From a virus, in IMG/VR virus record IMGVR_UViG_3300032342_000020, positions 1 to 41,062 of that record: a DNA stretch of 41,062 nucleotides; one strand, given 5' to 3'. Below are positions 1 through 41,062 of the stretch, piece by piece. Each line of letters starts with the position of its first letter. The first letter of the stretch is position 1. A model generated the notes under the pieces. That model worked only from the letters and a program-made list of their open reading frames with translations, had not been told where the DNA came from and did not search any database. The position numbers were made by a program, and so were the translations under genes.

Positions 1-127
1 CCGGCGCGCTGTATGCGCTGATCCGGGCAGGTGAGGACGGCGTGCTGGATGTGCAGGATGGCACGCCGGTGGACGAGTTTGTCGATCTGGTCAAGACCGA
101 TATCCCGGCCGTGGCGGCTGGCTACGC
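1..127. repeat. Terminal direct repeat (circular-assembly overlap), left copy
   Basis: These 127 bases are identical to 40936-41062. A direct repeat of exactly 127 nt, a standard largest assembler k-mer, cutting through the middle of one open reading frame that is continuous across the join, indicates a circular molecule opened at an arbitrary point. It is unlikely to be a biological terminal repeat. Confidence 0.93.
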
Positions 128-1037
128 CGCGTTGTGGGCAGTGCGGCTGTACGAAGACCAGACGGTGATCAACTGGACCACGGCTGCGCCGGACCTGGTG
201 GATTTGCGCTTTGCCACGAACGCCGGAATGGCGGTGGCCGAAGAAGACGGCGATCCGAGCGGGCATTTCAAGATCATCAAATTCCCCAACGGCTCGTTGA
301 CCGATAACGCCGACGGCACGGTCAGCGTCGATTTGAGCGCCGCGGCCGGCGATTCGACTTTCACCGGCCTGACCGCCGATCTGCCGGCGCCATCGCAAGC
401 CGGCGACCAATATTTTCCGAGTGACGGTTTTGTGCATTACAGAGACACCGGAGCGGCCTGGGTTCCCTGGGGGCCGATCTTCCCGCTGACCGCGCCACCA
501 ACCAGCGGCTGGACCTGGGATAATCAGCAATCGGCGACGGTTGTCACGGCAAATGGCGGGATAATCTTGAAATCTCCAGCCTATAGTGCAACTGGAATCA
601 TCGCCTATTATCGGACTGCTCCAACTCCACCATACACGATAGCTGCATTTATTATTCCTCTTCTGTTGAGAGCGAACTCGGCTGGTTTTGGGATATTTTT
701 TAGAGAAAGTTCTACAGGAAAAATATGTACGTTGCGGTTCGCTCACAGTACCAACTTCGGTTTCTATAGCGATAAATGGACAAATTCAACTACTTACTCA
801 GCGGCTTATATTTCAGGTTTCAATGCTGGGACAGAGGCTAGACTGGTATTTATGCGAATTCAGGATGATAATTCGAATCGTATTTGTTCCTTCTCGCCAG
901 ACGGGATCAACTTCTACGCGTTCCATACGGTTGGGCGCACTGATTTCTTGACTGCAGACCAGGTTGGAATATTCGTCTCGCCGATCAATGCCAGTTATGG
1001 GGTCACTTTAAATCTCCTATCCTGGAAAGAATCATAA
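1..1037 (+). CDS. Tail fibre / receptor-binding protein, C-terminal part (gene starts at 40455)
   Basis: This is the 3' part of a 505-residue protein that starts at ATG 40455 and crosses the circular join in frame; 42 is only an internal methionine-possible codon (GTG/CTG region), not the real start. It is the last gene of the tail module, where phages put receptor-binding fibres. The N-terminal half (in the other part) should attach to the tail tip. The last ~160 residues (from about 510) start with a W-T-W-D segment and look like a concanavalin/DUF1349-type beta-sandwich, a fold often used for carbohydrate binding; this fold call is from pattern only. Base composition drops from GC-rich to clearly AT-richer at about 545-1030, as in exchanged receptor-binding tips. 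The stop overlaps the convergent integrase by 6 bp. Confidence 0.8.
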   Translation, partial: GALYALIRAGEDGVLDVQDGTPVDEFVDLVKTDIPAVAAGYAALWAVRLYEDQTVINWTTAAPDLVDLRFATNAGMAVAEEDGDPSGHFKIIKFPNGSLTDNADGTVSVDLSAAAGDSTFTGLTADLPAPSQAGDQYFPSDGFVHYRDTGAAWVPWGPIFPLTAPPTSGWTWDNQQSATVVTANGGIILKSPAYSATGIIAYYRTAPTPPYTIAAFIIPLLLRANSAGFGIFFRESSTGKICTLRFAHSTNFGFYSDKWTNSTTYSAAYISGFNAGTEARLVFMRIQDDNSNRICSFSPDGINFYAFHTVGRTDFLTADQVGIFVSPINASYGVTLNLLSWKES

Positions 1038-1952
1038 CCGCATATTCGCTACCGGCGAGGCCAGGCGGTGCACCGATTGGATATCCGCCTGGGCAATGTT
1101 GAGATAGGTCTTCACCATCTCCATAGTCGAATGCCCGAGAATAATCTGCAACGTGTAAGCGTTGCCCCCATTTCTTAGAAAATTGATCGCAAAAGTGTGC
1201 CGAAAGCGGTGCGGGTGGACGTTTTTGACACCGGCGCGGCGGCCAATGGCGCCCAACTGCTTCAGCAGGCGGTGCCGGTCCAGCGGCGTCTGGTTGGTGG
1301 TGACGAACAGCGGCTCACCGGGTAGCACGCTGCCACGTGATGAAACGTATTTCCAGAGCGCCTGGGCGACGCGCGGGCAGATCGGCAGGATGCGCTCCTT
1401 CGAGCCTTTGCCAAAGACTTTGATGTACAGGTTGCGAGTGTCCAGGTCGGCGATGCGCGCCTGGCACAGCTCATCGGCGCGCAGGCCGGTATCCAGCAGC
1501 AAGAGGATAATGGCGCGGTTGCGCTCCTGGTTGGGCAGCTCGTTGCTGGCAAAAGTGCCGTGGTTGCGGTAGGTTTTGCCATTTGCCAGGGCGCTGAGCA
1601 TGGCGCGCAGGTCTTCATCGCTGAAGGGTTCGATGGCGCGCTTCTCGGGGCGCGGGCGCTCGATCTGGCGCAGCAGGTTGGCGTGCGCCAGGCTTTCGTC
1701 ATAAGCGAAGGTCCACAGGGCGGACAGGCCGGTGTGGTAGTTCAGGACGGTTTTTTTGCTGACAGTCTGGGCGGCCAAGAACTGTTCGAGCTGTTGTTTG
1801 CTGATTTGCAGGAAGGGCGGATCCGCCTCGAGGAAGACGGCGAACTTGCGAAAGGTGACGTTGTAATCGTTGATCGTATGCGGGCTGAGGCGGCGAGCCT
1901 GGGCGGCCAGGTTGTAGCCGTCGACGACTTGGGAAAAGGTGAGTGGTAACAT
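1032..1952 (-). CDS. int: Tyrosine recombinase / phage integrase
   Basis: Site-specific DNA recombinase expected to integrate and excise the phage genome. 306 aa from ATG 1952, which has GGAGG ten bases upstream; an upstream extension to 2159 would run into the tRNA-like sequence and is rejected. A SAM-like core-binding N-terminus (about 1-100) is followed by the catalytic domain with all active-site residues: R158 in GLRADEL, K182 in the GKGSKER hairpin, H248/R251 in HRFR, H274 in LGHS and Y283 as nucleophile. It lacks the long arm-binding N-terminus of lambda integrase and looks XerC/D-sized. It is transcribed on the minus strand like the repressor, convergent with the tail fibre gene. Adjacent att-like sequence (2151-2224) supports the role. 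A second complete recombinase is at 5249. Confidence 0.93.
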   Translation of the reverse strand: MLPLTFSQVVDGYNLAAQARRLSPHTINDYNVTFRKFAVFLEADPPFLQISKQQLEQFLAAQTVSKKTVLNYHTGLSALWTFAYDESLAHANLLRQIERPRPEKRAIEPFSDEDLRAMLSALANGKTYRNHGTFASNELPNQERNRAIILLLLDTGLRADELCQARIADLDTRNLYIKVFGKGSKERILPICPRVAQALWKYVSSRGSVLPGEPLFVTTNQTPLDRHRLLKQLGAIGRRAGVKNVHPHRFRHTFAINFLRNGGNAYTLQIILGHSTMEMVKTYLNIAQADIQSVHRLASPVANMRL

Positions 1953-1984
1953 ATCCGTGGGTCCTCCGGGTGGTAGATGTTTTG

Positions 1985-2016
1985 TCGCATAATGCGGATA
2001 TCCGCGCATTATGCGA
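1985..2016. promoter_or_regulatory. Perfect 12-bp inverted repeat upstream of integrase
   Basis: Arms TCGCATAATGCG (1985-1996) and CGCATTATGCGA (2005-2016) flank an 8-base spacer; the centre GCGGATATCCGC is itself a palindrome. It lies 33 bases upstream of the integrase start, where a promoter or operator would be, and could bind a regulator or the recombinase. The 13-mer CGCATTATGCGAC, matching one arm, recurs at 9738-9750 upstream of the primase gene. Confidence 0.6.
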
Positions 2017-2092
2017 ATGAAAATGGACTTTTTTTTATAACCCGGAAGGGAGCCGTGAGGCGTGCGGGAGGTGAGGTGTGGCTGGTTTGTGT

Positions 2093-2142
2093 CCCTCACG
2101 CCGCACGGATGGGTGGATTGGGTATTCCGTGCGGCGTGAGGG
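2093..2142. other. 17-bp perfect inverted repeat next to tRNA-like/att region
   Basis: CCCTCACGCCGCACGGA (2093-2109) and its exact complement (2126-2142) enclose a 16-base loop. No T-run follows on either strand, so it is not a plain intrinsic terminator. It sits between the tRNA-like sequence and the integrase gene and may be a recombination arm structure or a strong hairpin in the leader of integrase transcripts. Confidence 0.6.
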
Positions 2143-2150
2143 CGGGTGTG

Positions 2151-2224
2151 TGGGCGCAAGAGGGCTCGAACCTCCGAACCTCACGGATGTGAACCGTTAA
2201 GTCGATTCCGCCGCCCGCACGCCC
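2151..2224 (-). tRNA. tRNA-Val(CAC)-like sequence, probable attP core
   Basis: On the minus strand 74 bases fit tRNA spacing. The acceptor strands GGGCGTG and TGCGCCC pair over 7 bp with two wobbles, the discriminator is A, and the T-arm is GGAGG-TTCGAGC-CCTCT. The anticodon arm has a 4-bp core and loop TTCACAT, which gives anticodon CAC (Val) with U33 and A37. The D-arm is poor: no clear stem and no GGTA motif. No CCA is encoded. A good 3' half with a degraded 5' half beside an integrase is what an attP carrying the 3' end of a host tRNA gene looks like, so it may not be a functional tRNA. Confidence 0.5.
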
Positions 2225-2323
2225 AAACGGCTGGTTTTTGCTCCATTCCGTGCGCCGCGCAGGTGATCCGCTGCGCGGCCTTCCGGTTATTCCACTGTCT
2301 CGCAGGCCAGGCCGTCGCCGTAA

Positions 2324-2857
2324 TCATGCCGCCGACAATTTCTTCTTTGCTTCAATCTTTGTAATCCATTCTTCAAATTCTAGTTCTTTCTTTCCTTTTT
2401 CTCTTATTTTTGGTTTTGTCGATATTTGTTCAAATACATCTCTCACTTTAAATTCGGCCTCTTCCATTTCGAGATATGCTTTACAAGCTCTTATTGCATC
2501 ATCTGGTTTCTTGTTTTTTGTATAAATTATTCTGAGCCTTCTATACGGAAAGGAGCCTGGAAATTGTTGTCTGATTAATTCCTCATAAAAACAAATCGCA
2601 GCGTGTTCATTTCCAACGTTCTCAGCACTCTGTCCATCTACAACCATGCTATATAATAAATTATCAATTTTCTGAGCTTGTTCATAAAATGGAAGTGATT
2701 CAACTTCAGGTTTTCTTTTGGATCTTTTCATCAAGTAATCAATTTCCATTTTTCCAAGCACCAATGAAAATTGTCTCAATAGATAAGACCTAATCCCTAA
2801 TGGATGTTCAAGAAACATATTTTCAGGAACCAGATCATCATCTTTAGGAATTGGCAT
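2324..2857 (-). CDS. Hypothetical protein, TPR-like helical
   Basis: 177 aa, product not recognised. Residues about 65-135 look like two tetratricopeptide-type helical hairpins (pattern NEHAAICFYEELI...FPYRRLRIIYTKNKKPDDAIRACKAYL in short segments), then a charged Lys/Glu-rich tail. No signal peptide or membrane segment. It follows the 2860 gene on the minus strand with a 2-base gap, so the two probably form one operon. The pair lies between repressor and integrase, the usual place for genes expressed in the lysogen, and is much more AT-rich than the rest of the genome, which suggests separate acquisition. A lysogenic-conversion or superinfection role is possible but unsupported. Confidence 0.7.
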   Translation of the reverse strand: MPIPKDDDLVPENMFLEHPLGIRSYLLRQFSLVLGKMEIDYLMKRSKRKPEVESLPFYEQAQKIDNLLYSMVVDGQSAENVGNEHAAICFYEELIRQQFPGSFPYRRLRIIYTKNKKPDDAIRACKAYLEMEEAEFKVRDVFEQISTKPKIREKGKKELEFEEWITKIEAKKKLSAA

Positions 2858-2859
2858 AA

Positions 2860-3075
2860 TTATTTTTCAGGATGTTCCATCATTTTACGAAATTTGATAG
2901 CTTTCTTTCTCTCTTTCCTTAACGCATCAAAAATGCTGAAGCCTGGCCCGGATATGACAATTCCTAAATCTTTGCTAAGATTTTTTGCTGCCTCGAGGAG
3001 TTCATTTTCATCAACATCGGAAAGTGTCCGGTAATAACCTGCGTTATTGGTGTCCACTTTCTTCCTCCTAACCAT
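2860..3075 (-). CDS. Small hypothetical protein
   Basis: 71 aa, not recognised. The N-terminus is basic, the middle is helical and acidic (DENELLEAAKNLSKDLG), and the C-terminus is Lys/Arg-rich; no membrane segment or cysteine motif. Start ATG 3075 has a GAAGGA ribosome-binding sequence about ten bases upstream. It is the first gene of a two-gene minus-strand unit with 2324-2857 and shares its low GC. Small charged partner upstream of a larger helical protein would fit an antitoxin/toxin or regulator pair, but no family motif supports that. Confidence 0.65.
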   Translation of the reverse strand: MVRRKKVDTNNAGYYRTLSDVDENELLEAAKNLSKDLGIVISGPGFSIFDALRKERKKAIKFRKMMEHPEK

Positions 3076-3132
3076 TTTATGATTTTCCTTCGCCTTATTC
3101 TCAAATTGACCTATTTATTACCCGAAAGGGGA

Positions 3133-3161
3133 TTGACTAAATAGAACTTCTGTGCTAATTT
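3133..3161 (+). promoter_or_regulatory. Sigma70-type promoter, leaderless for 3168 gene
   Basis: TTGACT (3133-3138), 17-base spacer, TAATTT (3156-3161). The expected transcription start is seven bases after the -10 box, at 3168, which is exactly the A of the ATG of the next gene. No Shine-Dalgarno sequence is present there, so the predicted mRNA is leaderless. Confidence 0.55.
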
Positions 3162-3167
3162 ATACGT

Positions 3168-3368
3168 ATGAATATTTCGGGGATCATGTTCCTAATATTG
3201 AATGGACTGGCAAAACCAGGACAGGTATTTGAGACTCCTGAGTTATTAAAAATTGAAATCTTGGAAAATAATCGTTTATGTTTATCAATTCCTGGAGGAA
3301 CAAAACATACTTGGTGTATTAATCTTCGCGCCTCGCACCAATCTGTTGAAGCCATTTTTCGACAATAA
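3168..3368 (+). CDS. Small hypothetical protein antisense to repressor 3' end
   Basis: 66 aa, not recognised. The start is supported by a near-consensus promoter whose predicted start site falls on the ATG. The N-terminus is hydrophobic (MNISGIMFLILNG), followed by a beta-strand-rich stretch. Its last 50 bases overlap the 3' end of the minus-strand repressor gene, so the two transcripts converge and could interfere. An ORF of similar length exists on the opposite strand (3155-3355) without a promoter or ribosome-binding site and is less likely. A regulatory role in the lysogeny region is only inferred from place. Confidence 0.45.
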   Translation: MNISGIMFLILNGLAKPGQVFETPELLKIEILENNRLCLSIPGGTKHTWCINLRASHQSVEAIFRQ

Positions 3369-3660
3369 CAACTAGCTCTCCTAGTTGATCTTTGGGGGTC
3401 ATATCATAAAGATGTTGCAGTTTCTTGTAATCTGGATCTGGTCTTGCTATCTGAAGAATATCGTAAATTCTGTCACCCAATCTATCAGCCAACTTGTCGG
3501 CATATCTTCTCGACGGATTTCTAATTCCGTTCATCCAATGCCCTAAAGAGCCTTCAGGTACATCCAGATGTTCGGCAAAATCTCCAATAGACTTCTTAGT
3601 CCCCTCGTTAGCTTGCCATTTCAAATAATAGTGGTTTAAGTATTCCGCTAATTCTTTCAT
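3319..3660 (-). CDS. HTH (Cro/CI-type) repressor, likely lysogeny repressor
   Basis: 113 aa from ATG 3660. The reading frame stays open to TTG 3696, and ATGs at 3678 and 3669 also exist, but the minus-strand promoter at 3696-3668 would start transcription at about 3661, one base before ATG 3660, as for the leaderless cI mRNA of lambda. Residues about 20-65 form a helix-turn-helix (SIGDFAEHLDVPEGSLGHWM then RNPSRRYADKLADRLG), the Xre/CI type. A helical C-terminus probably dimerises; there is no LexA/CI autocleavage domain, so induction would need another signal or an antirepressor. It is divergent from the RHH gene across a shared operator, and is best read as the prophage repressor. Confidence 0.8.
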   Translation of the reverse strand: MKELAEYLNHYYLKWQANEGTKKSIGDFAEHLDVPEGSLGHWMNGIRNPSRRYADKLADRLGDRIYDILQIARPDPDYKKLQHLYDMTPKDQLGELVVIVEKWLQQIGARRED

Positions 3661-3667
3661 TTGATTC

Positions 3668-3696
3668 ATATTATCCATTTGAGAGAACGCTGTCAA
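3668..3696 (-). promoter_or_regulatory. Repressor promoter (leaderless), minus strand
   Basis: Minus-strand TTGACA (3696-3691), spacer of 17, TAATAT (3673-3668), a near-perfect sigma70 promoter. The predicted start at 3661 precedes ATG 3660 by one base. Its -35 box is one arm of the 3691-3707 inverted repeat. Confidence 0.75.
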
Positions 3697-3707
3697 CTAT
3701 CTTGACA
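3691..3707. promoter_or_regulatory. Shared operator of the lysogeny switch
   Basis: TGTCAA-CTATC-TTGACA is a perfect 6-bp inverted repeat with a 5-base spacer. Each half is the -35 box of one of two divergent promoters, so a dimeric repressor bound here would cover both. The binding protein is probably the HTH repressor at 3319-3660. Confidence 0.65.
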
Positions 3708-3730
3708 ATTGTTACTAACTAGTGTATTAT
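3702..3730 (+). promoter_or_regulatory. Rightward early promoter
   Basis: Consensus TTGACA (3702-3707), spacer of 17, TATTAT (3725-3730). Predicted start near 3737, giving a 32-base leader with AGGAG before ATG 3769. It drives the RHH gene and, past the terminator at 3945, possibly the early region. Confidence 0.8.
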
Positions 3731-3731
3731 C

Positions 3732-3744
3732 CTACACGCTGTAG
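3732..3744. promoter_or_regulatory. Inverted repeat at rightward start site
   Basis: CTACA-CGC-TGTAG overlaps the predicted transcription start of the rightward promoter. Its position suits an operator, perhaps for the ribbon-helix-helix protein encoded just downstream. Confidence 0.45.
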
Positions 3745-3768
3745 TAAATACATACAAGGAGTAGGAAT

Positions 3769-3963
3769 ATGCTGGAATACCCAAACATTTCTGTTACCAA
3801 AACATATAGCTTAACTTACGAGCAGATCAATAAAGTTTCCAAAATGGCGCAGCGTAGCGGAAAGAGCCAGGGCGAAATCGTTCGAGATGCAATTGATTTG
3901 CTCTATTCGCAATTTGAGCAACCTGCGAACGATGATGGTGATAGCAGCGACTGCGCGGAGTAG
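3769..3963 (+). CDS. Ribbon-helix-helix (CopG/Arc-type) regulator, Cro-like position
   Basis: 64 aa. Residues about 7-45 match the RHH fold: a beta strand (KTYSLTYEQ), helix A (INKVSKMAQRSG), turn with the typical K-SQGEIVRDAIDLL helix B. RHH proteins bind DNA as dimers through the paired N-terminal strands. The acidic tail (DDGDSSD) is short. ATG 3769 has AGGAG seven bases upstream. It is the first gene after the rightward promoter and faces the repressor, the place of cro in lambda, so it probably represses the repressor promoter or its own. The stop codon lies inside the stem of a terminator. Confidence 0.8.
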   Translation: MLEYPNISVTKTYSLTYEQINKVSKMAQRSGKSQGEIVRDAIDLLYSQFEQPANDDGDSSDCAE

Positions 3964-3978
3964 TCGCTGTTTTTATTT
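3945..3978 (+). terminator. Intrinsic terminator after RHH gene
   Basis: CAGCGACT (3945-3952) pairs with AGTCGCTG (3962-3969), 9-base loop, followed by TTTTTATTT. The stop codon of the RHH gene is inside the hairpin. It would end the short cro-like transcript unless read through, and thus may gate the early operon. Confidence 0.85.
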
Positions 3979-3996
3979 CTTCCCAAGGAGGCATTC

Positions 3997-4332
3997 ATGA
4001 TCCATCCACTGATCGACCTGGAAATGGAGTACAGCCTGCGGCGCCTGGCGCCCAGGATCGGCGAGTATTCGCCCAACGACGCCCGGCAACTGCTTATCAC
4101 GCTGGAGCAGCACTCGGCGGCGGAGAACCAGTTCACCGGCCTGGATGACCGGCCGTATTACCTGGCTTTTCTGGCAGACCTGATGCCGGACCTGCCAGCC
4201 GACCTGACGCCCAAACGGGCCGGGGCGCTATGCCGGATGCTGTGCCTGACGATGCAGCGCCGTGGGCCGGGGTTCGTCGTGGCATGGAACAATGAGCAGC
4301 TCGAGATATTAAAGAACTATTTCAAAGCTTAG
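3997..4332 (+). CDS. Hypothetical early protein
   Basis: 111 aa, not recognised. Mostly helical, acidic at the start, with no membrane segment, signal peptide or metal motif (the two Cys sit in an RMLCLTMQRRG helix context). AAGGAGG lies ideally before ATG 3997. It is the first gene behind the terminator at 3945, so its expression from the rightward promoter would require read-through. The switch to GC-rich sequence relative to the 2.3-3.9 kb region begins here. Position suggests an early regulatory or takeover protein; no function can be assigned. Confidence 0.75.
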   Translation: MIHPLIDLEMEYSLRRLAPRIGEYSPNDARQLLITLEQHSAAENQFTGLDDRPYYLAFLADLMPDLPADLTPKRAGALCRMLCLTMQRRGPGFVVAWNNEQLEILKNYFKA

Positions 4333-4369
4333 CACCAATTTCTAAAAATGGTGATTTGAGGAGGATCAA

Positions 4370-4537
4370 ATGCCCCCGCTAACCAGAAAACAGCATGCAA
4401 GAATGATAGCCAGACTTCGGATGCTTACGGATCAAATGCGCAGAGAGCCAGATACGAAGATATTCTTTTTGCTGGAGAAGAAATGGCAGAGATGTTTTGA
4501 TGCTATGAAACGGCATGATCCTCCAGGAATATGGTGA
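4370..4537 (+). CDS. Small basic hypothetical protein
   Basis: 55 aa. The start has a strong GAGGAGG sequence six bases before ATG 4370. The protein is helical and rich in Arg, Lys and Met (MPPLTRKQHARMIARLRMLT at the N-terminus) and ends in DPPGIW. No recognised domain; the basic helix could bind nucleic acid. It belongs to the run of short early genes after 3997. Confidence 0.6.
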   Translation: MPPLTRKQHARMIARLRMLTDQMRREPDTKIFFLLEKKWQRCFDAMKRHDPPGIW

Positions 4538-4544
4538 TTTCAAC

Positions 4545-4706
4545 ATGAGCTGGTACATTCTTTTTTCTTCATTGCATGGCCTTTTCATCCGGCAGCTCAG
4601 TCCCTGGGCGGTGGCGAAATTATTGGCGGATGGCTGGATGCTATGGGGCGAATATGCTACATACGGATTGGCAATCGATAAGGTTTGTGAAATTTCAACC
4701 AGGTAA
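4545..4706 (+). CDS. Small hydrophobic hypothetical protein
   Basis: 53 aa if started at ATG 4545, seven bases after the previous stop; the frame is open from ATG 4515, which overlaps the previous gene and has no ribosome-binding sequence. The product is aromatic and hydrophobic (MSWYILFSSLHGLFIRQLSP), possibly membrane-associated. Ribosome-binding signal is weak (GGTGA). Could be a small membrane protein or not expressed. Confidence 0.4.
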   Translation: MSWYILFSSLHGLFIRQLSPWAVAKLLADGWMLWGEYATYGLAIDKVCEISTR

Positions 4707-4731
4707 TTTCAGATAAAAAGGAGATTTTGGG

Positions 4732-5241
4732 ATGAAGAAACTCATCAACCACCTGAGCATTATTCTGATCGCATTCAATTTTTTGACCGCCTGCTCCGGG
4801 ATGCCGGTCGGGCCGAACGAGCTGGTTCATATCAGCCAGCAGCAAACCGTGACCGGCGTGTATGCGGTCAAGGCGGGCCTGCAGCCGCTGGCGCAGGTGC
4901 TGGAAAATCCGACCGGCAGCCAGATCCTGTTTTGGCCGGGGGCGAAAAACGGCAGCCAGGTGCTGTGGAATATGGCTTGCCTGCTGCGCTGCCAGGGCGA
5001 TTGGCAGGGCGAGGTGACGCGCTATATCGCGGCCAGTGGCAAGGCGATGACGGCCGAGCGGGCCGGTCAACTTACCCGGGGGCTGGTGGAGAGCGGCTGG
5101 TGGAGAGCAGTGCCGCTGACGGGCGCGACGCTGGCGCAGGCTTCGGCGGTGTTGGCGGCGAATGTGGCGGCGAACTGGTACACGATCTTAATCACGCCGG
5201 TGATCACCCTTCCTGAACAACCAGAATTTCCCCAAAGCTGA
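4732..5241 (+). CDS. Phage-encoded lipoprotein
   Basis: 169 aa. Residues 1-21 are a lipoprotein signal peptide: KK at the start, a hydrophobic core and lipobox LTAC with Cys21 as lipid-attachment site. The mature part is soluble and not recognised; two nearby cysteines occur in MACLLRCQGDW at about residue 83-93. ATG 4732 has GGAGA upstream. A lipoprotein in the early region, before the second recombinase, could be a surface-exclusion (superinfection immunity) protein, as such proteins often are in temperate phages; that role is inference. Confidence 0.7.
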   Translation: MKKLINHLSIILIAFNFLTACSGMPVGPNELVHISQQQTVTGVYAVKAGLQPLAQVLENPTGSQILFWPGAKNGSQVLWNMACLLRCQGDWQGEVTRYIAASGKAMTAERAGQLTRGLVESGWWRAVPLTGATLAQASAVLAANVAANWYTILITPVITLPEQPEFPQS

Positions 5242-5248
5242 GGCAGCC

Positions 5249-6226
5249 ATGAAAACTCAAACGTTTTCGGGCAATTCGCCGAACGAATTGCTTATCGAAA
5301 TGTCGATTGTGACCGGCGATTGGTTGGCCGATTTCGTGGCCTTCGCCGAGAGCCAGGGCTGCAGCGGGTCGTCGATCAAAGCCTACCGGCAGGACCTGAA
5401 GCAGTTTGCGAGCTGGTTCGAGGGGGTGAACGGGCAGCCGTTCGAGCCGGGGCTGATCACGGGGGTGGATCTGCGCTTGTATCGCAGCCAGTGCCTGGAG
5501 ACGGGCATGGCGGCGAATACCTGGAACCGGAGGCGAGCGACTTTGCGGAAGCTGTGCGACTTTGCGATGCAGACCGGACAGGTGGCATACGATCCATTCC
5601 AGGGGGTGGAGCCGAAGCCGTTGAGCGAGCCGCCGCCCAGGTGGTTGACGGAGGCGGAGTATCACCGGCTGGCGCGGCAGATCGAGCAGTCTGTCAACAC
5701 GGCCACGACCGAGCACTGGCGCTGGCAGGCGGTGCGCGACCAGGCGATCGTGGCGCTGATGCTGTACGCCGGGCTGCGCGAAGCGGAGGTGTGCGATCTG
5801 AACGTGGGCGATGTGCAGGTCGGCGAGCGCAAGGGCAGGCTGGTGGTGCGGAATGGGAAGGGCGGGAAGGAGCGCCATTTGCCGCTGAATAACGAGGCGC
5901 GGCGGGCGGTGAAGCTGTGGCTGAACGTGAGCGGACGGACGGATGGGGCGCTGTTCGTGGGTAAGGGGGATGGCGCCACAGGAAGTGGCGTGCGGATCGG
6001 GGTGCGGCTGGTGCAGAAGCGGGTACAGGCGCTGCGGGAGGCGTGCAAGCTGGATGAAAAATGCACGCCACACGCATTGCGCCATACGTTCGCTCGAAGG
6101 CTATTAAATGGGGGTGTTCCATTGACCGTTGTGAGTAAATTGCTTGGCCATAGCCGCCTTGAAACTACAAAAAGATATGTCCAACCCGGTTGGGAGGATT
6201 TTGAGGCGGCGGTTGAAAAACTGTAA
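5249..6226 (+). CDS. Second tyrosine recombinase (XerC/D-like)
   Basis: 325 aa. N-terminal SAM-like core-binding domain (about 25-115) and catalytic domain (about 130-325) with a full active site: R177 in AGLREAE, K204 in GKGGKER, H275/R278 in HALR, H301 in LGHS and Y310. It is as intact as the integrase at 1032, on the opposite strand and only distantly similar. It starts seven bases after the lipoprotein stop, with GAGG before ATG 5249, so it sits inside the early transcription unit. It may act as a second integrase, a resolvase of genome multimers, or an integrase left by another element. No att-like site was found beside it. Confidence 0.92.
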   Translation: MKTQTFSGNSPNELLIEMSIVTGDWLADFVAFAESQGCSGSSIKAYRQDLKQFASWFEGVNGQPFEPGLITGVDLRLYRSQCLETGMAANTWNRRRATLRKLCDFAMQTGQVAYDPFQGVEPKPLSEPPPRWLTEAEYHRLARQIEQSVNTATTEHWRWQAVRDQAIVALMLYAGLREAEVCDLNVGDVQVGERKGRLVVRNGKGGKERHLPLNNEARRAVKLWLNVSGRTDGALFVGKGDGATGSGVRIGVRLVQKRVQALREACKLDEKCTPHALRHTFARRLLNGGVPLTVVSKLLGHSRLETTKRYVQPGWEDFEAAVEKL

Positions 6227-6257
6227 ATTCTCGGCATGCCAGCGCTTGGTTTTGCGC

Positions 6258-6304
6258 GGCAAGGTGTGGCTGGGCCTGGCAGGGCTGAGCTGGGCGGGGC
6301 GTGG
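6258..6304. repeat. GGC-rich degenerate repeat, left block
   Basis: A low-complexity run of GGCAAGG/GGCTGGG/GGCAGGG units between the recombinase and HNH genes. A related block occurs at 7217-7281, so the two blocks bracket the HNH-plus-6624 cassette. Weaker similarity occurs near 9672-9692. Confidence 0.5.
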
Positions 6305-6331
6305 TACTGCTTTTCGCGGCACGGATAATTT

Positions 6332-6769
6332 GTGAGTAGCTTCTATGAGGAGTATCTCAGATCGCCCGAATGGAAAAAGAAGCGAGCTGAGATTATCAAG
6401 CGAGATGGCCATTGTATGGTCTGCCATAAAACAGAAGATTTGGAGGTGCACCATAACACATACGAAAGATTTGGGCATGAAGATGACGGCGATCTGGTGA
6501 CGCTTTGTAAATACCATCACGAGCTCGTCACCGACTGTATCAGGAAAGACCGGTATGCGAAGAAACTAGATTTACAACCACCAGAAATGGAAACGACTAC
6601 GATCAAACGAAAAGGAGTAAGCAATGGCACTACAACATTCGAGCTACAAGATACGGGGCGTAGCACCCCTACTTTTGCAGAACGGGCATCTCGCAGACCC
6701 GTTGAATTATTACTCCCGGGAACTGAAGAAGATTTCCGGGAAGAAACCCAAGACGGACGCCGACTATGA
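6332..6769 (+). CDS. HNH endonuclease
   Basis: 145 aa from GTG 6332. Residues about 20-65 form a zinc-stabilised HNH domain: CMVC (C28, C31), the catalytic-type EVHHNTYERFG with H40/H41, an acidic ED-D segment and C59-x2-H62-H63. HNH proteins nick or cut DNA and in phages serve packaging, recombination or homing. The last ~48 residues overlap the next gene by 146 bases in another frame and have no family look, so the tail may result from a lost stop. No good ribosome-binding sequence precedes GTG. Flanked by GGC-rich repeats, it may have moved in as a cassette. Confidence 0.75.
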   Translation: MSSFYEEYLRSPEWKKKRAEIIKRDGHCMVCHKTEDLEVHHNTYERFGHEDDGDLVTLCKYHHELVTDCIRKDRYAKKLDLQPPEMETTTIKRKGVSNGTTTFELQDTGRSTPTFAERASRRPVELLLPGTEEDFREETQDGRRL

Positions 6770-7196
6770 GGCTATGGCAAAAATCGAGTGGTACGGATCT
6801 CTCTACACAGAAAATGACAAAATTGTGATCCCAACCAGCATGATCGAGGCAGGAATAGTTACGGCGGCTAAGAAAAAGAAAGAAGGGAAGATAGTTCTGG
6901 CCGGAGTATTTTGTGAGGAGAACGCCGTCTTGGAATTCCCCCATAAACATCTTTCCATTAATGAGCTGTGGCTTAAAGAGGAATATCGCTTTACTTGCGG
7001 CGTGGTCATTATGGGTAGACGGGTAATGCGGACACGACCAATTTTCAACAATTGGTGGTCCGAATTCAAAATTGTTTGGGACGACCAGATAGTGAAGAAT
7101 GAAGAAGCGATCAAAGGATATATAACGATCTTGGGCGAGCAAGTTGGGATTGGAAATTGGCGGCCCAAGTATGGAAGGTTTGAGATTGTTGAATGA
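6624..7196 (+). CDS. Conserved phage protein of unknown function
   Basis: 190 aa. The pattern GVAPLLLQNG-LADPLN...SGKKPKTDADYEAMAKIEW-GSLY...VIPTSMIEAGI...MRTRPIFNNW...GIGNWRPKYGRFE is one I know from many siphophage early regions; no biochemical role is established to my knowledge. ATG 6624 has AAAGGAG eight bases upstream, a better signal than the HNH start. It overlaps the HNH gene by 146 bases. The 3' end runs up to a GGC-rich repeat. Family members commonly lie near recombination or replication genes, consistent with this place. Confidence 0.7.
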   Translation: MALQHSSYKIRGVAPLLLQNGHLADPLNYYSRELKKISGKKPKTDADYEAMAKIEWYGSLYTENDKIVIPTSMIEAGIVTAAKKKKEGKIVLAGVFCEENAVLEFPHKHLSINELWLKEEYRFTCGVVIMGRRVMRTRPIFNNWWSEFKIVWDDQIVKNEEAIKGYITILGEQVGIGNWRPKYGRFEIVE

Positions 7197-7216
7197 CGTG
7201 GTAGGGCTCGATGCGC

Positions 7217-7281
7217 CATGGCCGGGCATGGCCCTGCGTTGCTTGCCAGGGCAGGGCATGGCACGGCGTGGCAAGGCATGG
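7217..7281. repeat. GGC-rich degenerate repeat, right block
   Basis: Runs of GGCATGG, GGCACGG, GGCGTGG and GGCAAGG units between the 6624 and 7310 genes, related to the block at 6258-6304. Such units could arise by slippage or be a small structured RNA element; nothing decides between these. Confidence 0.5.
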
Positions 7282-7309
7282 AGAATTTTGAGAAGGCAGT
7301 GGAGAGGCT

Positions 7310-7459
7310 ATGATCAGAAAACCTTGCATCGGAAAATGTGATCGAACGTGTTTACAGAAGTATGGCGATGAATGCAGAAAATGTCGCCGTAAGCGTATTC
7401 ATGCGGGATTGAAGCGGATCAAGAAAATTGAGAAGGCAAAGAAAGCTGAGAAATGGTAA
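7310..7459 (+). CDS. Cys-rich, highly basic miniprotein
   Basis: 49 aa, shorter than usual gene-finder cut-offs. Five cysteines in the first half (C6, C10, C14, C22, C25, including a CRKC knuckle) suggest a small zinc-binding fold; the rest is Lys/Arg-rich (KRIKKIEKAKKAEKW), suited to nucleic acid binding. GGAGAGG lies just before ATG 7310, and the last codons overlap ATG 7453 of the next gene, so it is translationally linked. Function unknown. Confidence 0.6.
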   Translation: MIRKPCIGKCDRTCLQKYGDECRKCRRKRIHAGLKRIKKIEKAKKAEKW

Positions 7460-7788
7460 TCCAACTGCTAATCACCATCATCGTTGTCATGCTGACGCTG
7501 CTGGCGCAGCATTATTTCCCCTGGCAGATGCTGCTACACCGGCGGCTGCCCAGGCTGGCGGCGTATGTGCTGGGCATGCTGGGCGTGATCACGCCGCTGA
7601 GCGGGCTGTACCTGTACTGGACGGTGCACGCGCCGGGGTGGATCTACGCGCACCTGGCGGCTCTGTGGGCGACGGCGGGCATGGGCGGACTGGCAGTGGC
7701 GGGCGCGTATGCGCTGGATGCGCTGCTGGCCAGGCTGGTGCTGGCGCGTGAGCTGGAGGAATTGCTCAATGCGAGGCAGGTTGAGTGA
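7453..7788 (+). CDS. Membrane protein, three predicted TM segments
   Basis: 111 aa. Hydrophobic stretches at about residues 3-20, 36-58 and 65-95 suggest three membrane spans, ending with a charged helix (LARELEELLNAR). Starts inside the last codons of the 7310 gene (ATGGTAA) and overlaps the next gene by 20 bases, so all three form one unit. Size and topology are holin-like, but the gene lies in the early region, far from the M23 peptidase, so an unrelated membrane role is as likely. Confidence 0.6.
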   Translation: MVIQLLITIIVVMLTLLAQHYFPWQMLLHRRLPRLAAYVLGMLGVITPLSGLYLYWTVHAPGWIYAHLAALWATAGMGGLAVAGAYALDALLARLVLARELEELLNARQVE

Positions 7789-8029
7789 CCAGGCGCGCCA
7801 GCTGCGTGACGAGCTGGAGACGGCGCAGGCGATCTTGCTGACCTGTGCGGTGGACCTGGATGAGGTGACGCTGCGCATCCGGCAGGCGATGCGGCGCACG
7901 CCGCTGGTAGGTGATGTGCTGCGACCGGCGCTCAAGCGGGTGGAACGGATCCACCAGGATTTGGAGCTGGCGCAGAGTGAATTGAGTAAGACGTGGAAAG
8001 AAAAGCAAGCTAGAAAATGGAGAGGATGA
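7769..8029 (+). CDS. Small coiled-coil hypothetical protein
   Basis: 86 aa from ATG 7769, preceded by GGAGGA with an eight-base spacer; the frame is open further upstream but that part overlaps the membrane gene. The product is almost all helix with heptad-like Leu spacing (RQLRDELETAQAILL...HQDLELAQSELSK) and a basic tail. It overlaps the membrane protein gene by 20 bases, so the two may be partners. No family recognised. Confidence 0.6.
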   Translation: MRGRLSDQARQLRDELETAQAILLTCAVDLDEVTLRIRQAMRRTPLVGDVLRPALKRVERIHQDLELAQSELSKTWKEKQARKWRG

Positions 8030-8033
8030 ACTA

Positions 8034-8282
8034 ATGACTACCGAAATCAGAACTATCCAATTTCCACCCGTGGACGAGACCGAGGCTACCCACCTTACAA
8101 AGCTCCTGGCTACCATGGGAGAATTCATGGAGGTGGAAATCACCGCGCGAGAAGAAACAATCAAAGTCATGAAAGTCGATATCCCCTGGGATCGTGGCGA
8201 CGCGTACACCATCCTGAACAAACTGGCCGAAAGCAAAAAGAAATCGCGCGCCTCCAAGCAGCCCAGGGCTAACGGAAAGTAG
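8034..8282 (+). CDS. Small hypothetical protein
   Basis: 82 aa. Probably alpha/beta with a basic C-terminal tail (ESKKKSRASKQPRANGK). The segment EFMEVEITAREETIKVMKVDIPWD suggests paired strands. GAGGATG precedes ATG 8034, four bases after the previous stop. No recognised family; the basic tail suggests nucleic acid contact. Confidence 0.6.
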   Translation: MTTEIRTIQFPPVDETEATHLTKLLATMGEFMEVEITAREETIKVMKVDIPWDRGDAYTILNKLAESKKKSRASKQPRANGK

Positions 8283-8292
8283 TAAACAAATA

Positions 8293-8323
8293 GGGGCGCA
8301 AGCTTTGTGCAACGCTTGCGCCC
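8293..8323. repeat. Interspersed hairpin GGGCGCAAGC/GCTTGCGCCC
   Basis: Ten-base perfect inverted repeat with a ten-base loop between two genes and without a T-run. It belongs to a group of GC-rich hairpins of related design at 11368, 14908, 26205, 27249 and 27749. Confidence 0.55.
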
Positions 8324-8338
8324 GGAAGGGAGATTGAA

Positions 8339-8581
8339 ATGAACGATCCTGTTTCGGAAGCCAGCGCTTATCACACCTGCTGCACGCTCAGCATATTGTC
8401 TTCGATCCCATCAATCGTTTATATCTTAGGCGCGGGCGCTTTGACGTTGTTCCTGTTCGGCAATGAAGTCTACCAGGTGGCGGGTTGGACCATCTACGGG
8501 TCGTGGCTGGCTATACCGGCCTCCTGCCTGGCAGGATTGTCGTTGTTGCTGGTGGTGCCGGTGCTGCTGAGGCTGAAATGA
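8339..8581 (+). CDS. Small membrane protein, two TM segments
   Basis: 80 aa. Two hydrophobic segments (about 26-45 and 52-77) separated by a short polar loop predict a hairpin membrane protein with both ends on the same side. GGAAGGGAG precedes ATG 8339. The stop overlaps the next start (ATGA at 8578). The N-terminus contains a CC pair. Function unknown; position is early region. Confidence 0.6.
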   Translation: MNDPVSEASAYHTCCTLSILSSIPSIVYILGAGALTLFLFGNEVYQVAGWTIYGSWLAIPASCLAGLSLLLVVPVLLRLK

Positions 8582-8763
8582 GCGACGAGATCCTGAAGAT
8601 CAAGCCGGAAGTGATCATCGATGGGGAACCGTTCGAGGTGGTCAGCAAGGTGGAGGATGAGCACGGCGTGGTGTGGGTGGAAGTGGAGCATTGCGAGTGC
8701 CGGTTGCAGCGCATCAGTCTGCGGCGAGAGGCGGGTAGTAATGGGCGAAACCAGCAAAGTTGA
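8578..8763 (+). CDS. Small acidic hypothetical protein
   Basis: 61 aa from ATG 8578, which overlaps the preceding stop. Sequence such as VIIDGEPFEVVSKVEDEHGVVWVEVEH predicts a small beta barrel or ribbon, then a basic tail (CRLQRISLRREAG). The last 23 bases overlap the DUF5131 gene. Not recognised. Confidence 0.55.
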   Translation: MSDEILKIKPEVIIDGEPFEVVSKVEDEHGVVWVEVEHCECRLQRISLRREAGSNGRNQQS

Positions 8764-9595
8764 GTGGACGGATAGCTCGTGGTCGCCGTGGTACGGCTGC
8801 CACAAAGTGAGCCAGGGCTGTGCGCATTGCTACGCTTACAGGGAGATGCCGAAATATGGCAAGCAACCGCATATCGTGCAGCGCTCGAAGACGACCTTCA
8901 AAGCTCCTTTGAGTTGGGCAAAGAAGAAGGAGAATTGGGGCAAGAAGATCTTCGTCTGCCCGTGGTCTGATTTCTGGATCGAGGAGGCGGATGCCTGGCG
9001 CGAGGAAGCGCTGGAGATCATGCGCCAGACGCCGATGTTTACGTATATCGTGCCCAGCAAGCGGCTCGAGCGCGTGCCTGATCACCTTCCGGACGATTGG
9101 GGCGCTGGATGGGAGCATGTATGGCTGGGGGCGAGCGTCGAGGATCAAGAGGCGGCTGATCGGCGGGTTCCGCTACTACTAAAAATCCCTTGTAAGACCA
9201 GGTTCCTGTCATGTGAGCCATTGTTGGGGGCGATTGATTTAGCAGGGACGTGCGCCTGGCATGGTCGACGCGATGCGTTGACTGGCTGTTCCTTTGCGCC
9301 TGGCTGGATCGATTACCAGATGGGCTGTGCTCGCGTGCATTGGGTCATTGCTGGCGGGGAGAGCGGACCAGATGCCAGGACGTGCCATCCTGATTGGGTG
9401 CGCTCGCTACGTAATCAATGCGAGCAAGCCATGGTCCCGTTCTTCTTCAAGTCCTGGGGCGAGTACATCCCAGCCGAGCCACCCATAGAGCAGCGCTACA
9501 CCATGCCAGTTGAGTTCATGCGGGTAGGGCGCAAGCAGTCAGGCTGTATGCTGGATGGCAGGGTGTGGCAACAGTACCCAGGCGCACAGGACTGA
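8741..9595 (+). CDS. DUF5131 / phage Gp37-Gp68 family protein
   Basis: 284 aa from ATG 8741, preceded by GAGAGG. N-terminal KVEWTDSSWSPWYGCHKVSQGCAHCYA is diagnostic of the Gp37/Gp68 (DUF5131) family, with C20, C27 and C30 resembling the radical-SAM cysteine cluster. Further motifs: FVCPWSDFW, WEHVWLGASVEDQ, FLSCEPLLG and GGESG-DAR, then FFFKSWGEY near the C-terminus. The family is widespread in phages and mobile elements; its substrate is not known to me, though the cluster suggests S-adenosylmethionine chemistry. Overlaps the 8578 gene by 23 bases and ends the first early block. Confidence 0.88.
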   Translation: MGETSKVEWTDSSWSPWYGCHKVSQGCAHCYAYREMPKYGKQPHIVQRSKTTFKAPLSWAKKKENWGKKIFVCPWSDFWIEEADAWREEALEIMRQTPMFTYIVPSKRLERVPDHLPDDWGAGWEHVWLGASVEDQEAADRRVPLLLKIPCKTRFLSCEPLLGAIDLAGTCAWHGRRDALTGCSFAPGWIDYQMGCARVHWVIAGGESGPDARTCHPDWVRSLRNQCEQAMVPFFFKSWGEYIPAEPPIEQRYTMPVEFMRVGRKQSGCMLDGRVWQQYPGAQD

Positions 9596-9951
9596 GCATG
9601 TGTGCTGTGCCTGGCAGTCATGCGCTATCTGTAAAGATAACAGTAGTAGTTAAACTCGCTTTATACAGCGCAGGCGGGCATGGGCAGGGCGTGTGTAGAA
9701 AAGCGAGCGGGTGCTGCCAATGAATGGGCGTAGAACACGCATTATGCGACAAAAGATACAGATCTATGGTCAATAGGACCTGTTTGAGCATGGTTAGTGG
9801 GTCTATTTTCTGTCGTGAAATGCGCGGGCAGGTCTCCCGGATGAGCTGAGGGGGGCGGGGGGTAGGTTTCAATCGAGGTCGAGGGGGGGGGCCTGCGTCG
9901 GCGTGCCGGAAATTCGGAGCAATTTTGTAGAAACGGTTTGGAGCAATCATC
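9596..9951. other. 356-base non-coding region before the primase gene
   Basis: No convincing gene. It holds a short inverted repeat TATCT-GTAA-AGATA (about 9627-9640), an 8-bp inverted repeat CTCGCTTT/AAAGCGAG (9655-9662 and 9700-9707), the 13-mer repeat at 9738-9750 and very G-rich runs at 9850-9893. It separates the early block from the replication genes, so promoter, operator or origin functions are likely, but no clear -35/-10 pair was found. Confidence 0.5.
9738..9750. repeat. 13-mer CGCATTATGCGAC shared with integrase upstream region
   Basis: The complement of this 13-mer is found at 1984-1996 and eleven of its bases again at 2005-2015. Exact sharing between the region before the integrase and that before the primase suggests a common protein-binding site. 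Confidence 0.5.
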
Positions 9952-12900
9952 GTGGATGACATACTAAGCAAGATCAGGGAAGCAAACCGAATAGAGGACG
10001 TAATCAACGAGACGCACCCGCTGGAACATCGGCACGGGAAGTATGTCCGGGGGTTGGGGGAGAACCATGCGCTGGTGGTCAATGTCATTAGACAGCTTTA
10101 CACGTTCAATGGCAAGGGTGGAAATGAAGCGGGGGATGTTTATAACTGGGTGATGAACCGGCAGAAGATAGATTTCAAGGGGTCGGTGGAGTGGCTGGCC
10201 AGGCGGGCGCACCTGCCGGAGCCGAGATGGAGCCACGAAGATCAGGCCAAACGGGAGGTGACCAGGCTGCGGGAGACGGTGTTCGGGCTGGCGCAGGCGA
10301 AGATGCAACAGTGGCTGTGGGATGACCCAGAAGCGCTGGCGTATGTCCGGGGCAGGGGCTGGACAGATGAGACGATCCGGGAGGCGGGATTGGGATTTTC
10401 GGGGCGGAATACTGCTGCTGCTTTGGCGGATTTGAAAGGCGATTTCTCGCTGAACGGGATCGATGCGGAATGCCCGCACGCCGTGGCGATCCTGGGGTGG
10501 CGGGGGGATGTGAAAGCGTGGGCAACGAAGTGGGGGGTGGAGATTGAGGACCAGCCGAACTGGCGGGAATGGGGAATGGTGCCGGGATTGGTTGGAAAAA
10601 CGCGTCTTGTCTACGCGCATTATGTGAACGGCAGGGTGATCACCTTCAGCGGGCGGAATATCCTGGGGGCGGAGATCAATAAAGAGGGAAAGGAGATCAA
10701 GAGCTACAACTTACCGGTGGTGCTGAGCGGGGAGCGGCAGGTGTATTTCAACCAGGTGTATGGGACGCGGGCGGAGGAGTGCGTGATCGTGGAGGGTCCG
10801 GCGGATGCGATCACGCTGGGGCAGTGGGACGTGGCGGCGGCAGCGATGTGCGGGACGGCGTACCAGGACAAGGAGAAGGTGTTGGGGGAGCTGCGCAAGC
10901 GGCACGGGCGGCTGTACCTGGGGATGGATGCAGATGAGGCGGGGCTGCGGGCGCTGCGGGGGAAGAGCGATGATTGGCCGCTGGCGTTCATCTTGGGGCC
11001 GATGGCCAGGGTGGTGCGCTGGCCGGAGGGCAAAGATGCCAATGACTGGCTGAAGTCGATGGGAGAGGATGGGTTGTTGGATTACCGGGGGAGTATGCAG
11101 TCGACAGTCAACAGACGACAGGGAGATGATGAGGTATTAAGCTACGCCTTGGATTTCCTGAGCCAAGAGAATGTGATCAGTCTCTCGAAGCTTCAGAGGG
11201 ATTTGAAGATCGGGTATCCAAGGGCGGTGGGGGTGATGAAGGAACTTGAGGCGCGGGGATTGGTGGAAAGGACGGAGGGAGGGCAGTGGAAAGTATTAAG
11301 GAAAGCATTGGCTGATGCTTTAGATGCAATATCACAGGCGGAAAGCGAGGCTGCTGTTGAGGAAGAAGGGCGATCACCGATCGCCCCTACAACGGAGGCC
11401 GGCGAGGCTGCTGCTATAACAGAGGAGGGTGCGGGGGGAGGAGAGTCGGATGGTCAGAAGTCGGATGGTCTGATAGAAGACCCGGCCAGGCGGGAGGAGT
11501 ATATCAAGCGGCTGGTGGAGATGCAGGCGGAGCGGGCGCGGGAGGTATTGGGGCAGGCGCTGACGATGGCGGAGGAGTGCGCGGCGTGGGCCGGGCAGCT
11601 GAAGGGGGGCGAGCGAGACGAGGGGTTCAAGACGGCGTTCAAGCTGATCAGCCAGATGGACCGGGTGGAGCGGGCGTCGTACCGCAAGAGCCTGATCGAG
11701 CGGCTGCAGATCGGGATCCGGGAATTTGCGGACATCCTGAAGGGGGCGGTGAAGGAGAGCGAGGAGGAGCCGGTCACGTTTGTGGAGACGCTGGGGGGAT
11801 GGATTGGCGGGTGGCTGGTGGAGTATGTGTACGATCCGGGGGCGGATAAGGCGCGGCTGGCGTTCCGGGATCCGGATAAGAAGATCGGCGTGGCGGAGTT
11901 CCTGGATATCGACGGGAAGCGCTACGTGCCGAAGCCGGTGAACGGGTTCATCAAGAAGGGGGGCGTGCTGTTCCCGAGCGAGGTGGGGGCGCTGAAATCG
12001 ACCAAGGAGCTGGTGACGCTGGTGGAGATGTTTATCAACGCGCATTACCTGCTGGAGAACCGCTATCTGTCCAGGATCATCGCCTATTACGTGCTGATGA
12101 CCTGGTGCTACGATGCGTTCAACGCGCTGCCGTACTTGCGGGCGATGGGGGAGGCGGGGGCAGGCAAGTCTGAGTTGATGCGGCGGGTGGGGCACCTGTG
12201 CTACCGGCTGATGATGGCGAGCGGGGCGGGGACGGCGGCCAGCTTCTTCCGGGCGACGGAGATGTACCGGGGGACGGTGTTCATCGACGAGGCGGATCTG
12301 CACGATGGGGGGGATATGAGCAACGACCTGGTGAAGTTTTTGAACCTGGGGGCGATGGCGGGCAACCCGATCTGGCGGTTGGAGGAGGTGATGACCGAAT
12401 GCGGGAAGTCGTATGAGGTGATGACGTTCGAGACGTTCTGCCCGAAGCTGATCGCGATGCGGAAGGATTTCAAGGACGATGCGGTGGGATCCAGGTGTCT
12501 GACGATCAAGGTGCAGCCCAGGGAGCCGATGGAACTGAAGGCGAAGGGGATCAAATTAAATATAGATGACACGTTCCGGGAGAAGGCGCGGGCGATCCGC
12601 AACCTGCTGCTGCGGTGGCGGTTCCAGGTGTGGGAGCCGCAGATCGAGTGCGGGGAGGAGCTGATGGACCTGGAGGTGTCTTCACGGCTGAACCAGGTGA
12701 CGATGCCGCTGAAGGCGCTGGCGAAGGACGACCCGGAATTGCTGGCGGAGATCGAGACGTTTTTGCGGGCGTACCACCGGGAGATGACACTGACGAAGAG
12801 TATGACGATTGCAGCGCGGGTGGTGGAGGCGCTGTGGCGGATCTGGAATAATCCAAAGGAGCACGAGAAGTATGTGAAGAACGGGGGGGAGGCGTGCATC

Positions 12901-13233
12901 TTGATCGGGGATGTGGCGTTTGTGGCGAACACGATCATGGATGAGATGAACGCGCTGGAGGGGGACGAGGCGGAGGATGAGAGCACGAAGAAGAAGCGCA
13001 AGAAGGACAGCCTGACGGCGCGCGGGGTGGGGAGCCTGGTGCGGAACGAGCTGCAATTGCAGGTGGGGGAGCGGCGGGGGAAGGGCTTCCCGGTGTATTG
13101 GGACGAGCTGCGGATGCGGGCGCTGGCGAAGAGGTATGGGGTGGACCCGGAACAGAAGTATGAGACGGTGGAGCTGAATGTTGAGAAGAGTGAACAGGTG
13201 ACGAGTGCGAAGCAAGAGGAGATACCGTTTTGA
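9952..13233 (+). CDS. Replication protein: TOPRIM primase fused to AAA+ ATPase/helicase
   Basis: 1093 aa from GTG 9952 with GGAG upstream. Residues about 15-85 resemble the DnaG CHC2 zinc domain (YTFNGKGGNEAGDVYNWVM...SVEWLA) but all zinc cysteines are absent. A TOPRIM domain follows: VEGPADAI near 278 and the MDADEAG motif near 324. Residues about 390-450 form a winged helix like the FtsK gamma domain. A low-complexity linker (about 455-510) carries repeat-derived sequence. The C-terminal ATPase has Walker A EAGAGKSE near 735 and Walker B TVFIDEADL near 777, arranged as in phage and plasmid helicases. It should synthesise primers and unwind DNA at the phage fork. Its stop overlaps the methyltransferase start. 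G-rich codon use (GGG, CGG) is strong. Confidence 0.85.
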   Translation: MDDILSKIREANRIEDVINETHPLEHRHGKYVRGLGENHALVVNVIRQLYTFNGKGGNEAGDVYNWVMNRQKIDFKGSVEWLARRAHLPEPRWSHEDQAKREVTRLRETVFGLAQAKMQQWLWDDPEALAYVRGRGWTDETIREAGLGFSGRNTAAALADLKGDFSLNGIDAECPHAVAILGWRGDVKAWATKWGVEIEDQPNWREWGMVPGLVGKTRLVYAHYVNGRVITFSGRNILGAEINKEGKEIKSYNLPVVLSGERQVYFNQVYGTRAEECVIVEGPADAITLGQWDVAAAAMCGTAYQDKEKVLGELRKRHGRLYLGMDADEAGLRALRGKSDDWPLAFILGPMARVVRWPEGKDANDWLKSMGEDGLLDYRGSMQSTVNRRQGDDEVLSYALDFLSQENVISLSKLQRDLKIGYPRAVGVMKELEARGLVERTEGGQWKVLRKALADALDAISQAESEAAVEEEGRSPIAPTTEAGEAAAITEEGAGGGESDGQKSDGLIEDPARREEYIKRLVEMQAERAREVLGQALTMAEECAAWAGQLKGGERDEGFKTAFKLISQMDRVERASYRKSLIERLQIGIREFADILKGAVKESEEEPVTFVETLGGWIGGWLVEYVYDPGADKARLAFRDPDKKIGVAEFLDIDGKRYVPKPVNGFIKKGGVLFPSEVGALKSTKELVTLVEMFINAHYLLENRYLSRIIAYYVLMTWCYDAFNALPYLRAMGEAGAGKSELMRRVGHLCYRLMMASGAGTAASFFRATEMYRGTVFIDEADLHDGGDMSNDLVKFLNLGAMAGNPIWRLEEVMTECGKSYEVMTFETFCPKLIAMRKDFKDDAVGSRCLTIKVQPREPMELKAKGIKLNIDDTFREKARAIRNLLLRWRFQVWEPQIECGEELMDLEVSSRLNQVTMPLKALAKDDPELLAEIETFLRAYHREMTLTKSMTIAARVVEALWRIWNNPKEHEKYVKNGGEACILIGDVAFVANTIMDEMNALEGDEAEDESTKKKRKKDSLTARGVGSLVRNELQLQVGERRGKGFPVYWDELRMRALAKRYGVDPEQKYETVELNVEKSEQVTSAKQEEIPF
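11368..11386. repeat. Interspersed hairpin inside primase gene
   Basis: GGGCGATC-ACC-GATCGCCC followed by CTAC, within the linker of the primase. The same design with the CTAC end occurs between genes at 14908 and 27249. It is translated in frame as GRSPIAPT. Confidence 0.6.
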
Positions 13234-14489
13234 ACCTGATCAATGCCAACAGTTTGCAGATCCCACTGGCGGATCAATGCGTCCAGATGGTGGTGACCAG
13301 CCCGCCGTATTGGGCGCTGCGCGATTATGGCGTGGAAGGTCAACTGGGGCTGGAGGCGACGCCGGAGGAGTTTGTAGGGAAGATGGTGGAGGTGTTCCGC
13401 GAAGTCTGGCGTGTGTTGAGAGATGACGGGACGCTGTGGCTGAATTTGGGGGATAGTTATTCGGGCGGCGGGAGGGGCGGAAATGGCGATGAGATCACCG
13501 GCAGGGCGAAGAATGCGTCGCAGTGTAGTCATTTTATAGCTGGTAAGCCCAAAGACCTGTGCGGGATCCCCTGGCGGGTCGCCTTCGCGCTCCAGGCGGA
13601 CGGCTGGTATCTGCGCTCGGACATTATCTGGGCGAAGCCGAACCCGATGCCGGAGAGTGTGACGGATAGGCCGACGAAGGCGCATGAATACCTGTTTCTG
13701 CTGAGCAAGCAGGCGAGATATTATTACGACCAAGAGGCGGTAAGAGAGGCTTTCCGTACAACTGACGAACATCGAGCAACGGTTGATTGGGTGCAGGGGT
13801 GGGCAAGCGAGGGCGATCACACGGCAGTTGCCCACTCTATACCAAAATCACATAAAGGAAGCAAATTTACCAGCGGCAAGACTGCGAAAGAAAATACCGG
13901 ACAGGGACTGAGAAAAGACAGTCCAGGCGGCCGCAACCTGAGAACCGTCTGGAATATTGCCACAGCGCCGTATTCCGGCGCGCACTTCGCAACATACCCA
14001 CCGGCCCTGGTCGAGCCGTGCATCAAGGCGGGGACGAGCGAGCGCGGCTGCTGCCCGAAGTGCGGCGCGGGGTGGGCGAGGGTGGTAGAGAAAGGATCGG
14101 CATCGCATGATGCGGAAACAGATAGTATGTATCAGGATGGTGCAGCTGCCAATCGGTTAGCGTTACTCCGGCAAGCGGCTCGCAAAAACGGCGGCGAATA
14201 TGCCAATCAATCAACCACCACCGGCTGGCAGCCCGGCTGCGATTGCAACGCTGGCGATCCTGTGCCGTGCCTGGTGCTGGACCCGTTTGCCGGGAGTGGA
14301 ACGACGCTGCTGGTAGCGCGCAAGCTGGGGCGGCGAGCGGTGGGGCTGGATTTGAGTTTCGCTTATTTGAGCGAACAGGCGCGTTCCAGGCTGAGCCTGG
14401 ATGCGCTGGAGGCGTGGGAAACGGGCGGGTTGGACGGCTCGAAGGGCAGCGATCTGGGCGATTTACCGATGTTCGCGGGGAGTAAATGA
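13230..14489 (+). CDS. DNA (N4-cytosine/N6-adenine) methyltransferase
   Basis: 419 aa from TTG 13230, which overlaps the primase stop (TTGA) and has AGAGGAG upstream. Beta-class permuted order: catalytic motif SPPYW at 24-28, then LNLGDSY, target-recognition region in the middle (about 90-280, with a CPKCGAGW zinc knuckle near 272), and the S-adenosylmethionine site DPFAGSGTT near 350. It transfers methyl groups to exocyclic amino groups of cytosine or adenine. No restriction endonuclease gene is adjacent, so it is an orphan methylase likely used against host restriction or to mark replication; translational coupling to the primase supports expression during replication. Confidence 0.92.
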   Translation: MNLINANSLQIPLADQCVQMVVTSPPYWALRDYGVEGQLGLEATPEEFVGKMVEVFREVWRVLRDDGTLWLNLGDSYSGGGRGGNGDEITGRAKNASQCSHFIAGKPKDLCGIPWRVAFALQADGWYLRSDIIWAKPNPMPESVTDRPTKAHEYLFLLSKQARYYYDQEAVREAFRTTDEHRATVDWVQGWASEGDHTAVAHSIPKSHKGSKFTSGKTAKENTGQGLRKDSPGGRNLRTVWNIATAPYSGAHFATYPPALVEPCIKAGTSERGCCPKCGAGWARVVEKGSASHDAETDSMYQDGAAANRLALLRQAARKNGGEYANQSTTTGWQPGCDCNAGDPVPCLVLDPFAGSGTTLLVARKLGRRAVGLDLSFAYLSEQARSRLSLDALEAWETGGLDGSKGSDLGDLPMFAGSK

Positions 14490-14566
14490 TGGCAATTAAT
14501 GTATGTATGTATGTTGTGTACGTTGTAGGGGCTGTGTGGGGGGGTATAAATTTGTTTTTCGGGGGT

Positions 14567-14620
14567 CTCAGAGGAGGTGGTCAGAGGAGGTGGCCGGAAA
14601 AGCTCCTCTGCTCCTCTGAG
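14567..14620. other. Nested long hairpin CTCAGAGGAG
   Basis: CTCAGAGGAG (14567-14576) pairs with CTCCTCTGAG (14611-14620), and inside it CAGAGGAG (14582-14589) pairs with CTCCTCTG (14603-14610). Two tandem copies facing two tandem complements can form one long stem or two alternative ones. Confidence 0.6.
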
Positions 14621-14826
14621 AAATGTGACAAAACAAATATTCCACCAGGAAGCCCAGCAACATACACAACGTACACAACATACATTAAGGGTTTTTGGGG
14701 GGTCTGGAGCGGGAAAAAGCGGGCGTTTTTGGATGGTTTGGAGTGTATGTATGTATGTTATGTACTTACTATAAGAGACAGACGGTTTTTTTTGTCCTGG
14801 CTAATTGGACAGGAGTTGTCCACTTG

Positions 14827-14863
14827 GTGTACATTGGATTGGGTAGAAATACCCAATGTACAC
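14827..14863. other. Hairpin with alternative inner stem
   Basis: GTGTACATTG (14827-14836) and CAATGTACAC (14854-14863) are exact complements; inside, ATTGGGTA and TACCCAAT pair around a GAAA loop (14838-14857 region). The arms match the TGTACA-type repeats of the same region. Confidence 0.6.
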
Positions 14864-14907
14864 AACATACACCGTTTACTAGAACAGTCCGAATTAGGTG
14901 AACGCCA

Positions 14908-14926
14908 GGGCGCAAGCGTTGCGCCC
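14908..14926. repeat. Interspersed hairpin GGGCGCAA/TTGCGCCC-CTAC
   Basis: Eight-base stem, three-base loop, followed by CCTAC, just upstream of the ribosome-binding site of the 14945 gene. Same group as those at 8293, 11368, 26205 and 27249. Confidence 0.55.
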
Positions 14927-14944
14927 CTACGGTGGAGGTGAAAG

Positions 14945-15307
14945 ATGAGCAGAGTGTTTACGCAGTGCTGCGTGTGCCACGAGCCGACTTACCATAGCTC
15001 GAAGTATTGCGATGTGCACCGGCGGGCGGTGCACCTGGAGCAGAAGTCATCCTGGGAGCGCAGGAACCGCGGGCGCAAGACGCCGTTCGATGGGTGCTTC
15101 GCCCAGCAGTTCACGGTGATCGAGGATCCGGATGCGGAGATCGGGTTTCCGCCTGGCGCGCGGTTGCAAGGGCACGAGGTGCGCTCGCTTCTGGAGCATG
15201 GCTGGATGACATCGGGGGCGGTGCTGGTTTCGCAGGATAAGCGGCTGGTGGTGGTTGGAGAGCCGTACAGGGAGCAGACGTTGAAGTTGGAGGCGGTGGA
15301 GGGATGA
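14945..15307 (+). CDS. Hypothetical protein with N-terminal zinc ribbon
   Basis: 120 aa. The N-terminus CCVCHEPTYHSSKYCDVHRRAVH (C9, C11, C22, H25 and nearby His) looks like a zinc-binding finger; the rest (about 50-120) is mixed alpha/beta with LLEHGWMTSGAVLVSQDKRL. ATG 14945 has GGAGG upstream. It is the first of a closely packed series of small genes after the repeat region and overlaps the next by four bases. Function unknown, DNA binding possible. Confidence 0.65.
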   Translation: MSRVFTQCCVCHEPTYHSSKYCDVHRRAVHLEQKSSWERRNRGRKTPFDGCFAQQFTVIEDPDAEIGFPPGARLQGHEVRSLLEHGWMTSGAVLVSQDKRLVVVGEPYREQTLKLEAVEG

Positions 15308-15858
15308 ATTCGAGCGATTCTTCGATTGCGAACGGGTGCATGATCCCACTGGGGCAGGCGCTGGCGACGGGGGTGTTATGCGGCCTGGCGGTGTTGGGGC
15401 TGGCGCTGTGGCTGAAGTGGGAGGATGCGGCCTGGGTGGGGTTGATTGCGGCGGGGGGCGGGGCGGTGCTGTGGTGGATCAGCTCGATTTTGATGTGGCG
15501 GTCGGCGGTGTATGCGGATTTGAGGCCGGTGGAGCCGGTAGTGGTTCAGGCGGCGGCCGAGACGGTGCGGGTGGAGTTCCGGGAGGAGGGACGGATGGCG
15601 TTCCCGGAGTTGCAAGCGTCGGCGGGGCAGATGAAGGACCTGGCTATCGGGCTGCTGGCGGGGGCGCCATTCTCGGAGACGACCTGGTGCGGGGAGGGGA
15701 GGCCGTTCAGCCGGGGGCAGTTCCAGGCGGTGAGAGGGGAGTTCCTGAAGCAGGGCTGGGCGAGGTGGCGGAACGAGCGGGCGACGAACCAGGGGATGGA
15801 GATCTCCCCTGCTGGGCGGGCGGTATGCAGGGAATTGGCGGGGAGCAACGGGAAATGA
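15304..15858 (+). CDS. Membrane-anchored hypothetical protein
   Basis: 184 aa. Two hydrophobic spans (about 16-36 and 42-62) are followed by a soluble part of about 120 residues; its end (RPFSRGQFQAVRGEFLKQGWARWRNE...SPAGRAVCREL) resembles a winged-helix DNA-binding domain. ATGA overlap with the preceding stop. Membrane anchor plus winged helix is unusual; similar proteins occur as unknowns in phage early regions. Confidence 0.6.
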   Translation: MNSSDSSIANGCMIPLGQALATGVLCGLAVLGLALWLKWEDAAWVGLIAAGGGAVLWWISSILMWRSAVYADLRPVEPVVVQAAAETVRVEFREEGRMAFPELQASAGQMKDLAIGLLAGAPFSETTWCGEGRPFSRGQFQAVRGEFLKQGWARWRNERATNQGMEISPAGRAVCRELAGSNGK

Positions 15859-15888
15859 GTGCGTGTGCGTGCGTGCGCGTGAGAGAGA

Positions 15889-15914
15889 GTCGGATAGTCG
15901 GGAGTCGGATAGGC
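15889..15914. repeat. AGTCGGATAG degenerate tandem repeat, copy A
   Basis: AGTCGGATAGTCGGGAGTCGGATAG after a GTGCGTGCGTGCG run (15860-15880). One of at least seven loci with this unit (also 11443, 17497, 17657, 18923, 22212, 24365). Confidence 0.7.
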
Positions 15915-15916
15915 TG

Positions 15917-16372
15917 ATGGGAAAGTTGGCCGGGTTTTTATATTCGATTGAGTGGAACAATCCTTATACTTCGCCACCGGCGGGGGAGGCGAGTGTGAAG
16001 GCGAGGTATTTTGCTCCGGTCCGGAAGGAAGGGGAAGGGGCGCGGGTTCCGGAGGAGCTGAAGGCTTTGAGGATGACCGGCGGCGGGTATTCGATGACGA
16101 TCAGGGCGATTCTGGAACCGCAGATGGTGAAGACGGATGAGGAGTTGGCGAGGAGCCGCAAGAAGCGGTTGAAGAAACGGATGAAGAAGGAGACGCCGCT
16201 GTTTGCGGAGCATTTCGAGAATGTGGAACTGGGGAGAAATCCGAGTTATTACGAGGGGAAGAGCCGGTATGAGGCGGAGCGGCAGGAGGTGCTGAGAAGG
16301 GAACAGGAAGAGTATGAATATCTGGCGGAGCATCCGTTTGAAGTGCTTGTTACGGCTTGTAACAGGGCGTAG
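15917..16372 (+). CDS. Hypothetical protein
   Basis: 151 aa if started at ATG 15917; the frame is open to 15863, but that part encodes only repeat sequence (RERESDSRESDR) and is not trusted. The N-terminus MGKLAGFLYSIEWNNPY is neutral, the middle very basic (RKKRLKKRMKKE at about 88-100), the end acidic (REQEEYEYLAEHPFE). Not recognised. No good ribosome-binding sequence because the repeat occupies that position, so the start remains doubtful. Confidence 0.5.
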   Translation: MGKLAGFLYSIEWNNPYTSPPAGEASVKARYFAPVRKEGEGARVPEELKALRMTGGGYSMTIRAILEPQMVKTDEELARSRKKRLKKRMKKETPLFAEHFENVELGRNPSYYEGKSRYEAERQEVLRREQEEYEYLAEHPFEVLVTACNRA

Positions 16373-16381
16373 AAGGGCGTT

Positions 16382-16705
16382 ATGGCGAGTTTAGGTGTTA
16401 TCAGACGTGATTTGAGAAAAGCGTACCGCAGGCTGGGAAACTGGCGTGCGGTGGGGCGAGAGTTTGGGATTTCGGGGGGGATGGCGTTCCGGATGGCGAT
16501 GCAGAAGTACGAGCCAAAGAAGGCTGCGATCCGGGTGAAGCTGGGACTTCCGGCGATGGTGCTTGCTTCGGCGTGCGAGGTGTGCGGGGGGGTGCATGTG
16601 AGTAAGCGCTGCACGGTGAAGGCGGCGGCCAGGCGGTACCGGGATCTGTGGGATGTGCCGGTGAGGGAGTTGAGGAAGATGATTGAAGGAAGAGAGGAAT
16701 ATTGA
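16382..16705 (+). CDS. Small HTH-type protein with Cys motif
   Basis: 107 aa. Residues about 5-40 (VIRRDLRKAYRRLGNWRAVGREFGISGGMAFRM, read in parts) look like a helix-turn-helix of the homeodomain-like kind, with a basic surface. A CEVCGG...KRC segment at about 65-77 may bind zinc. The C-terminus is a basic helix. It is short, basic and in the early cluster, so a DNA-binding regulator is plausible; family not recognised. Confidence 0.6.
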   Translation: MASLGVIRRDLRKAYRRLGNWRAVGREFGISGGMAFRMAMQKYEPKKAAIRVKLGLPAMVLASACEVCGGVHVSKRCTVKAAARRYRDLWDVPVRELRKMIEGREEY

Positions 16706-16706
16706 G

Positions 16707-16895
16707 ATGCCGATAACTACGATTCATGGAACATTTCAAAATAAAAGAGATTATGAACTATTTGTATGTCGCCGGGATAGACGGGGACTTTTATTGGCTA
16801 TAGAAAAATTGAATGCCAGGATCGCCCAACTGGAGGCGGAACTGGATGAAGTCAACCAGAGGATCGCAGTGCTGCGTGGGGAGTGTGGGAGATGA
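16707..16895 (+). CDS. Small coiled-coil protein
   Basis: 62 aa from ATG 16707, one base after the previous stop, with GAGAGG upstream. The C-terminal 40 residues (EKLNARIAQLEAELDEVNQR then IAVLRGECG) give a clear heptad coiled coil, so it should dimerise. The stop overlaps the next ATG. Locally AT-rich at 16700-16800. Function unknown. Confidence 0.6.
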   Translation: MPITTIHGTFQNKRDYELFVCRRDRRGLLLAIEKLNARIAQLEAELDEVNQRIAVLRGECGR

Positions 16896-17110
16896 AGTTC
16901 ATGGATAAGGTGGTGACTCCGGCGGGGGTGGGGTTGGTGGTGGGACAGGGGGAGGAGGGGACGGTGCTGGTGAGCATTGCGAGGCAGGACCTGGTGAGAG
17001 GGTCGTGCTCGGGGCCATGCGTGAATGTGTGGGTGCGGATGGATCAGGTGCAAGGGCCGGTAGTGACGGTGAGGGTGGGCGTGAAAGGGGGCGGCCGTGG
17101 GTGGCGATGA
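16892..17110 (+). CDS. Small hypothetical protein, beta-rich
   Basis: 72 aa from ATG 16892, overlapping the preceding stop (ATGA). Predicted beta barrel (VVTPAGVGLVVGQGEEGTVL then VSIARQDLV), reminiscent of small SH3- or KOW-like barrels that begin with a DKV-TPAGVG turn. The tail is Gly/Arg-rich. The last 14 bases overlap the next gene. Very G-rich coding strand. Confidence 0.55.
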   Translation: MKFMDKVVTPAGVGLVVGQGEEGTVLVSIARQDLVRGSCSGPCVNVWVRMDQVQGPVVTVRVGVKGGGRGWR

Positions 17111-17399
17111 AGTGGTGGTGGAGCGGAAGGTGAGCTGGTGGGGGCTGTTCCACTTGCATGTGATGAGCATGGGCGCCGATCCAGGAAGATCGGGGGCGGT
17201 GGATATCGAGCGGTGGATCCGGGAGGAGGTGGAGCCGATGGGGGGGGAGGTGGAGGGGTTTTATAAGTACCAGGAGGAGGAGCTGGGGGTGTGGCATTTG
17301 AGGTTATGGTGGAAGGTGCCGGGATACGTGGGGCGGGTGGCCAGCCAGGTTCCGGAAACCTTTCGATGCAAGTGTGCCGTGGAGGTGGAGCGTGAGTGA
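17097..17399 (+). CDS. Hypothetical protein
   Basis: 100 aa from GTG 17097; an in-frame ATG at 17163 is an alternative start. Aromatic and beta-rich (VSWWGLFHLHVMSMG, HLRLWWKVPGYVGR), ending with a CKC pair. Overlaps the genes on both sides by a few bases, consistent with one polycistronic unit. Not recognised. Confidence 0.5.
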   Translation: MGGDEVVVERKVSWWGLFHLHVMSMGADPGRSGAVDIERWIREEVEPMGGEVEGFYKYQEEELGVWHLRLWWKVPGYVGRVASQVPETFRCKCAVEVERE

Positions 17400-17670
17400 G
17401 ATGAAGGCGTGGCGGTGCCCAGGTGGGGAGCATGTGTTGGGGATGGTGGTGAGGAATGGGAGCGGGGTGCGGCAACTGGTGCTGTATAGAATAGCGATTC
17501 CGTCTAATAGTCAAGAGTCTGATAGTCAGATAGAAGAAGTGGAGGTGATGGCGGTGGTGGAGGGGTATGTGGCGGATGTGCGCTGCTCGATCTGCGGGAG
17601 GGTGCGGACGTGGGTGCCGGGGGAGGAGGCGATGAGGAAGTTGTTGGAGGGAAGACAGATAGTCGGATAG
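17392..17670 (+). CDS. Small zinc-ribbon-like protein with repeat insertion
   Basis: 92 aa from GTG 17392 (an ATG three codons later is an alternative); GGAGGTGGAG is directly upstream. Starts KAWRCPGGEHVLGMVVRNG and ends near DVRCSICGRVRTWV-G-EAM, so the cysteines C/H and CSIC could form a zinc ribbon across a beta sheet. Between them, codons for SNSQESDSQIEE come from an AGTC-ATAG type repeat (17497-17537), an in-frame insertion in a surface loop. Not assigned to a family. Confidence 0.55.
   Translation: MSEMKAWRCPGGEHVLGMVVRNGSGVRQLVLYRIAIPSNSQESDSQIEEVEVMAVVEGYVADVRCSICGRVRTWVPGEEAMRKLLEGRQIVG
17497..17537. repeat. AGTC/ATAG degenerate repeat inside the 17392 gene
   Basis: TCTAATAGTC, TCTGATAGTC and AGATAG units run in frame in the coding sequence. 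Same family as the intergenic AGTCGGATAG repeats. Confidence 0.6.
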
Positions 17671-17686
17671 TCTGATAGTCGGATAG
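17657..17686. repeat. AGTCGGATAG tandem repeat, copy B
   Basis: Units AGATAGTCGGATAG, TCTGATAG and TCGGATAG span the stop of the 17392 gene and the gap before the next gene. Confidence 0.7.
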
Positions 17687-17695
17687 GTGATCAGG

Positions 17696-17869
17696 ATGGA
17701 AAAGGATCAGGTCAGGTTGGATGTGGTCAAAGAGGCAAAGGAGGAGTTATGGGGAAAGATGGTCGATATGCAAAGAGGGAACCGTCCGCTCAGCGAGGCG
17801 GAGTGGCGCCAGGTGCTGGGGAAGCTGGAAGAGTGGGTGGTAATGCTGGGGGAGATGGGGGAGGGCTGA
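17696..17869 (+). CDS. Small helical hypothetical protein
   Basis: 57 aa from ATG 17696 (GTG 17687 is an in-frame alternative inside the repeat). Helical and amphipathic: KEELWGKMVDMQRGNRPL then SEAEWRQVLGKLEEWVVML. No known family. It directly follows an AGTCGGATAG repeat, which replaces the normal ribosome-binding region; TCAGG is the only weak signal. Confidence 0.5.
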   Translation: MEKDQVRLDVVKEAKEELWGKMVDMQRGNRPLSEAEWRQVLGKLEEWVVMLGEMGEG

Positions 17870-17904
17870 GCCGGGAGGAGCGGCTCACAAGAAGTGAGCT
17901 GACA

Positions 17905-18033
17905 ATGCTGGCCAGCCTGGTGCAATGGCGGGTGAATATGCTGATGGTGCAAGCGCTGATCAGCGAGCAGGCGAAGGCGCAGCGGGATAAGCTGGAGCGG
18001 TTGTTATGGAAGCTGGACAAGATAAGGAGATGA
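17905..18033 (+). CDS. Small helical hypothetical protein, start uncertain
   Basis: 42 aa from ATG 17905. The frame is open back to 17749, but that part overlaps the previous gene and is low complexity. The product is a helix with alternating hydrophobic and charged residues (LIQ-type MLMVQALISEQAKAQRDKL then ERLLWKLDKIRR). A GAGCCG/CGGCTC hairpin at 17866-17886 encloses GGAGGAG. It may be a coiled-coil partner of the neighbours. Confidence 0.4.
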   Translation: MLASLVQWRVNMLMVQALISEQAKAQRDKLERLLWKLDKIRR

Positions 18034-18037
18034 GGCG

Positions 18038-18379
18038 ATGAGGCGAGAGGGCGGGTTGGTTTTGATGGGATTGGTGGTGATGGCGGTGGTGGGGCTGGCG
18101 CTGCTGGCGCACAGCTCTCCCAGGCCGCTGATCGCACGCAGCCTGTGGCTGGTGTGCCAGGTGTGGAGCTGGGAGAAGGGGGATTGGAAGACGGTGATGT
18201 GCATCGAGAGGCCGCGGGTGAGGGGGGCTAGGGAACCGGCGATCCTTCCCACAGCGACGGAGATGGCCTGGCCGACCGCTACGCCAACTATATGGGAGCC
18301 GTGGTCGACGGCTACGCGGACGGCGACAGAAGAGCCTTATCCAGTGGAAGAGACAGGGACGCCGGGGCCGTATCCATGA
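18038..18379 (+). CDS. Secreted/anchored protein with Pro-Thr-Ala linker
   Basis: 113 aa. Residues about 7-25 (LVLMGLVVMAVVGLALLA) are a signal peptide or membrane anchor. A small domain with two cysteines (VCQVWSWEKGDWKTVMCIE) follows, then a Pro/Thr-rich tail (ILPTATEMAWPTATPT...). PTATPT tails are common in Chloroflexota envelope proteins, one clue to the host. It lies upstream of the lysis genes among small membrane proteins, and could be an envelope-acting lysis or exclusion factor; function unproven. Confidence 0.55.
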   Translation: MRREGGLVLMGLVVMAVVGLALLAHSSPRPLIARSLWLVCQVWSWEKGDWKTVMCIERPRVRGAREPAILPTATEMAWPTATPTIWEPWSTATRTATEEPYPVEETGTPGPYP

Positions 18380-18657
18380 GCGAGATGGAGGAGTTGATCA
18401 GGAGGGTGGAGAGCCAGGCGCATATGGCGGACCTGTGCGGGGTGGATGTGCTGCTGAAACCGGCGGACGCAGGCAGACTGGTGGAGTATGTTAGGAAATT
18501 GGAGGCGCAGAATGGACGAAGAGATCCGGGAAATGAGGACGAAATGGCGGGTAGAGGGGGCGGTGAGGAAGGAGCGGCGCTGGGTGGTAGGGGCGCTGGG
18601 GCTGGCGGTCATGGCGCTGGCGGGTGTGGTGTGGTGGTTGATCAGATAAACGGATAA
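18376..18657 (+). CDS. Small hypothetical protein, overlaps an embedded gene
   Basis: 93 aa from ATG 18376, overlapping the preceding stop. The first ~50 residues (MSEMEELIRRVESQAHMADL...GRLVEYVRKLEAQNG) are helical and protein-like. The remainder is Gly-rich because the same bases encode the membrane peptide at 18512-18649 in another frame, so the C-terminal half may be spurious or under little constraint. Confidence 0.5.
   Translation: MSEMEELIRRVESQAHMADLCGVDVLLKPADAGRLVEYVRKLEAQNGRRDPGNEDEMAGRGGGEEGAALGGRGAGAGGHGAGGCGVVVDQING
18512..18649 (+). CDS. Embedded 45-aa single-TM protein
   Basis: Not long enough for common ORF cut-offs. It begins with a charged helix (MDEEIREMRTKWRVEGAVRK) and ends with one hydrophobic membrane span and WWLIR. 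GGAGG lies six bases before ATG 18512. It is almost completely nested in another frame of 18376-18657. Its N-in basic, single-span design resembles small regulatory or lysis-related membrane peptides. Confidence 0.5.
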   Translation: MDEEIREMRTKWRVEGAVRKERRWVVGALGLAVMALAGVVWWLIR

Positions 18658-18705
18658 TCGGAAGGCGGGGCGGACACGGGCCGCCCATCCAGGATGGAGG
18701 TGAGG

Positions 18706-18933
18706 ATGGTTGAGAAGGATGAACCGAAGGGAGAGCCTCAAGGGCTTTATGGGAAATACCGGATCGAGAAGGGGGATGGGTCGCCGGTGGATCCGAAGGC
18801 GGTGTATTTTACGCTGAGGCTGGATACGGATGCGCATGCGCGGGCGGCGATCCGGGCGTATATCGAGAGCTGCAGGGATGCGCAGCCGGAGCTGGCGCGG
18901 GATCTGGAAAAGGTCTTAAAAGAAGTCGGATAG
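18706..18933 (+). CDS. Conserved small phage protein
   Basis: 75 aa from ATG 18706 with GGAGG upstream; an in-frame ATG at 18694 is less well placed. The pattern GKYRIEKGDGSPVDPKAVYF then TLRLDTDAHARAAIRAYI is one I recognise from many siphophage and prophage genomes. No function is established to my knowledge. Compact alpha/beta, no membrane segment. It is the last gene before the late promoter, and its stop is followed by an AGTCGGATAG repeat. Confidence 0.7.
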   Translation: MVEKDEPKGEPQGLYGKYRIEKGDGSPVDPKAVYFTLRLDTDAHARAAIRAYIESCRDAQPELARDLEKVLKEVG

Positions 18934-18971
18934 TCTGATAGACGGATAGGTTATGAGACTATCCGTCTATC
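18923..18971. repeat. AGTCGGATAG repeat forming a 13-bp hairpin
   Basis: After AGTCGGATAG units, GATAGACGGATAG (18937-18949) and CTATCCGTCTATC (18959-18971) are exact complements around a nine-base loop. It sits just downstream of the last early gene. It has no T-run, but could still stop or slow transcription before the late promoter. Confidence 0.7.
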
Positions 18972-18997
18972 AATCTGGCGACTAATACGAGAGAGGA

Positions 18998-19026
18998 TTG
19001 ACATTTGAGGAGAAGTGTTTTAAAAT
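18998..19026 (+). promoter_or_regulatory. Strong sigma70-type late promoter
   Basis: TTGACA (18998-19003), spacer of 17, TAAAAT (19021-19026), start expected near 19033. It precedes the lysis cassette and, beyond it, all virion genes on the same strand, so it is the probable late promoter. No repressor operator is evident. Confidence 0.8.
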
Positions 19027-19032
19027 TCAGTA

Positions 19033-19172
19033 AATGAATATTGGGCGGTGGGGATCGGTGATCCCCCATAAACCCATGCATGCCCGATCGTGGTTCGGGC
19101 AATATCGGAGATGAGCGCCCGGTGTCATTACGACACCGGGCGCTCGCCGTTTAAGGTAAAGGAGAATGAAAA
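19033..19172 (+). promoter_or_regulatory. Structured 140-base leader with three hairpins
   Basis: Downstream of the late promoter: GGGGATC-GGT-GATCCCC at about 19050-19066, TGCCCGA/TCGGGCA (19081-19087 and 19095-19101) and a perfect 14-bp hairpin GAGCGCCCGGTGTC (19113-19126) with its complement (19132-19145), followed by GCCGTTTAAGG and the AAGGAG site. The last hairpin without a T-run could be a pause site, an antitermination RNA or a stabilising 5' structure. No known riboswitch recognised. Confidence 0.6.
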
Positions 19173-19535
19173 ATGAAAGATATCTTTAGTTCGAGAAAGT
19201 TCTGGGCTTTGATCATCGCCTTATGCGTGTTGTTTGCGAGTTTCTTCTTCCCGAATTTCACGCTGAACGAAGAGGCGACTATCGGTCTGGTAGTGATCGT
19301 GGCGAGCTACATTCTGGGCGTGGCAGTCGACCCGGGCGCCAGCGGCTGGCACGGCGTGGTGAAATCACGTAAGTTCTGGGGTGCGACGATTGGTTTGGTT
19401 GCGATCGTATTGAACGGCTTCGGGATCAAACTGCCAGTCGAAGTGCCGCAAGACACGCTCATCTGGGTCTGTGTGACCATCGGCGCGTATATCTCCGGCG
19501 TTGCGTTGGAAGCCAAACGGTTGTTACCTAAATAA
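19173..19535 (+). CDS. Holin-like membrane protein with internal duplication
   Basis: 120 aa, four predicted membrane spans in two similar halves: SSRKFWALIIALCVLFASFF (about 6-25) matches KSRKFWGATIGLVAIVLNGF (about 64-83), each followed by a second span (about 36-52 and 94-113). The N-terminus is basic. AAAGGAG precedes ATG 19173. As the first gene behind the late promoter and upstream of an M23 peptidase, it is the best holin candidate: it would form membrane holes to release the endolysin. Four-span class is unusual; family not matched by name. Confidence 0.7.
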   Translation: MKDIFSSRKFWALIIALCVLFASFFFPNFTLNEEATIGLVVIVASYILGVAVDPGASGWHGVVKSRKFWGATIGLVAIVLNGFGIKLPVEVPQDTLIWVCVTIGAYISGVALEAKRLLPK

Positions 19536-19542
19536 ACCATCA

Positions 19543-19872
19543 ATGACACCACCAGGCGGGGACGAAGGTTACAGCGAAGGCGAAGTGACGCTAGGTACTT
19601 TGAGTACCAAGCTCGACAACATAACCGAGAAGGTCGAACCAGTGGCACGACTGTGCACTGTGATTGCGGTTTTCGATATTCAAATGAACGGAAAGATGGG
19701 CGTCCTTGAACAGCTGAAGGAACACGAAGACCGTCTCACTGCCCTTGAGAAAGTCTTGAATGATTTTAAGACAATCAAGGCGATTGCGATTTACATGGCG
19801 ATAGTTTTTACCGGCTGCGTTTCAGGACTGCTTTGGGAGATCATGACGCACAGGATTACGTTGGTCCATTGA
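19543..19872 (+). CDS. Coiled-coil protein with C-terminal TM (XhlA-like)
   Basis: 109 aa from ATG 19543. A polar N-terminus and coiled-coil region (about 20-75, LSTKLDNITEKVEPVARL and LKEHEDRLTALEKVLNDFK) end in one membrane span (about 82-102, AIYMAIVFTGCVSGLLW). This layout is that of hemolysin XhlA-type proteins that cooperate with holins. It lies between the holin-like gene and the peptidase, supporting a lysis role. No clear Shine-Dalgarno before the start; TTG 19501 upstream is in frame but overlaps the previous gene. Confidence 0.6.
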   Translation: MTPPGGDEGYSEGEVTLGTLSTKLDNITEKVEPVARLCTVIAVFDIQMNGKMGVLEQLKEHEDRLTALEKVLNDFKTIKAIAIYMAIVFTGCVSGLLWEIMTHRITLVH

Positions 19873-19873
19873 T

Positions 19874-20611
19874 ATGAGCGATCTTATCAAACTACGCTTT
19901 CCCTGTGACATGACCCTCGCCTATCTTGGCGATTGTTGGCAGGATCACCGCGACCGACCCGGTTACCTGGAGAAGGGCTGGGAGCCGGGGCTGGATATTT
20001 TGAGCAACGACCAGGCGCAGATCCCGCTGGTGGCGGTGCTGCCGGGCAAGGTGCGGCGCGTCAAACCTGCGGGTTATAACGACGGGTATGGATCGTATGT
20101 TGAGATCAATCATGGTGTGATCGAGGGGCATGCGTACCGGACGCTGTGTGCGCATATGGCTAACGTGTCTGTCTTGCAAGTTGGTCATTCTTTCGGGGCC
20201 GGGCAACAGATCGGCTTGATGGGTTCGACCGGTAACAGCGATGTTGTGCATGTCCACTTTATTTTGTGGCGAGATGGTGTGAATGTGGACCCGATGCCGT
20301 ACCTGACGGGGGCGGTGGTTACGCCGCCGGTGGAGCCGCCAGCACCCAGCGGCTTCAAGATGCCGGATGTTCCGGCGTTGCCGAAGTCGGTGGTTTATAA
20401 GCCGACCAGCCTGATTACCAAGTTCATCCGGGTGCGGGTGAATCGTCCGGACGGGATGATGATCGACCAGATCAATCCGGGGGAGCGGTTCTATGCGTGC
20501 GGGTGGGCGGAGGAGGGCGGCGATGTGTGGCTGATGGGCTGGACGAAGAGCGGCAAGGTTGGTTGGGCGGCGGCGTTTTATAAGGGCGAGACGTGGCTGG
20601 AGCCAGCATGA
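19874..20611 (+). CDS. M23-type endolysin, atypical metal site
   Basis: 245 aa. Peptidoglycan hydrolase of the peptidase M23 type: residues about 30-150 have the HxH motif as H126-V-H128 and H94 in CAHM, with G-Y-G-Y-E strands and LMGSTGNSDVVHVHF. The first metal ligand motif H-x-G-x-D reads E37-P-G-L-D41, i.e. Glu replaces His. The C-terminus (about 175-245) is an SH3-like cell-wall-binding domain after a Pro-rich linker (TPPVEPPAP). It would cut peptide cross-links after release by the holin. Starts two bases after the preceding stop. Active-site Glu may retain metal binding or weaken it. Confidence 0.85.
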   Translation: MSDLIKLRFPCDMTLAYLGDCWQDHRDRPGYLEKGWEPGLDILSNDQAQIPLVAVLPGKVRRVKPAGYNDGYGSYVEINHGVIEGHAYRTLCAHMANVSVLQVGHSFGAGQQIGLMGSTGNSDVVHVHFILWRDGVNVDPMPYLTGAVVTPPVEPPAPSGFKMPDVPALPKSVVYKPTSLITKFIRVRVNRPDGMMIDQINPGERFYACGWAEEGGDVWLMGWTKSGKVGWAAAFYKGETWLEPA

Positions 20612-20739
20612 AGGGCGAATGTCTGTTGGGGCAGCGGTTCGGGTGGTGGTGGCTGGTGTTGCTGCCGGTGTGCCTGGGGCTGGCGTGGTTGTGGGAGTTG
20701 AAATGGTTTATTTATCGGCGGCGCTGGCTCCGCTATTGA
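20608..20739 (+). CDS. 43-aa single-TM protein after endolysin
   Basis: Starts in ATGA overlap with the endolysin stop. Polar N-terminus (MKGECLLGQRFG), membrane span WWWLVLLPVCLGLAWLW and a basic tail (KWFIYRRRWLRY). Small size and position suggest an accessory lysis or spanin-like peptide, but no lipobox or coiled coil is present. Confidence 0.5.
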   Translation: MKGECLLGQRFGWWWLVLLPVCLGLAWLWELKWFIYRRRWLRY

Positions 20740-20810
20740 TGGTGTATTGGATGAAAAAGGCTGTGATCTGGGTGATCGAGATGGCTTTGAGGATATGGTA
20801 TGGCGATTAA
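20703..20810 (+). CDS. 35-aa hydrophobic peptide
   Basis: ATG 20703 has GGGAG six bases upstream. Sequence MVYLSAALAPLLMVYWMKKA then VIWVIEMALRIWYGD is mostly apolar. It overlaps the previous and next genes in other frames. May be a membrane peptide; translation is uncertain. Confidence 0.35.
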   Translation: MVYLSAALAPLLMVYWMKKAVIWVIEMALRIWYGD

Positions 20811-21474
20811 AGAATGGAACGATCTACAACTCCGATTCGATCTTCCGGGCCTGGATGAGGTAGAAGAGGACGCGGCGGAACGATTTATTACGCCTGAGGA
20901 AGCCAGATTAATTAGCGAGGCGTCGGCCAGTACGTTCTCTAGTAGGAACGATAAGCCGGAATGGTTCAAGGATTATTTGATGTTACGGGAGCAGGGGTGG
21001 CCGTGGCGGGTGGCGTGTTATATCGCCTGGGCAAGCAGCCCAAAGATAGGACGCAAACCAGAAACAATAGAAAAATTGGCGACTGAGGTATTGGGATTGA
21101 AAAGCTCCAGGGTGATTTATACCTGGAGGAAAAAATATAAAAAAGAAAAGGGCATCGACAGCGTTGTATCGATGATGCAGACGGCGGCTTTGTGGGAGCA
21201 CCGGCGGGATGTGATTAACGCATTGGTGGAACAGGCGAGCAAAGCGGACTATAAGTCATTCAATGACCGAAAACTATTCCTGGAATTGATCGGGGATTTC
21301 ACACCTTCGTCGGATTTGAACGTTATGGCGACAGAGGTTGATCTGAAGAAGTTGAGTAATGCTCAAATTATCCAAAGAATGAGCGACGAACAAAAGAAAT
21401 TGATTTTCGGTGATGAAGGTGAACCAGATGAGCACGATGCTAGCGACAAAGCATCTGATGAAACCAATCAGTGA
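20800..21474 (+). CDS. terS: Terminase small subunit
   Basis: 224 aa. Directly upstream of the large terminase, with 47-base overlap. Acidic N-terminus, a helix-turn-helix-like stretch at about 60-110 (GWPWRVACYIAWASSP...KPETIEKLATEVLG...VIYTWRKKYKK) for binding the packaging site on phage DNA, and a helical acidic C-terminus (DEGEPDEHDASDK) that may contact the large subunit. No sequence family is named with certainty; call rests on position, size and HTH. Packaging style (cos or pac) cannot be read from it. Confidence 0.72.
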   Translation: MAIKEWNDLQLRFDLPGLDEVEEDAAERFITPEEARLISEASASTFSSRNDKPEWFKDYLMLREQGWPWRVACYIAWASSPKIGRKPETIEKLATEVLGLKSSRVIYTWRKKYKKEKGIDSVVSMMQTAALWEHRRDVINALVEQASKADYKSFNDRKLFLELIGDFTPSSDLNVMATEVDLKKLSNAQIIQRMSDEQKKLIFGDEGEPDEHDASDKASDETNQ

Positions 21475-23065
21475 TGAGGATGACGAACTCAACTTTCGTG
21501 AAGCTGCCAAGCGGTATTTTGTCGGCTTTGAATGTTACGTGGCTTCGTATTACAAGCCTGCAAACCACCACCGGCTGGTAGCGAAGTACCTTGAACAGGT
21601 GGAACTGTATATTCGGACGAAGGGAAAGCAGGGGATCGGACGTTTGTTGATCCTGGAGCCGCCACGATATGGGAAAAGCGAGCAGGCGAGCAGGCATTTC
21701 CCGGCCTGGGTGCTGGGAAAGAATCCAGATATACGGGTGATCTTGACCAGTTACGGAGCGGACCTGGCGACGAAGTTCAGCAGGGCAGCAAGAGATATCG
21801 TTTTGTCGCATAGCTTCAAAGCGTTATTTGGGACTTTGGCAGGTGAAGAATCGCCGGTGGTATTGGCGGAGGATAGCCGGAGTGTGAAATCATGGGACCT
21901 GGCGGCACCCTATCGAGGCGGGATGATGGCGGCAGGCGTGGGCGGAGCAATCACCGGAACGGGCGCACATTTATTGATTGTGGACGACCCGTTCAAGAAC
22001 CGGGAGGAAGCGGAATCGGAGGCGCACCGGGAGAGCGTGTGGGAATGGTGGACCAGCACGGCCTATACGCGGCTGGAGGATGGGGCGGCAATAGTAATCA
22101 TGCTAACCCGCTGGCATGGGGATGATCTCGCCGGTCGGTTGCTAAAACAGATGGCGACTGATCCGAAAACAGACCGGTGGACGGTGGTATGTCTACCGGC
22201 GTTCGCCGAGTCATATAGTCAAGAGTCTCATAGGATAGAGGAGAGCGGGGGATCACCTACAGAGGAGAAGAGCTTTGAGGAGTACCAGAGGATGAAGATG
22301 CTGGAAGGGGTGTGGGTGAATGAGCGGGACCCGTTGGGGAGGCAGGCGGGGGAGGCACTATGGCCGGAGAAGTATAGTGTGGAGGATCTAGAGCGGACCC
22401 GGGCTAACAGCGAATATGACTTCCAGGCGCTGTACCAGCAGTCGCCCTATTTACGGCAGGGGAATATGTTCCAGAGAGAGTGGTTTACGATCGTGGAGGC
22501 GGGGCCAAAGCTGGAGGAGATCGTGAACCGGATGTGGTTCTGGGATAAGGCGGGGAGCCAGAAGGTGGTGGCGGGGACCAACTACGCGTGCGGTGTGGTG
22601 ATGAGCCTGACGAAGGATGAGCTGGTGTTCGTGGAGAATGTGGCCAGGCGGCAATGCACGCCGGGCGAGCGGGATAAGATGATGGTCTCAGCGATGAAGG
22701 CGGACCGGGAGACGGGCAGGCCGATCCATTGCATCTGGCACCAGCAGGACCCAGGGAGCTCGGGGTTGGACAGCGCGCAGATGACGAACCAGATGCTGGT
22801 AAAAGCCGGGTTCAACAAGATCAGATTCGAGACGGTGAGAGGCGAAGGGGATAAGGAAGTGAGAGCGGGGCCGTGGTCGAGCGCTTTGCAGGGCGGGATG
22901 GTACGGCTGGTGCGAGGGGGGTGGAACCAGGCGTATATCGAGGAGCATGTCAGGTTGAAGTTCCCGAGCGTCACTTTCGACGATCAGGAAGACGCGTCGA
23001 GCTGGGGTTTCGGGAAGCTGGTGGGACGCAGGAGAACGAAAGAGGCGAGCAGCTGGCAGGGATGA
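21428..23065 (+). CDS. terL: Terminase large subunit
   Basis: 545 aa from ATG 21428 (GAAGGTG upstream; in-frame starts at 21410 and 21413 also exist). Packaging motor: ATPase domain with Walker A PPRYGKSE near residue 83, TSYGADLATKFSR, Walker B LLIVDDPF near 186 and the coupling motif TRWHGDDL near 230. The C-terminal nuclease domain begins near 370 (FWDKAG, D as metal ligand). Between PAFAE (about 261) and DPLGR-GEALWPE, where relatives are contiguous, about 35-45 residues are inserted, beginning with repeat-coded SYSQESHRIEES (22212-22245). Makes cuts and translocates DNA into proheads with the portal at 23069. Confidence 0.93.
   Translation: MSTMLATKHLMKPISDEDDELNFREAAKRYFVGFECYVASYYKPANHHRLVAKYLEQVELYIRTKGKQGIGRLLILEPPRYGKSEQASRHFPAWVLGKNPDIRVILTSYGADLATKFSRAARDIVLSHSFKALFGTLAGEESPVVLAEDSRSVKSWDLAAPYRGGMMAAGVGGAITGTGAHLLIVDDPFKNREEAESEAHRESVWEWWTSTAYTRLEDGAAIVIMLTRWHGDDLAGRLLKQMATDPKTDRWTVVCLPAFAESYSQESHRIEESGGSPTEEKSFEEYQRMKMLEGVWVNERDPLGRQAGEALWPEKYSVEDLERTRANSEYDFQALYQQSPYLRQGNMFQREWFTIVEAGPKLEEIVNRMWFWDKAGSQKVVAGTNYACGVVMSLTKDELVFVENVARRQCTPGERDKMMVSAMKADRETGRPIHCIWHQQDPGSSGLDSAQMTNQMLVKAGFNKIRFETVRGEGDKEVRAGPWSSALQGGMVRLVRGGWNQAYIEEHVRLKFPSVTFDDQEDASSWGFGKLVGRRRTKEASSWQG
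22212..22245. repeat. AGTC/ATAG repeat inside terL
   Basis: ATATAGTCAAGAGTCTCATAGGATAG-type units translated in frame as SYSQESHRI in the large terminase, at the edge of the motor's central linker. Confidence 0.55.
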
Positions 23066-23068
23066 ATT

Positions 23069-24427
23069 ATGAATGATTTAGAGAAGGCATTCAAGGCGCT
23101 GAACGACAAGCAGGAACCGTATAACAAGCTGTTTGCCTATTATGAGGGCAACCAGCCGACGGTATATATGACGCAGCGCCTGGCGGATATTTTCAAGGGG
23201 CTGGATGCGAAGTTTACTGAGAACTGGTGCGTGGTGGTGGTGGATAGTGTGAAGGACCGGATCAATCTGAGGGGGATCAGCGTGCCGGAGGCGGCGAAGG
23301 ATAGTTGGCAGCGGATGTGGGAGGGGTCGGAGCTGACGCTGGAGAGCGACGATGCGCACGAGGCGGCGCTGATCACCGGTGAAGCATACATGATCGCCTG
23401 GCCGGATGAGGAGGGAAGCCCGGAAGCGTATTTCAACGACCCACGGCTGTGCCAGGTGTTCTACGAGGCGGCAAACCCGCGGCAGAAGCGGATGGCGGCG
23501 AAGTGGTTCGTGGATGAGGACGAGAGCGTGAAGCTGACGCTGTATTACCCGGAGCGGCTGGAGTATTACCGGGCGGGGAAGAACCCCAGCTCGGCGAATG
23601 CGTTCCAGGTGGATGGGGAGACGGCGGAGAATACGACCGGGGAGGTGCCGGTGTTCCATTTCCGGGCGGCGGGCAGGAAGGTGCGCAGCGACCTGGCGAG
23701 CGTGACGCCGATCCAGAACGGGATCAATAAGCTGTTGGCGGACTTGATGGTGACTTCGGAGTATATGGCGTTCCCGCAGCGGTACATCATCAGCAACGCG
23801 GATATCAAGGGGAAGGTGAAGAACGCGCCGAACGAGATCATGGACTTACCGGCGGGAGACGGGATGGGGCAGCAGACGCAAGCAGGGCAGTTCGAGGCGG
23901 CCAGCCTGGACAACTACCTGAAGTCGATCAACGATCTGAGCATGGCGATCAGCTCGATCACGCGGACGCCGAAACATTATTTCTTTTCGATCGGGAGCAA
24001 TCTTTCGGGGGAGGCGCTGATTGCGATGGAGGCGCCGTTGAATAAAAAGGCGCAGGACCGGATCGACCGGTTTGCGCCGGTGTGGAAGGACTTAGCACGG
24101 TTCATGCTGAAGCTGACCGGGCAGGAAGTGGACCCAACACAGATCCGAGCGATGTTCGACCGGCCGGAGACGATCCAGCCGTACACGGAGGCGCAGACGC
24201 TGCAGATGTATGTGGCGGCGGGGGCGCCTTTGCGGACGGCGGCCAGGTGGACGGGCAGGAGCGAGGAGGAGATCGCCGAGCTGGAGGCGGATGTGGAGGC
24301 GGCGGGGGCGAGGGAGCAGACCAGCCTGGCGCAGGGGCTGTTGGAGGCGCAGAGGCGGTTCAATGGGGGGGGAGAGTCAAATAGTCGGGTGGGGGGAGGA
24401 GAGTCAAATAGTCGGGTAGTCGGATAG
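23069..24427 (+). CDS. Portal protein (SPP1 gp6-like)
   Basis: 452 aa, forms the dodecameric vertex through which DNA enters and leaves the capsid. Features: N-terminal YNKLFAYYEGNQP, WCVVVVDSVKDRINLRGI, ITGEAYMIAWPDEEG, the wing-stem region with IQNGINKLLADLMVTSEYMAFPQRY (in parts) and LSGEALIAMEAPLNKKAQDR, typical of the SPP1 portal family (PF05133). Starts three bases after terL. The last 20 residues (GGGESNSRVGGGESNSRVVG) come from an AGTCGGATAG/AATAGTCGGG repeat running through the stop, so the tail is repeat-made and probably disordered. Confidence 0.9.
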   Translation: MNDLEKAFKALNDKQEPYNKLFAYYEGNQPTVYMTQRLADIFKGLDAKFTENWCVVVVDSVKDRINLRGISVPEAAKDSWQRMWEGSELTLESDDAHEAALITGEAYMIAWPDEEGSPEAYFNDPRLCQVFYEAANPRQKRMAAKWFVDEDESVKLTLYYPERLEYYRAGKNPSSANAFQVDGETAENTTGEVPVFHFRAAGRKVRSDLASVTPIQNGINKLLADLMVTSEYMAFPQRYIISNADIKGKVKNAPNEIMDLPAGDGMGQQTQAGQFEAASLDNYLKSINDLSMAISSITRTPKHYFFSIGSNLSGEALIAMEAPLNKKAQDRIDRFAPVWKDLARFMLKLTGQEVDPTQIRAMFDRPETIQPYTEAQTLQMYVAAGAPLRTAARWTGRSEEEIAELEADVEAAGAREQTSLAQGLLEAQRRFNGGGESNSRVGGGESNSRVVG

Positions 24428-24436
24428 TCGGATAGA
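24365..24436. repeat. AGTC-rich repeat across the portal stop codon
   Basis: Two copies of GGGGGGAGAGTCAAATAGTCGGG then AGTCGGATAGTCGGATAG cover the 3' end of the portal gene and the gap behind it. Same family as elsewhere. Confidence 0.7.
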
Positions 24437-24521
24437 GGAATGGCAGGCGAGAGGCCTGATGAAAATAGAACCACTGAGGCACTGAGAAGTGCTGAAATAT
24501 TTAGAAAGAGGAAGGTGAGAG

Positions 24522-25133
24522 ATGTTTGAGAGATTCAAACTAGGTTGGTTGGAAGAGGCGGATAAGGGCGGCGCGGGAGGCGCTGGGTCTGGCGACGCGG
24601 GTGGTGATAAAGGCGGCGGAGCAGCAGGAGCTGCGGATGGATCCGGGAAGGAGACGAAGCCGCTGGTGTTCGATGAGTGGCTGAAGGGGCAGCCGGAGGA
24701 GGTGAAGACGCTGCTGGACGGGCAGACGAAGGGCTTGAAGAGCGCATTGCAGAGCGAGCGGGAAGCTCGCGGGACGGCGGAGAAGGCGCTGCGCGATATG
24801 GCCGGGAAGGCCGAGAAGGGCAGCGAGGCCGAGAAGCAATTGACTTCGATGGCAGACCAGATGGCGGAGGCGGACCGGCGGGCGGAGTTCTACGACGAGG
24901 CTCACAAAGTCGGGGTGACGAACCTGAAGCTGGCGTATCTAAGCGCGGTGGCGGACGAGCGGTTCGATAAGCGGGGGCGGGTGAACTTCGACGAGATGAA
25001 GAAGGATTACCCGGAGCTGTTCGGGAGCAAGAAGCCGCCGGAGGGGAACGCGGGCAAGGGAACGGGCGACAATGGACCAGCCGGGCATGCGGATATGAAT
25101 ACGTGGATCCGCAAGGCGGCGGGAAAAGGTTAG
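24522..25133 (+). CDS. Scaffolding protein
   Basis: 203 aa between portal and major capsid protein, the place of the internal scaffold that guides prohead assembly. Gly/Ala/Asp-rich disordered N-terminus (15-45), long charged coiled coil (about 65-125, EREARGTAEKALRDMAGKAEKG and KQLTSMADQMAEADRRAEF), and a C-terminal basic helical capsid-binding piece (MNTWIRKAAGKG) typical of scaffolds. A region at 100-170 (HKVGVTNLKLAYLSAV...DYPELFG) also matches scaffold proteins of this class. AGAGGAAGG precedes ATG 24522 by ten bases. Confidence 0.8.
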   Translation: MFERFKLGWLEEADKGGAGGAGSGDAGGDKGGGAAGAADGSGKETKPLVFDEWLKGQPEEVKTLLDGQTKGLKSALQSEREARGTAEKALRDMAGKAEKGSEAEKQLTSMADQMAEADRRAEFYDEAHKVGVTNLKLAYLSAVADERFDKRGRVNFDEMKKDYPELFGSKKPPEGNAGKGTGDNGPAGHADMNTWIRKAAGKG

Positions 25134-25163
25134 TGATCAGTAAACAGTGAACAGTGATCAGTA
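25132..25163. repeat. CAGTGATCAGT tandem repeat, copy A
   Basis: AGTGATCAGTAAACAGTGAACAGTGATCAGT directly after the scaffold stop and before the capsid gene's AAAGGAG. Other copies lie at 26153-26203 and 27222-27247. Confidence 0.75.
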
Positions 25164-25179
25164 AAAAGGAGTTAGATAA

Positions 25180-26151
25180 ATGGCTTACAACAATGTAATT
25201 TCTAGAACGGATGCTGATGCGCTCATCCCTGAGGCGGTCAGCAATGAGATTTTGACGAATGTGCCGAAGCAAAGCGCAGTGCTGCAACTGGCGCGTAAGT
25301 TGGCGAATATGAGCCGGGACCAGAGCCGGATGCCGGTGATGAGCGCGCTGGCGACAGCGTACTTTGTGAGCGGCGATACCGGCTTGAAGCAGACCAGCGA
25401 AGTGAACTGGGAGAACAAGTACATCAACGCTGAAGAGCTGGCGGTGATCGTGCCGATTCCGCAGGCGGTGCTGGATGACGCCGATTACGATATCTGGGGG
25501 CAGGTGCGCCCCAGCGTCGAAGAGGCGTTCGGGATTGCGATCGATGCGGCGGTGCTGTATGGGACGAACATTCCGGCGAGCTGGACGACCAACCTGGGCG
25601 CAGCAGCGGGCTTGATCGCGGGCGCGCTGGCAGCCAGCCACAACGCGAGCCTGGCGGCTTACACCGACCTGTACGAGGCGATCCTGGGCGAGACGGCAGC
25701 CGGTGTGTCGGGGCTGTTCGGGTTGGTCGAGGCGGATGGGTTCATGGTGACCGGCTCGATCGCAGCGATGGCTACCAAGCGGATGTTACGCAACGTGCGC
25801 ACGATCGATGGCATGCCGATCTTCACCCGCAGCATGCAGGGCGTGAACCAGTACGAGCTGGACGGGGCGCCGTGCCTGTTCCCGACCAACGGGGCGATCA
25901 GCGCGACTTACCACCTGATCAGCGGGCAGTGGAACCAACTGGTGTATGCCATGCGCCAGGACATTACCTACAAGCTGTTGGACCAGGCGGTGATCCAGGA
26001 TGGCAGCGGCGCGATCATCTACAACCTGGCGCAACAGGATATGGTCGCTTTGCGGGCGGTGATGCGCCTGGGCTTTGCGCTGCCGAACCCGATCAACCGG
26101 ATGAACACCAGCGCGGTGACGCGGTTCCCGTTCGCGTATTTGACGGCGTAG
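25180..26151 (+). CDS. Major capsid protein (HK97 fold)
   Basis: 323 aa. HK97-type capsid protein (PF05065-like): N-terminal arm (about 1-60, ALIPEAVSNEILTNVPKQSA then VLQLARKLANMSRDQSRMPV), E-loop with NWENKYINAEELAVIVPIP, spine DIWGQVRPSVEEAFGIAID, then TDLYEAILG and the C-terminal MRQDITYKLLDQAVIQDGSG...RAVMRLGFALPNP, characteristic of this fold. No long delta domain, because a separate scaffold gene precedes it. AAAGGAG before ATG 25180. Composition changes here: codons become C-richer than in the G-rich region upstream. Confidence 0.92.
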   Translation: MAYNNVISRTDADALIPEAVSNEILTNVPKQSAVLQLARKLANMSRDQSRMPVMSALATAYFVSGDTGLKQTSEVNWENKYINAEELAVIVPIPQAVLDDADYDIWGQVRPSVEEAFGIAIDAAVLYGTNIPASWTTNLGAAAGLIAGALAASHNASLAAYTDLYEAILGETAAGVSGLFGLVEADGFMVTGSIAAMATKRMLRNVRTIDGMPIFTRSMQGVNQYELDGAPCLFPTNGAISATYHLISGQWNQLVYAMRQDITYKLLDQAVIQDGSGAIIYNLAQQDMVALRAVMRLGFALPNPINRMNTSAVTRFPFAYLTA

Positions 26152-26152
26152 G

Positions 26153-26203
26153 ACAGTAGTCAGTGAATAGTGATCAGTGATCAGTGAAGAGTGATCAGTT
26201 GTC
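26153..26203. repeat. CAGTGATCAGT tandem repeat, copy B
   Basis: About 50 bases of CAGTGAATAGTGATCAGTGATCAGTGAAGAGTGATCAGT between the capsid stop and a hairpin. Strongly self-complementary TGATCA cores. Confidence 0.75.
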
Positions 26204-26204
26204 A

Positions 26205-26225
26205 GGGGCGGACGCGGTCCGCCCC
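26205..26225. repeat. Interspersed hairpin GGGGCGGAC/GTCCGCCCC
   Basis: Nine-base stem with a GCG loop right after the CAGTGATCAGT repeat. Lacks a T-run; AACAAGT follows. Belongs with the hairpins at 8293, 11368, 14908 and 27249. Confidence 0.6.
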
Positions 26226-26261
26226 AACAAGTAATTCAGAAGTTTGGAGAGGAGATTCAAA

Positions 26262-27221
26262 ATGGGACTATATCCGAAACAGGCTGAGCTCTATAAGGCC
26301 ATAGTCGGTATTCCACGAGGGCCTAAGTCGCGGCTTTTAATCGTGGATGCGCAGCACGGGTCAGACAGCAATTCCGGCCTGTCATTCGAGCATCCACTGC
26401 TGACGTTGGCTGCCGCCGAGGATCTATGCGTCGACAACCACAATGATGCGGTGGCGATCGTGGGCGGGCCGACGCAACTTAACCTGGCGGCTGCGCTGGC
26501 ATGGGATAAATCGTACACGCACCTGATCGGGCTGACGGGCGATTTGCCCGGCGTGGGGCAGCGGGCCAGGATTACCAGCGCAGCAACGGCGGCGATCGTG
26601 GCGATGATCACCCTTTCTGGTTCAGGCTGCATCTTCAAGAACCTGAACCTCCAGAACGAGTGCAGCGCGGACGCCGATTCGGGCGCGTTGGTTGTTTCCG
26701 GGATGCGCAACTACTTCAAGAACTGTTTCATCTCGGGGATGCTGCACGCGACACCGGCGGCACGCGCGGCGGCGTACTCTATGACGCTGAGCGGACCGGA
26801 GAACTTCTTCGATGATTGCGCTTTCGGTGCGCAGACAATCAACCGTGCTTCCACCAATGCCGAAGTGATCATCACCGGGTCGAACGTCAAGCGCAATCAC
26901 TGGCGCCGGTGCCAGTTCCTGTCGCAGTCGGTGACGGCTGGGAAAGTCCTGGCGCGCATTGTAGCCGGTTCCATCGTCTGGTCGCAGATCTTCGAAGACT
27001 GCTCGTTCTTGAACTGGAACAGCGCAGCCGGTGAGACGGGGGCGTTTATCAACCATGCTATCGAGGACGGGCAGACTGGTTTTCACCAGACGTTCCTGAG
27101 AGGACTGACCACGGCGCTGGGATGCACGCAGCTGGTGGACGTTGCGACGTTCACCTGGACGCATGGCGCGGCTGTTGGCGGGGCGGTGGCACCGATTGCG
27201 CTGAACAATCTGACCACCTAG
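26262..27221 (+). CDS. Beta-helix virion surface protein (head fibre candidate)
   Basis: 319 aa from ATG 26262 with GAGGAG upstream. Repeated NxFxNCxFxG-type turns (GCIFKNLNLQN, NYFKNCFISG, NFFDDCAFGA, NHWRRCQFLSQ, QIFEDCSFLN) are the signature of a right-handed parallel beta-helix (pectin-lyase fold) with stacked Phe/Asn/Cys. Such proteins sit on virions as fibres or glycan-binding spikes. Location right after the capsid gene suggests a capsid decoration or head fibre rather than tail spike. No catalytic residues were identified. Confidence 0.7.
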   Translation: MGLYPKQAELYKAIVGIPRGPKSRLLIVDAQHGSDSNSGLSFEHPLLTLAAAEDLCVDNHNDAVAIVGGPTQLNLAAALAWDKSYTHLIGLTGDLPGVGQRARITSAATAAIVAMITLSGSGCIFKNLNLQNECSADADSGALVVSGMRNYFKNCFISGMLHATPAARAAAYSMTLSGPENFFDDCAFGAQTINRASTNAEVIITGSNVKRNHWRRCQFLSQSVTAGKVLARIVAGSIVWSQIFEDCSFLNWNSAAGETGAFINHAIEDGQTGFHQTFLRGLTTALGCTQLVDVATFTWTHGAAVGGAVAPIALNNLTT

Positions 27222-27285
27222 GAACAGTGATCAGTAACCAGTAATCAGGGGGCGGTTGGCGATCAGGAAGATCGGTGACCGCCCC
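27222..27285. repeat. CAGTGATCAGT repeat, copy C, with GGGGCGG...CCGCCCC hairpin
   Basis: AACAGTGATCAGTAACCAGTAATCAGG, then GGGGCGGTTGGCGATC (27249-27264) opposite GATCGGTGACCGCCCC (27270-27285) with a few mismatches and CTAC after it. Same pairing of repeat and hairpin as at 26153-26225. Confidence 0.7.
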
Positions 27286-27311
27286 TACAGAATGGAAATG
27301 GAGGCAACAAA

Positions 27312-27719
27312 ATGACTGTAGAGATCAATTCAGAAACCGGTCACGGAATGTTGGTGATCGATATTGCAGGCGAGGCGACGGCGGCGCATTGTTTGGGTTC
27401 GATCGCAAACCCGGAAGGCGTGGACTTGCTGATCCTGGAAGCCTTCCTGTACATCATCACGCCCGCTGGTCTGGCTTCAACGCTGCATGTAGGCGTGGGA
27501 ACAGTGGGCGCGGATAGCCACGATCTGAACGACGGTGCGTTGTTGAACGGGACGGCCGGAACGTGCTGGAACGGTATGCACCCGGTGGCAGCGGATGCGG
27601 AGATGTCGACGCCGGCCTATTGGACGGCGGAGACATTCCTGAACTTCACGACTGCGGCGCAGGTGTCTACGAGCTTCGTCGGGAAGTATTTCGTGCGGTA
27701 CGTGCGGCTGGAAGACTAG
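27312..27719 (+). CDS. Head decoration/structural protein
   Basis: 135 aa. Small beta-rich protein with motifs such as LHVGVGTVGADSHDLNDGALL and VGKYFVRYVRLED, resembling capsid-decoration or head-fibre base proteins found next to capsid genes (short segments of the kind IGVGATATTSSDNLIDG are common there). Located between the beta-helix protein and the DNRLRE-type protein. The start ATG 27312 follows AAATGGAGG. Likely virion component; exact role unknown. Confidence 0.6.
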   Translation: MTVEINSETGHGMLVIDIAGEATAAHCLGSIANPEGVDLLILEAFLYIITPAGLASTLHVGVGTVGADSHDLNDGALLNGTAGTCWNGMHPVAADAEMSTPAYWTAETFLNFTTAAQVSTSFVGKYFVRYVRLED

Positions 27720-27748
27720 CCGAACGCAGGTTCTTCCTCCTTGGTGAA

Positions 27749-27775
27749 GGGGAGGGCGTGGGTTGCGCCCTCCCC
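27749..27775. other. GC-rich hairpin after the decoration gene
   Basis: GGGGAGGGCG (27749-27758) and CGCCCTCCCC (27766-27775) with a seven-base loop between genes; AAAGG follows, so it may be a weak terminator or a stabiliser of the upstream mRNA. Confidence 0.6.
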
Positions 27776-27786
27776 AAAGGAACGAG

Positions 27787-28506
27787 ATGATGACGACATT
27801 GGATAGTGCCTGGCATGGCGGTGTGCTGCTCAATCCCCGAACCGCACTCGGAGACCTGATTGCGCGGTTTATGCCGCCATTTGGGAAGGTGTTTGCTAAT
27901 CCGATAGCATCGCCTGCAGGAAAGAAGCGTTATACTTTGACGCTGCAACCAGACGGAACAGCCGGGGTAGATACTTACCTGGATGAAGGACAACCTGCCA
28001 CAAATCAACAAAACATTTTTCTTTCTATATATAAAGCATCCGGGTCAAATTGCAACCGAACTTTAATTAAATTCGATTTATCCACTATACCGGCCGGTGC
28101 GATTATCACAAGTGCGACACTGAGTCTGTGGTGTCAAAATCAAACTGTGCAAGCCGGGACAATGTATCTCTATAGAATACTTCCGGCTAATAGTGGGTGG
28201 ACAAGGGCGGGCGCAACCTGGAATCATGCGGTAGAGAACACGGTGCATTGGGCTGGGTCTGCTGGGTGTTCGACTAGCGGGACAGATTATAGCTCTACGC
28301 TGCTTGGGTCTGTCGCAAAAGTCGGTAATGAACCGATCGGAACTTTATACAGTTTTACCCTGAATGTCGCAGAAATGCAATTGCTATTAGCGAATAATTG
28401 CGGGATTATTGGGGTTGGAAATGCCACTATATTATCTTATTTGCGTTCATGTTTGAACGCCACAGCAGCACAGAGACCAAAAATAACTGTAATTTACGAC
28501 GCATAA
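27787..28506 (+). CDS. DNRLRE-type beta-sandwich structural protein
   Basis: 239 aa from ATG 27787 (AAGGA upstream). After a ~45-residue N-terminus comes a galactose-binding/DNRLRE-like beta-sandwich: DTYLDEGQPATNQQNIFLSI..., NRTLIKFDLSTIPAGAIITS, ATLSLWCQ and GWTRAGATWNHA, ending with QRPKITVIYDA. Such domains occur in surface adhesins and virion fibres. From about 28000 to 28500 the gene is AT-richer with different codon use than neighbours, a sign of recent exchange, as for the tail-fibre tip. Possible head fibre. Confidence 0.72.
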   Translation: MMTTLDSAWHGGVLLNPRTALGDLIARFMPPFGKVFANPIASPAGKKRYTLTLQPDGTAGVDTYLDEGQPATNQQNIFLSIYKASGSNCNRTLIKFDLSTIPAGAIITSATLSLWCQNQTVQAGTMYLYRILPANSGWTRAGATWNHAVENTVHWAGSAGCSTSGTDYSSTLLGSVAKVGNEPIGTLYSFTLNVAEMQLLLANNCGIIGVGNATILSYLRSCLNATAAQRPKITVIYDA

Positions 28507-28518
28507 AGGAGAATAATT

Positions 28519-28758
28519 ATGGCAACTTCAAACGAAATCGCAGAAGTAATCACCAGGGTCTTTCCAGACCTGGCAACATTCGAGGCGTCACTAAGACGCC
28601 TTGGTCTACAAGCGGAGTTGGTGCAAATCAATTCCAAAATGGCGAATATCCAGGCTGAGGCAGACAAAAATGCACAGGGTTACGTGCAGGCGTTGGACGA
28701 ACTGAACGAGATGCGCCGGGCTAAGCAAGCCGAAATCGACCTACTCGAAGCGAAGTAA
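28519..28758 (+). CDS. Small coiled-coil virion-region protein
   Basis: 79 aa. Helical throughout with heptads (QAELVQINSKMANIQAEADK and ALDELNEMRRAKQAEIDLLE), so probably an elongated trimeric or dimeric stalk. AAAGGAG before ATG 28519. Between two fibre-like genes, it may join them. Not recognised. Confidence 0.6.
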   Translation: MATSNEIAEVITRVFPDLATFEASLRRLGLQAELVQINSKMANIQAEADKNAQGYVQALDELNEMRRAKQAEIDLLEAK

Positions 28759-28773
28759 GGCAGGAGGCCAATA

Positions 28774-29898
28774 ATGGCCATCGTCAATCTGATTGATACG
28801 ACTTTCACCGCAAAGAACATCTCCACGGCGCTCAGCGTCTATGAATATACTGTGCCTGGGACGGCGCTGTGGTATCACCTATATGTCCAGGTACGGCTGG
28901 TTGCGGTTGCAGGCGGCGGGGATTATACGATCAACCTGCGGCTCAATGATGGGGATGTTCAGACGGATGACCCGATGGTGCCGAAGACCACCTATACCGC
29001 CGCGGCTGGCGCACAGAATATCTGGTTCGCGGGCGAGGTGGTCGGTAACAGCGGCGATGTGCTGAATATCATGTGCCTGGGGCAAGCGGGCGATACGGCG
29101 GTGATTGGCAGTATCCGAATTTGCTGTGATGATGCGGTTGGCGTGACCACCTACGGGCGCACCCTGGACGTTCAATCGACCGGCGAGGCGGGGCTGGACT
29201 TCAGCAACATCAAGGCGGCTGATAATCCGACCACGCTAACGAATATCACGGTGCCGACCGTGGCGAGCGTGACGGCTCTGGCAGCTGGCGCTATCCCTGA
29301 CAACGAGATTGACGCGGGGGCGATCAAGGCGGATGCGGTGACGAAGATCCAGGCGGGGTTATCCACGCTGACGGCGGCGCAGGTGTGGAGCTACGCGACG
29401 CGTACGCTGAGCAGCTTTGGGGCGTTGATCGCGGATATCTGGTCGTATGTCAACCGGACGCTGACGCAATCGGCGGCGGAGGCGGCAGAATCGACCAATC
29501 CGGGCACGCTGGCATTGAAGCGCGGGGACAGTTGGTCGCAGGCGATCACCGATCTGGGCAGCCTGGCAGGTTATACATACATCGATTTTACGGTCAAGCG
29601 GTCGGAGAAGGATCTAGACGAGGATGCGATTATTCGCATCCGAAAAGCGGCGAGCGGATTGGGTGATGGATTACTGACACTCAACGAGGCCACAGGGACG
29701 GCCACAAGCGGATCGATCACGATCGATGATGCCGCGCTGGGAAATATCACGATTGCACTGGCGGCCACGGCAACGGATGATTTAGAGCTGGATAAGGGTT
29801 TGTATTACGATATTCAAAAAATCGTTAGCACAACCGTGACCACAATCGGATCGGGCGTACTGAATGTGACAGCGGACATCACGAGGGCAGTGACATGA
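28774..29898 (+). CDS. Virion structural protein, fibre/BppU-like
   Basis: 374 aa. N-terminal beta domain (1-140), a linker with repeated VWSYATRTLSSFG / IWSYVNRTLTQS units (about 205-235), and a C-terminal domain GDSWSQAITDLGSLAGYTYI...VKRSEKD (about 250-374) resembling the N-terminal fold of baseplate upper proteins (BppU/DUF2479-like). Such modules occur in head fibres and host-recognition proteins. It lies in the head gene group, right before the head-tail connector gene, with which it overlaps by four bases. Confidence 0.62.
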   Translation: MAIVNLIDTTFTAKNISTALSVYEYTVPGTALWYHLYVQVRLVAVAGGGDYTINLRLNDGDVQTDDPMVPKTTYTAAAGAQNIWFAGEVVGNSGDVLNIMCLGQAGDTAVIGSIRICCDDAVGVTTYGRTLDVQSTGEAGLDFSNIKAADNPTTLTNITVPTVASVTALAAGAIPDNEIDAGAIKADAVTKIQAGLSTLTAAQVWSYATRTLSSFGALIADIWSYVNRTLTQSAAEAAESTNPGTLALKRGDSWSQAITDLGSLAGYTYIDFTVKRSEKDLDEDAIIRIRKAASGLGDGLLTLNEATGTATSGSITIDDAALGNITIALAATATDDLELDKGLYYDIQKIVSTTVTTIGSGVLNVTADITRAVT

Positions 29899-30311
29899 CA
29901 GATTCGGCAGATGTGACGAAACTTCGGCGGATGGTTGGGGAGCCGACCGCTACTACTTACAGCGATAAAACGTTGGCAGATTATATCAAGCGTTACCCGC
30001 TTGAGGACGCACGTGGCGAGGGACCGTGGATCGAGAGCGAGACGACGCCCGGAACGCTGATCGAGAACCCGGACTGGACGCCGACCTACGATCTGAACGC
30101 GGCGGCGGCGGACGTGTGGGCGGAGAAGGCGGCCACTCCGGCGGCGGATTTCGATTTCTCGGCGGACGGCGGGAATTACTCGCGCAGCCAGGCTTATGAA
30201 CAGGCGATGAAGCAGAGCAGGTATTATCGCAGCCGCAGGGGAATCAAGACGATCACGCAGCGACCGGAGCCGCTGATGCAGGGACACGAGGAGATCGATG
30301 ACGACGACTAA
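29895..30311 (+). CDS. Head-tail connector (gp6-like adaptor)
   Basis: 138 aa. Pattern VTKLRRMVGEPTATTYSDKT...LADYIKRYPLEDARG and AAADVWAEKAATPAADFDFS-ADGG-NYSRSQAYEQA is typical of HK97 gp6/SPP1 gp15-type adaptors that ring the portal and receive the tail. Acidic C-terminus (EEIDDDD). Overlaps the 28774 gene by four bases (ATGA) and the next by 14. Confidence 0.75.
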   Translation: MTDSADVTKLRRMVGEPTATTYSDKTLADYIKRYPLEDARGEGPWIESETTPGTLIENPDWTPTYDLNAAAADVWAEKAATPAADFDFSADGGNYSRSQAYEQAMKQSRYYRSRRGIKTITQRPEPLMQGHEEIDDDD

Positions 30312-31314
30312 CCCGCCCGCCGGACGCGTGCAGCGCATGATCGGGGAATTCCGCCAGGGGATGGAGGCGGAAGAGGCCGTTCAGATGGCGGACATGGCGC
30401 GCACCTGGCTGGAGATCGAGCGGCGATTGCAGGCGCAAATGGAGCTGCTGGCACGCGAGGCGGCGGATCTGCGCGCAGCCAGTCAGCCGGTGACGCGGGC
30501 GCAGCTCTACCGGATGGAAAGGTATCGTGATTTGTTGGGCCAGGCGCAGGCCGAGACGTTGAAGTACCAGAAATGGGCGGCGGCGGAGATCGCAGCGCGG
30601 CAGGCGGAAATGGCGAAGCTGGGTGTGGTCCAGTCGCAAGCGCTGATCCGCGAGAGCTATCTGGAGGCGGGCAAGGTGGCGGCACGCTTCAATCTGCTGC
30701 CGGTGGAAGCGGTGGAGGCGATGATCGGCTTTGCGGGCAACGGGACGCCGCTCAACGATTTGCTGATGGCGGATTATCCGGATACGATCGAGCGGCTGAC
30801 TGGAACGCTGATCAGGGCCACGGCGCAGGGGATCAACCCACGCGAGACGGCGCGGCTGATGGCGCGCGATATGAGCGGCAACCTGCAGCGGGCGCTGACG
30901 ATCAGCCGGACGGAACAGATCCGGGCGTACCGCACGGCGGCCACCAGCCAGATGAAAGAGAGCGGCGTGGTGGAGGGCTGGATCTGGCGGGCGGCGTTGC
31001 AGGATAACACCTGCCTGGCTTGCCTGGCGATGGACGGGACGGAGCACGAGCTGGACGAGGAACTGGACGATCACCCGAACGGGCGCTGTTTCAAGCAGCC
31101 GAGGATCAAGGGGCTGGAGCCGCTGGCGGCGCAGAGCGGGGCGGATTGGTTTGCGGCGCAGAGCGAAGAGACGCAGCGCGGCATGATGGGCGATAAGCGC
31201 TTCGAGGGCTGGCAGCAGGGACAGATCGAGTTCAGCCAACTGGCGACGGTGCAGCATTCGGATGAATGGGGCAGTCATGTGAGTGTGGCGCCATTGGAGG
31301 CGTTGATCCCATGA
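30298..31314 (+). CDS. Head morphogenesis protein (SPP1 gp7 / Mu gpF family)
   Basis: 338 aa. Helical N-terminus (1-120) and the family core: TISRTEQIRAYRTAA, SGVVEGWIWRAAL, then the cysteine motif DNTCLACLAMDG, followed by DDHPNGRCF, diagnostic of the phage head morphogenesis domain (PF04233). A few copies attach to the portal and help in DNA ejection or assembly in known phages. Usually encoded beside the portal; here placed further downstream among connectors. Confidence 0.85.
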   Translation: MTTTNPPAGRVQRMIGEFRQGMEAEEAVQMADMARTWLEIERRLQAQMELLAREAADLRAASQPVTRAQLYRMERYRDLLGQAQAETLKYQKWAAAEIAARQAEMAKLGVVQSQALIRESYLEAGKVAARFNLLPVEAVEAMIGFAGNGTPLNDLLMADYPDTIERLTGTLIRATAQGINPRETARLMARDMSGNLQRALTISRTEQIRAYRTAATSQMKESGVVEGWIWRAALQDNTCLACLAMDGTEHELDEELDDHPNGRCFKQPRIKGLEPLAAQSGADWFAAQSEETQRGMMGDKRFEGWQQGQIEFSQLATVQHSDEWGSHVSVAPLEALIP

Positions 31315-31715
31315 GAGCCTTTACGACGGACGAGCTGAGCCGGATGCAGTCGACGCAAACCGCGGCGATGATGGATCAATGCAACCTGGTGCGCTTCTTC
31401 GAGACGAACCGGGTGGATGAATACGGCGTGCCGGTGATCGAGTGGGTGAGCGAGCCGACGCTGTGCGGGCTGGATATGGATCCACGACCGGAGTGGAACG
31501 CTCCGGCGGGCGGCGGCGACGCTACCCAGGTGGAGGCGGGCGTGGCGGTTTTGCGGCTGCCGCTCGATACCGAGGTGACCAACCTGGACAAGGTGACGAT
31601 CACGGAGCGCTTCGGCGTGCTGTTGGATGTGCCGCTGGTGTACGAGCTGAGCGAGCCGCCGCGGCGCGGGCCGAGCGGGTTGACGGTGCGGTTGAGGTTG
31701 GCGACGAATGAGTGA
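31311..31715 (+). CDS. Head-tail joining protein
   Basis: 134 aa from ATG 31311, overlapping the previous stop (ATGA). The frame opens further upstream but overlaps that gene. Central beta barrel with VEAGVAVLRLPLDTEVTNLD then KVTITERFGVLLDVPLVYEL, resembling head-closure or stopper proteins of SPP1 gp16/HK97 gp7 kind. Expected to seal the connector. Overlaps the next gene by eight bases. Confidence 0.62.
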   Translation: MRAFTTDELSRMQSTQTAAMMDQCNLVRFFETNRVDEYGVPVIEWVSEPTLCGLDMDPRPEWNAPAGGGDATQVEAGVAVLRLPLDTEVTNLDKVTITERFGVLLDVPLVYELSEPPRRGPSGLTVRLRLATNE

Positions 31716-32172
31716 CGCAGATGTGGAAGTGCGGTTTTATTTGGATCACGTGAAGGTGGTGGTCAACGAGGCGACCGAGCAGGTGCTGAACGCGCTGGCG
31801 TTTCGGATTGTGGAGGGGGCGCAGTTGAATATCCGGGCAAATGATCAGGTCGATACCGGCTTCATGGTCAATTCGGTTTATCCGATTTTCAAGGACGGCA
31901 GCGGTTATGCGGCTGCGAAAGATGAGGCGGAGCAGCAAACGACCGGCAGGGATGGGCGCACGGTGAATCACGAGGGCGATTTCGCACCGGAGCCAGCGCT
32001 GCCCAGCGATGCGGCGGCGGGCGTGGTGGTGGGCGCGGGTTACGCGATCTACCAGGAGGTGCGGCTGCCTTTTTTGTACCCGGCGGCGCAAGCGGCGGCG
32101 GCGGAGTTCGACGGCGAGGCGGAGCGGATCTACCGGGAAGTTTTGCCGAATGAAGGGCCAGGTCCTAAGTGA
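31708..32172 (+). CDS. HK97 gp10-like neck/tail component
   Basis: 154 aa. Features of the gp10 family: a long first helix (EATEQVLNALAFRIVEGAQL), then DTGFMVNSVYPIF, and the C-terminal VVVGAGYAIYQEVRLPFLYPAA motif (typical G-x-x-YA-x-x-x-E-x-G). Part of the neck or tail terminator complex. Overlaps neighbours by 8 and 4 bases. Confidence 0.78.
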   Translation: MSDADVEVRFYLDHVKVVVNEATEQVLNALAFRIVEGAQLNIRANDQVDTGFMVNSVYPIFKDGSGYAAAKDEAEQQTTGRDGRTVNHEGDFAPEPALPSDAAAGVVVGAGYAIYQEVRLPFLYPAAQAAAAEFDGEAERIYREVLPNEGPGPK

Positions 32173-32561
32173 TCGACATCGATGCGAAATTGCGATCGCT
32201 TTTAGTTGGGCTGGTAGAGGTGACGGCGATGTTCGGGACGCGGGTCTACATCGCCCGGTCGCTTCCGGCGGGCTACAAAGTGGCCGACGGTGCGGCGCTG
32301 CTGGCGATGGTGCGCGGCGGCGGGCAGGCGTATTCGAGCCAGATGTACTGGCCGAGCGTGCAATTCCGCTGCTACGCAGCCACGGAGGGCGAGGCGCGGG
32401 CGGCTGGCAGGGCGCTGTACGATGCGCTGAACGATACGCAGGCGCGCGGCGTGGCCTGGATGCGGATGGAAGAGGGCACGCTGCCGGTGCTGATGAACGA
32501 GCCGGGGACGAACTGGCCGTATATGTTGGCGTTCTTTACGGTAGCGATGCAGAATTTGTGA
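32169..32561 (+). CDS. Tail terminator/completion protein
   Basis: 130 aa from GTG 32169, overlapping the previous stop (GTGA). Alpha/beta with IDAKLRSLLVGLVEVTAMFG and QFRCYAATEGEARAAGRALY, like HK97 gp10-downstream tail terminators (DUF3168-type) that cap the tail tube on the head side. Position between gp10-like and tube genes agrees. Confidence 0.7.
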   Translation: MIDIDAKLRSLLVGLVEVTAMFGTRVYIARSLPAGYKVADGAALLAMVRGGGQAYSSQMYWPSVQFRCYAATEGEARAAGRALYDALNDTQARGVAWMRMEEGTLPVLMNEPGTNWPYMLAFFTVAMQNL

Positions 32562-32572
32562 TTGGAGGCGAG

Positions 32573-32827
32573 ATGGATGAATTCAGGTTTATGAACGGCA
32601 AGCAGACGCTGGCTTTTTTGAAGGCCGGAAAGTTCAGCCGTGAGCAGGCGTTGAAATTGCAGGCGAACGAGAAGGGCTGGAAGCGCCGCCCGGATGTGCT
32701 GACGGCGTTCAACGAGTATTTGAAGTGGCTGGATACGGGCGGCGGCGCCACAGGCAGTGGCGAGCAGCTTGAGTTGCAGGCCGCGCCGGTCGAAAAATCG
32801 AAGGACAAGAAAGGGAAGGAGGCTTAG
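32573..32827 (+). CDS. Small hypothetical tail-region protein
   Basis: 84 aa from ATG 32573 with GGAGG four to five bases upstream. Helical and basic (KQTLAFLKAGKFSREQALKL, KGWKRRPDVLTAF), ending in a Lys-rich tail. Not recognised. It stops directly before the next start codon. Might be a small assembly factor. Confidence 0.6.
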   Translation: MDEFRFMNGKQTLAFLKAGKFSREQALKLQANEKGWKRRPDVLTAFNEYLKWLDTGGGATGSGEQLELQAAPVEKSKDKKGKEA

Positions 32828-33184
32828 ATGGCTTACGCAAGCGCAGTGGTTTTGCCGGTGGTGGATATCGTGCGGGCCGGGATCGTTTCGACGACCATGC
32901 CGGTCACGCCGACCGCCACACATGGCAATAAAGTGCTGAACGATGGCAAGACCTACATCGAAGTTGCCAACGGCTCGGGCGCGCCGATCACGGTGACGAT
33001 CGATACGCCGGGCAGCGTGGATGGGTTTGCGATCGCCGACCTGGTGGTGACGATCGATGCGGGTGTACGCAAAAAGATCGGGCCGTTCACCGGCATCTTC
33101 AGCCAGGCGGATGGTTATGTCTGGGCGGTGTGCAGCGCGGTGACCACGGTGACGATGGGCGCGTTCAGAACGGCGAACCCGTAG
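32828..33184 (+). CDS. Small beta-rich virion protein, paralogue 1
   Basis: 118 aa. Clearly related to the next gene: both share V-DIVRAGIV, NDGKT, IDTPGSVDG/VATPATVDG, ADLVVTI/ADLTVTL, KKIGPFTG/KKFIGPFTG and T-VTIGAFR-NP. They look like small Ig- or jelly-roll type virion proteins. Located just before the tail tube gene, so tail or neck decoration is possible. The GGAGGCTTAG sequence precedes ATG 32828. Confidence 0.65.
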   Translation: MAYASAVVLPVVDIVRAGIVSTTMPVTPTATHGNKVLNDGKTYIEVANGSGAPITVTIDTPGSVDGFAIADLVVTIDAGVRKKIGPFTGIFSQADGYVWAVCSAVTTVTMGAFRTANP

Positions 33185-33193
33185 GAGGATGAG

Positions 33194-33559
33194 ATGACGA
33201 CTGGAACATTGGTAGTTTACGATATCGTGCGGGCGGGGATCGTGGCCACGAAAAACATGACCACGCCGACCGTCACGGACGGCGATTACGTGCCGAACGA
33301 CGGCAAAACCTTCCTGTACGCGATCAACGGCAGCGCGGTGCCGGTGACGTTGACGGTGGCGACACCCGCCACGGTCGACGGCCAGGCGCTGGCGGATCTG
33401 ACGGTGACGCTGGCAGCCACCGGCGATGCGGACGGGCTGGACAAAAAGTTCATCGGACCGTTCACCGGGCGCTCGAACCAGAGCAACGGCGCCATCAAGG
33501 TTACCTGTAACCCGGTGACCACGGTGACGATCGGCGCGTTTCGGGTTAGTAACCCATAA
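33194..33559 (+). CDS. Small beta-rich virion protein, paralogue 2
   Basis: 121 aa, tandem paralogue of 32828-33184 with about half of the positions similar by eye and the same length and ends (VTTVTIGAFR-S-NP). AGGAGGATGAG precedes ATG 33194. The pair probably arose by duplication in the virion operon and may assemble together. Confidence 0.65.
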   Translation: MTTGTLVVYDIVRAGIVATKNMTTPTVTDGDYVPNDGKTFLYAINGSAVPVTLTVATPATVDGQALADLTVTLAATGDADGLDKKFIGPFTGRSNQSNGAIKVTCNPVTTVTIGAFRVSNP

Positions 33560-33575
33560 ATAAAGGAGAGGCAAA

Positions 33576-34166
33576 ATGGCAGTATCAGATTTGATCGTGA
33601 CCCCTTGCAGGGTGTTATACAGCGCGGTGGGCCTGACGCTTCCGGCGGATACGCTGGCGGCGGGCGGCGCCTGGCCGGCCGGTTGGACCGAAGTGGCTTA
33701 TACCGATAGCGAACTGTCGGTCAAGCACGTGCGCGAAAGAGTCGAAGCCGATATCCAGGAAAGTTTGACGCCGATCGCACGCGCCATCGGCAAAGAGACC
33801 TTCGAGATCGAGACTTCGCTGGCGGAATTCCTGCCAGCTAACATGGTGCTGGCGACGGGCGGGGCCTACAGCGCCACGCCTGCTTCGACGGGAGTGGCGG
33901 GCAAGGATGAGATCGTGGGCGGCGACGATGCCAGTATCGACGAACGGCAGTGGGGCTTCGAGGGCAGCTACGTGACGGCGGCCGGTTATACCGAGCCGAT
34001 CCGGCTGATCATCTGGAAGGGCGTCAGCGATGTGGGCGTGGAGCTGAAGTTCGGCAAGAAAACCGCCACCGGCATCCCGTTCAAGATCAGCGCCAACCCG
34101 GACATGGGCAAGGCACGCGGGCAGCGGCTGTTCAAGCTGACCAAGATCACCGCGCCGGCAACCTAA
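33576..34166 (+). CDS. Major tail tube protein
   Basis: 196 aa. Position between terminator-like genes and the gpG/gpT pair, size, and a beta-rich sequence (DSELSVKHVRERVEADIQES, GFEGSYVTAAGYTEPIRLII, FGKKTATGIPFKISANPDMG) match siphophage tail tube subunits that stack as hexamers around the tape measure. AGGAGAGG precedes ATG 33576. No Ig-like domain is appended. Confidence 0.8.
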   Translation: MAVSDLIVTPCRVLYSAVGLTLPADTLAAGGAWPAGWTEVAYTDSELSVKHVRERVEADIQESLTPIARAIGKETFEIETSLAEFLPANMVLATGGAYSATPASTGVAGKDEIVGGDDASIDERQWGFEGSYVTAAGYTEPIRLIIWKGVSDVGVELKFGKKTATGIPFKISANPDMGKARGQRLFKLTKITAPAT

Positions 34167-34169
34167 GCC

Positions 34170-34604
34170 ATGCAGACAATTAAAGTGAAACTTGCCGGGA
34201 AAGAATACGAACTCAAACCGCTGCCGATCCGGCGGGCGCGTGAAGTACGCCAGCGGTTCTCCGTTCCGGTTGGTCAGGTGATTGCCGCATTGAAATCAGC
34301 GCCGACCACCAATCTATCCGATGTTAACGCCCTGGGTGAATTGCTCGATGCAGTCAAGCTGGTGCTGATGGAATCGATGGACTTGTGTTTGGAGGCCTTA
34401 TTCGATTTCTCGCCGGCGCTGGCTGCCGACCGCGAGCGCATCGAGAACGAGGGTTTCGACGACGAAGCACTAAATGCGTTTATGGAGGTAGTAAAGATGC
34501 TGTACCCTTTTGGAGGGGTGCTGCAATCCATGAATGGCCTGGTGCAATCGGCGACCTCGATGAACTTGCCCTTAGCCAATGGGGGCGCTGGGCGGACGAA
34601 GTAG
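34170..34604 (+). CDS. Tail assembly chaperone (gpG analogue)
   Basis: 144 aa. Follows the tube gene by three bases. N-terminal KVKLAGKEYELKPLPIRRAR and a helical remainder fit the gpG class that coats the tape measure during assembly. At codon 112-113 the canonical slippery heptamer C-CCT-TTT lets ribosomes shift -1 into the frame continuing to 34789, giving a 206-residue gpG-T product. Without slip the protein ends 31 residues further on. Confidence 0.75.
   Translation: MQTIKVKLAGKEYELKPLPIRRAREVRQRFSVPVGQVIAALKSAPTTNLSDVNALGELLDAVKLVLMESMDLCLEALFDFSPALAADRERIENEGFDDEALNAFMEVVKMLYPFGGVLQSMNGLVQSATSMNLPLANGGAGRTK
34505..34511 (+). promoter_or_regulatory. Slippery heptamer for -1 frameshift (CCCTTTT)
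   Basis: X-XXY-YYZ rule: C-CCT-TTT in the zero frame of the 34170 gene. After slippage the next codon is TGG (34511), continuing into the -1 frame to 34789. It stands in the place of the lambda GGGAAAG site. Confidence 0.65.
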
Positions 34605-34789
34605 ACGAGATTGATCTGGCGATCTTGACCATGTCTTACCTCCGGCGGTTGCATTTCGAAAGCCGGGTACAAGCTGTGGCGACAGCGAACGCGCTGGGAG
34701 GAGCATTTAATGCTTCTTCCGGCGCGACTGGCGGGTCAAATCGCATTCCTCCGGAGGCGATGATTGCCATGATGACGGGAGGTTTCTGA
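34511..34789 (+). CDS. T-domain of tail assembly chaperone, made by -1 frameshift (gpG-T)
   Basis: Reading frame -1 relative to 34170, open from 34385 to the stop at 34787-34789. It has no plausible start of its own: the nominal M at 34385 overlaps gpG and no ribosome-binding site is present. The 92 residues after the slip (WRGAAIHEWPGAI..., then WGRWADEVDEIDLAILTMSY) should extend gpG, where the T-domain recruits tube protein to the tape measure/chaperone complex. The tape-measure start overlaps the stop (ATGA). Confidence 0.65.
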   Translation, partial: WRGAAIHEWPGAIGDLDELALSQWGRWADEVDEIDLAILTMSYLRRLHFESRVQAVATANALGGAFNASSGATGGSNRIPPEAMIAMMTGGF

Positions 34790-36807
34790 TGAGCATTACG
34801 ATCGGTGATGCAATTCTGTGGATCCGCGGCAAGGATGATAAACTTGGCGATGATCTGGATAAAGCCGAGGGGAAAACCAATTCATGGGCTAAAAAGGTTT
34901 CAAATAGCCTGGTTATGATCGGAACTGCCTACACATCAGTTATGATCAGTGCGGTATCGACTATTATTACACGCGGCGTTCAGTTGGAAAAGATGGGGAA
35001 TGAGATCGCAACGATCATGAGCCATGTTGGCGATATCAGTGCCAAGACTCTAGCCGGTTTCTCGGAACAAACATTGAAAAAGATGGCTGACATCGCTATG
35101 CAAATGGGTAAATTGTCCGAGGATTATGCTCAGGATCAGGAGAGGCGCCAGGAAGAACTCAAAAATAAATTGGTTGATATTGCTGAATCGGGCGCGAAAC
35201 AATTGGAGGAGGCGGCTTACGATCACCAGCAACGGCTGGAAGATATTACCCAGCAGATGGAGGATCTCGGCCAGAACTATCTCGACAGTCTTAAGGATCG
35301 CCAACAGGAATTAGCTAATCAGCTGCTGAATATCAACCAGAATTTGAAAGACAGCATTTCCGATATCAACCAGGATTCAGTTGATGATCAACAGGACCGC
35401 TACGAGAATTACATCGATCGGCGGAAGGAACTGGATCACGATCTGAGCCGGGCTACGACAGCCGAAGAGCGAAATCGCATTCGCGAACAGATCGCCGAGC
35501 TGGACGAGGATTATCAACGCTCGAAAGCACGCGCCGAGCGGGAAGTGCAACAGGCGCGGGAGCGCGCCGAACGGGAAGCGCAGCAAGCCAGGGAGCGCTC
35601 CGAGAGTAGAGCCAAAGAGGCAGATGAGATTGCGAAACGCGAACAGGAACAGGCCGTGGCGCGCTTGCAAGAAAAGATCGCGGCTGAAAACGCAGAATAC
35701 CAGCGCCAGACGCAAATGATCATCGCCGAACGGCAGAAACAGGAACAAGCAGCTAAAGAGAGCTTTGATCGAGAGACTTCCTATGCCAAACAAGCCTATG
35801 ATGCTCAATTTGCCTATTTGAAAGAAAAAATGGGTCAGGCGATGGGCGATGAAATTGCTGATCCGTTTTTCAAAATCAAGGCAGGCATCAAGGAATTATT
35901 GGATATTCTAGGCAAGCCCTTCATGGAGGATTTGGGCGTTGTACTCGATTTTATTGCAAAAAGAGTTATACCTGTTTTGATAGATTGGGCGGATAAATTT
36001 GCCAAACTTCCACAATCCACCCGATTAGCGATCATGGGCTTTGGTTTATTAATAATTGCAGTGGGTAAACTCCTTGGCATATTAATTCCATTGGCTGCGT
36101 GGCTGAAAATAATATTCGGTGGAGGCGCGGCGGCGGGGGCTGCGGGCGGCGGTGGGTTATTTGCCTTTTTGGGTACGATCACTGTGACGGTCACTGCGCC
36201 TCTATTGGCTTTAGCGTTGGCTGTGGGTGTCCTGATTGCAGTATGGATTATATTTCATGACCGGTTTTTAGCAACTGTAAAGATGATGGCAGAATACGGA
36301 CCGAAAATCTTCATTGCAATGTGGAAGCGAATTCTTTACGAAGTGAAGAAATTTGTTACGGATTTCATCGATAATATAAAGAAACTTGGCAGTATGTCGT
36401 TGGAAGAATGGAAGAAGGTTGGTAAAGATATTGTCGATGGAATTTGGAAAGGCATCTCGGACGCCTGGGAGAAGCTCAAGACGAATTTCGCGACGGCGAT
36501 CAAGGATCTGTTGAAATGGATCCAAGAGAAATTGAAAATCGGATCACCGTCATTGGTGTTTGCAACCGAAGTAGGCGCGCCAATGGCGCAAGGAGTCGGC
36601 ATGGGATTTGTTGGTGAAATGGCTTCGCAAATGCAACAGATGAACCGATCGCTCATACAATTCGGCGGCGGGCAGGTGATCAACACTGGAAATCTGGAGT
36701 TCCACGGGCGCTTCAGCCAGGCGGAGATGAATTACTTCGATGAGCGCCAGGATGCGATCGTAACCCGCAGGCTGTTGAAGACGCTCAAGGGACGGAGGCT
36801 GCCATGA
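34789..36807 (+). CDS. Tape measure protein
   Basis: 672 aa, the longest protein of the tail module and right after gpG-T. It sets tail length; at about 0.15 nm per residue it predicts a tail near 100 nm. Residues about 105-350 are a highly charged continuous coiled coil (repeated QQ/EE/RR heptads such as REQIAELDEDYQRSKARAE). Two hydrophobic stretches follow (about 405-440 and 462-488), which may enter the host membrane at DNA ejection, then a short C-terminal part with KIGSPSLVFATEVGAPMAQG, a typical tape-measure motif. No peptidase or lysozyme domain seen. Confidence 0.92.
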   Translation: MSITIGDAILWIRGKDDKLGDDLDKAEGKTNSWAKKVSNSLVMIGTAYTSVMISAVSTIITRGVQLEKMGNEIATIMSHVGDISAKTLAGFSEQTLKKMADIAMQMGKLSEDYAQDQERRQEELKNKLVDIAESGAKQLEEAAYDHQQRLEDITQQMEDLGQNYLDSLKDRQQELANQLLNINQNLKDSISDINQDSVDDQQDRYENYIDRRKELDHDLSRATTAEERNRIREQIAELDEDYQRSKARAEREVQQARERAEREAQQARERSESRAKEADEIAKREQEQAVARLQEKIAAENAEYQRQTQMIIAERQKQEQAAKESFDRETSYAKQAYDAQFAYLKEKMGQAMGDEIADPFFKIKAGIKELLDILGKPFMEDLGVVLDFIAKRVIPVLIDWADKFAKLPQSTRLAIMGFGLLIIAVGKLLGILIPLAAWLKIIFGGGAAAGAAGGGGLFAFLGTITVTVTAPLLALALAVGVLIAVWIIFHDRFLATVKMMAEYGPKIFIAMWKRILYEVKKFVTDFIDNIKKLGSMSLEEWKKVGKDIVDGIWKGISDAWEKLKTNFATAIKDLLKWIQEKLKIGSPSLVFATEVGAPMAQGVGMGFVGEMASQMQQMNRSLIQFGGGQVINTGNLEFHGRFSQAEMNYFDERQDAIVTRRLLKTLKGRRLP

Positions 36808-37163
36808 CCTTACCGGCGTATGCGCTCGGCACCAGCTCGGCGGGGCTGGCGTCGCTGGAAAGTTTGGGGCTGCCGCTGCCCAAGGCGGAGGCGGTGGATT
36901 ATGCGGTTTATGTGGAGAACGGCGCAGGTGAGCTGGTGGGGCAGGGCTGGCTGGTCGCTCGCTGGCGCTACGCCACGCTGACGGCGGCGCAGGTGGCGGT
37001 GCTGGAGGCGTATGCCAGCGCGGCGGTTTACATCCGCACGCTCAAGATGGATGATACCTACGCGGCTTATTCGGCGGCGCTGGTGCTGCCGCCGCGCAGG
37101 GCGTTGAAGGCCGGGCAGGCGCTGGATTATGTGGCAGAATTTCGCAAGCTGGTGGCGGTGTAA
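36804..37163 (+). CDS. Minor tail protein (distal tail candidate)
   Basis: 119 aa between tape measure and the large tail-tip protein, with 4-base overlaps on the tape-measure side (ATGA-type) and one base with the next gene. Beta-rich (GWLVARWRYATLTAAQVAVL, ASAAVYIRTLKMDDTY, YVAEFRKL). Position matches small distal tail proteins that connect tube and tip. Not assigned to a family. Confidence 0.6.
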   Translation: MTLPAYALGTSSAGLASLESLGLPLPKAEAVDYAVYVENGAGELVGQGWLVARWRYATLTAAQVAVLEAYASAAVYIRTLKMDDTYAAYSAALVLPPRRALKAGQALDYVAEFRKLVAV

Positions 37164-39109
37164 TGGCTGACATCGACACGATCCGCACGCCGGGCAACTG
37201 GTCGGACGTTTTTATTCTGATCGACAATCCGACCGTGCTGTACCGGGCGCACGCCAGCGGCGCGGTCAACCCGCTCGACTGGACCATCGCTTTCACAGAA
37301 GATGGATCCTGGACCGAGGCGAACTGCCTGGCGGATATGACGCTCTTGATTGGAACTGACGAAGGCGGCTGCGATCTGGGCATCGCCCGGCTGCGGCGGG
37401 ACCTGATCTCCGGGACGTTCTATATCGGCGCAGATCCGAGTCTGGTGGTGGCGGCTGGCAACCACCTGACGGTGGTGGATGACTTCGAGCCGTTCGCCAA
37501 GCATCCGGTGGGCGTGTTGCTGGATGTGGACGTGGCTTACGGGAACCAGTTCACCCTTTTCGATCCGATTCCGTGGTTCAACGGGCGCTGCGCGCTGATC
37601 AAGGCGGGTGGGACGGCGCTGTTCGATGCGACGCGCTCGTGGATCCCGGGCGCGGGCGCCATAACCTACGCCTGGACCTTCACCGGCGCGACCTCATCCA
37701 CCGGCGCCGCCACCGCCACGCCGACCGCCACCTACAATACCAGCGGGCGCTTCCGGGTCAAATTGGTGGTGACCAGCGGCGGGAAATCCTTCGCCGGTTA
37801 TGGCTATGTGTTCGTGATCGGGAGCAACCTGGCGGCGGAGGCGGATTTCCTGTGCGACGGAATCGAGGTCGATTACATGGCGGGCGGCTCGTGCACGGTC
37901 GAGATGCTGGACCGGCCAACCATCCGCGACGGGGCGCGCGTGATCATCTTTGCGCAGGATTGGTATGCGGGCGTCGAGCAGAGCTTCGGGCCGGTGGACG
38001 GGCGCGAGAATATCCTGGTCGAGGGGCGCATCATCGGCGAGACGATCAAGCGGGCGCCGGGCGTCGAGACGGTGGAATTCGAGATCGGCGGGCCGATCGC
38101 TATTTTGGAGGAGATCGCCGCCACACCAGCCGGGCTGGTGGACAGCGCGCTGCCGGTGGACGAAGGCCAGACGCCGCTGACCGCCTGGGCGACGATGGGC
38201 GGGCTGACGGCAGCGAAGGGCTTGCACTACCTGGCGCATTTGCGCAGCACCATCAGCCGCGGCATGGATATATCGGTGGAGGATTGGGGCTGGGCGATCC
38301 ACAAACTAGCCAGCGAGGGCGATGCGCTCTTCTCGCAACTAACGGCTTATGCGGGCCGGGCGGCGCTGGAAGTGCGCGCCGACCGGCTGGGACGAATTTT
38401 CGTCGAGCGGGATGGGCAGCTCTATCCGCTCGGCGACCGCACAGTCGATATCCCGGTGGCGTTCACGCTGGCGGATGGCGACTGGCAGGACCAGCTCAGC
38501 ATCACGCGGCGGCAGCGCGGTGATATCAGCACCGCCAAGGCGGAGGGCGTGATCTACTCGGCCGGGATCACGACGCCGGTGGGCGGGCGCTCGCCGGGCG
38601 AGCAACCGGCGCAGCACGGGCAACCGGCTTCGCTGAACGACCTGGCGGTGGCGAGCCAGGCCGATGCGCTGGAGCTGGCCGGGCTGCTGGCCGGATCGCA
38701 AAACGGCGAGATCGAAGCCATCGGCGCCAACCTGGTGCACAACAACCGGCTGGCGGACGTGGCGCCCAGGATGTTCGTCAACGCAGTGGCGGACGGCGTG
38801 ACGCTGCGCTGTTTTCCGAGAAATTTGAGATTTCGCAAAGAGGAAGGCACCGGCTGGTGGCACAGCGAGATCGATCTGGAGCCGGAAGGCGGGCAGTGGC
38901 CGGCCGTGGCAATCGAGTACCCGGGCGAAGAGGAGCCGCCGGTGGAGCCGCCGGAAGAGCCGCCGACCGAGCCGCCCGATCCGCCCGGCGGCGGGATCGA
39001 TCCGCCGGATTTGACCAGCGCTGCAGATGCAGTGGTGACCGTTGCAACGGACGTGAGGACGACCGACGATCTGAATGTAGCCAGTCCGACCTGGAGCAGT
39101 GAATTATGA
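37163..39109 (+). CDS. Tail tip protein with PKD-like domain
   Basis: 648 aa. The N-terminal ~140 residues look like a tail-hub attachment domain. Residues about 149-225 (ALFDATRSWIPGAGAITYAW...GRFRVKLVVTSGGKSF) form a PKD/Ig-like domain, then a large domain with SVEDWGWAIHKLASEGDALF and RADRLGRIFVERDGQLYPLG, and a C-terminal Pro/Glu-rich linker (EEEPPVEPPEEPPTEPP, about 588-612). Overlaps neighbours by one and four bases. As the largest protein behind the tape measure it is a candidate for tail hub or fibre base. No enzyme motif seen. Confidence 0.68.
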   Translation: MADIDTIRTPGNWSDVFILIDNPTVLYRAHASGAVNPLDWTIAFTEDGSWTEANCLADMTLLIGTDEGGCDLGIARLRRDLISGTFYIGADPSLVVAAGNHLTVVDDFEPFAKHPVGVLLDVDVAYGNQFTLFDPIPWFNGRCALIKAGGTALFDATRSWIPGAGAITYAWTFTGATSSTGAATATPTATYNTSGRFRVKLVVTSGGKSFAGYGYVFVIGSNLAAEADFLCDGIEVDYMAGGSCTVEMLDRPTIRDGARVIIFAQDWYAGVEQSFGPVDGRENILVEGRIIGETIKRAPGVETVEFEIGGPIAILEEIAATPAGLVDSALPVDEGQTPLTAWATMGGLTAAKGLHYLAHLRSTISRGMDISVEDWGWAIHKLASEGDALFSQLTAYAGRAALEVRADRLGRIFVERDGQLYPLGDRTVDIPVAFTLADGDWQDQLSITRRQRGDISTAKAEGVIYSAGITTPVGGRSPGEQPAQHGQPASLNDLAVASQADALELAGLLAGSQNGEIEAIGANLVHNNRLADVAPRMFVNAVADGVTLRCFPRNLRFRKEEGTGWWHSEIDLEPEGGQWPAVAIEYPGEEEPPVEPPEEPPTEPPDPPGGGIDPPDLTSAADAVVTVATDVRTTDDLNVASPTWSSEL

Positions 39110-40458
39110 CCGCACCGAGCGCACCGATCGACGCCGACCTGGGCGAGTGGGACAAAATCAGCTACTTCGTTTTGGAGGAAGGCGCTATCTGGCGCACGCA
39201 GAACCTGGCGGATGCAGGCGCGGCTATCTGGACGAAGGTCTTCGATGCGGCGACGCAATTCACGATTGGCACGTTCGGGAAATTTTTACGCCTGCGCTGC
39301 GCGCCAGGCACACCGTCGCAGATTGTCTATGTTCTTGGTTACGCTGACGATGAAACGGCTTTTTTTGCCACCAAGCCATTTATGCTGCGCTCGGAGAATA
39401 ACGGGCTGACCTGGTCGCAAAATTGGATCGACGAAGCATTGACGCTGCGAGATTATACAGTCAATTATGGATACTCGCCCATAGGTACTTATGTGAGTGG
39501 CTATATGGATATGACCTCCATCCATCCGCGCATTGGAGACGACCTGGTCACTTACAACCCGCTGGCGATTGTTTACTCAGTTTTTTGGGATGACCCCACA
39601 GCCTGGCTGGGAGTGACGGGCGGCGCCAATACAGATTTACACAACGCGGCTGGGCGCAACCAAGATTTGGATGTTTACGTCCATTCGGCCCGGCGCAATA
39701 AGGATATCGATATCGGCGTGGCGTCCGCTGCGCTGGATGATTATTTTGGAGCAGGCAACTGGACAGACTGGTCTAGCGGATCCGGCAATGGCGGTTGGGA
39801 TTTGCCCAAAGAATCGCAACGGGTCAATTTCAGGACTTACATGGAACATGCGAGCGCCGGAAAGCACATGAACCATAAATCCTGGGTGCTTTGGGACAAA
39901 CCATCGGTGGTGATGCCAAAGGCGCTGGATGTGGCACGCGCCAATCCGAACGTGCTGTTTGTCGGGTTGAAAACCAAGATCATCACTTCCACCAATGGCG
40001 GCTTCGACTGGAGCGATTGCGTCACCGCTCACGGCGCGTATGATATTTGCGTCGACCCGCAGCTGGGCGGCGTGATCTATTACTGGGACACAGACGGAAA
40101 TCTGCGCTGCGCCATTGCAGGCGTGCCGCAGACGCCATTACTGACCGGCGAGACGGCGGGCGAGTTCGGCGGCGCTTTCCGCATCGCCAGGGACTTCAAC
40201 AGCGGGAAATTGTGGGCGATCCACAACGGCTCTCTCAATATGCGCGACCTGGGAATTTGGACGCTGGGACAATACACAGACATAATCAATGGGTGTGGGC
40301 TGCGCGCCTTCTATGCCAGCCCGACCAAGTTGGCGTTCCTGGACAACAGCGACATTTATCTTTCGCTGGACGCCGGGGCGACCTGGGCGGCGAAAAAAGG
40401 CGGCTGGTCGGCTTATGCCGATCCGAGAACCATCCATTTGTTGGAGCCAGCGGTATGA
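39106..40458 (+). CDS. BNR/Asp-box beta-propeller tail protein
   Basis: 450 aa. Three Asp-box/BNR motifs (S-x-D-x-G-x-T-W type): SENNGLTWS near 96-104, STNGGFDWS near 298-306 and SLDAGATWA near 424-432, plus WTKVF-type strands, indicating a sialidase-like beta-propeller. Such modules bind glycans; catalytic sialidase residues (Arg triad, Tyr, Glu) could not be confirmed. In the fibre region it may bind or trim host surface sugars. Starts in ATGA overlap with the previous stop and ends in ATGA overlap with the next gene. Confidence 0.75.
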   Translation: MTAPSAPIDADLGEWDKISYFVLEEGAIWRTQNLADAGAAIWTKVFDAATQFTIGTFGKFLRLRCAPGTPSQIVYVLGYADDETAFFATKPFMLRSENNGLTWSQNWIDEALTLRDYTVNYGYSPIGTYVSGYMDMTSIHPRIGDDLVTYNPLAIVYSVFWDDPTAWLGVTGGANTDLHNAAGRNQDLDVYVHSARRNKDIDIGVASAALDDYFGAGNWTDWSSGSGNGGWDLPKESQRVNFRTYMEHASAGKHMNHKSWVLWDKPSVVMPKALDVARANPNVLFVGLKTKIITSTNGGFDWSDCVTAHGAYDICVDPQLGGVIYYWDTDGNLRCAIAGVPQTPLLTGETAGEFGGAFRIARDFNSGKLWAIHNGSLNMRDLGIWTLGQYTDIINGCGLRAFYASPTKLAFLDNSDIYLSLDAGATWAAKKGGWSAYADPRTIHLLEPAV

Positions 40459-41062
40459 ATAACCGCGACGCCTACCAACTCAAGAAATTGATGCGGCGGC
40501 TGAACCGCCAGCGGCTGCCATCCGCCATGCGCACCGGCGACGGGTACGGCACCAACAGCCTCCCAGGGCACGCTGACCTGGCTTACGTGCGCCCGGCCAC
40601 GCACGATATCCCGCTGGTGGTGTATGCCGGTGACACGCCCGACCAGGAAGGCTTGCACGTGCTGGTGGGCGTGGATCCGAACGATCCGGGCGTGACGCGC
40701 ATCTTGCAATTGGCGCGCAACGGCGGCGGACTGGCGGAGATCGCCGCGGTGTTGGCGCATGCGCCATCGCATTTCCTGAACGGCACAGATCCGCTGTGGG
40801 TCGATTTGGGGCAGGTGGTGAATTTGCTGGCCACGCCCAGCGGCTTGAACGTGACGGTCAAGGCCGGTTGGGTGATCGTGGCCGGGAAGCCGGTGTGGGT
40901 CGAGAAGCAAACGGTGACGTTGACGCCTCCCGCCACCGGCGCGCTGTATGCGCTGATCCGGGCAGGTGAGGACGGCGTGCTGGATGTGCAGGATGGCACG
41001 CCGGTGGACGAGTTTGTCGATCTGGTCAAGACCGATATCCCGGCCGTGGCGGCTGGCTACGC
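40455..41062 (+). CDS. Tail fibre / receptor-binding protein, N-terminal part (continues at 1-1037)
   Basis: Begins at ATG 40455, overlapping the preceding stop, and continues in frame over the circular join to 1037, total 505 aa. The N-terminus is basic (MNNRDAYQLKKLMRRLNRQR), the rest beta-rich with the tail-fibre-typical HAPSHFLNGTDPLWVDLGQV (about 108-127; H-x-x-GG-D/HFLNGTD-type head of collagen-free fibres). Positions 40936-41062 are the duplicated overlap. Confidence 0.8.
   Translation, partial: MNNRDAYQLKKLMRRLNRQRLPSAMRTGDGYGTNSLPGHADLAYVRPATHDIPLVVYAGDTPDQEGLHVLVGVDPNDPGVTRILQLARNGGGLAEIAAVLAHAPSHFLNGTDPLWVDLGQVVNLLATPSGLNVTVKAGWVIVAGKPVWVEKQTVTLTPPATGALYALIRAGEDGVLDVQDGTPVDEFVDLVKTDIPAVAAGY
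40936..41062. repeat. Terminal direct repeat (circular-assembly overlap), right copy
   Basis: Exact copy of 1-127. See left copy. Sequence identity plus continuity of the tail-fibre reading frame through it support a closed circular genome of about 40,935 bp. Confidence 0.93.

Follow-up and report, generated by a model that had tools for sequence, protein, structure and literature searches.

The locus at 3319-3963 of the window, which is here the whole 41,062-base virus record under analysis, raises the question of how a phage may choose between lysis and lysogeny when its two regulators are built on different folds. A helix-turn-helix repressor gene of type HTH_3, read leftward, and a ribbon-helix-helix (RHH) gene of type RHH_1, read rightward, diverge there across 108 bp. 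This arrangement quite probably serves a temperate tailed phage as its immunity switch between lysis and lysogeny, combining an HTH repressor whose mRNA leader would be ultra-short with an RHH early regulator.

Genome context and divergent promoters

Both ends of the window carried an exact repeat of 127 bp, which fits a complete circular genome. Terminase, portal and tape-measure genes were found together with two different tyrosine recombinases (Pfam, PHROG), and the joint presence of integrase and structural genes within one genome is that of a temperate phage. Known phages displayed zero nucleotide similarity to the window; an Rfam search of it gave no match, and distant integrases were the sole matches in a search of genome contigs. 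A tRNA-Val (CAC) gene (2150-2224), on the strand that also carries the leftward integrase, lay directly 5' of that gene and is a possible attachment site. A similar order was observed in virus Rctr41k, where tRNA-Thr precedes the terminal integrase. Elsewhere in the window, positions 9952-13233 encoded a 1093-aa protein joining a DnaG-type zinc ribbon, a Toprim domain and an FtsK gamma DNA-binding domain (Pfam), an unusual fusion.

Promoters, gene types, the terminator, the presence or absence of Shine-Dalgarno motifs and their recurrence in relatives were read directly from sequence. The features of the locus and its flanks were as follows:

1032-2159, minus strand: second tyrosine recombinase, 3' of the repressor gene and adjoining tRNA-Val (Pfam Phage_integrase, 5.4e-32)
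3319-3660, minus strand: HTH_3 repressor gene (Pfam, 25.9 bits for a cut-off of 23; PHROG transcriptional regulators)
3668-3696, minus strand: leftward PRM-like promoter, TTGACA-N17-TAATAT (10/12; predicted start 3660-3665)
3691-3707, no strand: inverted repeat TGTCAA-N5-TTGACA, formed by the two -35 hexamers (sequence reading)
3702-3730, plus strand: rightward PR-like promoter, TTGACA-N17-TATTAT (11/12; predicted start around 3737)
3712-3747, no strand: candidate operator over the rightward -10, TTACTA-N4-GTGTA-N6-TACAC-N4-TAGTAA (suggestive; non-significant in shuffles)
3756-3761, plus strand: Shine-Dalgarno motif AAGGAG of the RHH gene (-6.6 kcal/mol)
3769-3963, plus strand: RHH_1 (CopG/Arc-type) protein of 64 aa in the Cro position (Pfam, 23.5 bits for a cut-off of 20.5; phrog_3887 transcriptional regulator)
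3943-3976, plus strand: intrinsic terminator overlapping the RHH stop codon (-19.9 kcal/mol, z -4.6)
5249-6226, plus strand: tyrosine recombinase, 3' of the RHH gene (Pfam Phage_integrase, 1.1e-35)

The original prediction had placed two near-consensus sigma70 promoters back to back in this region, and both were recovered. The rightward promoter was composed of a -35 TTGACA (3702-3707), a 17 bp spacer and a -10 TATTAT (3725-3730); the leftward promoter displayed TTGACA (3696-3691), again 17 bp of spacer, and TAATAT (3673-3668). The latter -10 was weak (4/6 relative to consensus at this spacing) and overlapped an alternative, GATAAT (3675-3670), which matched at 5/6 with a 15 bp spacer. On both strands of the 41-kb window, four sites scored at least 10/12, two of which were the switch promoters, and when the local sequence (1661 bp) was resampled 400 times under a Markov model, no resampling contained a divergent pair equally close. 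Such scores express the match to the sigma70 consensus, from which the sigma factor of the host may differ. With an HTH repressor gene and an early regulator gene served by back-to-back promoters, the locus has the layout of a lambda-type switch. The sole other rightward promoter of 11/12 in the genome, TTGACA-N17-TAAAAT at 18998-19026, was located 5' of packaging genes and is a candidate late or second control point.

The rightward unit, expected to run from promoter through RHH gene to terminator, was likewise confirmed. Its product exceeded the curated Pfam cut-off for RHH_1, so that the early regulator of the window belongs to this family and not to the Cro-type HTH proteins, and the terminator combined a hairpin (3943-3971) with a T-rich tail behind it.

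The near-consensus PR-like promoter would yield an ordinary leadered mRNA for the RHH early regulator, while the terminator just 3' of the gene would lessen read-through into the early operon. The PRM-like promoter would yield a repressor mRNA with a leader of 0-5 nt, translated free of any Shine-Dalgarno motif. The rightward promoter is most likely shut down by the HTH repressor during lysogeny, and the most likely role of the RHH protein is that of a Cro-like opponent, which would act on the leftward promoter, autoregulate, or both. We infer here the transcription starts, the lysogenic function and which protein binds where.

Relatives and the RHH partner

Direct searches of viral contigs and phage records with the repressor or the RHH protein gave a single partial match (37.5 %). 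Diverged relatives were reached instead through the two integrases and the terminase of the window:

L002: terminase 48 %, integrase 48 % identical
L046: terminase 39 % identical
L050 and L051: integrase 54-55 % identical
L075 (same record as L053): integrase 34 % identical

In all five, the HTH repressor gene and a small early gene were divergently oriented. The early promoter carried TTGACA, with a -10 of TAAAAT in L002, TACAAT in L046 and TATAAT in both L050 and L051, and read TTGACA-N17-AATAAT in L075. The HTH/RHH pairing, which had been singled out as uncommon, recurred among these phages, with weaker RHH evidence there than in the window. Confident RHH assignments were restricted to the window and L075 (RHH_1, 25.6 bits, third early gene). 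Partners of L051 and L050 gave sub-threshold RHH_4 and RHH_5 matches (Pfam), and those of L046 and L002 gave no RHH match in Pfam. By eye, the sequence pattern of the L046 partner was RHH-like. The L002 partner was also tried as an RHH protein by AlphaFold and set aside, the model (pLDDT 57) being uninformative. The RHH gene of L050 was tandemly duplicated in the early operon (3435-3844), copy one being apparently truncated and running into copy two.

Two more distant integrase-bearing genomes, G029 and G034, carried divergent HTH/HTH pairs, which means that both designs exist. L054, also more distant, was rejected as an HTH/RHH switch: an HTH repressor stood beside its integrase, but no RHH partner was recognised. 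A separate observation concerned the repressors of L050 (3966-4370) and L051 (3922-4314), which were identical at 42 of 55 C-terminal positions and at 25 of 70 in the DNA-binding part. Integrases of these two phages were 93 % identical and their intergenic DNA had diverged; judged from these alignments, the repressor difference looks like an immunity-specificity swap.

Whether the RHH protein acts at the switch at all deserves consideration. It may instead be an early regulator or an antitoxin-like protein acting elsewhere, on phage or host promoters, with the HTH repressor alone running the switch. RHH proteins have many roles, the L075 gene is only third in its early operon and encodes a protein weakly similar to RelB antitoxins, and the tandem duplication in L050 also fits such a function; however, the RHH gene is the first early gene under the rightward promoter in the window, L050 and L051, and this alternative is considered possible but doubtful. 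The Cro-like opponent remains the preferred role. Its extension to an uncultured temperate phage lineage that systematically uses RHH in place of HTH Cro, against a leaderless or ultra-short-leader HTH repressor and over shared DNA, is a tentative proposal with the odds against it.

Translation of the repressor

The repressor was modelled by AlphaFold with a mean pLDDT of 85.6, and its best Foldseek matches in the PDB, none of which reached E <= 0.001, were for the most part HTH regulators, SinR and lambda repressor among them. Three in-frame ATGs (3678, 3669 and 3660) were available in its reading frame, none of them with a Shine-Dalgarno motif, and the start is most likely ATG 3660. Since either -10 puts the predicted transcription start at 3660-3665, the leader to this ATG would measure 0-5 nt.

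Duplexes with the anti-Shine-Dalgarno sequence ranged from +0.7 to -3.6 kcal/mol over all candidate repressor starts of the six phages (window and relatives), against -4.5 to -7.1 kcal/mol for their partner genes. Among the other genes of the window, 28 out of 33 reached -4 kcal/mol or better. Repressors were Shine-Dalgarno-free in all six phages, and the contrast between repressors (0/6) and partners (6/6) gave a Fisher p of 0.002, to be read with the relatedness of the phages, which are not fully independent, and with a -4 threshold picked after the values were known. Drawn from sequence comparison, this contrast supports translation of the repressor from an mRNA with no leader or a very short one.

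By inspection, the predicted repressor leader was about 6 nt in L050 and about 3 nt in L075. No strong repressor promoter was visible in L050, L046 and L051, and exact leaderlessness is therefore not uniform. The leaderless mRNA initially proposed was supported as the prediction of a near-zero leader and by the missing Shine-Dalgarno motif.

A leadered mRNA, issued from an unseen upstream promoter and translated from ATG 3678 or 3669, is quite improbable. Three in-frame ATGs do exist and the helix in the AlphaFold model starts close to residue 3, counted on the 3678 form, but the intergenic region contained no further leftward sigma70-like site of at least 9/12, each ATG lacked a Shine-Dalgarno motif, and homologues displayed comparably short N-termini. 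The near-leaderless reading is accordingly retained, and the Shine-Dalgarno contrast over six diverged phages suggests that this mode of repressor translation is selected in such switches and is no oddity of lambda.

Candidate operators and comparison with known systems

The two -35 boxes had been proposed to form a shared operator. The repeat TGTCAA-N5-TTGACA was indeed perfect, but its arms ended exactly at the -35 hexamers, with non-complementary inner and flanking bases. Two consensus -35 boxes pointing apart create such a repeat automatically; being implied by the promoters, it is no evidence of an operator. Comparison with related phages, along the lines suggested as a check, did not recover the window arrangement: 21 bp separated the two -35 boxes in L002, and L046, L050 and L051 displayed no symmetric leftward -35 comparable to that of the window.

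In shuffles of the window switch region, neither the best palindrome (p = 0.12) nor repeated words were significant, and TGACA was slightly over-represented (two copies, p = 0.044). L002 contained four copies of TGACA, a number reached in none of 500 shuffles, and a significant palindrome over its early promoter (p = 0.015). L075 displayed four near-identical 17-bp sites across the region (TTCCTTATGGGAAATAA, TTCCTTATTGACAATAA, TTCCCTATAAGCAATAA and TACCTTATAAGCAATAA), one of which contains the early -35 TTGACA, and its 12-mer repeats were significant (0/60 shuffles). Where relatives showed operator-like repeats (L002, L075 and marginally L051), these covered the early promoter or were arranged in tandem. 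The L075 sites and the L002 palindrome indicate from sequence that this phage group probably has shared operators, arranged otherwise than first proposed.

That one dimer of either protein closes both promoters together by binding TGTCAA-N5-TTGACA is very improbable: the perfect repeat, the enrichment of TGACA (mild in the window, stronger in L002) and the L075 site including the early -35 are in its favour, whereas the arms coincide with consensus -35 boxes and lack extension, the geometry is lost in relatives, and such closure would also stop the repressor required for maintaining lysogeny.

At lambda OR, cI and cro diverge from PRM and PR, the HTH repressor mRNA is leaderless, and the strong PR serves an early regulator with a Shine-Dalgarno motif. 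The window resembled this system in its divergent promoters, its HTH repressor (mRNA predicted near-leaderless) and its Shine-Dalgarno-led early gene. It differed by an RHH protein where lambda has HTH Cro, by the absence of a visible OR1-3 array and by a repressor of 113-119 aa, a length that leaves no room for the autocleavage domain of CI. Regulators of the RHH type take part in lysogeny control in P22 (Arc and Mnt). Another such regulator is F55 of SSV1 (PMC5569661). The fold and field of action are those of the window protein, whose role is predicted, but in P22 and SSV1 an RHH protein either acts as the repressor or belongs to a secondary immunity region, whereas in the window a single intergenic region separates its gene from that of an HTH repressor.

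The closest studied case was PaaR2/YdaS of CP-933P, with a divergent region of 97 bp, a leaderless repressor established by 5' RACE and N-terminal sequencing, and demonstrated binding and cross-regulation (PMC8630535, where leaderless lambda cI is also mentioned). It shares with the window the compact divergent region and an early regulator that opposes the repressor, as predicted for the RHH protein; YdaS is an HTH_XRE protein while the window partner is RHH, and binding and cross-regulation are predictions in the window. A limited literature search gave no direct precedent for an HTH/RHH phage switch. If the RHH protein truly opposes the HTH repressor, proteins of two unrelated DNA-binding folds can together make up a lysis-lysogeny decision, and the logic of the lambda switch is separable from its protein family. 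Lambda cI and CP-933P PaaR2 are known precedents for leaderless repressors in switches of this compact divergent kind, and the pairing of HTH with RHH varies the lambda-type switch only modestly.
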